Part shown: one piece after another, positions 1 through 64,000 of the stretch
Layout of the letters: each line of letters starts with the position of its first letter
Numbering within the stretch: the first letter of the stretch is position 1
Assembly: GCF_000092245.1 (NCBI RefSeq)
Contig: NC_014166.1
Coordinates: forward strand, 868,001-932,000
Source of the DNA: Arcobacter nitrofigilis DSM 7299
Lineage (GTDB): Bacteria > Campylobacterota > Campylobacteria > Campylobacterales > Arcobacteraceae
Length of the DNA: 64,000 nucleotides
Reading direction: 5' to 3'
Position numbers and translations under genes: made by a program
Notes under the pieces: generated by a model
Told to the model about the DNA's origin: nothing
Seen by the model: only the letters and a program-made list of their open reading frames with translations
The model's database searches: none

Positions 1-6
1 TCTCAT
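1..6 (-). CDS. Start of next gene in suf operon (probably sufD), cut by window edge
   Basis: Immediately past the SufC stop (positions 10-8 on the minus strand) there is a one-base gap and then ATG at 6-4 followed by AGA. The close spacing suggests the next gene of the suf operon begins here; SufD would be the usual partner of SufB and SufC. Only two codons are visible, so the identity is inference from operon order alone. Confidence 0.35.
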
Positions 7-7
7 A

Positions 8-748
8 TTACACTCCTATTGCTTCGTAACCTTTTTCTTGAATAGTCTCTGCTAATGAATAATCACCACTTTGAATGATTTTCCCATCTTTTAAAACATG
101 TACAAAATCAGGTTTAATTGCCTCTAATAATTTATCATAATGGGTTATCATCAATACTGATCTATTACCATCAAGAAGTGAGTTTATACCATTTGCCACA
201 AGTTTTATAGCATCCACATCTAATCCTGAGTCAATTTCATCTAGTAAAATTAAATCAGGTTTTAAAACCAATAGTTGCAATAATTCATTTCTTTTTTTCT
301 CACCACCACTAAAACCAGCATTTAAATCTCTTTTTAAAATCTTATTATCAATACCAAATTCAGCTGTTATTGCTTTTATCTCTTTTAGAAAACTCGCAGC
401 ATCAAGTTCTTCTAAACCTTGATACTCTCTTTTTGCATTAAGGGCTGATTTTAAAAAGTACATATTATTTACGCCAGGAACTTCAATAGGGTTTTGGAAA
501 GATAAAAAAAGACCTTCATTTGCTCTTTGGCTGGCATCAAGTTCTAATAAATCTTTATCGTTAAACTCTACACTTCCAGATGTAACTTCACATTCATAAT
601 GGTCGCATAAAGCTTTTACAAGAGTAGATTTTCCAGCTCCATTTATTCCCATTAAGGCATGTACTTCACCTTTTTTTATATCTAAACTAAAATCTTTTAT
701 TATTTCATTGTTTTCTATTTTTACATTTAAATTTTTAATACTAAGCAT
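8..748 (-). CDS. sufC: Fe-S cluster assembly ATPase SufC
   Basis: SufC is the cytosolic ABC-type ATPase of the SUF scaffold complex (SufBCD), powering the conformational change that lets SufB/SufD assemble a cluster. The 246-residue length is typical. Visible motifs: Walker A GINGAGKS at 34-41, signature FSGGEKKR at about 146-153 (the SufC-type variant), Walker B LILLDE at about 166-171 followed by the SufC-specific IDSGLD, and switch His about 203. It lies 38 bases downstream of sufB in the same direction and is followed after one base by another ATG, so sufB-sufC-(sufD) is an operon. The start at 748 is preceded by AAGGAAATAGT. Identity is secure. Confidence 0.96.
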   Translation of the reverse strand: MLSIKNLNVKIENNEIIKDFSLDIKKGEVHALMGINGAGKSTLVKALCDHYECEVTSGSVEFNDKDLLELDASQRANEGLFLSFQNPIEVPGVNNMYFLKSALNAKREYQGLEELDAASFLKEIKAITAEFGIDNKILKRDLNAGFSGGEKKRNELLQLLVLKPDLILLDEIDSGLDVDAIKLVANGINSLLDGNRSVLMITHYDKLLEAIKPDFVHVLKDGKIIQSGDYSLAETIQEKGYEAIGV

Positions 749-786
749 ACTATTTCCTTAAAATTTTTCATTTTTCATTTTTCAAT

Positions 787-2220
787 CTATCCAACACTAC
801 CTTCTAAAGAGATATTTAATAACTCTCTAGCTTCAACTGCAAACTCCATTGGAAGTTCATCAAGTACTTCTTTACAAAATCCATTTACTATTAATGATAC
901 TGCATTTTCTTCACTTAAACCTCTTTGTCTTATATAAAAGAGTTGCTCATCTGATATTTTTGAAGTTGTTGCTTCATGTTCTATTTTTGAACTTGCATTT
1001 CTTACCTCTTGATATGGATAAGTGTGTGCTGAACAGGTATTTCCTATAAGCAATGAATCACATTGAGAAAAGTTTCTAGAATTTTTAGCATCCTTTGCAA
1101 CTCTTACTAATCCTCTGTAGGCATTTGAACCTTGCATAGCTGAAATACCTTTTGAGATAATAGTTGATTTTGTATTTTTACCTATGTGCATCATTTTAGT
1201 TCCTGTATCTGCTTGTTGGGCAAGGGAAGTCAGTGCTACTGAGTAAAATTCTCCTACACTATTATCTCCTTTTAAAACACATGAAGGATATTTCCAAGTA
1301 ATAGCAGAACCAGTTTCAACTTGAGTCCATGATATTTTTGAATTATCACCTTTACAAATACCTCTTTTGGTTACAAAGTTTAAAATGCCACCTTTTCCAT
1401 CTTTATCCCCTGGATACCAGTTTTGAATTGTTGAATATTTTATTTGTGAATTTTTAAGTGCTACTAGCTCTACAACTGCTGCGTGAAGTTGTTGCTTATC
1501 ACGCATTGGAGCAGAACAACCTTCATTATATGAAACATATGAGTCATCATCACAAATTATTAGTGTTCGCTCAAACTGCCCAGTATTTAAGGCATTTATT
1601 CTAAAATAAGTTGATAATTCCATTGGACATCTAGTTTTTGGTGGAATATACACAAAACTTCCATCTGTAAATACGGCACTGTTTAAACAGGCAAAGTAAT
1701 TATCTGCTATTGGTACAACAGAAGCTAAGTACTTTTGTAATAATTCCGGATGTTTATTTGCAGCATCACTAATTGAACAAAATATTATTCCAAGTTCTTC
1801 TAACTCTTTGTGAAAAGTTGTTTTAACAGAGACTGAATCAAATACAGCATCAACTGCAACTCCCGCTAACATTTTTTGCTCTTCAAGTGGAATTCCAAGT
1901 TTTTCATAGGTTTTTAAAATACTAGGATCTACTTCATCTAAAGAATTTAACTCTTTTTTGGGAGCAGAATAGTATGAAATATTTTGATAATCTATTTTAT
2001 CTATTTGTAAACTTGACCATTTTGGCTCTTCCATTGTAAGCCATTTTTTATAAGCTTTTAAACGAAAATCACAAAGCCATTGTGGTTCATTTTTCTTTTT
2101 TGATATGGCTTTTATAACATTTTCATTCAAACCATTTGGAAATGTATCTGAATTTATGATTGTCTCAAAGCCCAATTTATAGTCATTTTTTATAACATTT
2201 TTAATTTTATTATTACTCAT
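787..2220 (-). CDS. sufB: Fe-S cluster assembly scaffold protein SufB
   Basis: SufB is the main scaffold of the SUF system, receiving sulfur and building Fe-S clusters with SufC and SufD. The protein (477 residues from the start chosen here) matches the SufB family over its whole length, including the right-handed beta-helix core and the C-terminal region with CSAHTYPY and the [14 protein letters not shown] segment. A longer frame reaches TTG at 2232, but GGAGAAG lies directly before ATG 2220 at ideal distance and the four extra residues are simply that ribosome site translated, so ATG 2220 is preferred. First gene of the leftward operon; its promoter region contains an operator-like dyad shared with nifS. 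Confidence 0.95.
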
Positions 2221-2236
2221 AAACTTCTCCAATTCT

Positions 2237-2261
2237 AAATAGGACTAAATTTGTCCTATTT
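2237..2261. promoter_or_regulatory. Operator-like dyad, copy 1 (sufB side)
   Basis: A perfect inverted repeat: AAATAGGAC, seven bases (TAAATTT), GTCCTATTT. The core GAC-N7-GTC has the same geometry as the IscR type 1 box (GAC-T-N5-A-GTC), which suggests an Rrf2-family Fe-S sensing regulator. It lies 17 bases before the sufB start at 2220, so bound protein would block transcription or initiation. The regulator itself is not in this window. Confidence 0.6.
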
Positions 2262-2373
2262 GTAAATTTAACATATATATATTAATTAGCTGTTTAGTAA
2301 TTTATATAACTTTATCTTTTAATCTTAGATTAATCTAATAGCAAATTTATAAATAAATTTAGCTATTTAATTT

Positions 2374-2398
2374 AATTAAGACAATTTTTATCCTATTT
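2374..2398. promoter_or_regulatory. Operator-like dyad, copy 2 (nifS side)
   Basis: AATTAAGAC, seven bases (AATTTTT), ATCCTATTT: the same 9-7-9 layout as the perfect copy at 2237-2261, matching it at 7 of 9 and 8 of 9 arm positions. It is placed just upstream of the nifS -10 box at 2431-2436, a place from which a regulator could act on nifS. Degenerate, so less sure than copy 1. Confidence 0.45.
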
Positions 2399-2484
2399 CT
2401 TTTATAATTCCAAAAAAAGTATAAAAAAGCTATAATTTCACGGAATAGCATTTGCATATGAATAAAGAAAAAGATAGGAATTAA

Positions 2485-3684
<1,200 letters not shown>

Positions 3685-3705
3685 AAATATTAAAAGGAAT
3701 ATAAA

Positions 3706-4686
3706 ATGGCTAAAAATGATTTAATAAGCGGTTCAATTTGGGATGAATACTCAAATCAAGTAATAAAAAGAATGGATGAACCAACTCACCAAGGTGAGAT
3801 TACAGAAGAGATGGCTAAAGAAGCTGGCGGAAAATTAATCGTTGCAGATTTTGGCGCTGAATCATGTGGTGATGCTGTAAGATTATATTGGGTTGTAAAT
3901 GAAACAACTGATGTAATTGTAAATTCTAAATTCAAATCTTTTGGATGTGGAACTGCAATCGCTTCTTCTGATGTTATGGCTGAACTATGTATTGGAAAAA
4001 CTGTTGATGAAGCAATTAAAATTACAAATATTGATGTTGAAAAAGCATTAAGAGATCATCCAGATGTTCCTGCTGTTCCACCTCAAAAAATGCACTGTTC
4101 AGTTATGGCATATGATGTTATTAAAAAAGCTGCATCAACATATAAAGGTGTTGATATGGAATCTTTAGAATCTGAGATTATAGTTTGTGAATGTGCAAGG
4201 GTTTCATTAGCAACTTTACAAGAAGTTATTAAATTAAATAATTTACAAACTGTTGAAGAAGTAACTGATTATACAAAAGCTGGAGCATTTTGTAAGTCAT
4301 GTATCAAACCAGGTGGACATGAAGCAAAAGATATTTATTTAGTAGATATTTTAAAAGATGTTCATGCTGAAATGGAACATGATAAATTAAAACAAGCAGC
4401 AGATGCAAGTGCAGCTGGACAATCAAGCTTTGATAAAATGACAATTGTTCAAAGAATCAAATTAATTGATGAAGTTTTAGATGGTGAAATTAGACCAATG
4501 CTTGCAATGGATGGTGGAAATATGGAGATTATTGATATTAAAGAAAATACTCCTCATTATGATATTTATATTAGATATTTAGGTGCATGTAATGGATGTG
4601 CATCTGGAGATACAGGAACACTTTACGCTATTGAGTCTGTATTAAAACAAAAAGTAGATGAAAACATTAGAGTTTTACCAATCTAG
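3706..4686 (+). CDS. nifU: NifU Fe-S cluster scaffold protein
   Basis: Modular scaffold on which clusters are built from NifS-derived sulfur. Three domains are visible in 326 residues: an N-terminal IscU-like domain with cysteines at about 54, 81 and 131 (SCGDAV, FGCGTA, HCSV); a central [2Fe-2S] Bfd-like domain with CEC at 161-163 and CKSC at 196-199; and a C-terminal NifU domain with CNGC at about 295-298. All expected cluster ligands are intact. Paired with nifS in one operon and closed by a strong terminator at 4706-4736. Confidence 0.95.
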   Translation: MAKNDLISGSIWDEYSNQVIKRMDEPTHQGEITEEMAKEAGGKLIVADFGAESCGDAVRLYWVVNETTDVIVNSKFKSFGCGTAIASSDVMAELCIGKTVDEAIKITNIDVEKALRDHPDVPAVPPQKMHCSVMAYDVIKKAASTYKGVDMESLESEIIVCECARVSLATLQEVIKLNNLQTVEEVTDYTKAGAFCKSCIKPGGHEAKDIYLVDILKDVHAEMEHDKLKQAADASAAGQSSFDKMTIVQRIKLIDEVLDGEIRPMLAMDGGNMEIIDIKENTPHYDIYIRYLGACNGCASGDTGTLYAIESVLKQKVDENIRVLPI

Positions 4687-4705
4687 TCAAAAAGTAATAT
4701 GAATT

Positions 4706-4736
4706 AAAAAGGGGAAAGAGTTTCTTTCCCCTTTTT
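4706..4736. terminator. Bidirectional intrinsic terminator between nifU and aldehyde dehydrogenase
   Basis: A 13-bp perfect stem, AAAAAGGGGAAAG paired with CTTTCCCCTTTTT, around a five-base loop AGTTT. The flanking A-run and T-run make it work in both directions, fitting the convergent genes nifU (ends 4686) and the dehydrogenase (ends 4736). Confidence 0.9.
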
Positions 4737-6229
4737 TAGTATTTGATATATACAGTTTTTGTAGTTGTATAAAAATCACTGGCTGTATATGATTTTTCCC
4801 TTGAACCATAAGATGAATTTTTTCTACCACCAAATGGAACATGATTATCCATACCAGCTGTTGGAAGATTTATCATTACATTTCCTATTTCTGCATCATG
4901 TTTAAATTGCATAGATTTTTTTAAATCATTTGTAATAATTCCACCTGATAGTCCAAACTCTGTGTCATTTAAAACTTCAATTGCTTCATCATAATCTTTT
5001 ACTTTTATTACACAAGCAATAGCTGCAAACATCTCTTCTTGATTTATTCTCATTGAAGATTTTCCATCTACAAATAGGGCAGGTGAAAAGTAAAATCCTT
5101 GGGTATCAGTTTTTATAGCCTCTCCTCCACAAACTAAAGTAGCTCCTTCTTCTTGTCCAAGTTTAATGTATTCCAAGTTGGCATCTAATTGTTTTTTATC
5201 AATACACGGCCCAATTTGACTTGATGGATTCATAGCATTTCCCACAACTAAGGATTGCATTTTATTTTTAAAAGCCGCCAAAAACTCTTCATAAATACCT
5301 TCTGTAACAATTAGTTTTGAACAAGAAGTACATTTTTGACCATTTGCATTGTAAGCCCCCTTTATAGAAGCTTCAACTGCTGTGTTAATATCTGCATCAT
5401 CAAGTATAATAAGTGAATTTTTACTTCCCATTTCTAATTGTAATTTAGTCATAGAATCAATTGATTTTTTTGCAAGTTCTTTTCCAACAGCAACTGATCC
5501 TGTGAAAGTAATACCTTGCACTTTTTTAGATTGTGCTAGGGTATCACCTATTACTCCACCTTGTCCAAATGTTAATGAAAATACACCTTTTGGTAGTTTT
5601 GTTGAGTCTATTATCTTAGCTAATATATGAGCAATAGCAGGAGTATTACTTGAAGGTTTTAATATTACACTATTACCATAAGCTAAGGCAGGAGCTATTT
5701 TCCAAGCTGGAATAGCTAAAGGATAATTCCAAGGTGTAATAACACCAATTACACCTATTGGTTCATGGATTACTTCTATGTCAACATTATCTCTTGGTGA
5801 ATCCATAAATGCACCTTTCATTCTAATTGCCTCTGCTGCAAAATAATTAAAAAATTCAGCAGATTTTACAACTTCATCTGTTGCTTCTTTTATTGGCTTT
5901 CCAGCTTCTCTTGCAATTATTTCGCCATAATAATCTTTGTTGTCAAGAAGTTTTTCTGCTATATCTTTTAATATCTCTTCTCTTAATGATATTGAAGATT
6001 TTGCCCAAGATTTTTGCACTTGCGAAGCGAACTCAATAGTTTGAGTCACATGTTCAAAACTTCCTTTATAATAAGTAGAAACTATATCTGTAATATCAGA
6101 TGGATTGATATTTTGGGCTATTTCTTCACTACCTTTCCATTCTCCACATATGAAGTTTTTCATTGGTTCATTAGTATTTATTTCTAAATTATTAGATTTT
6201 ATTAATTCATCTTGTTTTAAATTTTTCAT
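4736..6229 (-). CDS. NAD(P)-dependent aldehyde dehydrogenase
   Basis: Member of the ALDH superfamily, oxidising an aldehyde to the acid with NAD(P). The 497-residue protein has the oxyanion-hole asparagine in PWNYP (about N168), cofactor lysine in KPSS (about K191), FTGSVAVG at about 242-249, the general base in LEMGSKN (about E266) and the catalytic cysteine in GQKCTS (about C300). The substrate cannot be read from sequence. It lies 150 bases downstream of glpK but has its own promoter region with operator-like repeats, so glyceraldehyde or another glycerol-derived aldehyde is a reasonable guess; betaine, lactaldehyde or semialdehyde dehydrogenase are alternatives. AAAGGAAAAATA precedes the start. 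Confidence 0.88.
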   Translation of the reverse strand: MKNLKQDELIKSNNLEINTNEPMKNFICGEWKGSEEIAQNINPSDITDIVSTYYKGSFEHVTQTIEFASQVQKSWAKSSISLREEILKDIAEKLLDNKDYYGEIIAREAGKPIKEATDEVVKSAEFFNYFAAEAIRMKGAFMDSPRDNVDIEVIHEPIGVIGVITPWNYPLAIPAWKIAPALAYGNSVILKPSSNTPAIAHILAKIIDSTKLPKGVFSLTFGQGGVIGDTLAQSKKVQGITFTGSVAVGKELAKKSIDSMTKLQLEMGSKNSLIILDDADINTAVEASIKGAYNANGQKCTSCSKLIVTEGIYEEFLAAFKNKMQSLVVGNAMNPSSQIGPCIDKKQLDANLEYIKLGQEEGATLVCGGEAIKTDTQGFYFSPALFVDGKSSMRINQEEMFAAIACVIKVKDYDEAIEVLNDTEFGLSGGIITNDLKKSMQFKHDAEIGNVMINLPTAGMDNHVPFGGRKNSSYGSREKSYTASDFYTTTKTVYIKY

Positions 6230-6245
6230 TATTTTTCCTTTTAAA

Positions 6246-6308
6246 TTATTATAACATTATAATGACTTGAAGCTTATGTGAAACTTAAAGATTATAATGT
6301 TATAATAA
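6246..6308. promoter_or_regulatory. Inverted pair of 18-base operator-like sites before the aldehyde dehydrogenase
   Basis: TTATTATAACATTATAAT at 6246-6263 recurs as its exact reverse complement at 6291-6308, 27 bases apart. The left copy includes the 10-base palindrome CATTATAATG (6255-6264). The same words occur before glpS, glpD and the GntR gene, so this looks like a control region that puts the dehydrogenase in the glycerol regulon. The core overlaps a TATAAT -10 sequence, so part of the resemblance could be promoter alone. Confidence 0.55.
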
Positions 6309-6347
6309 ATTTTAAAATTTAGATTTGATGAATAAAAGTATTATTTT

Positions 6348-6370
6348 AAAGATGAATTATCTTCATCTTT
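6348..6370 (-). terminator. Hairpin after glpK
   Basis: AAAGATGAA, five-base loop, TTCATCTTT: a perfect 9-bp stem starting 9 bases past the glpK stop codon (6382-6380, minus strand). There is no long T-run after it, so termination may be partial. Confidence 0.5.
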
Positions 6371-6379
6371 AAAAAGTAG

Positions 6380-7900
6380 TTAAATTTGATTAGATTTTTT
6401 TGAAAGTGTTCTTTGTACAGCGTCTTTCCAACCTGCATAAAGATCATATCTTTTTTCTTCACTAATAGTAGGTTTAAATTTTTTCTCCAACTTCCAAGCC
6501 TTTGAAAACTCATCTTTTGAAGGATAAAATCCTGCTTTCATACCTGCAAGCCAAGCAACACCTAATGCAGTTGTTTCAAGTATTTCAGGTCTGTCAACTG
6601 AAGTTCCTAACATGTCAGATAAAAATTGAATAGTATAATCTGAAGCTGACATTCCACCATCTATTCTTAAAACAGAGTTTTTAGCATAATCAATACATTC
6701 TCCAAAATTATTCCAATCACTATACATAGCTTCTAATAAATCTTTTGTTTGATAAGCTACGCTTTCTAAAGCTGCTTTTGCAAAATCTTCTGGTCCAGTG
6801 TTTCTTGTAAGACCATAAATAGCACCTCTACAATGGGTATCCCAATAGGGTGCGGCAAGTCCTGTAAATGCAGGTACAAAATAGAGTTGTTCGGTTGGAT
6901 CAGCTTTTAAAGCTAATTCTTGAGCCTCTTTTGCATTTTTTATGATTTTTAAACCATCCCTTAACCATTGAACAACAGCACCTGCAATAAAAATTGAACC
7001 TTCTAAGGCATAAGTTGTTTGCCCATTAAATCTATAAGCGATGGTTGTAAGTAGTCTATTCTTTGATAAAATCATATTTGAACCGATATTTAAAATAGCA
7101 AAGCAACCAGTTCCATAAGTAGATTTAACCATTCCAGGTTCAAAACAAGCTTGTCCTATAAGTGCAGATTGTTGATCTCCTGCAACACCATTTATTGGAA
7201 TTTCTCTTCCTAGATGTTCTTTATCAACATTTGCAAAATCATCTGCACAATCTTTAACTTCGGGTAACATATCCATTGGAATATCTAAAAGAGTACAAAT
7301 TTCTTTGTCCCATTCATTTGCATTTATATTATATAGCATTGTTCTTGCGGCATTTGTAGCATCAGTTACATGGCTTTTTTTATTACTTAATTTCCAGATT
7401 AAAAAAGTATCAACTGTTCCAAATAATAAATCTCCATTAAGAGCTTTTTCTTTAGCACCATCTACATTTTCTAAAATCCATTTTAATTTCATAGCTGAAA
7501 AATAAGGATCAAATAGTAAACCAGTCTTTTCTCGAATCATCTTTTCATGTCCTGCTTTTTTAAAGACGTCACACTCTTTTGATGTTCTTCTATCTTGCCA
7601 TACAATTGCATTATAAACTGCTTCTCCTGTATGTTTATCCCATACAACAGTTGTCTCTCTTTGATTAGTTATTCCAATAGATACAATATCTTCAATCTTT
7701 GCATTTGCTTCTTTTAATACATTTTTACAACTATTAAGAACTGTATTAAATAAATCTTCAGGATTGTGTTCTACCCAACCAGAATGAGGAAAATATTGAG
7801 GGAACTCTTCTTGAGATATTTTCTCAATTTTCATCTCTTTGTTAAATAAAATTGCTCTACTTGAAGTTGTACCTTGATCTATTGATAGTATGTATTTCAT
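6380..7900 (-). CDS. glpK: Glycerol kinase
   Basis: ATP-dependent phosphorylation of glycerol to sn-glycerol 3-phosphate in the cytosol, trapping imported glycerol. The 506-residue FGGY-family protein shows the N-terminal phosphate-binding motif DQGTTSS at 7-13, the substrate segment NQRETT followed by WQDRRT, the central GDQQSAL, and the C-terminal RIDGGMSAS adenosine-binding region. The length equals the usual GlpK. It is the last gene of the importer operon, 62 bases after the binding-protein gene, with a hairpin in the gap that could tune its level. It supplies the substrate of GlpD encoded at 14292. Confidence 0.96.
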
Positions 7901-7918
7901 TTATTCTCACTTTAGCGT

Positions 7919-7949
7919 AACAAAAGTTGAGACAAGCTCAACTTTTGTT
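7919..7949 (-). terminator. Intercistronic hairpin between binding-protein gene and glpK
   Basis: AACAAAAGTTGAG and CTCAACTTTTGTT pair perfectly (13 bp) around a five-base loop. On the minus strand the hairpin follows the binding-protein stop by about 13 bases and ends in TTTTGTT, so it may act as a leaky terminator or an mRNA-stabilising end that keeps binding-protein transcript above glpK transcript. Confidence 0.55.
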
Positions 7950-7962
7950 TAGATTTATAAAA

Positions 7963-9660
7963 TTATTTCCAAGATTTGATTAATTCATCATAAGAAATAG
8001 TTACTGGTGTTGGTTTTTCATTAGCTAATTTAGGTTTTGGAGCACCTGGTTGTTCTAGCCAATATTCAGCAGTTCTTTTTTTATTAAGTTTTGGTCCCAT
8101 ATCACCTTGAACACCAGATCTTTCAATTCTTGAAAGAATTTTCTCTTGAGCTAAACATAGTGAATCTAAAGCCTCTTGTGCTGTTTTTGCACCTGATGAT
8201 GCATCACCAATATTTTGCCACCATAATTGTGCCAATTTTGGATAATCTGGTACATTTGTTCCAGTTGGAGTCCATTGTGTTTTTGCAGGAGATCTGTAAA
8301 ATTCAATTAAACCACCAAGTTTTGGAGCTCTTTTTGTAAATGATTTATCAAAAATTGTTGATTTTCTAATAAATGTTAAACCAACTTGTGATTTTTTCAC
8401 ATCAACTGTTTTTGATGTTACAAATTGTGCATATAACCAAGCAGCTTGAGCTCTTTTAACAGGAGTTGATTTCATTAAAGTCCAAGAACCAACATCTTGA
8501 TAACCAACTTTCATACCTTTTTTCCAATAAGCACCATGTGGTGATGGAGCCATTCTCCATTTTGGAGTACCGTCTGCATTAACAACTGGAAGACCTTTTT
8601 TTACCATATCGGCTGTAAAAGCTGTATACCAGAAAGCTTGTTGTGCAACTTCACCTTGTGCAGGAACAGGTCCAGCTTCAGAGAATACCATACCAGCAGC
8701 ACTTGGTGGAGCATAGTCTTTTAACCATTTGTTATATTTCTCTATAGAATAAACAGCAGCTGGTGAGTTTGTAGCTCCACCTCTATCCATACAAGAACCA
8801 ACAGGTTGAGATTTTTTATTTACTCTAATTCCCCATTCATCTACTGGAAGTCCATTTGGTAAACCAGGGTCACCTTCTCCAGCCATTGACAACCAAGCAT
8901 CTGTAAATCTCCATCCTAAAGATGGATCTTTTTTACCATAGTCCATGTGACCATAAACTTTTTTACCATCTATTACTCTTCCTGTAAAGAATTCTGCAAT
9001 ATCTTCATATGCAGACCAGTTAACCGGAACCCCTAAGTCATAACCATATTTTGCTTTAAAATCAGCCATATTTTTTGGGTCTGTGAACCAATCATATCTA
9101 AACCAATAAAGGTTAGCGAATTGTTGATCTGGCAACTGATATAGTTTTCCATCAGGAGCAGTTGTAAAAGATAATCCAATAAAATCTTTTAAATCTAAAT
9201 TTGGATTAGTAACAGATTTTCCATCACCTTTCATCCAATCAGTTAAATTTCTAACTTGTTTATATCTCCAATGAGTACCAATCAAATCAGAATCATTTAC
9301 ATAAGCATCATAAATATTTTGTCCAGTTTGCATTTGTGTTTGAAGTTTCTCAATAACATCACCTTCCCCAATGACATCATGAATTACTTTTATACCCGTA
9401 ATATCGTAAAATGCTTTTGCCAAAGTTTTACTCTCATATGCATGAGTTGTAAGACTCTCAGATACAACTTTTATAGTCATACCTTTATATGGTTTTGCCG
9501 CATTTTGAAACCAAGTAAGCTCATCTTTTTGTTGAGCTTTAGTTAATGATGATGGTTGAAACTCATCTATCCACTTATTCATATCTGCACTAAATGCATA
9601 ACTACTTAGTCCGAACATTCCTACTACAAGTGAAGTAGTAATCTTATTTCTAATTTTCAT
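7963..9660 (-). CDS. glpV: Glycerol ABC transporter, periplasmic binding protein (GlpV type)
   Basis: Extracytoplasmic solute-binding protein of a CUT1-like sugar/polyol ABC importer. At 565 residues it is longer than most family-1 binding proteins, as is usual for the glycerol importer of rhizobia that carries the glpSTPQUV names. Residues 1-25 form a signal peptide with a basic start, hydrophobic core and AFSA cleavage region. Its place between the permease genes and glpK, next to a DUF2160 gene, is the diagnostic context; the substrate glycerol is inferred from that context. The ribosome site AAGGGG is strong. Hairpins lie both before and after it, as is common for highly expressed binding proteins. 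Confidence 0.85.
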   Translation of the reverse strand: MKIRNKITTSLVVGMFGLSSYAFSADMNKWIDEFQPSSLTKAQQKDELTWFQNAAKPYKGMTIKVVSESLTTHAYESKTLAKAFYDITGIKVIHDVIGEGDVIEKLQTQMQTGQNIYDAYVNDSDLIGTHWRYKQVRNLTDWMKGDGKSVTNPNLDLKDFIGLSFTTAPDGKLYQLPDQQFANLYWFRYDWFTDPKNMADFKAKYGYDLGVPVNWSAYEDIAEFFTGRVIDGKKVYGHMDYGKKDPSLGWRFTDAWLSMAGEGDPGLPNGLPVDEWGIRVNKKSQPVGSCMDRGGATNSPAAVYSIEKYNKWLKDYAPPSAAGMVFSEAGPVPAQGEVAQQAFWYTAFTADMVKKGLPVVNADGTPKWRMAPSPHGAYWKKGMKVGYQDVGSWTLMKSTPVKRAQAAWLYAQFVTSKTVDVKKSQVGLTFIRKSTIFDKSFTKRAPKLGGLIEFYRSPAKTQWTPTGTNVPDYPKLAQLWWQNIGDASSGAKTAQEALDSLCLAQEKILSRIERSGVQGDMGPKLNKKRTAEYWLEQPGAPKPKLANEKPTPVTISYDELIKSWK

Positions 9661-9692
9661 TCTTTTCCCCTTCTTAAGTTAAATTGTTATAG

Positions 9693-9720
9693 CTAAAATA
9701 TAATCTAACGATTATTTTAG
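9693..9720 (-). other. Intercistronic hairpin before the binding-protein gene
   Basis: CTAAAATATAATC and GATTATTTTAG face each other over four bases, pairing over 11 positions with a two-base bulge. It lies in the 65-base gap between glpU and glpV and may be an RNA processing or stabilising element. Weak evidence only. Confidence 0.35.
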
Positions 9721-9725
9721 TATTT

Positions 9726-10004
9726 TTATACCCAGCGAAAAACTGCTATAGCATAAAAAAGACAAAGAACCATTCCCCCATAAATTGGAGTACCAAACAC
9801 TGCTAAATAGCCAAGGCAAATAAATGCCGAGCCTAAAAGACTAAGAAAAAGTCGATCACCAGGAGTGGTTTTTATACGTAAAATTCCTACTCTTGGTGCC
9901 TGTGGCCATTTAATGGCCCAGATAGTCATGATTATAAGTGCAACAAAGATACAAATGAAAAATATTGCAGTTCCAGTTGTCCAAGCCATCCATGATAAAT
10001 TCAT
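9726..10004 (-). CDS. glpU: Small membrane protein of glycerol ABC transporter (DUF2160, GlpU type)
   Basis: A 92-residue integral membrane protein with about three hydrophobic helices (roughly 12-34, 53-69 and 72-90). Small proteins of this family (DUF2160) are found between permease and binding-protein genes of the rhizobial-type glycerol importer, where the gene is called glpU; its role in transport is not established. It is preceded by the strong ribosome site AAGGAGG and follows the second permease by only 11 bases, so it is part of the operon. Confidence 0.8.
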   Translation of the reverse strand: MNLSWMAWTTGTAIFFICIFVALIIMTIWAIKWPQAPRVGILRIKTTPGDRLFLSLLGSAFICLGYLAVFGTPIYGGMVLCLFYAIAVFRWV

Positions 10005-10015
10005 ACTATACCTCC

Positions 10016-10843
10016 TTAAACTCGTCCAAGAGATAGACCCTTGGCAATGTGATTACGAACAAAATAAATAACTATGGCACCAGGAACAAGAGTTAAAACT
10101 CCTGCTGCTGATAAAACGCCCCAATCAACACCAGAAGCTGATATTGTTTTTGTCATAGTTACTGCTATTGATTTTGCATTAACTGCTGTTAATGTTCTAC
10201 TTAATAGTAATTCAACCCAAGAGAACATAAAACAGAAAAATGCACAAACACCGATACCTGAAGCTATTAATGGAGTGAATATTTTTGTAAAAAATGCAAA
10301 AAAACTAAATCCATCAATATATGCAGTTTCATCTATTTCTTTTGGTACACCACGCATAAAGCCCTCCAAAATCCAAACAGATAATGGTACATTAAATAAT
10401 GTGTGAGCTAAAGCCACCGCAATATGTGTATCAAATAAACCAACACTTGAATAAAGTTGAAAGAATGGCAGCGCAAATACAGCAGGTGGTGCCATTCTGT
10501 TAGTTAATAACCAAAAGAACAAATGCTTATCCCCTAGAAATCTATATCTTGAAAAAGCATATGCTGCAGGAAGTGCTACTAAAACAGAAATAACTGTATT
10601 CATAACAACATATATCATTGAGTTTATATATCCCCAATACCAAGTAGGGTCTGTAAATATCACAACATAATTGTGAAATGTCAGATTATTAGGAAAAAGT
10701 GAAAATGTTCCCAATATCTCTTCATTTGTTTTTAAACTCATATTAACTAACCAATAAACAGGTAACATCAAAAATATGATGTATATAAGCATGATAGTAG
10801 GAGATTTACTACTAAAAAACCCTTTTTTAGTTGCTGTGCTCAT
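10016..10843 (-). CDS. glpQ: Glycerol ABC transporter permease (GlpQ type)
   Basis: Inner-membrane permease of the MalG/CUT1-like class, 275 residues with six predicted helices. The cytoplasmic EAA loop, which docks the ATPase, is seen around residues 185-205 (EIDETAYIDG and onward). It pairs with the permease encoded just upstream (3-base gap). The name follows the rhizobial glycerol system and is unrelated to the E. coli glycerophosphodiesterase GlpQ. Confidence 0.88.
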   Translation of the reverse strand: MSTATKKGFFSSKSPTIMLIYIIFLMLPVYWLVNMSLKTNEEILGTFSLFPNNLTFHNYVVIFTDPTWYWGYINSMIYVVMNTVISVLVALPAAYAFSRYRFLGDKHLFFWLLTNRMAPPAVFALPFFQLYSSVGLFDTHIAVALAHTLFNVPLSVWILEGFMRGVPKEIDETAYIDGFSFFAFFTKIFTPLIASGIGVCAFFCFMFSWVELLLSRTLTAVNAKSIAVTMTKTISASGVDWGVLSAAGVLTLVPGAIVIYFVRNHIAKGLSLGRV

Positions 10844-10846
10844 AAA

Positions 10847-11716
10847 TTACTCCTCTTCTTTATCTATATTTGTCATGATTGTAAAAAATGCCCAACATGT
10901 TAATAGTATCACTAGAAAATATATAAGTGAAAATGCTGCTGCAGGTCCCAAGTCAAATTGACCAATTGCCGTTTTTACTAAATCAATAGATAAAAATGTA
11001 GTTGAATTTCCAGGACCTCCTCCTGTTACAACCATTGGTTCAGTATAAATCATAAAACTATCCATAAATCTAAGTAAAGTAGCAATTAGTAATACTCCCA
11101 TCATTTTTGGAAGTTGGATATATCTAAAAACACTCCATTTTGAAGCTTGGTCGATTTTTGCTGCTTGATAGTATGCCGATGGAATTGATTGTAATCCAGC
11201 ATAACAAAGTAAAACAACCAATGAAGTCCAATGCCATACATCCATTATAATTATAGTAATCCAAGCATCAAGTACATTTTGAGTGTAGTTATAATCAACT
11301 CCCATTGATACTAAAGCATGACCCAAAAGTCCAATATCAGTTCTTCCAAAAATTTGCCAAATAGTACCAACTACATTCCAAGGAACAAGTAGTGGAAGTG
11401 CTACTAATATTAAACAAACCGATGACCAAAAGCCTTTTTTAGGCATATGTAGGGCAATAAAAATACCAAGGGGAATCTCTATTGCTAAAATGATTCCTGT
11501 AAAAAGTATCTGTCTTCCTAATGCTGCATGAATTCTCTCCGAGTGAAGAACTTCTTCAAACCATTGTAATCCAGCAGGGAAAAATACATTATTTCCAAAG
11601 GTATCTTGAACTGAATAATTAACAACTGTCATTAAAGGAATAACAGCAGAAAACCCAACTAAGATAAGTACAGGAAGTACAAGAAACCAAGCCTTTTGAT
11701 TTACTGTTTTTTTCAT
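10847..11716 (-). CDS. glpP: Glycerol ABC transporter permease (GlpP type)
   Basis: MalF/CUT1-like inner-membrane permease, 289 residues with six hydrophobic helices; the EAA loop is visible at about 180-200 (SAYYQAAKIDQ and onward). Its start codon overlaps the stop of the upstream ATPase gene by four bases (ATGA), indicating translational coupling and equal stoichiometry with the ATPase. It forms the channel together with the following permease. Confidence 0.88.
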   Translation of the reverse strand: MKKTVNQKAWFLVLPVLILVGFSAVIPLMTVVNYSVQDTFGNNVFFPAGLQWFEEVLHSERIHAALGRQILFTGIILAIEIPLGIFIALHMPKKGFWSSVCLILVALPLLVPWNVVGTIWQIFGRTDIGLLGHALVSMGVDYNYTQNVLDAWITIIIMDVWHWTSLVVLLCYAGLQSIPSAYYQAAKIDQASKWSVFRYIQLPKMMGVLLIATLLRFMDSFMIYTEPMVVTGGGPGNSTTFLSIDLVKTAIGQFDLGPAAAFSLIYFLVILLTCWAFFTIMTNIDKEEE

Positions 11717-12792
11717 AATGCTTCTCCTTCAACCAACCAGTCATTTTGATATACATTTATTTTGTCTAAATCAAAAATCATACTACTCATTGTTGGGGTG
11801 ATTTTTGTATCTTCTGAAACTATTATATTTATATTATTATCTTTGTATTTTGCACGTACAATTTTATGATGAGCCACATCTTCTATTCTAGTAATATCTA
11901 TTTTGATTCCAGTACCATCTTCACAAAGATTTATAAACTCAGGTCTAATTCCTAATTGAGTTGTCCCATCTAAGTCTTTATATTTAGAATTTAATTGAAT
12001 TGTAGTATCTTCCAAAGTTGCAATATTTTCATTAATTTGAACATCAAAAAGATTCATACCTGGTGAACCAATAAAATAACCAACAAAGGTATGTGCTGGC
12101 TTTTCAAATAACTCCTCTGGAGTTCCTATTTGTAAAACAACTCCTTGATTCATAACTACAACTTTATCTGCAAAAGTTAAAGCTTCTGTTTGATCATGAG
12201 TTACAAATATCATTGTGTGTTTTAACTCTTTGTGTAAGGCTTTTAATTGAGTTCTTAATTCCCATTTCATATGAGGGTCGATGACAGTTAATGGTTCATC
12301 AAATAAAATTGCGTTTACATCTTCTCTAACCATCCCTCTACCTAAAGATATCTTTTGTTTTGCATCAGCTGTTAAGCCACTTGCTTTTTTATCTAAAATA
12401 TCTTCAACTTTTATTGCTTTTGCAATAGCAGAGACTCTTTGTTTGATATATTCAGGTTTCTCATTTCTATTTTTTAAAGGAAATTCTAGATTTTGTCTAA
12501 CTGTCATTGTGTCATACACAACTGGGAATTGGAATACTTGCGCAATATTTCTATGTGCTGTATCTTCATTTGTAACATCTTTATCATCAAATAGAATTTT
12601 CCCTTCCGATGGAGTTATGATTCCAGATATGATATTTAATAAAGTTGATTTCCCACATCCTGATGGTCCAAGTAGGGCATATGCTGCTCCATCTTCCCAC
12701 TCATGATTTAGTGGTTGTAGTACATAATCTTTATCTGAGATTGGATTTTCCATATAACTATGGGCTAAGTTTGAAAGAGTTATTTTTGCCAT
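11713..12792 (-). CDS. glpT: Glycerol ABC transporter ATPase with degenerate signature (GlpT type)
   Basis: Nucleotide-binding subunit, 359 residues: ABC domain about 1-235 and a C-terminal TOBE-like regulatory domain. Walker A GPSGCGKS at 42-49, Q-loop glutamine about 88, Walker B with catalytic Glu (DEP, E166) and switch histidine H199 (THD) are canonical. The signature is not: LSGGQ is replaced by LTADAKQ at about 140-146. The partner ATPase encoded just upstream has a perfect signature but no switch histidine, so the pair probably forms one working and one degenerate ATP site. The name follows the rhizobial glpSTPQUV system, not E. coli GlpT. Confidence 0.87.
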   Translation of the reverse strand: MAKITLSNLAHSYMENPISDKDYVLQPLNHEWEDGAAYALLGPSGCGKSTLLNIISGIITPSEGKILFDDKDVTNEDTAHRNIAQVFQFPVVYDTMTVRQNLEFPLKNRNEKPEYIKQRVSAIAKAIKVEDILDKKASGLTADAKQKISLGRGMVREDVNAILFDEPLTVIDPHMKWELRTQLKALHKELKHTMIFVTHDQTEALTFADKVVVMNQGVVLQIGTPEELFEKPAHTFVGYFIGSPGMNLFDVQINENIATLEDTTIQLNSKYKDLDGTTQLGIRPEFINLCEDGTGIKIDITRIEDVAHHKIVRAKYKDNNINIIVSEDTKITPTMSSMIFDLDKINVYQNDWLVEGEAL

Positions 12793-12803
12793 TTTTTCTC
12801 CTT

Positions 12804-13892
12804 CTATCTTTCTACTACATAAGAGGCAGTTTTAACTAAATCGCCACTATGTGCAAACACAAAAATGTGTCGAGTATCTAAATATACTGATATTTCTGAG
12901 TTATATTCTAAGTCATGTACTCCATGAACTAAACCAATCCAATTGTCTTTTTTATGTCTCATATGTAAAAATGTTTCAGAACCTGTTATTTCTGTAACAT
13001 CTAAGTGTGCTGAAAACTCAATTGCATTTTCTGATTTTTTTGTAAGTTCTAAGTGATTTGGTCTAAAGCCTGCTAAGTATTTTCCATCTGGTAAGCCAGA
13101 TAGTCCATTTGTCGCTAATGCTTTTTGTCTGTCACCATAATAAAAGCTATCACCTTCTTTTTTTATATTTAAAAAATTCATTGAAGGGTTTGAAAAAACT
13201 TTTGCAGTAATAGCAGTATTTGGTTTATGATAAACCTTTGTTGTTTCATCAAACTGTGTGATTTTACCTTCCCAAAGTGTTACAACATTTCCACCTAATA
13301 ATAATGCCTCTTCTGGTTCAGTTGTAGCATATACAAAAATTGCTCCAGATTTTTCAAACATCTTAGGTATCTCTTCTCTTAGTTCTTCTCTTAATTTGTA
13401 ATCTAAATTTGCAAGGGGTTCATCTAATAATACTAAGCCAGAACCTTTTACTAATGAACGAGCTAATGCACATCTTTGTTGTTGTCCACCAGATAATTCT
13501 AAAGGTTTTCTATCTAACATATTTGTTAGACGCATAAGTGCAGCTGTTTCTTTAACTGCTTTATCTATTTCATATGAATCTTTTTTCATTATTCTTAAAG
13601 GAGCTGCAATATTATCATAGACACTCATTGAGGGATAATTGACAAATTGTTGGTAAACCATTGCTACTTTTCTGTCTTGAACTCTCATTCTTGTAACATC
13701 TTTACCTTCCCACAGAATTTTTCCTGTTGTAGGTACATCCAATCCAGCCATTATTCTCATCAAGGTTGTTTTCCCTGATAAGGTTCTTCCTAAAAGTACA
13801 TTCATGGTACCTTTTTTTAGTATTAGGTTTGTATTATAAATATGAGTTTGTCCATCAACTTTCATTGATACATTCTCAAGTTCTAATGACAT
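12804..13892 (-). CDS. glpS: Glycerol ABC transporter ATPase lacking switch histidine (GlpS type)
   Basis: First gene of the importer operon, 362 residues with an N-terminal ABC domain and a C-terminal TOBE-like domain. Walker A is GRTLSGKT at 35-42, Q-loop Gln 81/82, the signature LSGGQQQR at 133-140 is perfect, and Walker B has DEP with E158. At the switch position, where MalK-type proteins have THD, this protein has TTE (T191), so the histidine that senses the gamma-phosphate is missing. It is separated from glpT by 11 bases. Its start is preceded by AAGGAG, and operator-like sequences lie upstream. Confidence 0.87.
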   Translation of the reverse strand: MSLELENVSMKVDGQTHIYNTNLILKKGTMNVLLGRTLSGKTTLMRIMAGLDVPTTGKILWEGKDVTRMRVQDRKVAMVYQQFVNYPSMSVYDNIAAPLRIMKKDSYEIDKAVKETAALMRLTNMLDRKPLELSGGQQQRCALARSLVKGSGLVLLDEPLANLDYKLREELREEIPKMFEKSGAIFVYATTEPEEALLLGGNVVTLWEGKITQFDETTKVYHKPNTAITAKVFSNPSMNFLNIKKEGDSFYYGDRQKALATNGLSGLPDGKYLAGFRPNHLELTKKSENAIEFSAHLDVTEITGSETFLHMRHKKDNWIGLVHGVHDLEYNSEISVYLDTRHIFVFAHSGDLVKTASYVVER

Positions 13893-13955
13893 TCAATCTC
13901 CTTGCTACTAATGTTATAAAAAAGTTATTATTAGAAATAATTCTTTTCACATCAT

Positions 13956-13969
13956 AACATTATAATGTT
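13956..13969. promoter_or_regulatory. Operator-like palindrome before glpS
   Basis: AACATTATAATGTT is a perfect 14-base palindrome 63 bases upstream of the glpS start. It contains TATAAT, so a bound repressor would cover the -10 box. The same core appears before the aldehyde dehydrogenase and glpD. Confidence 0.55.
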
Positions 13970-14228
13970 GTCTTTAATAGTGACGTATAGAATTTTAAAC
14001 TTTGCTTAAAAAAGTAGCCACTTTTTAGTGTTTATATAAAATATTTTTTATCTTTAAACGTAGCAATAAAATAGCATTGCGATACCATGGTTACTTGCTT
14101 GCATTAAGCTTATAATTTACTTAAAGTGTATTTTAAAGATTGTTAATAAGTGGTTATTTTTTAAGCTGTAGTTTTAAAGAATATTGTTTATTATAATAAT
14201 TTATTTAATATTCTTTTTATAGTTATAT

Positions 14229-14267
14229 CATTATAATGTCTTTAATAACATTATAACCTTATAATGT
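14229..14267. promoter_or_regulatory. Paired operator-like palindromes before glpD
   Basis: CATTATAATG (14229-14238, perfect palindrome) is followed by ACATTATAA-CC-TTATAATGT (14248-14267, perfect 9-bp inverted repeat). They lie 24-62 bases before the glpD start codon, where the promoter should be. Likely sites for the GntR-type regulators encoded after glpD. Confidence 0.55.
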
Positions 14268-14291
14268 AATCTATTTAAGGATAGTAAGATT

Positions 14292-15851
14292 ATGGAAAAT
14301 AATAAATATGATATTATCATTATAGGTGGGGGAGCAACTGGAAGTGGAACAGCTTTAGATGCTTCATCTAGAGGATTTAAAACCTTATTATTAGAAAAAA
14401 ATGATTTTGCAGAAGGAACAAGTTCACGAAGTACAAAACTAGTGCATGGTGGAGTTCGTTATTTGGAAGCTGCTGTGAAAGGCTTAAATAAGGACCAATA
14501 CAATTTAGTAAAAGAGGGATTAAAAGAGCGCTCAAGACTTTTAAAAAATGCACCACACTTATGCTCTCGATTAACACTTGTAACACCTATATATAAATGG
14601 TGGGAATTACCTTATATGTTTATAGGTTTGAGCTTATATGATTTTGTATCTGGAAGAAGAGGACTTGGAAGAAGTTCAATTGTTTGTAAAAATAAGATGA
14701 TAAATAACTTTCCAAGTATCAAAAAAAGTGGTTTAGTAGGTGGAGTGAAATATTATGATGGAAGTTTCAATGACTCAAGACTAAATGTAACATTATTAAA
14801 AACAGCACAAAAATTTGGAGCTGATTGTAGAAATTATAGTGAAGCAGAAGAGTTTTTGTATGAAGAGGGAAAAATCTCTGGGGTAAAAGTAAGAAATAAA
14901 ATTACAGATGAAACTTATATTGTAAACTCAAAAGTTATAATAAATGCAACGGGAGCATTTTCTGATAAGGTAAGAACTTTAGATAATAAAGAAGCAAAAA
15001 AAATGCTTGATTTAAGTTCTGGTATCCATATTGTATTAGATAAAAAGTACTTACCTTCACAAGAAGGATTGATGATTCCTAAAACTGAAGATGGAAGAGT
15101 TTTATTTATACTTCCTTGGATGGGTAAATGTTTAGTTGGAACTACAGATGAAAAAACAACTTTAAGTGAGCATCCTGAAGTATCACAAAAAGATATAAAA
15201 TATATATTAAAACATCTAGAAATCTATTTTGATTTAAAAATAGATGAAAGTGAAATATTATCTTCATGGTGTGGAATAAGACCCTTAGTAGCAGCACCAA
15301 AAAATGCATCAACAAAAAGTATTGTAAGGGAGCATATTATTATAAGTTCTGATTCTGGATTAGTTAGTATTCTTGGTGGTAAATGGACTACTTATAGAAA
15401 GATGTCAGAAGAGCTTGTTGATTATGTAACTTCTAAATTTGCCTTAAAAAATAAAGAGTGTCAAACAAAAAAACTAAAACTAATAGGAAGTGAGAACTTT
15501 ACAAAAGAGATGCAAGTTGATTGTTTAGATGAAGATATTAAAAATTATTTGATTAAGATGTATGGTGATAAAGCAAATGATGTTTTAAATTGTGTTGAAA
15601 CAGTAGAAAGATTGCACAAAGATTATGCACATACTAATGCAGAATTAATTTACACTATAAAAGAAGAGTTTGTTCAAAAACCTATGGATTATATAGTAAG
15701 AAGAACATCTTTAGCCTTGATTGATAAACAAGCAGCAAAAGAGATTTTAAATAAAGTATTAGCCATAATGCAAAAAGAGTTAAGTTGGGATGAAAAAAGA
15801 GTAAATATTGAGAAAGAAAATTCATTGGAGTTATTAAATAATTCATTATAA
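14292..15851 (+). CDS. glpD: Glycerol-3-phosphate dehydrogenase (FAD, GlpD type)
   Basis: Membrane-associated flavoenzyme that oxidises sn-glycerol 3-phosphate to dihydroxyacetone phosphate, passing electrons to the quinone pool. The 519-residue protein begins with the FAD-binding GGGATGSG at about 12-19, then the GlpD signature region TSSRSTKLVHGG at about 43-54, and SGIHIV, SWCGIRPLV and LGGKWTTYR further on; the C-terminal helical domain is present. It is transcribed away from the glpS operon and followed after 101 bases by two regulator genes. AAGGATAGTAAGATT precedes the ATG. Identity is secure. Confidence 0.94.
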   Translation: MENNKYDIIIIGGGATGSGTALDASSRGFKTLLLEKNDFAEGTSSRSTKLVHGGVRYLEAAVKGLNKDQYNLVKEGLKERSRLLKNAPHLCSRLTLVTPIYKWWELPYMFIGLSLYDFVSGRRGLGRSSIVCKNKMINNFPSIKKSGLVGGVKYYDGSFNDSRLNVTLLKTAQKFGADCRNYSEAEEFLYEEGKISGVKVRNKITDETYIVNSKVIINATGAFSDKVRTLDNKEAKKMLDLSSGIHIVLDKKYLPSQEGLMIPKTEDGRVLFILPWMGKCLVGTTDEKTTLSEHPEVSQKDIKYILKHLEIYFDLKIDESEILSSWCGIRPLVAAPKNASTKSIVREHIIISSDSGLVSILGGKWTTYRKMSEELVDYVTSKFALKNKECQTKKLKLIGSENFTKEMQVDCLDEDIKNYLIKMYGDKANDVLNCVETVERLHKDYAHTNAELIYTIKEEFVQKPMDYIVRRTSLALIDKQAAKEILNKVLAIMQKELSWDEKRVNIEKENSLELLNNSL

Positions 15852-15913
15852 CAAATATTAAGTACACTTTAAAATTGAATTATGTAATATGTAATAAAAA
15901 ATAGAATATATTG

Positions 15914-15929
15914 TTATAATATATTATAA
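15914..15929. promoter_or_regulatory. Palindrome before the first GntR gene
   Basis: TTATAATATATTATAA is a perfect 16-base palindrome about 30 bases before the regulator start. Its TTATAAT words match the operator-like sites of the island, suggesting autoregulation. In DNA this rich in A and T such a palindrome could partly be chance. Confidence 0.45.
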
Positions 15930-15958
15930 ATCAATATTTATCTTAAAAGGAAATGCTT

Positions 15959-16690
15959 TTGTTTGCTAAAAATGGTATACCATTATATCTTCAACTAAAA
16001 GAGAAACTATTAGAAGATATTAAATTAAATTACAAAGCTGATGATATTATACCAGCTGAGGGCAAACTTGAAGAGAAATATCAAGTAAGTAGAATAACTG
16101 TAAGAAAAGCTATTGAAGAGTTAGAGCGAGAAAATGTAGTTATTAAAAAGCAAGGTAAAGGAACTTTTGTACAAGAAAAGAAAGTCCTTTATGATGCAAA
16201 TTCTATTGGGTCTTTAACCCAAAGATTAGAAAAACAAAAACACCTTCTAACTACAAAGTCTATATCTTTTGAAATAATAGAAGAGGGTGAAGAGCACTTT
16301 GTAAAAGATATGTTAAATTGTGAAAAACTATTATGCATTAGAAGAACTAGATTGTTAAATGAAGTTCCTTTTGCATTGATGATAAACTATTTTGATGTAA
16401 ATACTGTACCTGATATTGAGAAAAAGCTAAATCTTGAATCATTGTATGCCTTTTTAAAAGAAGAGTATAATATTGAATTTTATAACGCAGAAGAGATAGT
16501 AGAAGCAAAAGCTGCAAATAAAGATGAAGCTAAAAGATTAAATGTAAAAGAAGGTTTTCCTTTATTGTCTTTAAAAAGACTCTCATATGATAGAAGTAAC
16601 AAGCCAATAGAGTATTCAAATTTGGTTATCAAATCAGATATGTACAAACACAAGATAATTTTATCAAATGATAAAATGTCAAATATATAA
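15959..16690 (+). CDS. GntR-family transcriptional regulator, HutC type (first of tandem pair)
   Basis: Cytoplasmic DNA-binding regulator: N-terminal winged helix-turn-helix of the GntR family (about 5-70, with VSRITVRKAI as recognition region) and a C-terminal UTRA effector domain (about 95-238), which defines the HutC subfamily. The frame is open from ATG 15953, but AAAAGG ends only two bases before that ATG. TTG 15959 sits eight bases after AAAAGG, and the paralogue begins with the same TTG and residues (FAKNGIP), so TTG is preferred. The effector is likely a glycerol-pathway metabolite by context. Adjacent to glpD and 17 bases before its paralogue. Confidence 0.85.
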   Translation: MFAKNGIPLYLQLKEKLLEDIKLNYKADDIIPAEGKLEEKYQVSRITVRKAIEELERENVVIKKQGKGTFVQEKKVLYDANSIGSLTQRLEKQKHLLTTKSISFEIIEEGEEHFVKDMLNCEKLLCIRRTRLLNEVPFALMINYFDVNTVPDIEKKLNLESLYAFLKEEYNIEFYNAEEIVEAKAANKDEAKRLNVKEGFPLLSLKRLSYDRSNKPIEYSNLVIKSDMYKHKIILSNDKMSNI

Positions 16691-16707
16691 ATCAAAGGAT
16701 ATGATTA

Positions 16708-17433
16708 TTGTTTGCTAAAAATGGTATTCCCTTATATATACAATTAAAGAAAAAATTATTAAAAGATATTCAAGACAATTATAAACCTGGAGATTTATTA
16801 TCTCCTGAAGTAAAGCTAGAAAAAGAGTATGAAGTAAGTAGAATAACTATAAGAAAAGCTATTGAATTACTTGAAAGAGATAATGTCTTAGAACGAAAAC
16901 AAGGTTCAGGAACATATATAAAAGAACAAAAAATCCTTTATGATGCAAATTCAATTGGCTCACTAACTCAAAGATTAAATAAACAAAATCATAAACTTAC
17001 TACTAAATCAATTGAATTTGAAGTTATTAAAAAAGAGCATTATGTAAAAGAGTTATTAAAATGTGATACTCTGTTGTGCATAAAAAGATTTAGAGAGATG
17101 GATGGAATACCTTTTGCTTTGATGTTAAATTATTTGGATTTTGATAAAGTTCCAAATTTAAAGAAAAAGTTTAATATAGAGTCTTTATATACTTTCTTAA
17201 AAGATGAATACAATATAGAATTTTTTAATGCTCAAGAGACAGTGGAAGCAAAAGACTCTACAAAAGAAGAAGCGCAAAAGTTAGGTATAAAAGAGGGCTC
17301 TGCACTTTTATCTTTGCATAGATTATCTTTTGACAAAGATAATAATCCTGTGGAATATTCAGACATCTTAATCAAAGCAAATATGTATAAACATAAAATA
17401 ACACTCTCAAATGATAAAATCTCAAATTATTAA
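16708..17433 (+). CDS. GntR-family transcriptional regulator, HutC type (second of tandem pair)
   Basis: Close paralogue of the preceding gene (more than half of residues identical by eye), with the same winged helix-turn-helix (VSRITIRKAI) and UTRA domain and nearly the same length (241 residues). It starts at TTG, eight bases after AAAGGA; no ATG is available in frame at the N-terminus. The two genes clearly arose by duplication. They may form heterodimers, read different metabolites, or divide control of the glpS, glpD and aldehyde dehydrogenase promoters; sequence alone does not say. Confidence 0.84.
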   Translation: MFAKNGIPLYIQLKKKLLKDIQDNYKPGDLLSPEVKLEKEYEVSRITIRKAIELLERDNVLERKQGSGTYIKEQKILYDANSIGSLTQRLNKQNHKLTTKSIEFEVIKKEHYVKELLKCDTLLCIKRFREMDGIPFALMLNYLDFDKVPNLKKKFNIESLYTFLKDEYNIEFFNAQETVEAKDSTKEEAQKLGIKEGSALLSLHRLSFDKDNNPVEYSDILIKANMYKHKITLSNDKISNY

Positions 17434-17470
17434 TTAAATCTTGCAAATCCCATCATAATAAATCTTTTGA

Positions 17471-17476
17471 TATAAT
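17471..17476 (+). promoter_or_regulatory. -10 box of argH promoter
   Basis: TATAAT preceded by TTTTGA and followed by GC, 36 bases before the argH start: a good Campylobacterota-type vegetative promoter, with the usual absence of a clear -35 box. Confidence 0.6.
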
Positions 17477-17512
17477 GCAAAAAATTTATAGCAGATTATA
17501 AGGATAGTTTTA

Positions 17513-18895
17513 ATGGCAAATGACCAAATCTTAAAAAATACAAATGCAAAGCTTCTAGATGAATTTAATGCTTCAGTTATGTTTGATAAAGAGTTATATG
17601 CTCAAGACATAAAAGGCTCAATTGCTCACTCACAAATGTTAAAAGAACAAGGTATTTTGACAAAGAAAGACCAAGAAGATATTGAAAACGGTTTACTTCA
17701 AGTAAAAGAAGAGATAGAATCAGGGAAATTTGAATTTAAAATAGAACATGAAGATATTCATATGGCAGTTGAGAGTAGACTAACTGAGATTATTGGAGAA
17801 GCTGGTAAAAGACTTCATACTGCAAGAAGTAGAAATGATCAAGTTGCTACTGACTTTAGACTTTATGTTCAAGATAAAAATTTGTCAATCAAAGCACAAT
17901 TAAAAGAGCTTGTAAATACATTTGTTGAAGTTGCAAAAAAGCACACTGAAACTTTGATTCCAGGAATGACACACTTACAACATGCTCAACCTATAAACTT
18001 TGGATATCATTTATTAGCTTATGCAAATATGTTTAAAAGAGATTTTGAGAGATTTGAAAGTTCACATGAAAGAAATAATTATTGTCCTTTAGGAAGCGCA
18101 GCCTTAGCTGGAACCCCACACAATATAAATAGATTTTCTACTTCTGAAAAATTAGGGTTTAATTCTCCAACTATAAGTGCCCTTGATACAGTTTCAGATA
18201 GAGATTTTGCTTTAGAGATTTTATTTAACATAAGTACAGCAATGATGCACATAAGTAGAATATCAGAAGAGTTAGTAACTTGGTCATCTTATGAGTTTCA
18301 ATTTGTAAGAATGAGTGATGAGTATGCAACAACATCTTCAATCATGCCTCAAAAGAAAAATCCAGATGTTCCTGAATTACTTAGAGGTAAAACTGGAAGA
18401 GTTTATGGAAATTTAGTTTCATTATTTACAGTTATGAAAGGTTTACCACTAGCTTATAATAAAGATACCCAAGAAGATAAAGAAGGTGTTTTTGATTCTG
18501 TTAAGACTATTGAAATCTCTATTTCTATTTTAAATGAAGTTATAAAAACTATGATAATAAATGTAGAAAGAATGGCAAATGCTTGTAAAATAGGGCACTT
18601 AAGTGCTACTGATTTAGCTGATTATTTAGTTCAAAAACAAGCTATGCCTTTTAGAACTGCATATTATATTACTAAAGATGTGGTGACACTTGCAAATAGT
18701 TTAAATAAAGATATAAGTGAATTAACTCTTGAAGAAATAAGAAGTTCAAATGAAAATATTAAAGATATTGATGAAGAGATTTTGATGTATCTAGATTTGA
18801 AAGCTTCTATGAATGCAAGAACATCATTTGGTGGAACATCTACAAAAAATACAAAAGAACAAATTGAGATATTTGAGAAGTGGTTAAAAAATTAG
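17513..18895 (+). CDS. argH: Argininosuccinate lyase
   Basis: Last step of arginine biosynthesis: argininosuccinate to arginine and fumarate. The 460-residue protein of the fumarase/aspartase superfamily has [15 protein letters not shown] at about 103-117, MTHLQHAQP at about 155-163 and the signature [11 protein letters not shown] at about 279-289, which includes the catalytic serine. It has its own promoter (TATAAT 17471) and AAGGA ribosome site and appears monocistronic, ending in a bidirectional terminator that overlaps its stop codon. Confidence 0.96.
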
Positions 18896-18919
18896 ATGAT
18901 TTTAAATCATCTAATTTTT
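18887..18919. terminator. Bidirectional terminator between argH and cheV
   Basis: AAAAATTAGATGATTT and AAATCATCTAATTTTT are perfect 16-base inverted repeats with a single centre base. The dyad includes both the argH stop (18893-18895) and the cheV stop (18920-18918), and its A/T ends suit termination in both directions. Confidence 0.75.
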
Positions 18920-19838
18920 AGTTTAAGAATTCTCTAGATGTCGTATATAGTGCTTGGATATCAGTTTTACCAATAAATCCATCAACACCAATTTGTTTCA
19001 TTTTATTTTTTACAGCATCTGTTGTCATAGATGAGTTAACAATTACAGGGATATTAGCATATTTGTTACTTGATTTTATAAATTGTGCAACTTGGAATCC
19101 ATCAGTTTCTGGCATTTCAATATCAGTAATTACTAAACCAACTTCTTCTGGATTAATTTCTCTAATTCTATCTAATAAATCTGCACCATTATTGTAAATT
19201 TCATATTTTAAATTTGCTTTTTTGAAAAATTTTCTTAAAACTTCTCTTGCAACATTTGAATCTTCTGCAGCTAAAACAAGTTTTTTACTAGTAAATGGAG
19301 CTTCAATATATTTATTCATAACATCATCACCATCATTTACCCAACCAAGGTCTTTTAATAATTGCTCTGCATTAAATACTGTACATAATTCATCTTTATC
19401 ATGTACTTTCACATACGTTGTATATGTAATTTTTGAATTTGTTTCTTCTGAATGTCTTAACTCATCAGTAGTTTTTTCAACTATATCAAGCATGTCTTTA
19501 ATTAAAAAACCAACTTTTTTATGGTTAAATTCACAGTAAATGATTAATTTATAATCAGCTAATTCAAGTGTTTTATTACCTAACCATGCGTCAAGTTTTA
19601 TTAAAGTAACTGGTTCCCCTCTAATAGTTGCAATACCTGCTATGATATCAGTATCAGATGGAGTATCATTTATTGTTACTTCTTCAGTTATTACAAAAGC
19701 TTTTACTTTTGCGATGTTAATTGCATAAATATTATTTTTACCAGTATAAAATACAGCTAATTGTTGCACATTTCTAAGATGCCCTTGAGTCATTTGCTCA
19801 ACACTATTCATACCACTCATGTATTCCCTTTTTTGCAA
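18918..19838 (-). CDS. cheV: Chemotaxis coupling protein CheV
   Basis: Hybrid adaptor of the chemotaxis array: an N-terminal CheW-like domain (about 25-165) that links receptors to CheA, and a C-terminal receiver domain (about 180-306). The receiver has the phosphorylatable aspartate in VITDIEMPETDG (about D237), and later SSMTT and the conserved K in IGKTD. Campylobacterota typically carry CheV proteins for adaptation. It stands alone, facing argH. AAGGGAATAC precedes ATG 19838; the promoter region contains a TATAAT on the minus strand. Confidence 0.93.
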   Translation of the reverse strand: MQKREYMSGMNSVEQMTQGHLRNVQQLAVFYTGKNNIYAINIAKVKAFVITEEVTINDTPSDTDIIAGIATIRGEPVTLIKLDAWLGNKTLELADYKLIIYCEFNHKKVGFLIKDMLDIVEKTTDELRHSEETNSKITYTTYVKVHDKDELCTVFNAEQLLKDLGWVNDGDDVMNKYIEAPFTSKKLVLAAEDSNVAREVLRKFFKKANLKYEIYNNGADLLDRIREINPEEVGLVITDIEMPETDGFQVAQFIKSSNKYANIPVIVNSSMTTDAVKNKMKQIGVDGFIGKTDIQALYTTSREFLN

Positions 19839-19884
19839 ATATTCTTATTATAATGATTTTTTTCTTATAGTTTATTGATTTTTT

Positions 19885-20529
19885 CTAATTAGCAATTATT
19901 TTTTGAATTGTAACAGAAGACATCATTAAACCAAAAGAACCAGTAACACCCTCAAAGCTGCCTTTTTCAATGCAATTTGGATTTTCACCTGAAAAGATTA
20001 CTTTGAACTTCTTTTTAAAGCCTCTTTTTTTTAATTCATATCTGATTTTTCTAATAAATGGATCATTGTACGTATCCCAAATTGAAATATATTCAATCTT
20101 AGATGGATCGATTCTTTTTGCACTACCACTTGTACTTATAAGTTTATCGTAATATTTTTGAATTAGTCTAACTTTTGGTTTAATATCATCAATTGCATCT
20201 AAAATATACTCATATGAAGAGAAGTCAAACTCATCAATCCAAGATTCTGTAATCTTTTCATGTATGATTTGTACATTTGGGTACTTCTCTTTTAAGGCTT
20301 CAACTTTTACTCTTCCAATATTGCCTTCACTTCCCATTTGTCTGTTTAAATTTGATTCTTCATAAGTATCAAAATCTACTATAGTTATATTTGTTATTCC
20401 TGTTCTATAAAGTGAATCTAGTGCAAATGAACCAACTCCTCCTACACCTAAAAGTATTATTTTTGTATTTTGAAACTTATCAAAATTATTATCTCCAAAA
20501 AGTTTTAGAGTTCTATCGTATTTTGACAT
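19885..20529 (-). CDS. tcdA: ThiF/E1-like protein, probable tRNA threonylcarbamoyladenosine dehydratase TcdA
   Basis: Member of the E1-like adenylating superfamily. The 214-residue protein has the Rossmann nucleotide motif GVGGVGSFALD at about 29-39, the acidic end VDFDTYEESNLNRQ at about 55-68 with the arginine used in adenylation, and DAIDDIKPK at about 110-118, which fit TcdA (CsdL), the enzyme that cyclises t6A in tRNA position 37. It is shorter than the E. coli enzyme (268 residues), mainly at the C-terminus. The general family is sure, the exact substrate less so. Confidence 0.82.
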   Translation of the reverse strand: MSKYDRTLKLFGDNNFDKFQNTKIILLGVGGVGSFALDSLYRTGITNITIVDFDTYEESNLNRQMGSEGNIGRVKVEALKEKYPNVQIIHEKITESWIDEFDFSSYEYILDAIDDIKPKVRLIQKYYDKLISTSGSAKRIDPSKIEYISIWDTYNDPFIRKIRYELKKRGFKKKFKVIFSGENPNCIEKGSFEGVTGSFGLMMSSVTIQKIIAN

Positions 20530-20620
20530 ACTACATCTTCTTTCGTAAATTTATTTTTTATTTTTTATTTTTTGGGTATTATAGCAGATTAAAATAGAAA
20601 ATATATTTATGGAGAGGTTG

Positions 20621-21106
20621 ATGGAAAAAGAACCAATGACAAATGTGGGGTATAAAAAAATTACAGGAGAATTGGATTTCTTAAAAAGTCATGAGCGTCC
20701 TGAAACTGTTATTGCCCTTGAAGAAGCAAGACAATTAGGGGATTTAAAAGAAAATGCCGAATATCATGCTGCAAAAGAAAAATTAAAATTAATTGATGTA
20801 CAAATTGCAGAACTTGGTGCAGTTCTTAGTAAAGCTGTAATTATTGATCCCTCTTCTTTACCTCACGATAGAGTTTCATTTGGTTCGACTGTAAAATTAG
20901 TAAACACAGACACTGATGAAGAGTATGAGTACTCAATTGTAGGTGGTGTTGAATCTAATGCTGAAAAAGGAATGATTTCATTTAATTCACCTTTAGCTAA
21001 ACAATTAATGGGGAAAGAAGAGGGTGATGAATTTAGTGCAACCTTACCAGGTGGTGTAAAAACTTTTGAAGTCTTGGAAGTATTTTACAAAGAACTTGAA
21101 CTATAA
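20621..21106 (+). CDS. greA: Transcription elongation factor GreA
   Basis: Rescues backtracked RNA polymerase by stimulating cleavage of the transcript 3' end. The 161-residue product has the N-terminal coiled coil with the conserved acidic tip GDLKENAEYH (about 42-51) and the C-terminal FKBP-like domain (NSPLAKQLMGKEEGDE). An upstream in-frame ATG at 20609 exists, but GGAGAGG lies between it and ATG 20621, and the protein from 20621 (MEKEPMT) matches the usual GreA N-terminus, so 20621 is chosen. Confidence 0.95.
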   Translation: MEKEPMTNVGYKKITGELDFLKSHERPETVIALEEARQLGDLKENAEYHAAKEKLKLIDVQIAELGAVLSKAVIIDPSSLPHDRVSFGSTVKLVNTDTDEEYEYSIVGGVESNAEKGMISFNSPLAKQLMGKEEGDEFSATLPGGVKTFEVLEVFYKELEL

Positions 21107-21124
21107 TGTTTAAATCAAACTTAT

Positions 21125-21130
21125 TATATT
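21125..21130 (+). promoter_or_regulatory. Possible -10 box giving a leaderless transcript for the metallophosphoesterase gene
   Basis: TATATT ends six bases before ATG 21137, so transcription would begin at or next to the start codon. There is no purine-rich ribosome site in the gap. Readthrough from greA (stop at 21106) is an alternative source of transcript. Confidence 0.35.
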
Positions 21131-21136
21131 TTGCTT

Positions 21137-21838
21137 ATGTTTCCTAATATAAAAGAAAATGCTATATTTATTGCAGATTCTCACTTCAATGAAAAAAGGT
21201 CTCAACTTTTAACTTTTTTAAAAAAATTAAAATCAAAAGAGATAAAAACAGAACAACTATTTCTAATGGGTGATATGTTTGATTTTATCTCTGGAGAAAG
21301 TAAATACTTCATCAAAAGAAATAAAAAAGTAATCTCTTTAATAAATGAATTATCTCAAAATATTGAAATGATATATTTAGAAGGTAACCATGATTACAAT
21401 TTAAAAAATCTATTCCCAAATGTAAAAGTATACAAAAGAGAAACACATCCTATTTTTATGAATTATCAAAATCAAGAAGTAGCTTTAAGTCATGGGGATA
21501 TATTTGTAAATGATAAATTTTATGATGTTTATTGTAAATTTATTAGAAATCATATTTTTTTACTTTTTATGAATACAATTGATTTTAAAAATTATATCTC
21601 TAAAAAGATTTATTATGGGCTTTTGGGAAAGAATATTTGTCATAATATCAAAAGCTTTAAAGATATCGTTTCAAAAAGAGTTAAGCACTATGATGCAAAA
21701 ATAATTATTGAAGGACATTTTCATCAAGGAAAAGAGTATATTATTCATGAAAAAAGATATAAAAACATACAATCTTTAACTTGTAGCAACGAATATGTAG
21801 TTTTAGAAAATAATAAATTTATAGGAAAAAGTCTATGA
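21137..21838 (+). CDS. Metallophosphoesterase, LpxH-like (UDP-2,3-diacylglucosamine hydrolase)
   Basis: Calcineurin-like phosphoesterase of about 233 residues. Metal-binding motifs are present in order: ADSHFNE (about 14-20), GDMFDF (about 47-52), GNHDYN (about 78-83), SHGDIFVND (about 120-128) and EGHFHQG (about 193-199). The arrangement DSHF-GDMFDF-GNHD fits LpxH, which makes lipid X in lipid A synthesis at the membrane, and this is the likely role. The frame opens at TTG 21131, but ATG 21137 is preferred. No ribosome site is visible. Its stop overlaps ATG of the next small frame (ATGA). Confidence 0.78.
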   Translation: MFPNIKENAIFIADSHFNEKRSQLLTFLKKLKSKEIKTEQLFLMGDMFDFISGESKYFIKRNKKVISLINELSQNIEMIYLEGNHDYNLKNLFPNVKVYKRETHPIFMNYQNQEVALSHGDIFVNDKFYDVYCKFIRNHIFLLFMNTIDFKNYISKKIYYGLLGKNICHNIKSFKDIVSKRVKHYDAKIIIEGHFHQGKEYIIHEKRYKNIQSLTCSNEYVVLENNKFIGKSL

Positions 21839-22393
21839 CTGATATAACTTTTGTATTAATTATTTTTGTAATTTTGATATTAGTTTTTTTATTGACTCTA
21901 TTTTTTTTATAAAATAAAAAAGACAAAAAGAGTTATAGGTTCATACCATAAAGAAGATACAAAAAAATATATTAATACAAGACTTATAACTCTACCTTCT
22001 TCTTTTGAGTCTTTAAGTAATAATACTTTGAGAGAAGAATCAAAAGAATTATTTGAAATATTTAAATTGTTAGATTATAAAAATAAACATGAAGAATATG
22101 AAAAAAAATCTTGGCACTCTTGGCAAATGAGTTTTTTAATTGCTATGTATAAAAGAGATTTGGAACTTTTTTTACCCACTTGTAATGATGTTTTTCATGA
22201 AGAAATATTAAAAGACGGTTTAGAAAATCTTCAAATATCACTAAAACAAATAATGGGAAAATACAAAAAAGAAGTACGAGTAGATAAATCAAAAGATATC
22301 TTGTCAAAACATCTAATTTGGGAAGGTAAAGAAGTAGAAAGATTGATGTATTATTTATATAAATATAAAAACACTAGTAAGGATAAGTCATAG
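21835..22393 (+). pseudogene. Single-pass membrane protein gene, frame broken in a T8 run
   Basis: ATG 21835 overlaps the preceding stop (ATGA) and encodes a 24-residue hydrophobic helix, then stops at 21912. One base further on, the frame that opens at 21896 reads on to 22393 as a soluble charged domain (LITLPSSF, LLDYKNKHEEYEKKSW, RDLELFLPTCNDVFHEE). The two frames join if one T is removed from the eight-T run 21901-21908, giving one 185-residue protein with an N-terminal membrane anchor. The domain is not one I recognise. It could be a sequencing error, a slippery or phase-variable tract, or real decay; a separately started protein from TTG 22028 is less likely because it lacks a ribosome site. 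The final codons overlap uvrB. Confidence 0.7.
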
Positions 22394-24363
22394 CAGAGTT
22401 TAAAGTTGAAAGTAAATATAGCCCAGCTGGAGATCAACCCCAAGCAATAGAAAAATTAAGTGAATCAATACTTGCAGGTAATCAATATAATACACTGCTT
22501 GGAGTAACAGGTTCAGGTAAAACTTATACTATGGCAAAAGTTATTGAGAAAACTCAAAAACCAACTTTAATAATGACTCATAATAAAACTTTGGCTGCCC
22601 AACTATACAGTGAATTTAAATCTTTTTTCCCTAACAATCATGTGGAATATTTTATCTCTTATTATGATTATTATCAACCAGAAGCTTATATTCCAAGAAG
22701 TGATTTGTTTATAGAAAAAGACAGTTCTATAAACTCAGAACTTGAAAGAATGAGATTAAGTGCAACAGCTTCTTTACTCTCTTTTGATGATGTTATTGTA
22801 GTAGCTTCTGTCTCTGCAAACTATGGTTTAGGAAATCCTGCTGAATATAAATCTATGGTACAAAAACTATCTGTGGGATTTGAATACTCACAACGTACGC
22901 TTTTAATGAAACTTGTGGACATGGGTTATAAAAGAAATGACAAGTTTTTTGACCGAGCTGATTTTAGAGTAAACGGGGATGTTATTGATGTCTTTCCTGC
23001 TTATTGGCAAGATGAATTTATTCGCATAGAGTTTTTTGCAGATGAAGTTGAATCAATTTCTATTCATGAATACATGACTAATGTAAAACAAAAAGATGTA
23101 CAAGATGTAACTATTTATTCTGTAAATCCTTTTGTTGTAAATAGTGAAAACCTAGCAACAGCTGTAAAAAAAATTGAAGAAGAGTTAGAAGATAGATTGG
23201 CCTTTTTAAAGGCTGAAGATAGACTTGTAGAGTATCAAAGACTAAAACAGAGAGTAGAGTTCGATTTAGAGATGATTGAAGGTACTGGTATGTGTAAAGG
23301 AATAGAAAACTATGCTCGACACTTGACAGGACTTGAACCTGGTGAAACACCTTACTCTATGATGGATTATTTTGAACAAATAGGAAAAGACTTTTTACTT
23401 ATAGTTGATGAATCTCACGTATCATTACCCCAATTTAGAGGAATGCACGCCGCAGATAAAAGTAGAAAAGAAGTTCTTGTTGAGTATGGATTTAGATTAC
23501 CAAGTGCTTTAGATAACCGTCCTTTGATGTTTGATGAATTTATCAATAAAGCCCCACATTATCTGTTTGTAAGTGCAACACCAAATGAACTAGAAACTTC
23601 AATGAGTTCAGTTGTAGCTGAGCAAATTATTAGACCAACTGGATTGTTAGACCCAACTATTGAGATTATGGATAGTGAATTTCAAGTTGAAAAATTACAT
23701 GATGAAATCAAAAAAGTTGCTGCAAAAAATGAGCGGGTTTTAGTTACAGTTTTAACTAAAAAAATGGCAGAAGAACTAACAGCATATTATTTAGACTTAG
23801 GTATAAGAGTAAAATATATGCATAGTGAGATAGATACTTTGGAACGAGTAGAAATCATTCGTCAATTGCGATTGGGTGAATTCGATGTTCTAGTTGGAAT
23901 CAATCTTTTAAGGGAAGGTTTAGATATCCCAGAAACTTCTTTGGTAGCTATTTTGGATGCAGATAAAGAAGGATTTTTAAGAAGTAAAACTTCTCTTATC
24001 CAAACAATGGGAAGAGGGGCAAGAAATCAAAATGGACGGGTTATTTTATTTGCTAAAAGAGTAACTGATTCTATGCAGTTTGCCATAGATGTGACAAATA
24101 AAAGAAGAGAAGTTCAAGAAGCACACAATAAAAAGCATGGCATCACACCAACTAGTACCACAAGAGTATTAGAAGATAACCTAAAACTTGAAGAGTACGA
24201 TGCTGTAGCCTTGAAGTTAGAGAAGTTAGACAAAATGCCAGCAGCTGAGAGAAAGAAGATGCTCATAGAGCTAAATAAGGCGATGACAAAAGCTTCAAAA
24301 GACTTGAACTTCGAAGAAGCGATAAGGCTCCGTGACGAAATAGAAAAAATCAAAAAATTGTAA
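22390..24363 (+). CDS. uvrB: Excinuclease ABC subunit B, apparently starting at ATA
   Basis: DNA helicase-like damage-verification subunit of nucleotide excision repair, loaded by UvrA and cut partner of UvrC. From ATG 22531 the protein would lack its N-terminus; the sequence upstream encodes [19 protein letters not shown] and then Walker A GVTGSGKT, which are essential. The frame is closed by TAA at 22384-22386, leaving only ATA 22390 as a sensible start, six bases after AAGGA. From there it is 657 residues, the normal UvrB length. The beta-hairpin region ([12 protein letters not shown]), helicase motifs (DESHVS, SATP, GRGARN) and the C-terminal UVR domain are intact. The ATA overlaps the stop of the gene before (ATAG). 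Confidence 0.93.
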
Positions 24364-24496
24364 ATAGAGGTTCATCTTTTGTCCAAACTCTGCGTTGGAT
24401 AGGAATTCTTAATGCTCACGTACTTTAGTACGCTCCGCATAAAAATTTCTCTCCGCCTTGATTTTAAACAAAATCTAAATCTCTATTTACAATTTT
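24354..24496. repeat. 143-base palindromic element between convergent genes
   Basis: Perfect 16-base ends AAAATTGTAAATAGAG (24354-24369) and its reverse complement (24481-24496) enclose arms that stay similar when folded, meeting at CGTACT-TT-AGTACG (24419-24432). The interior is richer in G and C than its surroundings. The left end includes the last residues and stop codon of uvrB. It can form one long hairpin and lies between the convergent uvrB and signal-peptidase-like genes. It resembles a REP- or MITE-like dispersed element, possibly doing duty as terminator. No coding frame. Confidence 0.7.
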
Positions 24497-24518
24497 GCTT
24501 TAAGTAATTTTATAATTA

Positions 24519-25433
24519 TTATTCTAGTTTTATTCCTATTCTATTTGTATTCTCATAATTTGAATAAATTATTTTTGCATTGCCATAGATTAATCTTTGC
24601 GGAACTGTTCCCCAAAATCTCGAATCATTTGAGTGGTCTCTATTATCACCCATCATAAAATATTGATTCTCTGGAACTTTTATTGGAGACATGTTAAATA
24701 GTTGTTGTGGATTAAGTCCATTATCTGTTACACTTGGGTCATTGTGAATACCAGGATGATCTTTTCTATATGGATTTTTTATCCAAAGTTTTCCATCAAA
24801 TTCTGATATTTGTGTTATTGGGTAATTTTTCTTAACATACTCATTACCTTCATGTGGGTGTAGATATAATACTTTATTTTGAAGAGCAACAATATCTCCA
24901 CCAACTGCAACACATCTTTTTACATAATAAACTGTCTCTTCATTTGGATATCTAAATACAACAATATCTCCACGTTTTACAAAATCATAACTTCTTGTAG
25001 CAAGAATAGTGTCATTTCTTATAATAGTTTTTGCCATTGAATTAGCAGGTACACTAAATAGCTTTACTGGTGTATCCAATTTTAATAACATTATTAAGGT
25101 AAATACAATTAAATAATAAACAATAACAAATAATAAGATATATGGTGATGTACTATATTTAGAATTGTTAATATTTTTTTGTTTTTTTATAATTATAATC
25201 GGCTCAATAAATGAGTATAAAAATATTAAAATAAGAAGACTTTCTACAATAATAAATAAATAAAAATTAAAATAAATTAATGCTATATATAAAGAAAGAA
25301 AATGTATGACTAAGAATAAAGGAAAGATAGTGATAGCTTTTTTTATTCGGCCAATATACAAATGACCAGCTCCCATTGCAATTAAATTAAAAATTAGTAA
25401 TTTTAAAATACTCTTTTTTTGAATTTCTTTCAT
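24519..25433 (-). CDS. Signal peptidase I family protein with multi-helix membrane N-terminus
   Basis: 304 residues. The first about 125 residues form several membrane helices, starting with a GAGHLYIGR segment as in TM2-like proteins. The rest is an S26 signal peptidase domain with the catalytic serine in PANSMAKT (about S133), the catalytic lysine in YVKRCVAVGGD (about K169) and the GDNRDHSNDSR box. From RGDIVVFRYP to RFWGTV it is almost identical (three differences by eye) to LepB encoded at 35146, and the DNA is about 95% identical over 376 bases, whereas flanks are unrelated. It is probably an active peptidase of unknown specificity. It faces uvrB across a palindromic element. Confidence 0.85.
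   Translation of the reverse strand: MKEIQKKSILKLLIFNLIAMGAGHLYIGRIKKAITIFPLFLVIHFLSLYIALIYFNFYLFIIVESLLILIFLYSFIEPIIIIKKQKNINNSKYSTSPYILLFVIVYYLIVFTLIMLLKLDTPVKLFSVPANSMAKTIIRNDTILATRSYDFVKRGDIVVFRYPNEETVYYVKRCVAVGGDIVALQNKVLYLHPHEGNEYVKKNYPITQISEFDGKLWIKNPYRKDHPGIHNDPSVTDNGLNPQQLFNMSPIKVPENQYFMMGDNRDHSNDSRFWGTVPQRLIYGNAKIIYSNYENTNRIGIKLE
24603..24978 (-). repeat. 376-base segment duplicated in lepB (copy A)
   Basis: Matches 35305-35680 with no gaps and about 19 base differences by my count, mostly silent. Both lie in the same orientation within signal peptidase genes. Identity ends abruptly on both sides, which points to gene conversion. Confidence 0.85.
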
Positions 25434-25493
25434 TTGTATCCTTGAAATTAAATAGTCACTAAAATATTATCAATAAAGTACTTAATATATAAA

Positions 25494-25817
25494 TTATCCT
25501 ATTAACCTCTGAAACAAAATATCTTCTAAATTTTGTCTTGAATCAACTACTAACAAAATATAAACTATTTGATTCTCTATTTTATAAATGATTCGCCATC
25601 GTTTGTGAATAACTTCTCTGTATTTTGAGATACCAATTTCACTAAGTTCTGGTACTACTCTGTTTCTTTCAGGAAAATAGTGGAGTTTATTACACTCTTC
25701 TTTTATTTCAAAGAATATTTTTTTTGCTGTATTTACACTATCTGTTTTGATATATTCTATTATGTTTAAAAGGTCGTTTTGGGCGATTTCCGTCCATTGT
25801 ACTTCGTAGTTCTTCAT
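25494..25817 (-). CDS. RelE/ParE-family toxin
   Basis: A 107-residue protein of the ParE/RelE fold: WTEIAQNDLLNIIEYI at the start, FPERNRVVPEL in the middle, and the family's YREVIHKRWRIIYKI and VDSRQNLEDIL near the end. Members either poison DNA gyrase (ParE) or cleave mRNA on ribosomes (RelE); DIL-type ends and the antitoxin type favour a ParE/RelE plasmid-stabilisation group without deciding between them. The start codon directly follows the antitoxin stop, so the pair is co-translated. Confidence 0.85.
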   Translation of the reverse strand: MKNYEVQWTEIAQNDLLNIIEYIKTDSVNTAKKIFFEIKEECNKLHYFPERNRVVPELSEIGISKYREVIHKRWRIIYKIENQIVYILLVVDSRQNLEDILFQRLIG

Positions 25818-26090
25818 TTAGTTGAATAGTTTATTTTCTAAATTGTTAAACATTTCATCTTGTTTTAGTAGGTTTTTGTTTTCTATGTCTTTTTCACTTA
25901 GAATTATTAGTTTTAACAAGTTGATTGAATTTTGCATATTTTCATAGCTTTTTATATCTTGCACTACAGCTTTTGCTTCGCCATTTTGCGTAATTATAAC
26001 AGTTCTTTTATTTTCATTGACGCCATTGATTACATCAGCTGTTTTAGATTTTAGAAAACTTATTGGTTTTATATCTTGACTTAAATACAT
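25818..26090 (-). CDS. Phd/YefM-family antitoxin
   Basis: A 90-residue antitoxin: the N-terminal DNA-binding part (IKPISFLKSKTADVINGV, then RTVIITQNGEAKAVVQDI) is the Phd/YefM fold, and the charged C-terminus would wrap the toxin. First gene of the two-gene module; it would neutralise the toxin and repress the operon. A 16-base palindrome at 26144-26159 in its upstream region is a candidate operator. Confidence 0.86.
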   Translation of the reverse strand: MYLSQDIKPISFLKSKTADVINGVNENKRTVIITQNGEAKAVVQDIKSYENMQNSINLLKLIILSEKDIENKNLLKQDEMFNNLENKLFN

Positions 26091-26143
26091 GATATTCCTT
26101 TTTATGTCTTAAATTGTACTAAATTTAGATTTAATTTGGTATT

Positions 26144-26159
26144 AAGAATATATATTCTT
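26144..26159. promoter_or_regulatory. Palindrome upstream of the antitoxin gene
   Basis: AAGAATATATATTCTT, a perfect 16-base palindrome in the 114-base gap between the divergent antitoxin and nth genes, 54 bases from the antitoxin start. Phd/YefM antitoxins bind short palindromes at their own promoter, so this is a reasonable operator candidate. Confidence 0.45.
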
Positions 26160-26192
26160 TTATATTTTAATCCAATATTTAAAATAATCTAC

Positions 26193-26198
26193 TAAAAT
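26193..26198 (+). promoter_or_regulatory. Possible -10 box giving a leaderless nth transcript
   Basis: TAAAAT ends six bases before the nth ATG at 26205, leaving no room for an untranslated leader, and no ribosome site is visible in CTCATC. Confidence 0.35.
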
Positions 26199-26204
26199 CT
26201 CATC

Positions 26205-26849
26205 ATGAAAAAAGCAACTAAAAAAGATATTGAAATAATAAAAGAAGCCTTTGTTGAAAAATACTCTGATGCTGTTACAGAACTGAGTTATAAAAATGAT
26301 TTTGAATTATTGATTGCTATTATACTGTCGGCTCAATGTACGGATAAAAGGGTAAATATTATTACTCCTGCTTTGTTTGAAAAGTATCCTACTCCATTTG
26401 ATTTAGCTGAGGCTTCACTTGATGAGGTTAAGGATTTATTGAAGTCTTGTTCTTTTTTTAACAATAAATCACAAAATATCATTAAGATGGCTCGAAGTGT
26501 AGTTGAACTTCATGGGGGAGATATTCCGCATGATACGAAAGCCTTGATGAAGCTAGCTGGTGTTGGAAATAAAACGGCAAATGTATTTATGATAGAAGCT
26601 GAGGGAGCTAATTTAATGGCTGTGGATACTCATGTATTTAGAGTATCGCATCGTTTAGGTTTAAGTGATGGAAAAACTGTTGAGCAAACAGAAGAACATT
26701 TGGTAAAAAAACTAAAAGGTGATTTACATATCTTTCATCAAGCTATGGTTTTATTTGGGAGATATACCTGTAAAGCAGTTAAACCTGAGTGTGATAATTG
26801 TCTATTTCCTCATGTTTGTAAGACAAAACAATCTTTTAAGCCTGCTTAG
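26205..26849 (+). CDS. nth: Endonuclease III (DNA glycosylase/AP lyase)
   Basis: Base-excision repair enzyme removing oxidised pyrimidines and cutting the abasic strand. The 214-residue protein has the helix-hairpin-helix LAGVGNKTANVF at about 120-131 with the catalytic lysine K127 of the GNKTA segment, the catalytic aspartate in VDTHVFR (about D145), and the C-terminal [4Fe-4S] ligands in the spacing C-x6-C-x2-C-x5-C. The start lacks a ribosome site and may be leaderless. Convergent with the next two small genes. Confidence 0.95.
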   Translation: MKKATKKDIEIIKEAFVEKYSDAVTELSYKNDFELLIAIILSAQCTDKRVNIITPALFEKYPTPFDLAEASLDEVKDLLKSCSFFNNKSQNIIKMARSVVELHGGDIPHDTKALMKLAGVGNKTANVFMIEAEGANLMAVDTHVFRVSHRLGLSDGKTVEQTEEHLVKKLKGDLHIFHQAMVLFGRYTCKAVKPECDNCLFPHVCKTKQSFKPA

Positions 26850-26861
26850 ACTTAAAAGATT
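26830..26861. terminator. Hairpin between nth and the convergent small gene
   Basis: AATCTTTTAAG and CTTAAAAGATT pair over 11 bp around a ten-base loop that includes the nth stop codon. The A/T content at the base is right for a bidirectional terminator, but the stem has little GC. Confidence 0.5.
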
Positions 26862-27261
26862 ATTGCTCTTTACACTCTTCAGTCCATTTATCAAAAATAT
26901 ATTCATCTTGGATTTTATTGATATTTACATTATTCGCAACACATAAATACTCTTTGCCATTCTTTTTAATTATATAAGTAAATTTATAAATATAGTGGTC
27001 TTTTGAAGAGACAACTTTATTATTTAAAAGTTCACTTGAGAGTTTTAATATTTCTATATTGTTCTCTTGTTTATACTTCTCTTTAAAAGCATTTGGGAAA
27101 AAATTCTCTTGATTTTTTTGATACATTGTAAAAACTAATATTACAATTATGACAATAGAAGATAAGATAATAATCTCTCTTTTTTCAAATTTATTATCTA
27201 GTTTGTAGATAATAATTCCTATTAAAATAATAACTAGTATAATTCCTAAAAATATTTGCAT
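26860..27261 (-). CDS. Hypothetical protein with two membrane helices
   Basis: A 133-residue protein I do not recognise. Two hydrophobic helices (about 3-20 and 30-47) form a short hairpin, followed by a soluble, presumably periplasmic or cytoplasmic, domain of about 80 residues with a cysteine pair (YLCVAN and EECKEQ). It follows the 81-residue gene by 23 bases and is probably co-transcribed. AAAGATT precedes the start. Composition and codon use look like neighbouring genes. Confidence 0.65.
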   Translation of the reverse strand: MQIFLGIILVIILIGIIIYKLDNKFEKREIIILSSIVIIVILVFTMYQKNQENFFPNAFKEKYKQENNIEILKLSSELLNNKVVSSKDHYIYKFTYIIKKNGKEYLCVANNVNINKIQDEYIFDKWTEECKEQ

Positions 27262-27284
27262 AATCTTTCCTATTTAATTTTTAT

Positions 27285-27530
27285 TTATGATAATTTACTT
27301 TGAATACTTTTTTTATAATCATCTTTTAAACTGATTGTAGCATTTATTGGTGCATTTGAAGAGCTTACTTTTCTTTTAACTACATTTTTTGGTATATATT
27401 TAAATGGTTTTTTACTTAATGCCTTTTCATCCACATCAATAGTAGATATGAGTTCACTTTTTATACTTTTTAATATCGTTAAAACAGTATCCAAATTTTT
27501 ATCTTCAATCTCTAATGTAATTTTTGCCAT
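27285..27530 (-). CDS. Hypothetical small protein
   Basis: An 81-residue protein. The first half (MAKITLEIEDKNLDTVLTIL and on) looks like a small beta-alpha unit; the second half is basic and polar with NAPINATISLKDDYKKS, probably flexible. The shape, a short folded part and a disordered tail, recalls small antitoxins, but no toxin partner is evident since the following gene is a membrane protein. I cannot name a family. ATG start after GGAATAAAT. Confidence 0.6.
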   Translation of the reverse strand: MAKITLEIEDKNLDTVLTILKSIKSELISTIDVDEKALSKKPFKYIPKNVVKRKVSSSNAPINATISLKDDYKKSIQSKLS

Positions 27531-27769
27531 ATTTATTCCATAAATTTATTTTAGTATATCATATTTAGATTTATTATATTAAAATTTATGTTTATCATAA
27601 TTAAATCAACAAGTAAAAGTGATTTTAAATATTAATTATTTCTTTTTATAAAACGTTAGCACATATTTGTTTATGCCTTCCATGAAGAGATTTTAGATAA
27701 AGAATTAAAGGCATTTACATTATTAATATTAATTTAAATATTATAATTAACATAAAATTAACAGACATA

Positions 27770-27775
27770 TATAAT
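27770..27775 (+). promoter_or_regulatory. -10 box of the first copper receptor gene
   Basis: TATAAT in the TATATAATAAT stretch, 28 bases before the TTG start. The 273-base gap upstream (27531-27803) is very AT-rich; I see no clear metal-regulator box in it. Confidence 0.45.
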
Positions 27776-27778
27776 AAT

Positions 27779-27801
27779 CTCTCTAAAATAAAAGGAGAGA
27801 G
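27779..27801 (+). promoter_or_regulatory. Possible hairpin hiding the ribosome site of the first copper receptor gene
   Basis: CTCTCT (27779-27784) can pair with AGAGAG (27796-27801), which forms part of the ribosome site GGAGAGAG. The second receptor gene has the same ribosome site but lacks the CTCTCT. A short stem, so tentative. Confidence 0.35.
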
Positions 27802-28379
27802 TATTGAAAAAGTCTATATGTCTGTTAAGTATTGTTGCTTCAACAGTTTTATTAGGGAATGAAGTTGAAGTACCAACAGTAAATGTTGCGGAAAAGATAA
27901 ACACAAAAGTAGTTAAAGATATAAGTGAAGATCAACTGAAATCAGCGGATTTAGCGGAAGCTTTAAGTAAAAATGTACCTTCAATATCAATTGTAAGAAG
28001 AAATGGGATTGCAAATGATATTATTTTGAGAGGACAAAAGAAAGATAATATCAATGTATTAATAGATGATGCAAAGATATATGGAGCTTGTCCAAATAGA
28101 ATGGATCCAGTAACATCACATATATTAACAAATAATGTAGAAAGTGTAGAAGTAATAGAAGGACCATACGATGTTGAGAACTTTGGAACATTAAGTGGGA
28201 AAGTTCAAGTACATACAAAAGAGCCAACAAAAGATTTACATGGAGAAGTTAATTTAAATGCTGGAAGCTTCAATTATAGAAAAGCAAGTGCAACAATAAG
28301 TGGAGGAACAGATAGATTTAAATTATTACTTTCAGCTTCAACTGAAAAAAGTGATCAATATAAAGATGGAAATGGTAAT
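27784..28379 (+). repeat. 596-base direct repeat, copy 1 (5' part of first copper receptor gene)
   Basis: Matches 29787-30382 with two base differences by my count. It runs from 20 bases before the start codon through signal peptide, plug domain and first barrel strands. Beyond it the two genes drop to ordinary paralogue similarity. Confidence 0.92.
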
Positions 28380-29786
28380 GACTTTTATGAACAGCAAGTT
28401 GAAAATGGAATAGCAGCTAAGTCAGATAGAGAGTATTCAAAAGATAATCAAAACCACGAAGCATATACTAAAAAAACACTTCTCTCAAAAGCTATTTTTA
28501 ATATAGATGATAGTTCAGAAGTAAAACTTTCATATACAGCAAACAGAAGTGATAATGTACTATATCCTAATACTCCAATGGATGCTGATTACGATGATTC
28601 AAATATTTATACTCTTGGATATGCAAAAAGAGATTTAGGTAAGTATTCAAAAGAGCTAAATTTAGATTATTATTACTCAGATGTTGACCATCCTATGAGT
28701 ACAAAACTAAGAGATGCTGGAAAAATGATGTATATGACAAATCATATGAAATCATCTATTTGGGGAACAAAACTAAAAAACAGTATGGAACTTTCTGATT
28801 ATTTAGTTACTCTTGGTTTAGATACTAGTGTTAGAAATTGGAGAGGTGAAAGTCATATGACATCAGTTGCAACTGGTGTTGATTCAGCTTTTAATACAAC
28901 ATTAGCATCAACAGATACTACAAATAAAGCAATTTTTGCAAAAGTTGAAAAAAATATTGGAAAATTAGATTTAGAATTTGGTTCTAGATATGACCATACA
29001 AAAATTGATGCGGATTCTAGTGCTAAAACAGATAGAAACTATAATGCCTTAAGTGCAAATGTTTTTGCTACGTATAATGCTGATAAAAGTACTAAATATT
29101 TTGCAGGAATAGGTAAATCTTCAAGAGTTCCTGATGCAAGAGAGCTTTATTATGGAAATACTAATAATGATTTAGAACAAACAAAAAACTATGAAGCTGA
29201 TCTTGGTTTTGAAAAGACTATTGGAAACTTCAATATAAAAACAAAACTATTTTATTCAGTGCTAAAAGATTATATTTATAACAAAACTACAAGTCCTACA
29301 ACTACAAAATTTGAAAATATTGATGCAAAAATTTATGGTATAGAAATTAGTGGATTTTATTATATGAGTGATTTCTTATCTTTAGATTATGGTATGGCAT
29401 ATCAAAGAGGGCAAAAGGATAAAGCACTTGAGGGACAAAGTGATAAAGATTTAGCAGAAATAACACCATTGAAAGCAAATCTTGCATTAAACTATGAGTA
29501 CTCAATACATAAATTGACAGCTGAAATGGTTGCAGTTGATAATTGGAATCACAATGATAGTGATAATGGAGAACAAAAGTTAGGTGGATATGCTATTTTT
29601 AATTTAAAGTATAAAAATAACATAACTAAAAACTTTGAAATAACAGTAGGTGTTGATAATGTATTTGACAAAACTTATGCTTCAACAAATACTTATAATG
29701 ATATCAAATATGTTGGAAATGGTAAAACAGAACTTTTAAATGATCCAGGAAGATATGGATATATTAATTTAAGATATAAATTCTAA
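27804..29786 (+). CDS. TonB-dependent copper receptor, OprC/NosA type (first of tandem pair)
   Basis: Outer-membrane 22-strand receptor, 660 residues. Signal peptide 1-18, a possible TonB box near 22-28, plug domain to about 150, then the barrel ending in aromatic F (INLRYKF). The plug contains ACPNRMDP with C96 and M100, the C-x3-M copper site of OprC, and the barrel has DHPM with H296 and M298, matching the second half (HxM) of that site. This identifies a copper importer of the OprC/NosA family rather than a siderophore receptor. TTG start after GGAGAGAG. The copper likely serves oxidases or nitrous oxide reductase encoded elsewhere; no partner inner-membrane transporter is nearby. Confidence 0.88.
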   Translation: MKKSICLLSIVASTVLLGNEVEVPTVNVAEKINTKVVKDISEDQLKSADLAEALSKNVPSISIVRRNGIANDIILRGQKKDNINVLIDDAKIYGACPNRMDPVTSHILTNNVESVEVIEGPYDVENFGTLSGKVQVHTKEPTKDLHGEVNLNAGSFNYRKASATISGGTDRFKLLLSASTEKSDQYKDGNGNDFYEQQVENGIAAKSDREYSKDNQNHEAYTKKTLLSKAIFNIDDSSEVKLSYTANRSDNVLYPNTPMDADYDDSNIYTLGYAKRDLGKYSKELNLDYYYSDVDHPMSTKLRDAGKMMYMTNHMKSSIWGTKLKNSMELSDYLVTLGLDTSVRNWRGESHMTSVATGVDSAFNTTLASTDTTNKAIFAKVEKNIGKLDLEFGSRYDHTKIDADSSAKTDRNYNALSANVFATYNADKSTKYFAGIGKSSRVPDARELYYGNTNNDLEQTKNYEADLGFEKTIGNFNIKTKLFYSVLKDYIYNKTTSPTTTKFENIDAKIYGIEISGFYYMSDFLSLDYGMAYQRGQKDKALEGQSDKDLAEITPLKANLALNYEYSIHKLTAEMVAVDNWNHNDSDNGEQKLGGYAIFNLKYKNNITKNFEITVGVDNVFDKTYASTNTYNDIKYVGNGKTELLNDPGRYGYINLRYKF

Positions 29787-30382
29787 TAAAATAAAAGGAG
29801 AGAGTATTGAAAAAGTCTATATGTCTGTTAAGTATTGTTGCTTCAACAGTTTTGTTAGGGAATGAAGTTGAAGTACCAACAGTAAATGTTGCGGAAAAGA
29901 TAAACACAAAAGTAGTTAAAGATATAAGTGAAGATCAACTAAAATCAGCGGATTTAGCGGAAGCTTTAAGTAAAAATGTACCTTCAATATCAATTGTAAG
30001 AAGAAATGGGATTGCAAATGATATTATTTTGAGAGGACAAAAGAAAGATAATATCAATGTATTAATAGATGATGCAAAGATATATGGAGCTTGTCCAAAT
30101 AGAATGGATCCAGTAACATCACATATATTAACAAATAATGTAGAAAGTGTAGAAGTAATAGAAGGACCATACGATGTTGAGAACTTTGGAACATTAAGTG
30201 GGAAAGTTCAAGTACATACAAAAGAGCCAACAAAAGATTTACATGGAGAAGTTAATTTAAATGCTGGAAGCTTCAATTATAGAAAAGCAAGTGCAACAAT
30301 AAGTGGAGGAACAGATAGATTTAAATTATTACTTTCAGCTTCAACTGAAAAAAGTGATCAATATAAAGATGGAAATGGTAAT
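29787..30382 (+). repeat. 596-base direct repeat, copy 2 (5' part of second copper receptor gene)
   Basis: Second copy of the segment at 27784-28379, 2003 bases downstream in the same orientation; it includes the ribosome site, start codon, signal peptide and plug. Confidence 0.92.
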
Positions 30383-31780
30383 AATTTTTACGAACAGCAA
30401 GTTGAAAAAGGTGTTTCTTCTACAACACGTTATAAAGATTCTAATGAAAAAGCATATACTAAAAAAACACTCTTATCTAAACTAATTTTTAATATAGATG
30501 ATAGTTCAGAAGTAAAATTATCATATACTGCAAATAGAAGTGATAATGTATTATATCCAGCTGGTGGAATGGATGCTGATTATGATGATTCAAATATCTA
30601 TACTATCGGGTATACAAAAAGAGATTTAGGTAAGTATTCAAAAGAGTTGAATTTAGATTATTATTACTCAGATGTAGATCATCCTATGAGTACAAAATTA
30701 AGAAATCCTACTATGATGTATATGACAAGTCATATGAAAACATCAATTTGGGGAACAAAATTAAAAAATAGTATGGAACTTGCTGATTCAATTTTAACAG
30801 TTGGATTAGATACAAGTGTTAGAAACTGGAGAAGTAATAATTATCAAACATCAATTACAACAGGGAAGATTACACCAACTGCTGATTCTTTTCCATCAAC
30901 AGATACTACAAATAAAGCAATATTCGCAAAATTAGAGAAAGATTTTGGTAAATTAAATTTAGATTTTGGTTCAAGATATGACCATACAAATATTGAGCCA
31001 GATGGTAATACAAAAAATGAAAGAAAATACAATGCACTAAGTGCAAATGTTTTTGCTGTTTATAATCAAGATGAATTTACTAAGTATTTTGCAGGAATTG
31101 GTAAATCTTCTAGAGTTCCTGATGCAAGAGAACTTTATTTTTCAGGAATGGGTTCAAAAGGGAATCAAGATTTAAAACAAACAAAAAACTATGAAGCTGA
31201 TCTTGGTTTTGAAAAAACAATAGGTAATTTTAATATTAAATCAAAACTTTTTTATTCTGTATTAAAAGATTATATTTATAACAATGCAACAAGTAAAAAG
31301 TTTGAAAATGTTGATGCTAAGATTTATGGTGCAGAAATAAGTGGATTCTATTTATTAGGAGATTCATTTTCAGCAGATTATGGAATTGCTTATCAAAGAG
31401 GAAAAAAAGATAAAGCACTAGATGGTCAAACAAATAAAAACTTAGCTGAAATTCCTCCTTTAAAAGCTAATATAGCTTTAAATTATGAGTATTCAATTCA
31501 TAAACTAACAGCAGAAATGGTAGCTGTTGATAACTGGAATAAAATTGATAGTGATAATGGTGAACAGAAGTTAGGCGGATATGCTCTTTTTAATTTAAAA
31601 TATAAAAATAGCATAAGCAAAAATTTTGAAATAACTTTAGGTGTTGATAATGTATTTGATAAAACTTATGCTTCAACAAATACTTATAAAGATATTTCAT
31701 ATACAGTTATAGGTGGAAATCAAATTACTTTTAATGATCCAGGAAGATATGGATATATAAATTTAAGATATAAATTTTAA
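29807..31780 (+). CDS. TonB-dependent copper receptor, OprC/NosA type (second of tandem pair)
   Basis: Tandem paralogue of the previous gene, 657 residues, 20 bases after it and with the same GGAGAGAG-TATTG start. Residues 1-191 are identical to its neighbour, so signal peptide, TonB contact and plug with C96/M100 are the same; the barrel diverges, chiefly in loops (after about 200, around 330-350, 450-460), while the H-x-M copper ligands DHPM (H292/M294) are kept. The two probably take up the same metal, possibly in different ligand complexes or with different exposure to phage and antibodies. Ends with a strong bidirectional terminator. Confidence 0.88.
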   Translation: MKKSICLLSIVASTVLLGNEVEVPTVNVAEKINTKVVKDISEDQLKSADLAEALSKNVPSISIVRRNGIANDIILRGQKKDNINVLIDDAKIYGACPNRMDPVTSHILTNNVESVEVIEGPYDVENFGTLSGKVQVHTKEPTKDLHGEVNLNAGSFNYRKASATISGGTDRFKLLLSASTEKSDQYKDGNGNNFYEQQVEKGVSSTTRYKDSNEKAYTKKTLLSKLIFNIDDSSEVKLSYTANRSDNVLYPAGGMDADYDDSNIYTIGYTKRDLGKYSKELNLDYYYSDVDHPMSTKLRNPTMMYMTSHMKTSIWGTKLKNSMELADSILTVGLDTSVRNWRSNNYQTSITTGKITPTADSFPSTDTTNKAIFAKLEKDFGKLNLDFGSRYDHTNIEPDGNTKNERKYNALSANVFAVYNQDEFTKYFAGIGKSSRVPDARELYFSGMGSKGNQDLKQTKNYEADLGFEKTIGNFNIKSKLFYSVLKDYIYNNATSKKFENVDAKIYGAEISGFYLLGDSFSADYGIAYQRGKKDKALDGQTNKNLAEIPPLKANIALNYEYSIHKLTAEMVAVDNWNKIDSDNGEQKLGGYALFNLKYKNSISKNFEITLGVDNVFDKTYASTNTYKDISYTVIGGNQITFNDPGRYGYINLRYKF

Positions 31781-31783
31781 TAA

Positions 31784-31811
31784 AATAAAAGGAAGATTTC
31801 TTCCTTTTATT
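31784..31811. terminator. Bidirectional terminator after the copper receptor pair
   Basis: AATAAAAGGAAGA and TCTTCCTTTTATT are perfect 13-base inverted repeats with two bases between them, flanked by A/T. They separate the receptor gene (ends 31780) from the convergent HD-domain gene (ends 31807). Confidence 0.8.
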
Positions 31812-33036
31812 CAAAGTCCATTCTAACTTGAGTTTGACCTGTTGTTCCAAATGCTAGGTCGATTTTTGTAGCTATTTCTTTAAAATCTACATCTTGAACA
31901 GTTTTTAGAGTTTTTATAATCTCTTTTTTCCCATTTACTAACTCTTTTGATTTTATACCATGGGAGATTGATAAACTAGCTTCAATAAAAGCTGATAATT
32001 TATCACATTGTTTTAAAGCTTTTCCATCTATTGCATTATATTTATCAACATTGTATGAAGCTAAACCATCATTTACAATTTGTATACTATCTTCATTGAT
32101 TTTGTCTAAAAATTCATCTTTTATGCCATCATATAAACCTAAAAGATATGAGAATTCTTCTTTGATTTTTTCAGGAATATTTGGCATGATATCATCTTCT
32201 ATTTTTATGATTTCATATTCACTAATTATTTCAGATAAATCATCAACACAATATTTTACAGGAGAAATAATATCTCTTGTTAGTGCTTCTGGTAAATCAT
32301 GAAATAGTGCTGTGTAAAAGTTGTTTTGCAATCTTTTACCACAAGCATTTACATCAAGTGAATAAAAGTATCCAAATAATGCAACTGTTAACATATGCCC
32401 TAAAACAGAAGTTTCAGGTATTCTAGGTGTTTGTGACCATCTTTTTTGGAACCTAAGTCTTCCACTTAAATCAACTATTTTAGATAGTTTTTTATTTAGG
32501 GCAATTTTTCTCACTCCTATTAATTCATAATAATCTTCAAGTTCCTCTTCAACACTTTTTTTCACATCTTCTATGTCACTTAAAAAAGCGCTTGTTTGAT
32601 ATACAATAGAAAATTCCCATTTTGTGGCAAGATATGAGGCTGCTTTATTTATAAATCTCTCTTTTTTGTACATTTCTGGATTTTCTAAATATTCTTGGAA
32701 TTTTTTTAAAAAATTACCGCCATCTATATCTTTTATAGAGTCATGAAGTTTTTCTATAACCCAAGTATTTATCTCTTTTGATTTTTTTTGTAAGGCATTT
32801 CGAAAAACGTCAGGTCTAATGTCAGTTACTACTACTCGTCGTAAGAATTCAAAAATCCCTGCTTCTATTAGGTGAGTGTAATTTATATCATCTTCAAGCT
32901 TTGCAATAAAATATGCAATAATGAATTTATGAGCTTGTTTATCTAATTCTACTAATTCAACCATTCTAGGATAATCATTCCATCTTTGAATTGAAGCTGA
33001 AGTAAAAATATAATCTATAATTTTATGGTTAATCAT
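31807..33036 (-). CDS. HD-domain protein (predicted metal-dependent phosphohydrolase)
   Basis: About 409 residues. The HD signature is in the middle: GHMLTVALFGYFYS followed by FYTALFHDLPEALTRDII, the form seen in YfbR-like 5'-nucleotidases and related hydrolases; the rest is helical and unknown to me. The frame is open to TTG 33066, but ATG 33036 overlaps the stop of a small upstream gene (GATGATTAA) and is likelier by coupling. Substrate unknown. Faces the copper receptors. Confidence 0.75.
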   Translation of the reverse strand: MINHKIIDYIFTSASIQRWNDYPRMVELVELDKQAHKFIIAYFIAKLEDDINYTHLIEAGIFEFLRRVVVTDIRPDVFRNALQKKSKEINTWVIEKLHDSIKDIDGGNFLKKFQEYLENPEMYKKERFINKAASYLATKWEFSIVYQTSAFLSDIEDVKKSVEEELEDYYELIGVRKIALNKKLSKIVDLSGRLRFQKRWSQTPRIPETSVLGHMLTVALFGYFYSLDVNACGKRLQNNFYTALFHDLPEALTRDIISPVKYCVDDLSEIISEYEIIKIEDDIMPNIPEKIKEEFSYLLGLYDGIKDEFLDKINEDSIQIVNDGLASYNVDKYNAIDGKALKQCDKLSAFIEASLSISHGIKSKELVNGKKEIIKTLKTVQDVDFKEIATKIDLAFGTTGQTQVRMDFE

Positions 33037-33145
33037 CTTTTTTATCTTTCTTTTTAGAGTCATCAAAAAATATCATACTTTTACCAATCATCATAAGTGT
33101 TGTTACTGTTCCAACTACTACATAAGCTACCCATGGTTCGTGCAT
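33029..33145 (-). CDS. Small single-pass membrane protein, coupled to the HD-domain gene
   Basis: A 38-residue frame: MHEPWV, a hydrophobic stretch (about 7-22), then a strongly charged tail (DDSKKKDKKDD). AAAGAG lies seven bases before the ATG. Its stop overlaps the preferred start of the HD-domain gene, an arrangement typical of real translationally coupled genes. Small size makes it uncertain, and I know no family. Confidence 0.5.
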   Translation of the reverse strand: MHEPWVAYVVVGTVTTLMMIGKSMIFFDDSKKKDKKDD

Positions 33146-33245
33146 TTTAGACTCTTTATTTTTGTTTTGATTATCCCATAATATTGATAAATAGGCACTT
33201 AGAAAAATTTTTTATTTTTTTTGATGCAAAATGAAAAATTAGGTG

Positions 33246-33251
33246 TATAAT
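33246..33251 (+). promoter_or_regulatory. -10 box before the DUF2156 gene
   Basis: TATAAT in GTGTATAATTTT, 33 bases before ATG 33285, preceded by A/T-rich runs as in typical Campylobacterota promoters. Confidence 0.55.
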
Positions 33252-33284
33252 TTTGAAAAATTCATACAAGGATAAAGAAAAATA

Positions 33285-34265
33285 ATGTCAACTTTGACAG
33301 TAAGCAACTATACTTTAAAACACTTTGATTTAAATGCAAAAGATGAAATGACTAAATACTTAAAACTAATTAATGTAGATGTTAGTGATTATACTTTTGC
33401 TGGTAATTATATCTGGTTATCAACTGCAACTGGATTTTATGCAATTGTAAATGATACTTTTTGTTTGTTTATTTTAAGCTCAGGTGAGTTATCTATGCTT
33501 TTACCTCCAATTGGTAAAAAAAGTAAGACTTATGATGCAATGTTACAATGTTTTGAAATAATGAATGCCCATAATAGCAATAGAAACTATTCAAAAATAG
33601 AGTACGTACATGAAGAGCTATTAGAGGGCTTTGTTGATTATTTGGAAGAGGGTACTTTAGTTTACGAGATGCTAAAAGACTTTATTATTGAAAAAAAACT
33701 TGTGGATTATATTTATAAAGTTGAAGACTTAATAGAATTAAAAGGTGATTCTTATAAATCAAAAAGAAATGAGATAAACAAATTCAAAAAGATTTATCCA
33801 GACCATAGAATAGAGATATTAGATAAAGAAAAACATGGTGCTGAAGTATTATCTTTATTTAATAAATGGGTAAAAGATAGAACAACTTATATGCCAAAAG
33901 AAGAAGTAGAAGTTTTTATGGATGGTATATATTTTGAAAGATTTGCAATAAAAAGATTGATAAATGATTATAATAATCTTGATATTATCGGACTTGTTAT
34001 TTACATAAATGATGAAATAAAAGGTTTTACTGTAGGGGAACAAATAAATGAGCAAACAGCAAGTGTAATTATTGAAAAAACAGATTTCGAAATACTTGGT
34101 TGTGCACAATTTATATTTAGAGAATTTACAAAAATCTTAAAAGATAAGTTTAATGTTGACTATATAAATGTGGGTGATGATATGGGGTTTGAAAACTTAA
34201 AAAAAGTAAAAATGTCATACAGACCAAATAAATTAGTACCTAAATATACTATTTATCAAAAATGA
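33285..34265 (+). CDS. DUF2156 protein (GNAT-fold, lysylphosphatidylglycerol-synthase-like C-terminal domain)
   Basis: A 326-residue soluble protein matching the DUF2156 family, whose fold is a double GNAT domain related to the catalytic part of MprF. Seen: SDYTFAGNYIW near the start, SKRNEINKFKKIYPD at about 162-176, and INVGDDMGFENLKKVKMSYRPNK near the end, the family's best-conserved segment. Substrate unknown; aminoacyl transfer is possible. It overlaps a GNAT gene by four bases (ATGA), so the two are co-translated. AAGGATAAAGAAAAATA precedes the start. Confidence 0.82.
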   Translation: MSTLTVSNYTLKHFDLNAKDEMTKYLKLINVDVSDYTFAGNYIWLSTATGFYAIVNDTFCLFILSSGELSMLLPPIGKKSKTYDAMLQCFEIMNAHNSNRNYSKIEYVHEELLEGFVDYLEEGTLVYEMLKDFIIEKKLVDYIYKVEDLIELKGDSYKSKRNEINKFKKIYPDHRIEILDKEKHGAEVLSLFNKWVKDRTTYMPKEEVEVFMDGIYFERFAIKRLINDYNNLDIIGLVIYINDEIKGFTVGEQINEQTASVIIEKTDFEILGCAQFIFREFTKILKDKFNVDYINVGDDMGFENLKKVKMSYRPNKLVPKYTIYQK

Positions 34266-34684
34266 AAATTGAAATAGCAAAAACTTCTGATATTAAAGAG
34301 CTTGTTTTTATAGAAAAAGAGCTTTTTTTGGGAGATAGTGCTGCTTTAAGTAGGGCAGCCTTTTCTTATCATTTAAAAAGAAGTATTATCTATAAGTTAA
34401 TAATTGATGAAAAAACTGTAGCTTATATTTTGTGGCTTAAAAGAAAAAATCACTATAGACTTTATTCACTTGCTATTTTAAAAGAGTATCAAGGAAAAGG
34501 TTTAGGTAAGTCTTTATTGGAGTTTTCTTTAAACAATTTAGATAAAGATATCTTTGAACTTGAAGTAAGAGCTAGTAACTTACCAGCAATAAAATTATAT
34601 GAAAAGTTTGGATTTGAAAAAGTAAAGGTTTTAGAAAAATTTTATGATGATGAAGATGGAATAAAGATGAGACTAAAGAGATAA
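34262..34684 (+). CDS. GNAT-family N-acetyltransferase
   Basis: A 140-residue single-domain acetyltransferase. The acetyl-CoA pyrophosphate loop is in LKEYQGKGLGKSLL (about 78-91), and the C-terminal part VRASNLPAIKLYEKFGF is the RimI-like motif B. RimI itself modifies ribosomal protein S18; here the partner or substrate is unknown. Overlaps the DUF2156 gene and probably works with it. Confidence 0.85.
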   Translation: MKIEIAKTSDIKELVFIEKELFLGDSAALSRAAFSYHLKRSIIYKLIIDEKTVAYILWLKRKNHYRLYSLAILKEYQGKGLGKSLLEFSLNNLDKDIFELEVRASNLPAIKLYEKFGFEKVKVLEKFYDDEDGIKMRLKR

Positions 34685-34695
34685 CTCTTTAGTCT
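34670..34695. terminator. Bidirectional terminator between GNAT gene and rpiB
   Basis: AGACTAAAGAG and CTCTTTAGTCT form an 11-bp perfect stem around ATAA. It includes the GNAT stop codon and touches the rpiB stop, suiting the convergent arrangement. Confidence 0.65.
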
Positions 34696-35144
34696 TAAGA
34701 TCTACAGCTACCAAAAAGATTATTAATCTTTTCAACTCTGCCTTCGTGTCTTCCACCTTGGAAAGTTGCTTTATCCCAAGCATCAACAATAGCTTCCACC
34801 ATTCCTAATCCAGAAACTCTCTCACCTAGGCAAATTACATTAGCATCATTGTGCTCTCTTGCCATTTGCGCAGAGTATTCATTGTGACAAAGGGCTGCTC
34901 TAATACCATCAAATTTATTAGCAGACATACTCATACCAATACCAGAACCACAGATTAATATACCTTTTGAACCTTCATTTGCTAAAACTTCTTTACAAAC
35001 TTTAGCTGCAAAATCAGGATAATCAACTCTATCTTTATTACTTGGTCCTAAATCAATTACTTCATGACCTTTTGCTTCAAAAAGTTCTTTTACATATGCT
35101 TTTATATCAATACCTGCATGATCTGCACCAATAAAATATTTCAT
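34695..35144 (-). CDS. rpiB: Ribose 5-phosphate isomerase B
   Basis: Interconverts ribose 5-phosphate and ribulose 5-phosphate in the pentose phosphate pathway. The 149-residue LacA/RpiB protein has the N-terminal GADHAG, the phosphate-binding ILICGSGIGMS with the catalytic cysteine (about C65), and HNDANVICLGER. It is the last gene of the folD-lepB-rpiB cluster, one base after lepB. Confidence 0.94.
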   Translation of the reverse strand: MKYFIGADHAGIDIKAYVKELFEAKGHEVIDLGPSNKDRVDYPDFAAKVCKEVLANEGSKGILICGSGIGMSMSANKFDGIRAALCHNEYSAQMAREHNDANVICLGERVSGLGMVEAIVDAWDKATFQGGRHEGRVEKINNLFGSCRS

Positions 35145-35145
35145 T

Positions 35146-35931
35146 TTAGTAAATTCCTTTTTCGTGATTGATTTTGATTTCTTTGCCTTCCATATCTTTT
35201 TCTATACTTCCAACTGTTCTAAAAACTCTATTCCATCTAACTTCTTTATTTTTGTCCCATGAAAAATAGATAAACCAAGGAGTTCCTACTATATATTTAT
35301 ACTTAACTGTTCCCCAAAATCTCGAATCATTTGAGTGGTCTCTATTGTCACCCATCATAAAGTATTGATTTTCTGGAACTTTAATAGGAGACATATTAAA
35401 TAGTTGTTGTGGATTAAATCCATTATCTGTAACACTTGGGTCATTGTGAATACCAGGATGATCTTTTCTATATGGATTTTTTATCCAAAGTTTTCCATCA
35501 AATTCTGATATTTGTGTAATTGGATAGTTTTTCTTAACATATTCATTACCTTCATGTGGATGTAAATATAATACTTTGTCTTGAAGAGCAACTATATCTC
35601 CACCAACAGCAACACATCTTTTTACATAATGAACTGTCTCTTCATTTGGATATCTAAATACAACAATATCTCCACGTTTTGGACCATCACCTGTAATTAA
35701 GTGTCCATTATCATGAAACTCTGGAAGTACTTTTACCTCTAGCCAAGGAATTCTTGGAGTTGGAATACCATATGAAAACTTTTTCACAAAAAGCATATCA
35801 CCAATAAGAAGTGTATTTTTCATACTACCACTTGGGATTACAAAGGCTTGTGCAACAAAAAATATGATACTTAAAACAATTACAATTGTACCAGTCCAAG
35901 AACTAGACCATTTATATATTTTTTTTAACAT
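35146..35931 (-). CDS. lepB: Signal peptidase I
   Basis: Inner-membrane endopeptidase that removes signal peptides from Sec-exported proteins. The 261-residue protein has one N-terminal membrane helix (about 13-32), the catalytic serine in IPSGSM (about S36), the catalytic lysine in HYVKRCVAVGGD (about K109), and GDNRDHSNDSR (about 193-203). It sits between folD and rpiB with gaps of zero and one base, an arrangement that marks it as the housekeeping copy. Its central region (DNA 35305-35680) is shared almost exactly with the membrane-embedded relative at 24519. Confidence 0.95.
   Translation of the reverse strand: MLKKIYKWSSSWTGTIVIVLSIIFFVAQAFVIPSGSMKNTLLIGDMLFVKKFSYGIPTPRIPWLEVKVLPEFHDNGHLITGDGPKRGDIVVFRYPNEETVHYVKRCVAVGGDIVALQDKVLYLHPHEGNEYVKKNYPITQISEFDGKLWIKNPYRKDHPGIHNDPSVTDNGFNPQQLFNMSPIKVPENQYFMMGDNRDHSNDSRFWGTVKYKYIVGTPWFIYFSWDKNKEVRWNRVFRTVGSIEKDMEGKEIKINHEKGIY
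35305..35680 (-). repeat. 376-base segment duplicated in the second signal peptidase gene (copy B)
   Basis: Ungapped partner of 24603-24978 (about 19 differences). It covers the catalytic lysine and the conserved C-terminal boxes but not the catalytic serine region, which differs between the two genes. Confidence 0.85.
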
Positions 35932-36792
35932 TTATTTACTTTCTCTTTTATCTCTTAACTTTGCAGCTTTTAGAGTGTTTTTTAATAACATTCCAATAGT
36001 CATAGGTCCAACTCCACCTGGAACTGGAGTAATAAATGAACATTTATCTTTACAATCTTCAAAATCAGCATCACCTGTTAATTTACCAGTATCAAGTCTA
36101 TTAATACCAACATCAATAACAACTGCACCATCTTTTATCATATTGGCTTTTAGTAAATGTGGAACACCAACAGCAATTATAACAATATCAGCTTCTTTTG
36201 TGTGGGCTTTTAGATCTTTTGTTCGTGAATTACAAACAGTTACTGTAGCTTTTGCATTGATTAAAAGTGAAGCCATTGGTTTACCAACAATATCACTACT
36301 TCCAATTACTACTACATTTTTACCACTTAATTCTATACCATACTCTTCAAACATTCTCATAACACCAAAAGGAGTTGCAGGTAAAAAAGAATCAAGATTT
36401 GAAACCATTCTTCCTACATTGTATGGGTGGAAACCATCCACATCTTTTAAAGGATTGATTGCTTCTAAAACAGTTGTTGTATCAATATGTTTTGGAAGTG
36501 GTAATTGAACTAAGATACCATCAAGTTTTGGGTTATTGTTCATTTCATCAATCAAAGATAGTAACTCTTCTTGAGTAGTTGATTCATCTTTTGTATGAAC
36601 TTCAGAATAAATACCTGCTGCTTCACATGATTTGTGTTTACTATTTACGTATGTTGCACTTGCTGGATCACTACCTACTAAGACAACTGCAAGTCCTGGA
36701 GTGATTTGTTTTTCTTCTACAAGTTGTGAAACTTCAACTCTAACTTCTTCTTTTATTTTTGCTGATAATGCTTTACCATCTAATATAACCAT
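35932..36792 (-). CDS. folD: Bifunctional methylenetetrahydrofolate dehydrogenase/cyclohydrolase
   Basis: Converts 5,10-methylene-THF to 10-formyl-THF, linking serine-derived one-carbon units to purine and formyl-Met synthesis. The 286-residue protein shows YVNSKHKSCEAAGI (about 49-62, with the catalytic lysine K54), LVQLPLPKHID (about 96-106), VIGSSDIVGKPM (about 162-173) and TPVPGGVGPMT (about 259-269). First gene of the folD-lepB-rpiB cluster, divergent from the cytochrome gene. GlyA, which makes its substrate, is at 52028. Confidence 0.95.
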   Translation of the reverse strand: MVILDGKALSAKIKEEVRVEVSQLVEEKQITPGLAVVLVGSDPASATYVNSKHKSCEAAGIYSEVHTKDESTTQEELLSLIDEMNNNPKLDGILVQLPLPKHIDTTTVLEAINPLKDVDGFHPYNVGRMVSNLDSFLPATPFGVMRMFEEYGIELSGKNVVVIGSSDIVGKPMASLLINAKATVTVCNSRTKDLKAHTKEADIVIIAVGVPHLLKANMIKDGAVVIDVGINRLDTGKLTGDADFEDCKDKCSFITPVPGGVGPMTIGMLLKNTLKAAKLRDKRESK

Positions 36793-36826
36793 CTAGTTAC
36801 CTTATAACTGTTTAATTTTAGCTTGA

Positions 36827-36832
36827 TATAAT
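36827..36832 (+). promoter_or_regulatory. -10 box before the cytochrome c gene
   Basis: TATAAT in CTTGATATAATACC, 30 bases before the TTG start at 36863. Confidence 0.55.
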
Positions 36833-36862
36833 ACCCAAAAACTTTTTATACAAAGGTTAAGT

Positions 36863-37225
36863 TTGAGAATAGTTAAGCTTGTGATGATATTTTTATTTAT
36901 TAATATAAGTTTTGCAAAAGATATTATAAATAACTCCTTTATCACAGAATATGAATATGGTGCTATGTTGTATGAAAATCCTAGGGGAATTGGGTGTAAT
37001 AAATGCCATGGAGATGGTGATAAAAGCCTTGTGATTGCAAAATATAAAGATAAAAAAAATATGACAAAGACATTAGTAGCACCTGCAATTAAAAACGTTC
37101 CTTTTGAAGATTATGTTGATGTTTTAACTACAAAAAGAGGTAGTTCTAATATTATGCCTTCATACTTTTTAACTAATGATGAGATAAAATCAATTTATTT
37201 TTATGTGAGAAACTTAAAAAAATAG
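36863..37225 (+). CDS. Small c-type cytochrome
   Basis: A 120-residue secreted monoheme cytochrome. Residues 1-18 form a signal peptide ending ISFAK; the heme motif is CNKCH (about 49-53) and a likely axial methionine is in NIMPSYF (about 99). It would act as a periplasmic electron carrier; the partner is not evident from neighbours. The start is TTG, about six bases after AAGG; no in-frame ATG precedes the signal peptide core. Stands alone between folD and rplY. Confidence 0.85.
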   Translation: MRIVKLVMIFLFINISFAKDIINNSFITEYEYGAMLYENPRGIGCNKCHGDGDKSLVIAKYKDKKNMTKTLVAPAIKNVPFEDYVDVLTTKRGSSNIMPSYFLTNDEIKSIYFYVRNLKK

Positions 37226-37260
37226 CTTACAACTTAAAGAAAGTTTAAACAATACTTTTG

Positions 37261-37266
37261 TATAAT
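37261..37266 (+). promoter_or_regulatory. -10 box of the rplY operon
   Basis: TATAAT after CTTTTG, 31 bases before the rplY start. Confidence 0.6.
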
Positions 37267-37297
37267 CCCCAACTTTAAATTAAAATAAGGAATTAAA

Positions 37298-37834
37298 ATG
37301 TTAGAGGGTATCGTAAGAGATAGTATAACTAAGCAAAGTGCTAAACAACTTAAAAGAGATGGTTACATTTTAGCTAATATCTACGGAAAAGGTGTTGAAA
37401 ATATCAATGCTGCATTTAAAAGAAATGATTTTGTTAGATACTTAAAAAATAAAACAACTGTTGCATTTGATGTAAAAGTTGGTGACACTGTTTGTAAAGT
37501 GGTTGTAAAAGAGTACCAAAAAGCACCTATTACTTCTGAATTATTACATGTAGATTTAATGATGGCATTACCAGGTGTAAAAACTAATTATTTAGTACCT
37601 GTAACTGTTGAGGGAACTCCAAAAGGTTTAAAAAACAAAGGTCTTTTTGTTTTCCATAAAAAAAGAGTTGCAGTAAAATGTACAATTGAAAACTTACCAG
37701 AAAATTTCCATATTAAAATCTCTGATTTAGATACTGGTGATAACGTTTTAGTAAGAAATTTAACTATGCCAGAAGGTGTAGATTGTTATTTAGACCCAAG
37801 AGTACCAATCGTTGGTGTAATTAAAGCTAAGTAG
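37298..37834 (+). CDS. rplY: 50S ribosomal protein L25 (Ctc/TL5 type)
   Basis: Binds 5S rRNA. The 178-residue protein is the two-domain TL5/Ctc form: N-terminal L25 domain (about 1-90, with [24 protein letters not shown]) and C-terminal TL5 domain (about 95-178). First gene of an operon with pth, an LptF/G permease and a NUDIX hydrolase, all nearly touching. The rplY-pth order is common in bacteria. Confidence 0.93.
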
Positions 37835-37840
37835 TAAAAT

Positions 37841-38392
37841 ATGTTTTTAATAGTAGGACTTGGAAATCCAGGTACTAAATATGAAAACAATCGTCACAAT
37901 GTAGGTTTTTTAGTTATCGATGCGATAGCTAAAAACCTTACAACTTCAAATATAAATAAATCAAACTTCAATGCAGATGTTTTAAAAACATCAAATCAAC
38001 TTTTAGTAAAACCAACAACATATATGAATAATTCAGGATTAGCAGTCCATGCAATCAAAGAATATTATAAATTAAATCTTGAAGATATAATTGTTATACA
38101 TGATGATTTAGATTTACCCTTTGGAACTGTAAAGTTTAAAATAGGTGGTGGTCATGGTGGTCACAATGGCTTAAGATCAATAGATTCTCATGTTGGAAAT
38201 ATGTATATTAGGGTTAGAATTGGTATTGGAAAACCTGAAAGTAAAAATAATGTTGCTAATTATGTATTATCGGACTTTTCAAAAGAAGAATTAAATAAAC
38301 TAGAAGGTATAATCTCTCATACTATCAATGCTATCGAGTCTTTAAAAGTAGATTCAATAGATGAAGTAAAATCCAAATTTACAATGAAATAA
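37841..38392 (+). CDS. pth: Peptidyl-tRNA hydrolase
   Basis: Recycles peptidyl-tRNA released from stalled ribosomes. The 183-residue protein has GLGNPG at 6-11, RHNVGFLVID with the catalytic histidine (about H20), KPTTYMNNSG, the HDDLDLPFG segment with catalytic aspartate, and GGGHGGHNGL. Six bases after rplY and directly abutting the next gene. Confidence 0.96.
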   Translation: MFLIVGLGNPGTKYENNRHNVGFLVIDAIAKNLTTSNINKSNFNADVLKTSNQLLVKPTTYMNNSGLAVHAIKEYYKLNLEDIIVIHDDLDLPFGTVKFKIGGGHGGHNGLRSIDSHVGNMYIRVRIGIGKPESKNNVANYVLSDFSKEELNKLEGIISHTINAIESLKVDSIDEVKSKFTMK

Positions 38393-39463
38393 ATGAGAAT
38401 AATAACAAAATATTTACTACGAAAATTTATTAGAAATTTTGTCATAGTTTTAATATCTTTACAAATATTTTTTGTAGGTATTGATTTCTTACAAAATTTT
38501 GACGAAGTTCCAAACTCTGCCAATTTACAATTATTATATATTTTATATAATAGTTTTTTCACATTAACACTTACTTTACCTTTGTCTTTAGTTTTTGGTT
38601 GGATTATAACTATTGTTATTATGGTAAAAACAAATGAAATGGTAGCTTCATTCTCTTTAGGTGTTGGAAATAGACAAATTTTTATGCCAGTTGTTAATGT
38701 CTCAATTATTCTAATAGTTTTATTAATAGGCTTCCAGATGACTCCTTTAGCCTATTCATATGAGTATAAAGAAAAGATTTTAAAAAATACTTATTTCACA
38801 AGTTCAAAAAGTGATATATTTGTTAAGTATAATGATTATTTTGTATATTTTAAAAAGCTTTATCCTTTACAAAAATATGCTGAAGATATTCATATCTATA
38901 AAGTCGTTGATGATGATATTGAAGAGGGAATTGTTGCAAAGAAGGCATACTTTCAAAATAATAGATGGTATGTACTTGATGCAAGAATTACTAAAAAACC
39001 TAAAGTCATAGATTGGAATAATTCAAAAATAGAGATTCACCATGAAAAATTCTTATATACCCTAGAGGGTTTTAAACCTAAAATTTTAGATAGTGTATAT
39101 GAATCCACCTCCTCATTTTCTATTCTTGATGCAATTACTGCCTTGACACTTTTAAATGATCAAGAGGTAAATACAAGTAAAATTAGGGCATCTTTGTATT
39201 ATGAAATAGTTGCACCTTTATATTTTGTACCATTAATAATTTTGATATTTTCATACACTTCTTTTAATAGTAGATTTTTTAATATAGGAAAATTTACTTC
39301 ATTTTCAATTGCAGCTACATTGGTAATTTGGGGAGTATTTTTTATGCTTCATAAATTTTCATCAGGAGGAGTAATAAATCCTGAGATTTCGATATTATTG
39401 CCAATATTTTTATGGTATATTATTACGTACATTTTAATTAAGAAACAAATAGGTTATAAATAA
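38393..39463 (+). CDS. LptF/LptG family lipopolysaccharide transport permease
   Basis: Inner-membrane subunit of the LptB2FGC lipopolysaccharide extractor. The 356-residue protein has the family layout: three N-terminal helices (about 10-30, 50-75, 95-118), a periplasmic beta domain (about 125-260) and three C-terminal helices (about 267-350). The N-terminal RIITKYLLRKFIRNF is typical. LptF and LptG cannot be told apart here. It abuts pth and overlaps the NUDIX gene by one base. Confidence 0.88.
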   Translation: MRIITKYLLRKFIRNFVIVLISLQIFFVGIDFLQNFDEVPNSANLQLLYILYNSFFTLTLTLPLSLVFGWIITIVIMVKTNEMVASFSLGVGNRQIFMPVVNVSIILIVLLIGFQMTPLAYSYEYKEKILKNTYFTSSKSDIFVKYNDYFVYFKKLYPLQKYAEDIHIYKVVDDDIEEGIVAKKAYFQNNRWYVLDARITKKPKVIDWNNSKIEIHHEKFLYTLEGFKPKILDSVYESTSSFSILDAITALTLLNDQEVNTSKIRASLYYEIVAPLYFVPLIILIFSYTSFNSRFFNIGKFTSFSIAATLVIWGVFFMLHKFSSGGVINPEISILLPIFLWYIITYILIKKQIGYK

Positions 39464-39906
39464 TGGCAAAAAAATATGCTTATGGTATATGTTTATACAA
39501 AATAGAAGAAAATGATATAAAAATATTGTTATGTAAGTCGGTTAAAAGCTTCAATAAATGGGGTTGTTTAAAAGGTGTAAAAACAAGTAATGAAACAGCT
39601 TTAGAGTGTGCAAGAAGAGAGTTTTACGAAGAGTGTAATATCAAAGTAGAAATTCCTGATTTTGAAGAGTTCTTTGATCAAATTAATATAGACAAAGATA
39701 TTGGTATTTGGTTAGCAAATGCTAATAAAGTAGCAAACCTAGAGGAGTATTTTTTTGAAGATAAACTATTAGATAATAATTTATCTTGGGAAAACTCAAA
39801 GGTGAAATTCTTTTCTATTTATGATTTACCAAATATTAGATCAAAACAAAGTAAATTAATTTCAAAGATTATTGATTTTTTGCAAAGTAAGAATCAACTC
39901 CATTAG
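39463..39906 (+). CDS. NUDIX hydrolase
   Basis: A 147-residue pyrophosphohydrolase. The NUDIX box G-x5-E-x7-REFYEECNI is seen at about 45-67; the usual glycine near its end is asparagine here. Substrate unknown (nucleotide or RNA cap-like). Its last 38 bases overlap the 3' end of the convergent amidase gene. Confidence 0.83.
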   Translation: MAKKYAYGICLYKIEENDIKILLCKSVKSFNKWGCLKGVKTSNETALECARREFYEECNIKVEIPDFEEFFDQINIDKDIGIWLANANKVANLEEYFFEDKLLDNNLSWENSKVKFFSIYDLPNIRSKQSKLISKIIDFLQSKNQLH

Positions 39907-41224
39907 CAATTCCTTTTGCTAAAAGTTTTTGATAAGAAGTTTCAAATAATCTTCTTCCTTCAGTACTATTTGTAATATATCCAATTTCAATAAGAATTGA
40001 GGGCATTTGTGCACCAACAAGAACCCAAAAAGGTCCCTCTCTAACTCCTCCATCTTCGATATCTTTATATTTTTTTCTTGCTGTATATAATAAGTTTTGT
40101 TGTACATCAATTCCAAGCTTTTGACTTGAAGTAATTTTGCTTTGATTTAAAATAGTTAAAAGTGCATTTTGTGAGCTATTATTCATAGTAGACATATCTG
40201 TTTTATTTTCTATTGCTGCAATTCTTTTAGCTCTTGAACTTCTAGCTGGGCTTAAAAAGAAGGTTTCAATTCCTTTTGCCTTTTCCCATTGAGACTTGGG
40301 TACTGCATTTGCATGAATAGATATAAAAATATCAGCATTTTTTCTATTTGCGAATTTTGTTCTATCTCTTAACTCTATGAATTTATCTTTATTTCTTGTT
40401 AGATAAACTGTATAACCTCTTTTCTTTAAATCATAATACAAATGTTTAGCCACTGTTAAAACAGTATTTTTTTCATACCTTTTTCTGTCCCCTATTGCAC
40501 CTGAGTCTTTGCCCCCATGTCCAGGATCTATAACTACTACTTTGTCTTTATTTTGTCTTATTTTATCTGCTATTGATTTTGAAGTGTTTTTAGTTGTATT
40601 TTTTAAATTAAGTATTTTTATAATAACTCTTTTTTTACTTATTATATATATTGCTTTTAAGTTGTAGTCATTTATTAGTTCTATTCTTAGTGTTCGGTAT
40701 TTGTATTGAGTTATTCTAATTCTATCAACACCATTCATTACTAGCTTTGTTGGGGAAGCATCTTCAAATCTTCCATCAAAGTCAAAAATATCATAATATT
40801 TTCCACCTCTTTTTTCTTCAGAATAGTGAATATAGTCTTTTTTAATATAATGTTTAAAGTCGATTATAATTTGATTTTCTTCTACAGTTACTTTACTTAT
40901 ATTGTATGCAGAATTTTTATATGTAGTTGTCTTTTTTTTAGAAGTAACATTTTTTGTAGTAGTTTTTTTTCTAACAACTTTTTTAGTGCTAGTTTTAATT
41001 GAGGCTAGTTTTGTTAGCTCTTTTTCATATGTACTTACATCTTTATTTAGCTTTTTACCTATCTTCACTAGATTATTTAAGTGTTGTTTTTCACTTTTTT
41101 TATCATTATTTAAAACTGCTCTTAAATAATCCATTTTATTTGAAGTATACTGATTAGTTAAATCATTTGTTGAAGCAAAAAGATTAAAAGAAAGTAAGAC
41201 TAGAAGAATAAATTTAATAAAAAT
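39869..41224 (-). CDS. N-acetylmuramoyl-L-alanine amidase (AmiC type), apparently starting at ATT
   Basis: Periplasmic zinc amidase that splits daughter-cell peptidoglycan. The C-terminal Amidase_3 domain has VVIDPGHGGKDSGA (zinc His), the zinc Glu in the RYEKNTVL segment, SIHANAVP (zinc His) and the catalytic Glu in SILIEIGYITN; an AMIN-like domain and a lysine-rich linker precede it. From ATG 41134 the protein would have no export signal. Upstream, in frame, lies a perfect signal peptide (FIKFILLVLLSFNLFA, then STND). No ATG, GTG or TTG exists there; ATT 41224, six bases after AAGGAG, is the best start, giving 451 residues. It follows the nitronate monooxygenase-like gene by one base. Confidence 0.88.
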   Translation of the reverse strand: MFIKFILLVLLSFNLFASTNDLTNQYTSNKMDYLRAVLNNDKKSEKQHLNNLVKIGKKLNKDVSTYEKELTKLASIKTSTKKVVRKKTTTKNVTSKKKTTTYKNSAYNISKVTVEENQIIIDFKHYIKKDYIHYSEEKRGGKYYDIFDFDGRFEDASPTKLVMNGVDRIRITQYKYRTLRIELINDYNLKAIYIISKKRVIIKILNLKNTTKNTSKSIADKIRQNKDKVVVIDPGHGGKDSGAIGDRKRYEKNTVLTVAKHLYYDLKKRGYTVYLTRNKDKFIELRDRTKFANRKNADIFISIHANAVPKSQWEKAKGIETFFLSPARSSRAKRIAAIENKTDMSTMNNSSQNALLTILNQSKITSSQKLGIDVQQNLLYTARKKYKDIEDGGVREGPFWVLVGAQMPSILIEIGYITNSTEGRRLFETSYQKLLAKGIANGVDSYFAKNQ

Positions 41225-41225
41225 T

Positions 41226-42302
41226 TTATTCTCCTTTTGTCAATTTTTCCATAAGTTCATGAACTGTTGTTAACTCTTTAATTCTATATCCATTTGAACC
41301 TGAAAAAAATAATCCAGTATCAATATCTCCTTGATAAGCAGCACCTAATCTATCAGCAATACAATATCCAACAGCTTTAGCCTCTACACCTCTATGACAT
41401 GGAGCAACACAGTTCGAGATACAAGCAACTTTTGGAGCAGTTCCTTCTTTCATAGTTTTTTGTAAATTTGTTTGAACCCCACGTGCTGGAAGACCAACTG
41501 GAGATTTCATAAGTTGAATATCTTCAGCTTTGGCATTAATAATAACTTCTTTAAATGAATCAGCAGCATCACACTCAACTGTTCCTATAAATCTAGTTGC
41601 CATTTGAACACCAGCACAACCCATATCAATGAATTTATCTATGTCATTTTTGTCCCAAATTCCACCAGCTGCAATAATAGGAGGATTTCCCCAGTTTTTT
41701 GCTTCTTCAATAACTGGTGGTACGATATTTTCTAAACTATACTCTTCTTGAAAACATTGCTCATAAGTAAAACCTTGATGTCCACCACTTAATGGCCCTT
41801 CTACAATTACAGCATCCGGAAGTCTATTATATCTTTTCCATTTTTTACAAATTAACTTTAATGCTCTTGCACTTGATACTATTGGTATTAATGCTACATC
41901 TGGGTAATCTTTTGCAAATGCTGGCATGTTTGTTGGAATTCCTGCTCCTGTAATAATTATATTTATTCCTGCTTTACATGCATCTTCTACTATTCTTCCA
42001 TAGTCATTACATGCATAAAGAATATTACAAGCTAAGGGTGCATCACCACAAATATCTCTTGCTTTATCAATAATTCTTTTTAAAGCATCTTTACAATAAA
42101 AATTTAGGACATCAACTGGTTTGTCTCTTCTCATTTTTATATCTAGGTTTTCATTCTCTTTATAATATCCTGTTCCCACACCTGATATTACACCTAGACC
42201 ACCTTCTTTACTTACTGTTCCAGCTAATTTATCCCAGCTTATTCCAACACCCATTCCACCTTGAATAATGTTGTGTTTAATTTCATATTTACCTATTTTC
42301 AA
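41226..42302 (-). CDS. Nitronate monooxygenase-like FMN enzyme (2-nitropropane dioxygenase family)
   Basis: TIM-barrel flavoprotein of 358 residues: QGGMGVGISWDKLAG at the N-terminus, VEGPLSGGHQGF (about 167-178) and IIAAGGIWDKNDIDKF (about 209-224) binding FMN phosphate. A cysteine cluster near the C-terminus (ACISNCVAPCHRG) is notable and appears in this subgroup. The natural substrate is uncertain: nitronates, or enoyl-reductase (FabK-like) activity. Located between tyrS and the amidase gene in one leftward run. Confidence 0.85.
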   Translation of the reverse strand: MKIGKYEIKHNIIQGGMGVGISWDKLAGTVSKEGGLGVISGVGTGYYKENENLDIKMRRDKPVDVLNFYCKDALKRIIDKARDICGDAPLACNILYACNDYGRIVEDACKAGINIIITGAGIPTNMPAFAKDYPDVALIPIVSSARALKLICKKWKRYNRLPDAVIVEGPLSGGHQGFTYEQCFQEEYSLENIVPPVIEEAKNWGNPPIIAAGGIWDKNDIDKFIDMGCAGVQMATRFIGTVECDAADSFKEVIINAKAEDIQLMKSPVGLPARGVQTNLQKTMKEGTAPKVACISNCVAPCHRGVEAKAVGYCIADRLGAAYQGDIDTGLFFSGSNGYRIKELTTVHELMEKLTKGE

Positions 42303-42311
42303 ATTAGCCCT

Positions 42312-43520
42312 TTATATTATAACTATCTTAGCGAAACTTTTTTTACCCTTTTGTAAAATGTATTCACCTTTTGACAAATTTAATTTGTCATCATCAATTT
42401 TTTCTTGATTAATCTTGACTGCTCCAGCTTTTATATCTCTTCTAGCTTGAGATGTAGAACTTACTAAGTTAGTATCTACTAAGGCTTGACAAATCCAAGT
42501 ATCAGCTTTTAATTCAAATTCTGCGATATCACTGGGGATATCTTTTTTTGCAAAAACTTTTTTAAACTCTTCTTGGGCTTTTAATCCTGCCCCTTCACCG
42601 TGATATCTATCAACAAGTTCTATTGCCAATGAATCTTTTACAGCTTTTGGATGAATTGTACCTTTTTGTACACCCTCATGTAGTTCTTTTACTTCTTTTA
42701 AAGATTTTGAAGATAAAAGTTCATAAAATCTCCACATAAGTTCATCTGATATAGATAATACTTTTCCAAACATATTATTAGCTTCATCGGTTACACCAAT
42801 ATAATTATTTAAGGATTTTGACATCTTTTGAACTCCATCAAGTCCTTCTAAAATTGGCATCATTAAAACTGCTTGTTGTTTTCCTATATTATATGCTTTT
42901 TGTAATGTTCTACCCATTAAAAGGTTAAATTTTTGATCTGTTCCCCCAAGTTCTATGTCAGATTTTAAAAAAACTGAATCATAACCTTGAAGTAGGGGAT
43001 ACGTAAATTCACTTACGGCAATTGGAGTATTTGAAGCATATCTTTTTGAAAAATCATCTCTTTCTAACATTCTTGCAACTGTTAAGTTTGAAGCAAGATT
43101 TATAAGTCCTGCTGCACCTAAATCATTTAACCAATTTGAATTAAAAACTACTTCTGTTTTAGTCTCATCTAGTATTTTAAAAACTTGATTTTTATAACTT
43201 TGGGCATTATCTAAAACTTGTTGTTTTGATAATACTTTTCTTGTCTCGCTTTTACCAGTAGGATCTCCAATACTTGCAGTAAAATCACCTATTAGGAACT
43301 GAACGATTCCCCCAAATTTTTGGAAAACTGATAATTTTTGAAGAAGAACTGTATGTCCAAGATGTAAATCAGGCGCAGTTGGGTCAAACCCAGCTTTCAC
43401 ATAAAAGTTTTCACCTTTTTCATAATAGTTTTTTAATAATTTTTCAATTGATTCAATATCAATTATTTCAAAGCTACCTCTTTGAATCTCTGCTAATGCT
43501 TCTTTTATTTTATTTTCCAT
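42312..43520 (-). CDS. tyrS: Tyrosyl-tRNA synthetase
   Basis: Class I synthetase charging tRNA-Tyr. The 402-residue protein has the HIGH motif as HLGH (about 53-56), the KMSKS motif exactly (about 233-237) and a C-terminal S4-like RNA-binding domain (about 335-402). This is the TyrZ-like/long subgroup by HLGH and spacing. Nine bases before the nitronate monooxygenase-like gene. Confidence 0.96.
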
Positions 43521-43572
43521 AATACCTCTTTAAATAATCGCTTATTATACTTTTTATTTATTAAATAAAAAT

Positions 43573-45714
43573 TTAGTTTTTGTTATATGCATCTTTTTTT
43601 GAAAAAAACTCAATAACTTTTGCTTTTTTTTCTATAATTTTACGTACTTCATCTCTATTTTTTTTATCAATTTCAAATTCTATATCAGAATATTGAATAT
43701 AACTGTGTTGCTCTCTTCCATAACTAACTGACAAAATATAACCTTCATATTGGCTCATATATGTTAATAATTTAGCTAATTCACCTTTTGTATTTTGTAA
43801 ACTTACAACCATTTTGTATTGATAAAGTTCATTTTCTACCCATTTGCAAAAAAGCATCTCTTTTTCTGCTTTTATTTTTTTGTAAGCTTTATCACACATT
43901 TTGTGGTGAATTATTGCTTTATTTCCTTCTTTGAAAGCTACTATATCATCACCTATTTTGGGGTGACAACAGTGTTCAAAAGAGACTGAATTAATTGAAT
44001 AATTTGAATAAATAAGTATATTTTCAAATTTGTATTCTTTTAATTTTTTTGGAATTAGTTTAAATCGCTCAACAAAATTCATATTTTCTTGAATTTTTTT
44101 CTCAATCATTTTTTTTGTATGTTTTAAATAATCTAATAATAAAGGAATTTTGTATACATTTTCGATTTTATGATCTGCTACAATATATGTTTTATATTTT
44201 TCAAAAATAGTGTTTAATATATTTCTACCACTATATTCATTTATCTCTTTGTCTCTTTGTGTGCATAAAAGTTTTATTTGTTTTTTTGCCCTATTTGTTC
44301 TTACCATATGAATCCAAGAACATCTTGGAATATTGTGATCTGTTGTATTAATAGAGACTATATCACTACTTTTTAGCTCTGTTAATAAAGGTTTTCGTAC
44401 TTTATTTATATAACAATCAACAGCTTTATTTCCAACATCTGTATGAATCATATAAGCATAATCATATGCAGTTGCACTTCTTGGAAGAGTAAAAGTATCT
44501 CCTCTTGGTGAGTAAATTACCATATCTTCAGAATACAAGTCTTCTTTTGCTTCAGTATAAAATTCTTCTACATTTTCATTTGTATATTCTAATGATTTTA
44601 ACCAATTTAAATTAGGCGAATGTTTGATTCCACTTTTATATTTCCAATGGGCTGCAATTCCATATTCTGCGACTTTATGCATTTCAAATGTTCTAATTTG
44701 TACTTCATGAATTTTTGAATTAAAAAAAACAGTTGAGTGAATTGTTTGATACCCATTCTCTTTAGGGGTTGCTACATAATCTTTAAATCTTGAGATTAAA
44801 GGTTTATATTCTAAGTGAATATGACCTAAAACTTTATAACAATCAATCTCTTTATTTACAAGAATTCGTATTGCCATAAGATCTAGAATCTCATCAATTG
44901 TTACCCCTTTTCTTTGTATTTTCATATAAATAGAATAGTGGTGCTTAACCCTTGAAAATATCTTAACTTTACTCTCATCGTAGCCATTTTTTTCTAAAAG
45001 CATTTTGGTTGATGATATAAATTCATTAAAACCTATTTGTATTGTTTGTTGATTCTCTTTCATAAAGTCATCAATTTTTTTATATTCATCTGGATAAATA
45101 TAAAAAAATGCTAAATCTTCTAACTCATTTTTGATAGTAGAAATACCAAGTCTATGGGCAATAGGTACATAAACAACTAAAGTCTCTTCTGCTATTCTAA
45201 ATTGTTTTTTAGGTGGAAGTGCTGAAAGTGTTAGCATATTATGAAGTCTATCACAAAGTTTAACTACTAAAACTCTTGGGTCATCAATTGAAGCTACTAA
45301 TAATTTTCTAAAAGTTAAAGCAGAAGTAACAATTTTTTTATCTGAATCTGAAGAGACTAATTCACTTTCTCTAATTTCATCAATTTTTGTTAAACCATCA
45401 ACTATGTAAGAGATATCTTCTCCCCACCTCTTTTTTACAACTTCTAAAGGGTATTGGGTATCTTCAACTACATCATGAAGTAGGGCAGCTGCAACTATTG
45501 GCTCTTCAGCTGAGAAGTGTGCAGTTATACAAGCGACCAATAATGGATGCACAGCATAAGGCTCACCACTTTTTCTAAATTGACCTTCGTGGGCTTGGAT
45601 TGTAAAATCAACAATTTCTTTTAACTTGGGAGTTATTTCTATTTGAGAGCTTAATTCAGCAAAAGCACTTTTTATAGTGTTTATACGCTGAATTTTATTT
45701 ATATATGGATCCAT
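43573..45714 (-). CDS. spoT: Bifunctional (p)ppGpp synthetase/hydrolase
   Basis: Rel/Spo enzyme controlling the stringent response; Campylobacterota have a single copy doing both jobs. The 713-residue protein has the HD hydrolase (VHPLLVA and LLHDVVEDT, about 57-85), the synthetase region (YATPKENGYQTIHST and VQIRT, about 315-345), a TGS domain (SPRGDTFTLP, about 403-412) and a C-terminal ACT-like domain. Both catalytic sites look intact. It follows rpoZ by five bases; the rpoZ-spoT link is conserved across bacteria. Confidence 0.94.
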   Translation of the reverse strand: MDPYINKIQRINTIKSAFAELSSQIEITPKLKEIVDFTIQAHEGQFRKSGEPYAVHPLLVACITAHFSAEEPIVAAALLHDVVEDTQYPLEVVKKRWGEDISYIVDGLTKIDEIRESELVSSDSDKKIVTSALTFRKLLVASIDDPRVLVVKLCDRLHNMLTLSALPPKKQFRIAEETLVVYVPIAHRLGISTIKNELEDLAFFYIYPDEYKKIDDFMKENQQTIQIGFNEFISSTKMLLEKNGYDESKVKIFSRVKHHYSIYMKIQRKGVTIDEILDLMAIRILVNKEIDCYKVLGHIHLEYKPLISRFKDYVATPKENGYQTIHSTVFFNSKIHEVQIRTFEMHKVAEYGIAAHWKYKSGIKHSPNLNWLKSLEYTNENVEEFYTEAKEDLYSEDMVIYSPRGDTFTLPRSATAYDYAYMIHTDVGNKAVDCYINKVRKPLLTELKSSDIVSINTTDHNIPRCSWIHMVRTNRAKKQIKLLCTQRDKEINEYSGRNILNTIFEKYKTYIVADHKIENVYKIPLLLDYLKHTKKMIEKKIQENMNFVERFKLIPKKLKEYKFENILIYSNYSINSVSFEHCCHPKIGDDIVAFKEGNKAIIHHKMCDKAYKKIKAEKEMLFCKWVENELYQYKMVVSLQNTKGELAKLLTYMSQYEGYILSVSYGREQHSYIQYSDIEFEIDKKNRDEVRKIIEKKAKVIEFFSKKDAYNKN

Positions 45715-45719
45715 ACTTG

Positions 45720-45932
45720 TTATTTGTTTACTAAACCTTCAATAACTAATAAACCTTCTCCAATTTCATCAATCGCAATATCTGTATATTTCATATGCTG
45801 AGTATTTTTTTCTAAAAGTGGTTTTGCACCTTTACTTAGTTCATCAGCTCTTTGACCAACTGCTAATGCAAGAATATATCTATCGTTGTTTACTCTTTTT
45901 AATGCTAGTGATAATCTCTCTTCTAATCTCAT
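45720..45932 (-). CDS. rpoZ: RNA polymerase omega subunit
   Basis: A 70-residue subunit that helps fold beta-prime and forms part of a ppGpp-binding site in proteobacteria. The motif NDRYILALAVGQRADEL with later YTDIAIDEI is characteristic. Between pyrH (13-base gap) and spoT (5-base gap). GGAATAGT precedes the ATG. Confidence 0.93.
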   Translation of the reverse strand: MRLEERLSLALKRVNNDRYILALAVGQRADELSKGAKPLLEKNTQHMKYTDIAIDEIGEGLLVIEGLVNK

Positions 45933-45945
45933 ACTATTCCTTTAT

Positions 45946-46665
<720 letters not shown>

Positions 46666-46719
46666 TTATTATAATTTTTGGATTATATCTAAATAAAACT
46701 AAATACTCATTTAAATAAA

Positions 46720-47787
46720 TTATTGTACTGCCCATTCATAAAAAGGTAAAATGTTTATTTCTATTTTTTTGTACTTTAAAATATCATTATTCCCAGCTGT
46801 TATTATGTATACTTGTTGGATATTTAACTCATCAATTGTAGAGTATATTTTTTTTATAATTGCATTATTTAATAAAGTATTAAAAAAAGGAATTGCTAAA
46901 ACTAAGGTTTTTTCTTCTTCAATAAAAAAATCAATTTTATCTAAATAGTATATGTTTTTATGCTCTTTTTGCAGTTGTAGAAAAACCATATTTGTAAACT
47001 CATTTTTGAATTTTTTATTATGTGAAATTGAGTTTAAAAAGGCATGATTATACGCGTATATTTTTTTTGTAGACTTTTCATGATTGTATTTTTTTATAAA
47101 AAATATTAGCTGATTTGCTTCATAAAATTTACAAAGTTCATAGAATCTATCTTTTGATATTTTAATACTTTTTTTTAGAATTGTATATAATTGGTTTATT
47201 GATTTATTTTCATCAATTGATGAAAAAAGAAGTTTTAAAACTTCTATTTCTGTAGTGTCTTTGCAAAAAAGTTTAATAATTTCTTGTAACCTATTAACTC
47301 TTTTATTTTCATCAATTACAATCATTTCTGGTAAATTACCATATTTTAAAAAATGATTAAATGAAGTAATTGAATTTTGGTACTTATTATCATGAAGTAA
47401 GTACTCTTCAAAATCTAAACCATGTATAAAAATTGTTTTAAATCCATCTATTTCTTTATAATTTGAACTTGTGATTAAAATGCTTTGTACTTCTGGAAGC
47501 TCAAAATCAAAATCAAAGTTTTCTAAAACCAAAATTTTGATTTTTTTTTCTTTTATAAAATCATTTAAAAATAAAATAATTTCATCTTTGTGGTTTCTAA
47601 AATCATTTAGATTTATATATAAATACTCTTCGCTATCAAAGTTTGATAAATAATCATAAATAAGATAACTTTTGCCAGTTTTAGGAGGACCACATACAAT
47701 AGTTTTAGGATATGTGATTCTCTCTTTTCGCTCTTGAAAATTTATTTTATTAAATTCTAACTCATAACAAGCATCTAAAATTCTCAT
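46720..47787 (-). CDS. AAA-type ATP-binding protein of unknown function
   Basis: A 355-residue P-loop ATPase: Walker A GPPKTGKS (about 33-40), Walker B ILVLENFDFD (about 85-94) and a sensor segment ITSSN (about 106-110). The C-terminal part (about 260-355) has a nuclease-like beta-alpha pattern (YYLDKIDFFIEEEKTLVLAI). This overall plan is that of AAA_14/DUF4143 proteins, a group with no clear role. Five bases after pdxA; I see no functional link to vitamin B6 synthesis. Confidence 0.7.
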   Translation of the reverse strand: MRILDACYELEFNKINFQERKERITYPKTIVCGPPKTGKSYLIYDYLSNFDSEEYLYINLNDFRNHKDEIILFLNDFIKEKKIKILVLENFDFDFELPEVQSILITSSNYKEIDGFKTIFIHGLDFEEYLLHDNKYQNSITSFNHFLKYGNLPEMIVIDENKRVNRLQEIIKLFCKDTTEIEVLKLLFSSIDENKSINQLYTILKKSIKISKDRFYELCKFYEANQLIFFIKKYNHEKSTKKIYAYNHAFLNSISHNKKFKNEFTNMVFLQLQKEHKNIYYLDKIDFFIEEEKTLVLAIPFFNTLLNNAIIKKIYSTIDELNIQQVYIITAGNNDILKYKKIEINILPFYEWAVQ

Positions 47788-47791
47788 TTTA

Positions 47792-48736
47792 TTACTTACT
47801 TAAATTAATAGCTTCTTTTACTGCATTTATATAACTTTTTAAAGATACTTTAGAGTTTTTATAAGCTATATCAAATGCAGTTCCATGATCTACTGATGTT
47901 CTAATAATAGGAATATTTAAACTCACATTTATGCTTTGTTCAAAATATAAAGATTTTAAGGGAATTAATCCTTGATCATGATACATACAAACATAATATT
48001 GATACTGTTTTCTATTCATTGGAGAAAAGGCAGTATCAGGCACTAAAGGACCTTTAAAAATACTTTTCCCTATTTCTTTATTTGCTTTTTTAATGGCTTT
48101 TATAATTTCAACTTCTTCATCACCCAAAACTCCATTATCACTTGCATGTGGGTTAAGACCAAGTACTGCAATATTGTCTTGTTTTACATTATTATAAAAA
48201 TCTAATAAAAATTTGGTAATTTTCTCTTCTTCTATTTTTTTTGCCACTTTTCTAAGTGCGATATGTTCTGTGTATAAAGCTACAAACATCTTAGAACAAC
48301 CAAGCATCATAATTGCATCTTTGCCAAAATAATCCCTTAGAACTTCAGTATGACCTTTGTAGTGAATTTTTGCTCTATTCCAAGACTCTTTATTTATAGG
48401 TAAAGTTACTATTGCTTCAACTTTTTTCTTTGATGCTAGTTTAATTGCTGTTGTAAAGGAATCAAATGAATAAGAACCAGAATCTTTTGCTACAGTTCCT
48501 GGTTTAATTACAAATTTGCCTTTTACTTTTTCAAGTTCAAAGTCTTTTGGAATCTCTAGATTTAATAGTTTTGCACCATCTTTTAATAAATCTTTATTTA
48601 TACAATAAACAGGAGAACAGTATTTTTTTATTTTTTCATGTGCTTCTAAAGCAATTTGTAGTCCAATACCATTTAAATCTCCAATTGATATTGCAAGCTT
48701 TTTTTTAACAATTCTTTCGCCACTTACTTTTGTCAT
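47792..48736 (-). CDS. pdxA: 4-hydroxythreonine-4-phosphate dehydrogenase
   Basis: Oxidises 4-phosphohydroxy-L-threonine to the ketone used by PdxJ in de novo pyridoxal phosphate synthesis. The 314-residue protein shows ISIGDLNGIG (about 16-25), GHTEVLRDYF (metal-binding His region), GLNPHASDNG, and MYHDQGLIPLK with another metal-binding His (about 252-262). The first residues (MTKVSGERIV) seem extra relative to the family; an internal start is possible but has no better ribosome site. Five bases after pdxJ. Confidence 0.94.
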   Translation of the reverse strand: MTKVSGERIVKKKLAISIGDLNGIGLQIALEAHEKIKKYCSPVYCINKDLLKDGAKLLNLEIPKDFELEKVKGKFVIKPGTVAKDSGSYSFDSFTTAIKLASKKKVEAIVTLPINKESWNRAKIHYKGHTEVLRDYFGKDAIMMLGCSKMFVALYTEHIALRKVAKKIEEEKITKFLLDFYNNVKQDNIAVLGLNPHASDNGVLGDEEVEIIKAIKKANKEIGKSIFKGPLVPDTAFSPMNRKQYQYYVCMYHDQGLIPLKSLYFEQSINVSLNIPIIRTSVDHGTAFDIAYKNSKVSLKSYINAVKEAINLSK

Positions 48737-48741
48737 ACTTT

Positions 48742-49524
48742 TTAATCCTTGATAAGATTTTTCATCTCAATAATTGCATCTTTTAATCCAGTGAAAACTG
48801 ATCTTGCAATTATGCTTTGTCCAATATTTAATTCACTTATTTGTTTTATTCTTGATATCATAGTTACATTTTGATAATTAAGACCATGACCAGCAGCAAC
48901 TTTTAAATTTAATTCATTAGCAAATATTGAAGCTTTTTTAATCTCTTTTCTACTCTTTGTTAGAAGTTTTTTTAAATCTTCCCTTGGCAATTCTAACTCT
49001 TTGATACTGTGGTGTGTATTATTTAAATTTCCATGTAACATTGCATATACATTTGCAAAAGTTCCAGTATGTAGTTCTATCCATTCAACTTGTAGTTGTT
49101 CAGATAGTTCTATCATATCTTTTGTTGGGTCAATAAAAAGTGAAACTTCAATCTCATTTTCATGAAGTTTATTAACAGCATTTTTTATTCTCTCAAAATT
49201 TGATTTTAAATCCAAACCACCTTCAGTAGTAACTTCTTCTCTATTCTCAGGAACAAGTGTTACCCGAGAGGGTTTAAATTTACATGCGATATCTATGATT
49301 TTTTCATTGATTGAACACTCTAAGTTAACAGGTAGTGTTGATAATTTGATAATATATTTTGCATCATTATCATGGATATGTCGTCTATCTTCTCTTAAGT
49401 GAATTGTAATTTGTTCAGCACCTGCTAATTTACAAATTCCAAGGGCATCAAGTGGGTTTGGGTCATTTATTTTTCTGGCTTCTCTTAATACAGCAATATG
49501 ATCTATGTTTACGCCAAGTAGCAA
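48742..49524 (-). CDS. pdxJ: Pyridoxine 5'-phosphate synthase
   Basis: Condenses the PdxA product with 1-deoxyxylulose 5-phosphate to form pyridoxine 5'-phosphate. TIM barrel of 260 residues with GVNIDHIAVLREAR at 4-17, ITIHLREDRRHI (about 39-50), and AAGHGLNYQNV (about 210-220). The pdxJ-pdxA pair is a standard cluster in this phylum. AAAGGATAAATTT lies before ATG 49524. PLP made here serves NifS and GlyA. Confidence 0.96.
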   Translation of the reverse strand: MLLGVNIDHIAVLREARKINDPNPLDALGICKLAGAEQITIHLREDRRHIHDNDAKYIIKLSTLPVNLECSINEKIIDIACKFKPSRVTLVPENREEVTTEGGLDLKSNFERIKNAVNKLHENEIEVSLFIDPTKDMIELSEQLQVEWIELHTGTFANVYAMLHGNLNNTHHSIKELELPREDLKKLLTKSRKEIKKASIFANELNLKVAAGHGLNYQNVTMISRIKQISELNIGQSIIARSVFTGLKDAIIEMKNLIKD

Positions 49525-49602
49525 AATTTATCCTTTTAATATTGGGTATAGTTTTAAAATAACATAATATCCAATATTAATTAAGATAAATCTTTTAATA
49601 TT

Positions 49603-51012
49603 TTATGATAAGTCTTTTAGTGTTGAAATATTAGCAGCAAGTTTATTCTGAACTTCTAAATACTCAAGTTCTGGAACTGAATCAGCTACAACTCCTGCAC
49701 CTGCTTGGAATATTACTTTATCTTTTGTTAGCATTGTACTTCTAATAGTAATTGCACTATCCATATTTCCATCAAAACCAAAATAAGCAATACTTCCTGA
49801 ATAAAAATTTCTTTTTATTCCTTCAAATTGCGCAATTAATTCCATCGCTCTTATTTTTGGAGCTCCTGTCATTGTGCCTGCTGTAAAAGTAGCTGCAAAA
49901 AGGTCAAACATGTCATATTTGTCATCAATAACTGCTTCCACATCAGTTACCATATGCATTACATGAGAATATCTTTCTATTCTCATCAAATCAGTTACTT
50001 TTACAGTTCCAGGTTTTGCACATCTCCCCACATCATTTCTTCCAAGATCTATTAGCATGATATGTTCCGCTCTCTCTTTTATATCAGAAAGAAGTTCATT
50101 TTCCATTTCCAAATCTTTGTCTATGTTTTTACCTCTTTTTCTAGTACCTGCTATTGGTCTTAAAAGTATATGTCCATCAACAAGCCTAATCATAACTTCA
50201 GGAGAACTTCCTGCAATTGAAAAATCTTCAAATTCAAGTAAAAAAAGGTAAGGGCTAGGATTTTTACTTCTTAGTGCTCTATAAAAACTCAAGTGGTCTA
50301 CAATAGCTTTTTGAGTGAATCTATTTGACATAAGTATTTGAAAAACATCACCACTTCTTATCATCTCTTTTGATTTTGATACCATTTCAAAAAATTGTTC
50401 TTTTGTATAGTTGAATTTCCCCTCATCCAAAAGTTCAGCTTTTTTTAATGGTAGGAATTCATAAGGAGTAAATAGACTTTTTTCAATAACTTCTAAATCA
50501 TTTTTATATTTTTCACAATTAGTAACAATTACAAGCTTAGAAGTTTTATGTGAAAATCCTAAAATAATCTTTGGTCGTATTAAGTCCAAATCAGGAATAT
50601 TTAATTCATCAATCAATGGATCCATATATGGTTTTAAAACTGGTTCAAACTCTTTACCAATATCATAACCAACATTACCAATAAAACCATCAATTAGACC
50701 AATTCCTAATTCCAAAGATTTTTCTTTATAAAACTTTTTATCAAAGTTTTTATAATACTTTTTTAAAAATTTAAGTGGATTAGAATCTACTTCTTTTATT
50801 TCACCTTTTTCATTTTTGAAAAATGTTGTTGAGCCTTCGTGCCATACTCTCTCTCTTGCTCCAAGTAAAATATAAGAGTAGTTTCCCTCCGTTGAATTGA
50901 TTGTACTTTCAAATAAAAAAGTAATTTCATCTTTATAGATGTCTTTTACTTTTTTATAAATTGATACGGGTGTAAATTGGTCTAAAAATAGTTCTTTTGA
51001 AAAAATCTGCAT
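49603..51012 (-). CDS. trpE: Anthranilate synthase component I
   Basis: Converts chorismate to anthranilate with ammonia from a glutaminase subunit not found here. The 469-residue chorismate-binding enzyme has the family signatures [18 protein letters not shown] (about 284-293), [12 protein letters not shown] (about 318-329) and [13 protein letters not shown] (about 371-383). PabB is the alternative, but N-terminal length and the TrpE-like [13 protein letters not shown] (tryptophan-binding region) favour TrpE. Separate from any trp operon, next to a SPOR-domain gene. Confidence 0.88.
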
Positions 51013-51027
51013 ATAATTAGACCTTTA

Positions 51028-52005
51028 TTAGAATTTCATAATAAAAGCGCTACTAATATTAAGTTTTGATTTAACATTATTCATATTATTAATTGCATCA
51101 CTTCTAGATTTAAATGGACCTACTAATACTTTTGTAAAAGTTGTGCCTTTAACATTTACTTTGTAAAAAACATATTTAAATTTACTTTTTCTTAAGTTAT
51201 CCATATATTTTTTATCTATATTTTTTGAAAATGCCCCAACTTGAATAAAAGTACCACTTGGTTCATTAGTTAAGACTTTTTTTGTAGTTTTAACTACTGG
51301 TTTAGGGGTAGGTTTTACTACTTCTTTTTTAACAATTGGTTTTTTAACAACAGCTTTTGGCGTTTCCACTTTTTTCTCTGTAGTTTTTGATTCTACATTA
51401 AAGATATCTTTTTTTAACTCTTTTACTTTTTCAACATCTTTTTCCAAAGGTTTTGGTGCTTCTACTTTTTTCTCTTCTTTTTGGATATTATTAAGATCCA
51501 TTGCTTCTGTGATATCTTTATTTTGTTTTTCAGTTTTATTGTTCAAGTCTTCAATACTTTTTAGCTTTTCATTCACTATTTTTTGGTATTGTTGTTCAAT
51601 ATTGTCATTTAAAGGCTTGTCTTGTTCTATTGTCTCTTTTTTTGTTAATGAATCATCTTCTACTTTAGTTTGGTTATCTAAAAGACGAAAGATTATAATT
51701 GTTATCAAAAATAAAACTGCTAAAACTAATCCTAAGACAATATATTTTTTCTTATTGTCTTTATTTTGTGACGAATTACTAGCCCCTAACAAAATATCAT
51801 CTAATTCTGATTCTGTTTTATTCACTTCTTCTTCATAAGTAAAATTATCATTACTTGCATAAGGATTATTTTGTTCATATGGGTTCTTCGAAGAAGAATT
51901 TATGTTTTTAGCTTGTGACTCTAGTTCCATCAATCTCTCCTCTAATTCTGTTTGTTCCCTTTTTATTTGAACATTTTTTATAAAATCTTCGCCTTTTATT
52001 TCCAT
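51028..52005 (-). CDS. SPOR-domain protein
   Basis: A 325-residue single-pass membrane protein: N-terminal cytoplasmic part, helix at about 84-105, a long lysine/glutamate-rich periplasmic linker (repeated KK..VE and KPV units), and a C-terminal SPOR domain (about 248-325, FIQVGAFSKN and later VLVGPFKSRSDA). SPOR domains bind denuded glycan at the septum, so a role in cell division is likely. Between glyA and trpE with gaps of 22 and 15 bases. Confidence 0.87.
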   Translation of the reverse strand: MEIKGEDFIKNVQIKREQTELEERLMELESQAKNINSSSKNPYEQNNPYASNDNFTYEEEVNKTESELDDILLGASNSSQNKDNKKKYIVLGLVLAVLFLITIIIFRLLDNQTKVEDDSLTKKETIEQDKPLNDNIEQQYQKIVNEKLKSIEDLNNKTEKQNKDITEAMDLNNIQKEEKKVEAPKPLEKDVEKVKELKKDIFNVESKTTEKKVETPKAVVKKPIVKKEVVKPTPKPVVKTTKKVLTNEPSGTFIQVGAFSKNIDKKYMDNLRKSKFKYVFYKVNVKGTTFTKVLVGPFKSRSDAINNMNNVKSKLNISSAFIMKF

Positions 52006-52027
52006 AATAAGCCTTTATTATTATTTA

Positions 52028-53290
52028 TTAATATGTAGAACTAGTATAAATAACGAAATTTTTAGCTAATTCTTCTAACTCTTTTTTAATTTTTGCTTGT
52101 AAGTCTGCATTTTCAATATCATCTAAAACATCACAAATTTTGTTTGCAATTATTTCAAATTCTTTTTCTTTCATACCTCTACTTGTAAGAGCAGGACTTC
52201 CGATTCTAACCCCACTTGTTACAAAAGGACTTCTAGTTTCCCCTGGGACTGTATTTTTATTTACAGTAATTCCTGCATTTCCTAGAGCTGCATCTGCATC
52301 TTTACCACTAAATGGTTTATTTAAAAAAGATACTAAGATTAAGTGGTTGTCTGTTCCATTACTTACGATATCATATCCTCTTTTCATTAACACATCAGCT
52401 AAAACTTTTGCATTTGCTTTAACTTGTTTTGCATAATCTTTCCATGATGGATCAAGTACTTCTTTAAATGCAACAGCTTTTGCAGCCATAACATGAACTA
52501 AAGGTCCACCTTGAAGTCCTGGGAAAATTGCTGAATTGATTTTTTTAGAAATCTCTTCATCATCTGTTAAAATAAGTCCACCTCTAGGTCCTCTTAATGT
52601 TTTATGTGTAGTAGTTGTTACAACATGTGCATGAGGAAATGGTGATGGATGTTCTCCAGCAGCAACTAACCCAGCAATATGAGCAATATCAGCAAATAAA
52701 ATTGCACCAACTGCATCAGCTATTTCTCTAAATTTAGCAAAATCAATCTCTCTTGCGTAAGCACTTGCTCCACAAACAATAATTTTTGGCATAGTAACTT
52801 TTGCTATTTCCATAACTTTCTCATAATTGATTCTACCATCAAGTTCTACACCATAATAAAATGCTTGATAATTTTTTCCTGAAAATGAAGGTTTAGAACC
52901 ATGAGTTAAATGTCCACCATGTGATAAATCCATACCTAAAATTCTATCACCAGCATTGATTAAGGCAGCATAAACTGCACCATTTGCTTGACTACCTGCA
53001 TGAGGTTGTACATTTGCAAATTTACAACCAAAAATTTCACAAGCTCTATCTATTGCTAATTGTTCTGCTTTATCAGCAAATTCACACCCTCCATAATATC
53101 TTTTATATGGATAACCTTCTGCATATTTGTTTGTAAAAACTGAACCCATAGTTTGCATTACAGCTGGACTTGTAAAGTTTTCACTTGCAATCATCTCTAA
53201 GTGTGTAGTTTGTCTTTCTAACTCGTTTTCTAAAATATCAAAAATCTCTTTATCTGCTTGCTCTAAACTATTATTATTAATATAACTCAT
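52028..53290 (-). CDS. glyA: Serine hydroxymethyltransferase
   Basis: PLP enzyme converting serine and THF to glycine and 5,10-methylene-THF, feeding FolD. 420 residues with HSGSQAN-like [12 protein letters not shown] (about 96-107), [13 protein letters not shown] (about 118-130), and the PLP lysine in [15 protein letters not shown] (about K229). AGGAGAATTTAAAAA precedes ATG. Follows lysS by 23 bases. Confidence 0.97.
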
Positions 53291-53313
53291 TTTTTAAATT
53301 CTCCTAATTTTTA

Positions 53314-54828
53314 TTATTCTTCATTTGCATATATATCTATTTCTTGTTTAGCTGGTTTCATTGCTGGAAATAGTAATACATCTCTAATACTATGTTGATT
53401 TGTTAACATCATAACAAGTCTATCAATACCTATACCTTGCCCAGCTGTTGGAGCCATTCCATAAGATAAAGCATTTACGAAGTCTTCATCCATTTCATGT
53501 GCTTCATCGTCACCTGAATCTTTAGCAGCCATTTGAGCTTCAAACCGGCCCAGTTGGTCTAAAGGATCATTTAACTCTGAAAAGGCATTTGCTATCTCTT
53601 TTCCTGCTATAAATAACTCAAATCTATCTGTTAAATGAGTTTTTTCATCATTTCTTCTAGCCAAAGGAGAAATTTCAACTGGATACTCTGTTATAAAAGT
53701 TGGATTGATTAATTTCTCTTCAACATACTCATCAAAAAGTTCACCTTGAAGTTGTCCAATATTCATACTTTCATTTACTTCTAGATTTTTTTCTTTCATA
53801 AACGCAATAATTTTATCTTTATCTTCAACTATATCTTGTGGAACTCCACCAATTTCATAAAGTGATTGAATTAATGGAATCTCAGAAAATTTATTAAAAT
53901 CAATTTCAACTTCACCGTATGGTAAGTTAGTTGGTAAATCTAAGTTTTCAAATAAATATTCAAAATACTCTTTTGTAAGGGCAATTAAATCTTTATATGT
54001 TTTATAAGCCCAATAAAACTCAATAGAAGTAAATTCAGGATTGTGTGTAGCATCCATTCCTTCATTTCTAAAGTTTCTATTTATTTCAAATACAGCTTCA
54101 AATCCACCTACAATTAATCTTTTTAAATATAACTCAGGTGCAATTCTTAAAAATCTATCAACACCTAAGGCATTGTGATGAGTAGTAAATGGTTTAGCAT
54201 TTGCTCCTCCTGCAATTGGATGCATCATTGGTGTTTCAACTTCTAAAAATCCTTTTGACTCAAAGAATCTTCTTGTAAGACTAATAACTTTACTTCTTAC
54301 ATGAAAAGTTTTTCTTACTTCACTATTCATAATCAAATCTAAATATCTTTGTCTATATCTTAGCTCTTTGTCTTGAATACCATGGTATTTTTCAGGTAGT
54401 GGAGAAATTGCTTTTGTAAGTATTTGAACACTATCCACATGTAGAGATAACTCACCTTGACCTGTTACAAATGGGAATCCCCCAACTTCAATGATATCTC
54501 CAACTTCAATGTTTTTTTTAAACACGTTATTATAAAAACCTTCTGGTAAATTGTCCCTTGCAAGATAAAGTTGCAACATTCCACTTTCGTCTTCAATTTT
54601 TAGAAAAGATGCTTTTCCCATAAGTCTAAAAAATTTAATTCTACCACTAACTATATAGTGTCTTTTTTCATCTCTTTTATCTTCTTTTTGAAAAATATCG
54701 CTGTTTACATTTAAGTATTTTGCAATAGTTGTATTTCTTTTTGATTCATTAGCATAAGGATTTACACCAAGTTCTCTTAAGTTATTTGCTTTTTCAATTC
54801 TTTGTTGTATGTATGTATTTTCAAACAA
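53314..54828 (-). CDS. lysS: Lysyl-tRNA synthetase (class II)
   Basis: 504 residues with N-terminal OB-fold anticodon domain (about 60-150) and class II catalytic core: motif 2 [18 protein letters not shown] (about 255-272) and motif 3 near the end (GIGIDRLVM, about 472-480). The start is TTG 54828, eight bases after AAGGA; the protein aligns with the family from its first residues. It follows the CvpA gene by 12 bases. Confidence 0.96.
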
Positions 54829-54840
54829 TATATAAGTCCT

Positions 54841-55575
54841 TTATTTCTCTTCTTTTGCTGGTTTGGTAAGAGTGTCTTTTATTATCTCTGTTCCAGTCTC
54901 TTTTACTTTTTGTACTGCATCACTTGTTGATTGAATAATTTTATCACCTAAAGTCTCTTTTTTAGGAGTTGTTTCAGGTTGTTTTTCTTCTTTTTTTGTT
55001 TCATCAACAGTTGTTTCACTTTTATTCTCTTTATTTGTCTCAACTGCAGTTTCTTCTTTTGTCACTTCTTGTGAATTTGGTAAAAACTTAGAAGTGTCAA
55101 GTTTAACTATAAATCCACCTGTTTCCACTAAAACTGGGAAAACTATTGAATTAGCAAGTTTTTTATCTAATGATGCTTTAAATGATTGAATTTGATATAA
55201 AGCATAAAAAATCACTGAAATAATTAAAAATATTTTAGCTGTACCAAAAACAAATCCGAACAATCTATTTAGTGCACCCAATCCGCTCATCTCACTCATT
55301 TTACTCAATATTGAACCTGCAATATAAACTAAAATCCAAAATCCAATTAAAGTAACAACAAATCCGATTAATGATAATGTAGCATTACTATCAATTCCAA
55401 TTAGTGGCTTGATAAGGTTTCCAACTGTTTCTGATAACCTTGAAGCTATAAAAATACCTCCAATAATACCCACAAGTCCGAAAACTTCTTTTATAAAACC
55501 TTTAAAAAGACCTTTAAGTCCTAAAACTACAGAAATCCCAACAATAATCATGTCAAAAGTAGAAAACTCTTGCAT
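54841..55575 (-). CDS. CvpA family membrane protein
   Basis: 244 residues. Four membrane helices (about 8-25, 30-48, 65-88, 105-126) form the CvpA domain, followed by a short soluble region and a long charged tail rich in K, E and T (about 170-244). CvpA proteins are linked to colicin V secretion and, more generally, envelope homeostasis; function here is undefined. AAAAGGAACCAA precedes the ATG. First gene of the cvpA-lysS-glyA run. Confidence 0.83.
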   Translation of the reverse strand: MQEFSTFDMIIVGISVVLGLKGLFKGFIKEVFGLVGIIGGIFIASRLSETVGNLIKPLIGIDSNATLSLIGFVVTLIGFWILVYIAGSILSKMSEMSGLGALNRLFGFVFGTAKIFLIISVIFYALYQIQSFKASLDKKLANSIVFPVLVETGGFIVKLDTSKFLPNSQEVTKEETAVETNKENKSETTVDETKKEEKQPETTPKKETLGDKIIQSTSDAVQKVKETGTEIIKDTLTKPAKEEK

Positions 55576-55638
55576 TTGGTTCCTTTTATATAATATTTGG
55601 CAATTATATCGAAAATAGTTAAAAGAAAAGTTAATGGT

Positions 55639-57825
55639 TTATTTGTTGAAATTTATAATAAAATTTGCACCAAAATATTCTTTTTCTTTGTAAGTAAAAG
55701 CTTTATTTTCTACATCTAATTTAAAGGGCATGTTTTTTTCTAAAATAATTTTTGCCATGTATAATCCAATACCTCTTCCCTGGCTTTTATGTTTGGTTGT
55801 AAAGTAAGGTTCAAAGATATGCTCCATAATATCTTTATTTATGCCATTTGCGTTATCTTTTATTGATAAACTGTTTTCAAAAGTTGTAATAAAAATATAT
55901 CTTTGGTCTTTTTTGTTTTCGATTAAAGCTTCAATAGCATTATTTATTATATTTAAAACAGCTCGTTGGAACTGTTTTTTTGTGGCAAATATTTTTATTT
56001 TTTCAACAATATTACTTACGATTTTTATATGTTCGTCTTCTAATTTATTTGTAATTATTTTTATATTTTGATTAATTATATCTTCTAACAAAAACTCTTC
56101 TTCTTTTTCATCTTCATTATAAAATATTCTAAAGTCTTCTATTGTTTTTGATAAAAAAATTGAACTTTCAACTATATGAGAACACAAAAAATCTAAACTC
56201 TCATCATCTAAAGAATTCATCTCTTTTTTTAGCAATATTGAACTAGCTGATGAGGATATTGCACTAAGAGGCTGTCTCCATTGGTGGGCTATATTATTTA
56301 TCATCTCTCCCATAGCAAGCATTTTATTATGCTCAAAAAGTATTTCATCTTTCTTTTTATTTTTTAATATCTCTTTTTCTATTCTTATTTCAAGTGATTC
56401 ATTTAGGTTTTTTAGCTCTTTTGTTTTTTCTTCAACTAAAAGTTCTAAATTATCATTTAAGAGTTTTAATTCTGATTTTTGTTTTATATCTAAAGTGATA
56501 TCTGTAAGTGTAACTACAATATAAGGTATCTCTTCTCCACTAAATAAATTTAAACTAACATTTAATAAAAAATGTCTGATTTGTTCATCTTTTATCATGG
56601 CAGCTTTTAAATTTATTTTTGGATTTTCTAAGATAAATTGTGCCCAATTTTTACCATTATAATCTTTATCTGTTATATAATTCTCGTCATTTATATCCAC
56701 AAACATTTCACAAATACATTTATGCTCTTTTTTGAACTCTTCTACAGAATGATATTGATTAAAGAAGTTTAAAAATTGTTTATTTGCATTATTTAAAACT
56801 TCCCCATCAGTTAAAATAATAATATTTTGTTGTGAATCAAGAATTTGTTGTGCTTTTTTCTTTTCTATAAGAACTTTTCGTGAAAAAATATAATAAAAAA
56901 TCAAACTTAAAACAAAAGTTAAAAGAATAAATAAAGAGATAGCATTAGTTATAAAATTAGTTTTAAACTTACTTATATCAGACATATCTATATCTTTTAA
57001 ACCTTTTGAAGAAATAATGTATCCAATATTATCTTTTTCAGAATCTTCTATTTTATAAGTACTTATAAATTTATTGTCAACAATTAAATAACCATTGGTT
57101 TTTAATATCTTTTCTATACCTATTTTTTTTATTAAATTTATCAAATTATCTTTTGCATCTAAATTTGTAATATAGTATTGATTTATGAAGTTATTACTAA
57201 AAGGGTATTTTAAAGTATTAAAATACTTTTTATCTGCCAATATTACACTATTTGTATTAGATTTAGTAAGATCCTTTGCAATTGAATTAAAGTGTGTAAT
57301 AACTTCAAATATTCCAAGAAACTTTTTATTGTCGTATATTGGTATTATCGAGTGAAAAGTCATATCATATCGACCAACGGCAATAGTATTTGTGATTTTT
57401 GGATTTTTTAATATATTTTTAATACCTTTTCTAAATAATAAAGTATCATTTTTATGCTCATTCCAACTTCTATAAAGGGCAGTTCCATCTTTATCTATAA
57501 GCATAAACCAAATATTTTTAAAACTTGTATTTGAACTAAGTTCTTTAGAAAACTCAGATAAATTAAAATTGTGTATATCTCTTGTAATAAATGTATTTTT
57601 TATATTTTCAAATTTAGATGTTGCAATTGCTAAGGTTAAAGTAGCTGTTTTTTTATCTTCAATTAAAAAATTTATATTTTTATTAATTTGAGTTGAAAGC
57701 GTTTTATATTTGTTATCTAATAATTTTTTCTCATGATTTTTAAGATAATTAAAAGAGATAAAAATAAAAGTAAAAATTATTGCAAAAAATAATAATATAT
57801 AAATTATTAGGGCTTTTTTCTTCAT
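55639..57825 (-). CDS. Membrane sensor histidine kinase, orphan
   Basis: 728 residues: helix 1 (about 5-27), a periplasmic dCache-like sensor (about 30-295), helix 2 (about 298-318), a PAS domain (about 330-455), coiled coil (about 460-510), phosphoacceptor region INNIAHQWRQPLSAI (His about 524) and HATPase with NNAIEAL (N box), KDNANGI (G1) and GRGIGLYMAK (G2). The HQWRQPL form is typical of Campylobacterota kinases. The ligand is unknown and no response regulator gene adjoins it. Divergent from ispG. Confidence 0.9.
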   Translation of the reverse strand: MKKKALIIYILLFFAIIFTFIFISFNYLKNHEKKLLDNKYKTLSTQINKNINFLIEDKKTATLTLAIATSKFENIKNTFITRDIHNFNLSEFSKELSSNTSFKNIWFMLIDKDGTALYRSWNEHKNDTLLFRKGIKNILKNPKITNTIAVGRYDMTFHSIIPIYDNKKFLGIFEVITHFNSIAKDLTKSNTNSVILADKKYFNTLKYPFSNNFINQYYITNLDAKDNLINLIKKIGIEKILKTNGYLIVDNKFISTYKIEDSEKDNIGYIISSKGLKDIDMSDISKFKTNFITNAISLFILLTFVLSLIFYYIFSRKVLIEKKKAQQILDSQQNIIILTDGEVLNNANKQFLNFFNQYHSVEEFKKEHKCICEMFVDINDENYITDKDYNGKNWAQFILENPKINLKAAMIKDEQIRHFLLNVSLNLFSGEEIPYIVVTLTDITLDIKQKSELKLLNDNLELLVEEKTKELKNLNESLEIRIEKEILKNKKKDEILFEHNKMLAMGEMINNIAHQWRQPLSAISSSASSILLKKEMNSLDDESLDFLCSHIVESSIFLSKTIEDFRIFYNEDEKEEEFLLEDIINQNIKIITNKLEDEHIKIVSNIVEKIKIFATKKQFQRAVLNIINNAIEALIENKKDQRYIFITTFENSLSIKDNANGINKDIMEHIFEPYFTTKHKSQGRGIGLYMAKIILEKNMPFKLDVENKAFTYKEKEYFGANFIINFNK

Positions 57826-57895
57826 GTATTTATTATATCTTTTCTTATATAAAATATTAGTGGAAATATTTATTTGAAAATTTATTTTATTTTGC

Positions 57896-57901
57896 TACAA
57901 T
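57896..57901 (+). promoter_or_regulatory. Possible -10 box giving a leaderless ispG transcript
   Basis: TACAAT, preceded by TTTGC, ends six bases before ATG 57908. There is no purine-rich ribosome site in TCCTGAC. A transcript starting at the usual distance would begin at the start codon. Confidence 0.4.
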
Positions 57902-57907
57902 CCTGAC

Positions 57908-58975
57908 ATGATAAAAAGATACCCTACAAAAAAAATATTCGTTGGTAATGTTGCTATTGGTGGTGATGCTCCAATCTCTGTACAATCAATGACTTATACA
58001 AAAACATCAGATATCCAAGCTACTGTTGAGCAAATAAAATTATTGCATTTTGCAGGTGCAGATATTGTAAGAGTGGCTGTTCCTGATATGGAAGCTGCTT
58101 TAGCTTTAAAAAGTATCAAAGAACAAACTTCTTTACCTTTGGTTGCAGATATTCATTTTAATTATAAATTGGCTTTGATTGCTGCTGAAAGTGTGGATTG
58201 TATAAGATTAAATCCTGGAAATATTGGTAGTAAAGATAGGGTAAAAGAAGTGGTAAAAGCTTGTCAAAATAGAAACTTACCAATAAGAATTGGGGTTAAT
58301 TGTGGTTCATTAGAAAAAGAGTTTGAAAATAAGTATGGACAGACTCCTGAGGGTATGGTGGCAAGTGCTGATTATAATATCAAGTTTTTAGAAGACTTAG
58401 GTTTTACAGATATAAAAGTATCATTAAAAGCTAGTGATGTTCAAAGAACTGTTCAGGCATATAGAGATTTAAGACCGATGAATAATTATCCATTTCACCT
58501 TGGAGTTACAGAAGCTGGGACACTGTTTCACTCAACAATAAAATCTTCAATTGCCTTAGGAAGTTTATTACTTGATGGTATTGGAGATACTATGCGTATT
58601 TCTATAACTGGTGAGTTAGAAAAAGAGATTGAAGTAGGGCGAGCTATTTTAAAAGATGCAGGTCTTACAAAAGAGGGGCTAAATATAATCTCTTGTCCAA
58701 CTTGTGGAAGAATAGAGGCTGACTTAGTAACAGCCGTTGCCCAAGTAGAAGAGAGAACAAAACATATAAGAACTCCACTAAATGTTTCAGTTATGGGTTG
58801 TGTTGTAAATGCCTTAGGTGAAGCAAAAAGTGCAGATGTTGCAATAGCTTATGGAAAAGGTAGTGGTTTGATTATAAAAAAAGGTGAAACCATTGCAAAA
58901 CTACCAACTGAAGAACTTCTTGAGAGGTTTTTAGAAGAAGTTGAAAAAGAAGTAGCAAATCAAAAAGAGGATTAA
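57908..58975 (+). CDS. ispG: 4-hydroxy-3-methylbut-2-enyl diphosphate synthase
   Basis: Fe-S enzyme of the MEP isoprenoid pathway. 355 residues: TIM barrel with [12 protein letters not shown] (about 21-32), RLNPGNIG (about 99-106), and the C-terminal cluster domain with SCPTCGR (about 263-269) and [10 protein letters not shown] (about 298-307), giving three cysteine ligands, plus the conserved Glu. No ribosome site is visible and the transcript may be leaderless. The neighbouring flavoprotein gene acts on isoprenoid-type substrates in its family, but they are convergent. Confidence 0.95.
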
Positions 58976-58986
58976 TTCCTTCTTTT
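58962..58986. terminator. Weak hairpin between ispG and the convergent flavoprotein gene
   Basis: AAAAGAGGA pairs with TCCTTCTTTT with one bulged base around ATTAAT. Located over the ispG stop and the end of the convergent gene; a plausible but weak bidirectional terminator. Confidence 0.35.
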
Positions 58987-60088
58987 AATTTTTAATTAAA
59001 TGTTTTGTAATTTTTAGAACAGTTTGAATAAAACTTAAAGGTTGGGCTGTTCCTTCCCAATATTGTAAACCTCTTTGTTGTAATTTTTCATTTTGAAAAA
59101 ATGCAATCATTTTGTCTGTCATAAAAGTTGATGATAAAAATATCTTTTGCATAGTTTTGAAAAATTTAAATCTTTTTTTATACTTTTTATTCCAATTTAT
59201 CTCATAGTTTTCTGGTTTATTTTCTATAATTGCATCTGCTAAAACTAAAGCAGATTTCATTACATAATAAATTCCTTCATAAGAAAAAGGTAGAACTTGT
59301 CCTGCTGCATCTCCTAATAAAAAGACTTTATCTTCATATAATAATGAGTTCTTATTCCATGTTGGAATATAAAAGCCTTTTCCTTTAGTATTATCATTTG
59401 GTGCAACTTTGTTTTTAAAGTTTTTAAAAAGTGTTTCTGTATCAATACCCTCTTTATATACTGAACCAACTGATAGTTTATCCCCATGTGGGAATACCCA
59501 AGCATACTCATTTGGGGCAAACTTTTCCCCAAAATAAAACTCACATTTATCAATGTCTTTGTTTGGTATATTTGAGTAAATGGTTAATATTTTTTCTTGA
59601 GTAGGTTGAGTTAATTGTTTTCTTACAGTTGAAGTAACTCCATCAGCCCCAACTAAATAAAGAGATTTAATGATTTTAGTTTCATTGTCAATTTTTATAT
59701 ATGAATAAACAAATTCATCTTTTCTTTCAAACTTTAAAAATCTGCTAAACAGTAGTTCTGTTCCAGCTTTTTGGGCTAGTTTCCTATTTAATTTATCAAA
59801 ATCTTTTCTTAATACAATGGATATTGGTGTTCTTGTTAAATCCACTGATACTTTTTTATTTGGAGAAAAAAGATCAAACTTTGTGATTCTTCTGAATTCT
59901 ATTTCTTTTGGAATATCAAACTCTTCATAAACAATTGATTTAATTCCACCACCACATGGTTTGTCATAATTGTCATTTTTTTCTATCAAAATATTTGTAA
60001 TGTTATTTTTTGATAATTTTCTAGCCAGTGTTGAACCAGATGGTCCGCCACCAACAATAAGAGTACAAGTTTCAAAATCAAAAGTCAT
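58985..60088 (-). CDS. Geranylgeranyl reductase family flavoprotein
   Basis: FAD-dependent oxidoreductase of about 367 residues. The N-terminal Rossmann motif VGGGPSGSTLARKL is followed by PCGGGIKS, the cysteine-glycine motif typical of geranylgeranyl reductases; GADGVTSTVR and LLGDAAGQVLPFSYEGI complete the FAD site. In bacteria such enzymes saturate prenyl chains (menaquinone side chain or lipids), which is a reasonable but unproven role. An upstream in-frame ATG (60118) also has a ribosome site (AAGGATAAA), but ATG 60088 with AGGA six bases before places the FAD motif at the normal distance. Confidence 0.82.
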   Translation of the reverse strand: MTFDFETCTLIVGGGPSGSTLARKLSKNNITNILIEKNDNYDKPCGGGIKSIVYEEFDIPKEIEFRRITKFDLFSPNKKVSVDLTRTPISIVLRKDFDKLNRKLAQKAGTELLFSRFLKFERKDEFVYSYIKIDNETKIIKSLYLVGADGVTSTVRKQLTQPTQEKILTIYSNIPNKDIDKCEFYFGEKFAPNEYAWVFPHGDKLSVGSVYKEGIDTETLFKNFKNKVAPNDNTKGKGFYIPTWNKNSLLYEDKVFLLGDAAGQVLPFSYEGIYYVMKSALVLADAIIENKPENYEINWNKKYKKRFKFFKTMQKIFLSSTFMTDKMIAFFQNEKLQQRGLQYWEGTAQPLSFIQTVLKITKHLIKN

Positions 60089-60197
60089 AAATTTTCCTAA
60101 AACAATATTGGCGTGCATTTTATCCTTAATCTTATAATATAAAGTTAAATTTATATATTGATTAGATAAAATGTAGACCTTAGCTTATGGAGAAATA

Positions 60198-61637
60198 ATG
60201 GATAGTATTTATAGTTTAAACATAGAAAGAGCGGTATTAAGTTCGATTTTATTTAATCCCGATGAGATAGAAGATGTTTTAGGTGTTTTAAAACCAAAAG
60301 ACTTCTATCTTCCTGCTCATCAGAAAATCTTTGCAGTCATGGAAAAACTCCATAACGAAGACATGCCAATAGATGAAGAGTTTATTCGAAGAAGAGTAAA
60401 TTCAAAAGATGTTGATGATGATATTTTAATAGAGATACTTTCTGCAAACCCAATTACAAACACTTTAGCATATACAAGAGAGATAAAAGATGCAAGTGTA
60501 AAAAGAGAACTTGCAACTTTGGCAACTACAATAAAAAAAGTTGCAATTGAAGATGATATTGCAGCAACAGAAGCTGTTGATACTGTACAAAATGCACTTT
60601 ATAAAATCACTACTGATTCAGCATCTACAGAGCTTAAAGATATACATGTAATCACAGATGATACCTTGTCATATATAAAAAGAATGAAAGAGCTTGGTGG
60701 AAAGCATCTTATTGGTGAAACAACTGGTTTTTATGAATTGGATAAAAAAACAACGGGTTTTAATGATGGGGATTTAATTATTATTGCAGCACGTCCTGCC
60801 ATGGGAAAAACAGCCTTAGTTTTAAATATGGCACTTAAAAATGTTGAAGCAAATAAAGGGGTGATTTTTTTCTCACTTGAAATGCCAGCAGAACAACTTA
60901 TGTTAAGAATGTTAGCGGCTAAGACTTCAATTCCTCTACAAAATCTTAGAAAAGGTGATTTAGATGATTCCCAATGGTCAAATTTAAGTGCTGCATTTGA
61001 GGATTTAAATAAAAAAAGACTTTTTGTTGATGATGGGGGAAGTGTTAATATTAATCAACTTCGAGCAAGAGTGCGAAAATTAGCTCAAAATAAAGATAAT
61101 AATATCTCTTTAGTAATAATTGATTATTTGCAACTTATGCAAGGAACAGGAAATAAAGATAGACACCAAGAGGTTTCTGATATTTCAAGGGGTCTTAAAA
61201 TGTTGGCAAGGGAGATGAAAATCCCAATTATTGCATTATCACAGTTAAATAGGGGACTTGAGAATAGACCTGATAAAAGACCAATGTTAAGTGATTTAAG
61301 GGAATCGGGTTCTATTGAGCAAGATGCTGATATTATCATGTTTGTATATAGGGATGATGTATATAAAGAAAGAGATGAGGCTAGAAAAGAAAAAGAGGCA
61401 AAAGATAAAGGTGAAGATTATAAATCAACCTTTACAAATAAACCAGTAGAAGAAGCTGAGGTAATTATAGGTAAACAAAGAAATGGACCAATTGGAACAG
61501 TAAAACTTGATTTCCATAAAGCTTTAACAAAATTTGTCGATAAAGAACATAGGGGAGAAGCACCTATTGAAGTTGTTTTTGAAACAGTTGCCGATACACA
61601 AAAAGAGACAAATATTGATATTCCAAATATTCTTTAG
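60198..61637 (+). CDS. dnaB: Replicative DNA helicase
   Basis: Hexameric helicase of the replication fork. 479 residues: N-terminal domain that meets DnaG primase (about 1-110), linker helix, and RecA-like C-terminal domain with Walker A ARPAMGKTAL (about 197-206), Walker B SLVIIDYLQLMQG (about 302-314), and the DnaB-specific LSQLNRGLENR and DLRESGSIEQDADII. GGAGAAATA precedes ATG. Followed after nine bases by cysQ. Confidence 0.96.
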   Translation: MDSIYSLNIERAVLSSILFNPDEIEDVLGVLKPKDFYLPAHQKIFAVMEKLHNEDMPIDEEFIRRRVNSKDVDDDILIEILSANPITNTLAYTREIKDASVKRELATLATTIKKVAIEDDIAATEAVDTVQNALYKITTDSASTELKDIHVITDDTLSYIKRMKELGGKHLIGETTGFYELDKKTTGFNDGDLIIIAARPAMGKTALVLNMALKNVEANKGVIFFSLEMPAEQLMLRMLAAKTSIPLQNLRKGDLDDSQWSNLSAAFEDLNKKRLFVDDGGSVNINQLRARVRKLAQNKDNNISLVIIDYLQLMQGTGNKDRHQEVSDISRGLKMLAREMKIPIIALSQLNRGLENRPDKRPMLSDLRESGSIEQDADIIMFVYRDDVYKERDEARKEKEAKDKGEDYKSTFTNKPVEEAEVIIGKQRNGPIGTVKLDFHKALTKFVDKEHRGEAPIEVVFETVADTQKETNIDIPNIL

Positions 61638-61646
61638 GAGAGCATT

Positions 61647-62396
61647 TTGTTAGAAAAGATAAATCTAAATGATATAAAAGATATTGCACTAAAAGCTGGT
61701 CTTGTAATAATGGAAATTTATAATAAAGATTTTGAAGTGGAGTATAAAGAAGACAACTCTCCACTTACCCAAGCTGATATAAAATCAAATGAAATCATTT
61801 GCAATAGTTTGATAAATCTATATCCCAATATTCCAATTATGTCTGAAGAGAATAAACAAACAAATTATGAACAAAGAAAAGATTGGGAGTATTATTGGTG
61901 TATTGATCCAATAGATGGAACAAAAGAATTTATCAAAAAAAATGGGGAGTTTACTGTAAATATTGCTTTAATACATAATCAAGAACCAGTTTTAGGAGTA
62001 GTTTATGCTCCTGCAATTGATGTTATGTATAGTGCAAAAAAAGGTGTAGGTGCTTTTAAAAATATACATAAACTTCCAATAAAAAGAGATGATAATAAAT
62101 ATATTATTGTTGCTAGTAAATCACATATGTCAGAAGAAACACAAACATATATTGATAACATAGAAACAACAAAAGAAAAAGAGATGATTTCTATGGGAAG
62201 TTCACTAAAACTTTGTTTAGTAGCAGATGGTAGTGCTGATTGTTATCCAAGAGTTGCTCCTACTATGGAATGGGATACAGCAGCAGCAGATGCAATAGTT
62301 AGATGTGCAGGAAAGATGAGTTATCATTTAGAATTAGAAAAACCACTTATTTATAACAAAAAAGATTTATTGAATCCAAATTTTGTGGTTAAATAA
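61647..62396 (+). CDS. cysQ: 3'(2'),5'-bisphosphate nucleotidase CysQ
   Basis: Hydrolyses 3'-phosphoadenosine 5'-phosphate (PAP) to AMP, removing the by-product of sulfate assimilation. 249 residues of the inositol-monophosphatase superfamily: SEENK (metal-binding Glu, about 70), IDPIDGTKEF (about 87-96) and WDTAAADAI (about 209-217). Start is TTG about nine bases after AGGAGAG. Downstream of dnaB in the same direction. Confidence 0.9.
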   Translation: MLEKINLNDIKDIALKAGLVIMEIYNKDFEVEYKEDNSPLTQADIKSNEIICNSLINLYPNIPIMSEENKQTNYEQRKDWEYYWCIDPIDGTKEFIKKNGEFTVNIALIHNQEPVLGVVYAPAIDVMYSAKKGVGAFKNIHKLPIKRDDNKYIIVASKSHMSEETQTYIDNIETTKEKEMISMGSSLKLCLVADGSADCYPRVAPTMEWDTAAADAIVRCAGKMSYHLELEKPLIYNKKDLLNPNFVVK

Positions 62397-62423
62397 TATA
62401 TAATAAGTTATAAAGGAGTTAAA

Positions 62424-63146
62424 ATGAAATATGATTTTTTTAATGATTTTGATTTTATACCATATGATTTGGCAATAAAATTTGATTATAGATTAGAAAA
62501 TGTAATTCAAAAATTAGAAAATTTCTTTAAAAATGTAAAAATTGACTCCTTTGAAGATGAATTTGTTGAGTTTTATTTAGCAGGATCATGTATAAAAGCT
62601 GATACTTTTAGAGATATTGATATATTTTTATTTACAAAAGATAAACTAAAAAGAGTATGTGCCAATTTAGATAGAAAATATTTTTTATATGAAAATAATT
62701 CAAACACCTACCTTTATGATACGGATTTGATTCAAATAGTTTATAGAGAAAGATTTTTAGATAAAGATTTAAAATTTATTGTAGATATATTTGATTTTCA
62801 TTCGACCAAAATAGGCTTTAAATGTGTTTTAGATACTAAAAACTTTGAAATAACAGTTAATGAATTTGATGTTAGAGAAGAGTTTGTAAATTATGTACTT
62901 ACTAAAAAGAATGGTCTGACAAGGGTTAATATAAATCCTTTTGTAACTCTTCAACGGGCAATTCACTTTTTAAAAAGAGGAGATGATGTTCCCTTTTATG
63001 TCTTTTTGGAAATTTTCTCAAAAATATCATTGATAGAAAAAGATGAACCAATAGAAAAGTATTTTGATAGATTACAAGGTGATGAAGAAAAAGTTAAAGA
63101 AGTTAAAGATGCTATTTACAAATATTTATCATTTAAGAATAATTAA
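62424..63146 (+). CDS. Nucleotidyltransferase-like protein of unknown function
   Basis: A 240-residue soluble protein. The segment LAGSCIKADTFRDIDIFLF (about 49-67) has the G-S-x(8)-D-x-D pattern of the nucleotidyltransferase fold, with the two aspartates that bind metal; a third acidic residue may be in FIVDIFDF (about 115-122). The helical C-terminal half is unmatched. It could be an active minimal nucleotidyltransferase, for example of RNA or a toxin-like modifier, but no partner is next to it. AAGGAGTTAAA precedes the start. Confidence 0.65.
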   Translation: MKYDFFNDFDFIPYDLAIKFDYRLENVIQKLENFFKNVKIDSFEDEFVEFYLAGSCIKADTFRDIDIFLFTKDKLKRVCANLDRKYFLYENNSNTYLYDTDLIQIVYRERFLDKDLKFIVDIFDFHSTKIGFKCVLDTKNFEITVNEFDVREEFVNYVLTKKNGLTRVNINPFVTLQRAIHFLKRGDDVPFYVFLEIFSKISLIEKDEPIEKYFDRLQGDEEKVKEVKDAIYKYLSFKNN

Positions 63147-63180
63147 AAAGTAATTAAAAAACAATTAAAAAATTTAATGA

Positions 63181-63186
63181 TATAAT
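63181..63186 (+). promoter_or_regulatory. -10 box before the pilin-like gene
   Basis: TATAAT in AATGATATAATTTG, 26 bases before ATG 63213, with A-rich runs upstream. Confidence 0.55.
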
Positions 63187-63212
63187 TTGTTTTTTTATTT
63201 AAAAGGTAAAAC

Positions 63213-63608
63213 ATGGTAAATACAAAAGCTTTTTCATTGCTTGAATTGATTTTTGCAATAGTAATTATAGGAATAATTTCAACTGTAGCTGTTCCAAAGC
63301 TTTTAGATACAAAAGATAATGCCCAAGCTGCAATTGTTCAAAAAGATATATCTACGATAATATCATCAGTTAGAGCATATTATATGGTAAATGATAAATT
63401 AGATAATTTTGATGAAGCTTTAACTTTGAATCCAAGTACTTGGAATATAGAAAATACAACTGCTACTTATGAAGATGATAATAATTCTTGTGTGACTGTA
63501 AATATAAAGAACAAAAAATTAGACTTAATCATAAATGATGAAAATGATGGAGATGTTTGCAAAAAAATAATAGCTTCTGGAATTTCTTCTGCTGAGTATG
63601 ATTTATAA
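63213..63608 (+). CDS. Type IV pilin-like / pseudopilin protein
   Basis: A 131-residue prepilin: a short basic leader MVNTKA, then [14 protein letters not shown], where cleavage before F and the glutamate at mature position 5 mark a prepilin-peptidase substrate. The hydrophobic helix (about 7-30) is followed by a small globular head with two cysteines (NSCVTV and DVCKKI, about 92 and 117) that could form a disulfide. It is either a type IV pilin or a GspG/GspH-like pseudopilin; no assembly genes adjoin it. AAAGGTAAAAC precedes the start. Confidence 0.85.
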
Positions 63609-63618
63609 TAGGAATGTG

Positions 63619-64000
63619 ATGCAAAAAGCAGTTTTTTTAGATAGGGATGGGGTTATAAATGTTGAAAAAAACTATTTATACAAAGCTGAAGACTTTGAGT
63701 TTATAGATGGTGTTTTTGATACTTTGAAATATCTACAAGATAATGATTATAAACTTTTTATAATAACTAATCAATCGGGTATTGGAAGAGGATATTATAC
63801 ACAAGAGGATTTTAATAATTTAACTTCATGGATGCTAAATGAGTTTGCAAAAAATGGTATTACTATCTCTCAAGTAGAATTTTGTCCCCATGCTCCAATG
63901 CAAGAGTGCAATTGCAGAAAACCAAAAACTGGAATGATAGATAATATACTAAAAAATCATAGAATCGATTTAGAAAACTCTTGGTTAATAGGTGACAAAG
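63619..64000 (+). CDS. gmhB: D,D-heptose 1,7-bisphosphate phosphatase (partial, runs off the window)
   Basis: Step of ADP-heptose synthesis for the lipopolysaccharide core. The visible 127 residues begin [13 protein letters not shown], the HAD motif with catalytic aspartates, then [12 protein letters not shown] (motif 2) and the zinc loop [16 protein letters not shown] with three cysteines and a histidine, followed by WLIGDK (start of motif 4). This set identifies GmhB rather than histidinol phosphatase. ATG 63619 is five bases after AGGA and overlaps nothing; the gene continues past position 64000. Confidence 0.9.

Follow-up and report, generated by a model that had tools for sequence, protein, structure and literature searches.

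Tandem OprC-like receptor genes with a common plug and different barrels, and a putative copper-acquisition box, in Arcobacter nitrofigilis

Why does the marine bacterium Arcobacter nitrofigilis DSM 7299 carry two adjacent genes for receptors that resemble the copper receptor OprC, and what would the copper serve? Outer-membrane copper entry is known in few bacteria, and our literature search turned up no account of an OprC-type receptor from the Arcobacteraceae. We analysed a window of 64,000 nucleotides (NC_014166.1, positions 868,001 to 932,000); its features are collected in Table 1. The original prediction of two tandem receptors, each with C96-x3-M100 and DHPM, was confirmed, both reading frames being found at the predicted positions. 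They encode 660 (A) and 657 (B) amino acids, each from a TTG start.

Table 1. Features of the receptor locus (coordinates within the window)
Feature	Coordinates	Strand	Remarks
Relic of antiporter-like gene C-terminus, HIFVYAFHEEILDKELKAFTLLILI and stop	27660..27737	+	Intact gene precedes the single receptor in sister species G002
Direct repeat TTAACATAAAATTAACA, candidate response-regulator box	27747..27763	+	11-nt period; overlaps promoter; kept upstream of relatives' receptor/PCuAC genes
Promoter-like site TTAACA-17-TATAAT for A (probably B too)	27747..27775	+	11/12 matches
Leader with ribosome-binding site	27784..27803	+	Identical to A-B junction
Putative converted tract in A, recipient part	27784..28379	+	Leader to codon 192; 2 coding differences from B
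Receptor A, OprC-like TonB-dependent receptor, a-type barrel	27804..29786	+	C96/M100, H296/M298
A-B junction with ribosome-binding site	29787..29806	+	20 nt; no box, no terminator
Putative converted tract in B, probable donor	29787..30382	+	Leader to codon 192
Receptor B, OprC-like TonB-dependent receptor, b-type barrel	29807..31780	+	C96/M100, H292/M294
Inverted repeat AAAAGGAAGATTTCTTCCTTTT after B	31781..31810		From sequence, probable terminator shared with convergent HD-domain gene

Both proteins match the plug (PF07715) and beta-barrel (PF00593) families above cut-off, as expected of TonB-dependent receptors. Their top family match is TIGR01778, the TonB-copper equivalog for OprC/NosA; the scores of 209 and 222 bits are under its curated cut-off of 472, so we call A and B OprC-like rather than proven orthologs of OprC. 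The best solved relative by phmmer is Pseudomonas aeruginosa OprC (6fok, E 1.7e-31), and the alignment pairs GACPNRMD with GACPNRMD and DHPM with DHIM. This puts the CxxxM of the plug and the HxM of the barrel (H296-P-M298 in A, H292-P-M294 in B) in register with the OprC copper ligands C143, M147, H323 and M325, as given in the available part of PMC8610252. Receptor A has two cysteines in total, C96 and a signal-peptide cysteine at position 6. Candidates for a methionine track leading to the site are methionines at 255, 294, 304, 306 and 310 (B numbering), present in both proteins and near OprC M286 and M339-M343 by alignment position only.

An AF2 model of B (pLDDT 86.9), in which 22 barrel strands are readable, was used in a PDB fold search; ranks 1-28 were all OprC chains, at TM ~0.8, with 21-24% identity over the fold. 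CxxxM and HxM are kept in all 74 full-length receptor genes (71 genomes), a count that is partly circular for CxxxM because selection of the genes relied on a C..RMD-type pattern; no full-length candidate failed that pattern, and five genomes with fragments were excluded. The four ligand residues are likewise invariant across 45 sequences, a range extending to gammaproteobacteria. Sequence, fold and conserved ligands support OprC-like copper receptors, with scores below the curated cut-off. A and B are very probably outer-membrane receptors taking up copper for a respiratory enzyme; ionic copper would be bound at a CxxxM-HxM site of the OprC type, to which plug and barrel each contribute a half.

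The genes are adjacent as predicted, yet neither is a simple copy of the other: leader and plug hardly differ between them, while the barrels differ by about one-fifth in DNA. Between A and B, dS is 0.016 in codons 1-192 and 0.628 beyond, and the longest stretch with at most two differences is 576 nt, against 140 nt in 10,000 permutations. Such near-identity beside a divergent barrel is the mark of recent gene conversion. The A barrel follows the gene of sister species G002, and B follows that of sister species G001. For B and G001, dS is even along the gene (0.202 plug, 0.176 barrel), whereas A and G001 give 0.202 in the plug and 0.598 in the barrel. The values for A and G002, 0.739 and 0.792, agree with those of neighbouring genes (0.80-0.82 between this genome and G002; 0.22-0.50 between this genome and G001). 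The pair therefore appears to be old, its barrels being of two types, a and b; leader, plug and first strands would have been copied recently, probably from B onto A, while the extracellular loops were kept different. With this 5' part copied, the plug, its half of the copper site and the TonB contact would be common to A and B, and the outer loops would differ. As a mosaic, the pair illustrates clearly how, in nature, the plug and the barrel of a receptor family can go separate evolutionary ways. Receptor pairs in two other genomes (G056 and G063) have similar runs just over the 95% permutation level, a weak sign of converted plugs there too.

The original prediction took two adjacent copies as a sign of heavy copper demand, and if the tandem had simply been duplicated not long ago and retained for its gene dosage, this could account for the identical plugs, leader and ribosome-binding site. 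A 13-nt repeat, present in the leader and again after B, would also permit unequal recombination. However, the barrel dS of 0.63 contradicts this, unless an a-type barrel was imported after duplication, and A and B have their orthologs in two different sister species; we regard plain duplication as very improbable. As the second copy carries a divergent barrel of an old type, the dosage reading is weak. The exception deserves more weight: B may have been duplicated recently by way of the 13-nt repeats on either side, after which an a-type relative supplied a new barrel for the first copy, so that plug identity would give the age of the duplication and not of a conversion. The junction has the sequence expected from recombination between the leader and the downstream repeat, and both plugs are G001-like. 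We nevertheless consider this unlikely, since the A barrel stands at the G002 level of divergence, as vertical descent predicts, a relic of the G002 antiporter arrangement lies upstream of A, and none of 104 genomes offered a donor nearer than G002. An antiporter match was sought in this genome and in G001, and none was found. As to why two barrels persist, the differences between A and B are concentrated in predicted extracellular loops (60/154 positions, against 40/281 in strands), so the two barrel types could possibly serve two forms of copper complex, as had been suggested. TonB receptors are known receptors for phages and bacteriocins, and pressure from these, not substrate, might have shaped the loops; we think this somewhat doubtful, as barrel dN/dS is 0.13-0.36 by segment, and positive selection is not apparent on this scale.

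The trees give no support for one deep division of the whole barrel into a and b types. The whole-barrel tree puts A with B and G001 (100/99) and the remaining b-type genes elsewhere. The one segment uniting the five b-type genes as a clade is aa 280-400 (100/97), support that is not independent, because the b-type group was named once motifs had been noticed in that segment. The plug tree splits these five genes (four changes), with a modest p-AU of 0.047. For the aa 280-400 and plug trees, 9 of 74 rows, all long-branched, were removed beforehand.

A promoter-like site was found before A only, in a scan whose sites were overall no more numerous than in shuffles, and B is probably co-transcribed with A, so that one transcript from this promoter would carry both genes. 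The terminator scan did not call the inverted repeat after B. Regulation by iron only, which the original prediction set against a copper role, finds no support in a crude consensus test: before A, the top-scoring Fur-like site has 13/19 matches, against 12 (median) and 14 (95%) in shuffles.

The promoter is overlapped by the direct repeat TTAACA-N5-TTAACA, which occurs exactly upstream of 47 of 73 receptor genes (shuffle mean 0.005); of the other 26, 18 also lack a relaxed box. PCuAC copper-chaperone genes have it too, exactly in 20/30 upstreams and relaxed in 25/30 (shuffle means 0.005 and 0.18), and its spacing to the start codon is about that found in the receptor genes. PCuAC is found in 34 of 104 genomes (E 1e-15), 25 of which have the receptor. 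The exact box in this genome also precedes ExbB-ExbD-TonB, beside a response regulator and kinase (a two-component system), the regulator lying at about 1854.3-1855.0 kb of G000:C1 (this genome); PCuAC, Sco1 and regulator domains were assigned by Pfam. A direct-repeat box at the promoters of several genes is what an OmpR/PhoB-type regulon would present, and a response regulator of this type, for which the one adjoining a box is the candidate, probably reads it. The box predicts a copper-acquisition regulon serving cytochrome oxidase, and it links the receptors with the chaperone operon PCuAC-x-Sco1 and with the energiser ExbB-ExbD-TonB.

The box could instead be a general TonB or iron/phosphate response element, the receptors not being under copper control. 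With its seven-four-seven layout and PhoB-like architecture, the direct repeat is similar to Pho-type boxes. It is also found before exbB and before other receptors, and in genome G032 siderophore-type receptors follow two of the three boxes, so copper may not be the sole signal. Against this, the most constant partner is the PCuAC-x-Sco1 operon (20/30 exact), which encodes copper chaperones and has no part in TonB function, and our reading of the open reading frames found no phosphate-uptake gene among those adjoining the ten boxes of this genome. We therefore judge a general element improbable. Seven of the ten exact boxes have no clear target (L171, L172, L175, L176, L177, L179, L180), and in G063 and G032 exact boxes are in no excess over a reversed-pattern control (5 against 7 and 3 against 5). 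The box lies within 250 nt of 4 of 30 exbB genes. In G072, exbB follows its receptor gene by ~100 bp.

Two uses had been proposed for the copper. Demand by nitrous oxide reductase is rejected as a reason for the receptors: NosZ was sought in this genome and is absent, and receptor and NosZ occur independently in 104 genomes (p 0.82), contrary to a NosA-like role. The two sister species each carry a single receptor and a NosZ match above cut-off, which in one of them contains an internal stop. Demand by cytochrome oxidase gains indirect support from two ccoN genes in this genome and from the promoter element common with the PCuAC-x-Sco1 operon. Given the links made by the box, copper most likely feeds cbb3 oxidase assembly; in Campylobacter jejuni, deletion of a PCuAC/Sco operon lowers cbb3 oxidase activity, according to the available part of PMC8267372. 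The original interpretation is thus upheld in part. We think it rather likely that the locus as a whole encodes OprC-type copper importers on one transcript, an old pair with a copied plug, linked by the box to chaperones and an energiser and supplying copper to cbb3 oxidase. Because receptor, energiser and chaperones have the box in common, this import-to-oxidase pathway and its candidate regulator are testable. More tentatively, and as something short of probable, the Arcobacteraceae may have a two-component copper-limitation regulon covering this whole route, combined with a tandem of one plug and two faces, in which conversion homogenises the plug and selection keeps two loop types for different copper sources or phage exposure.

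Among known systems, OprC of P. aeruginosa (6fok and related entries; PMC8610252) is alike in its TonB-dependent receptor fold, its GACPNRMD plug and DHxM barrel motif and a methionine-rich hairpin after HxM. A and B differ from it in being 21-24% identical, below the TIGR01778 cut-off, and in standing in tandem, with barrels of two types and a plug that was probably converted. NosA of Pseudomonas stutzeri groups with OprC by the CxxxM-HxM motif (in the available part of PMC8610252); it is associated with denitrification in that species, unlike A and B, whose genome has no NosZ. The CrtA/BfrG family also comprises copper-linked TonB-dependent receptors serving a respiratory oxidase, but by the account in the available part of PMC12914433 it is a sequence cluster distinct from OprC. 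The C. jejuni cj0908-0911 operon, as described in the accessible part of PMC8267372, likewise combines PCuAC, a small membrane-anchored-looking C-x6-C protein and Sco1; no promoter box in common with a receptor is reported there, whereas the Arcobacteraceae operon has one in common with the copper receptor.

The tandem receptor genes A and B lie in that order on the plus strand, 20 nt apart, and both proteins carry CxxxM and HxM, as the original prediction had read them. A genome search with A as query matched only A and B, which are among ten matches of the TonB-dependent barrel family in the A. nitrofigilis genome. The receptor was found in 76 of 104 genomes, in five of them by fragments only; CxxxM and HxM are present in all 74 genes taken from 71 Arcobacteraceae genomes, and the four ligands are without variation in a 45-row alignment.

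Features of the receptor pair and boxes of A. nitrofigilis (box, direct repeat TTAACA-N5-TTAACA)
Feature	Position	Strand	Remarks
Receptor A	27804-29786	+	Plug and barrel domains; C96/M100, H296/M298
Receptor B	29807-31780	+	Plug and barrel domains; C96/M100, H292/M294
Promoter-like site TTAACA-17-TATAAT	27747-27775		Upstream of A; from a scan that overall yields no more sites than shuffles
Relic of antiporter-like C-terminus	27660-27737		Upstream of A; matches gene preceding the G002 receptor
Converted tract	From 20-nt leaders at 27784 (A) and 29787 (B) to codon 192	+	Putative; sequence comparison
Box 1	56-57 nt before start		Receptor A
Box 2	56-57 nt before start		PCuAC gene, then genes for a 163-aa protein and Sco1
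Box 3	56-57 nt before start		ExbB-ExbD-TonB, directly behind OmpR-type response regulator and kinase genes

Over the first 576 coding nt A and B show 2 differences; downstream about a fifth of positions differ. Silent divergence is 0.016 over codons 1-192 and 0.628 over codons 193-660, and the longest run containing no more than two differences spans 576 nt; in 10,000 permutations none exceeded 140 nt. Differences number 60/154 in predicted extracellular loops versus 40/281 in strands, and the tract ends within the first long extracellular loop predicted in the AF2 model of B. Being a mosaic with such divergence past codon 192, the pair does not support the view that two copies serve gene dosage under heavy copper demand.

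Silent divergence between B and the single receptor of sister species G001 is even along the gene (0.202 and 0.176), and that between A and the single receptor of sister species G002 is 0.739 and 0.792; neighbouring genes give 0.22-0.50 for A. nitrofigilis and G001, and 0.80-0.82 for A. nitrofigilis and G002. Read together, these divergences indicate that the G001 gene is the orthologue of B and the G002 gene probably that of A, that the A/B split predates the split from G001, and that A probably received its present leader and plug from B after the latter. The relic upstream of A, the only match in A. nitrofigilis or G001 to the antiporter-like gene of G002, likewise links the region before A to the layout seen in G002. 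The main rival reading, in which B was duplicated recently and one copy's barrel was then replaced from an outside source, we consider unlikely. Two signal peptidase I genes (24519-25433 and 35146-35931) share a 376-bp patch of 94.9% identity and differ in their N-terminal protein parts; this is likely a second gene-conversion patch in the window. At 25494-26090 a ParE/RelE-type toxin gene, preceded by a 90-aa ORF of antitoxin-like appearance, adjoins nth, as it does in G001.

Whole tandem pairs occur in three of the 104 genomes (A. nitrofigilis, G056 and G063), excluding paired pieces in G095, G045, G052 and G027, which are fragments. One copy of each pair has the loop residues xxGGMD and SFPSTDT, also seen in single genes of G001 and G079. 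In a tree of aa 280-400 these five genes, from three genera, form one branch (100/97), a unity that is partly by choice because the defining motifs lie inside that segment. They scatter to three places in the plug tree, and in the whole-barrel tree A groups with B and G001; the trees indicate that different segments of these receptors carry different histories. In G056 and G063 the two copies stand 118-121 nt apart, and the spacers hold a hairpin plus a repeat that is box-like or exact. Within the G063 spacer (L125:5116-5233) the hairpin is followed by a scrap resembling the 3′ end of a convergent HD-domain gene, and the G056 spacer (L124:5135-5255) has the same less clearly; in both, again less clearly in G056, it looks as though a promoter-to-terminator unit was duplicated. 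Unlike these spacers, the 20-nt A-B junction yielded neither box nor terminator, so that A and B, with a ribosome-binding site between them, probably share one transcript.

The exact box precedes 47 of 73 receptor genes, mostly 55-64 nt from the start (0.005 in shuffled upstreams), and a relaxed form precedes 55 (0.5 in shuffles); B, having no upstream of its own, was excluded. The A. nitrofigilis genome has ten exact boxes and no reversed control pattern; the seven boxes absent from the table are without clear target. PCuAC was matched in 34 genomes, and among the best 30 loci the box is exact in 20 and relaxed in 25 (shuffles, 0.005 and 0.18). Only 4 of 30 exbB upstreams (up to 250 nt) have it, in part because exbB often lies directly behind another gene. 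In G002, G055 and G063 a box precedes a further receptor gene, which lies 3.6-3.7 kb ahead of exbB, and we infer one operon from that gene through exbB. G055 has four exact boxes: three before the OprC-like receptor, PCuAC and the second receptor on the exbB side, and one 198 nt ahead of a membrane-protein-like ORF carrying HCIGMCGG. Against the shared box, G063 and G032 have the control pattern no less often than the box itself, and the two other boxes of G032 precede receptors that we read as siderophore-type. In both A. nitrofigilis (L172) and G002 (L244) the box also precedes a 279-aa flagellin-like gene. The open-access literature, judged by titles, yielded nothing on such a copper/TonB-dependent/two-component link in Arcobacter, on gene conversion of tandem TonB-dependent receptors, or on an OprC-type copper receptor in Epsilonproteobacteria/Campylobacterota, which is weak evidence of absence.

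Nitrous oxide reductase, proposed earlier as a copper sink, finds no support: NosZ is absent from the A. nitrofigilis genome, and across the 104 genomes, counting matches over cut-off, 30 have receptor and NosZ, 46 have the receptor without NosZ, 12 have NosZ without the receptor and 16 lack both (p 0.82). The G002 NosZ match (G002:C5:635499-637292) contains an internal TAA stop. The proposed route takes copper from the outer-membrane receptor, by the TonB energiser, to PCuAC/Sco1 and the oxidase. This route is suggested by the shared box, by an exbB start about 100 bp past the OprC-like gene in G072, by the two ccoN genes of A. nitrofigilis, and by C. jejuni, where cbb3 oxidase activity falls when the PCuAC/Sco operon is deleted (PMC8267372). 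The energiser may serve more than copper, since genes for a cobalamin-type receptor, a BtuF-like binding protein and an ATPase lie nearby (L181:799-4212). Two points merit testing: how the pair came to be a mosaic, and the shared box.

Among solved proteins OprC is the closest in sequence (E 1.7e-31), and the alignment keeps the four copper ligands in register. OprC chains take ranks 1 to 28 among fold matches of the AF2 model of B (45-row alignment; pLDDT 86.9, pTM 0.86), with TM about 0.8 and 21-24% identity. The curated NCBI copper-receptor family TIGR01778 (OprC/NosA) is the top family match of both receptors, at 209 and 222 bits against a cut-off of 472. The identification as copper receptors is thus well supported by ligand register, fold and invariant ligands, but falls short of that cut-off, and copper binding is predicted rather than proven. 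On sequence and model, A and B share the fold and copper site of OprC and form a distant branch, below the family cut-off.
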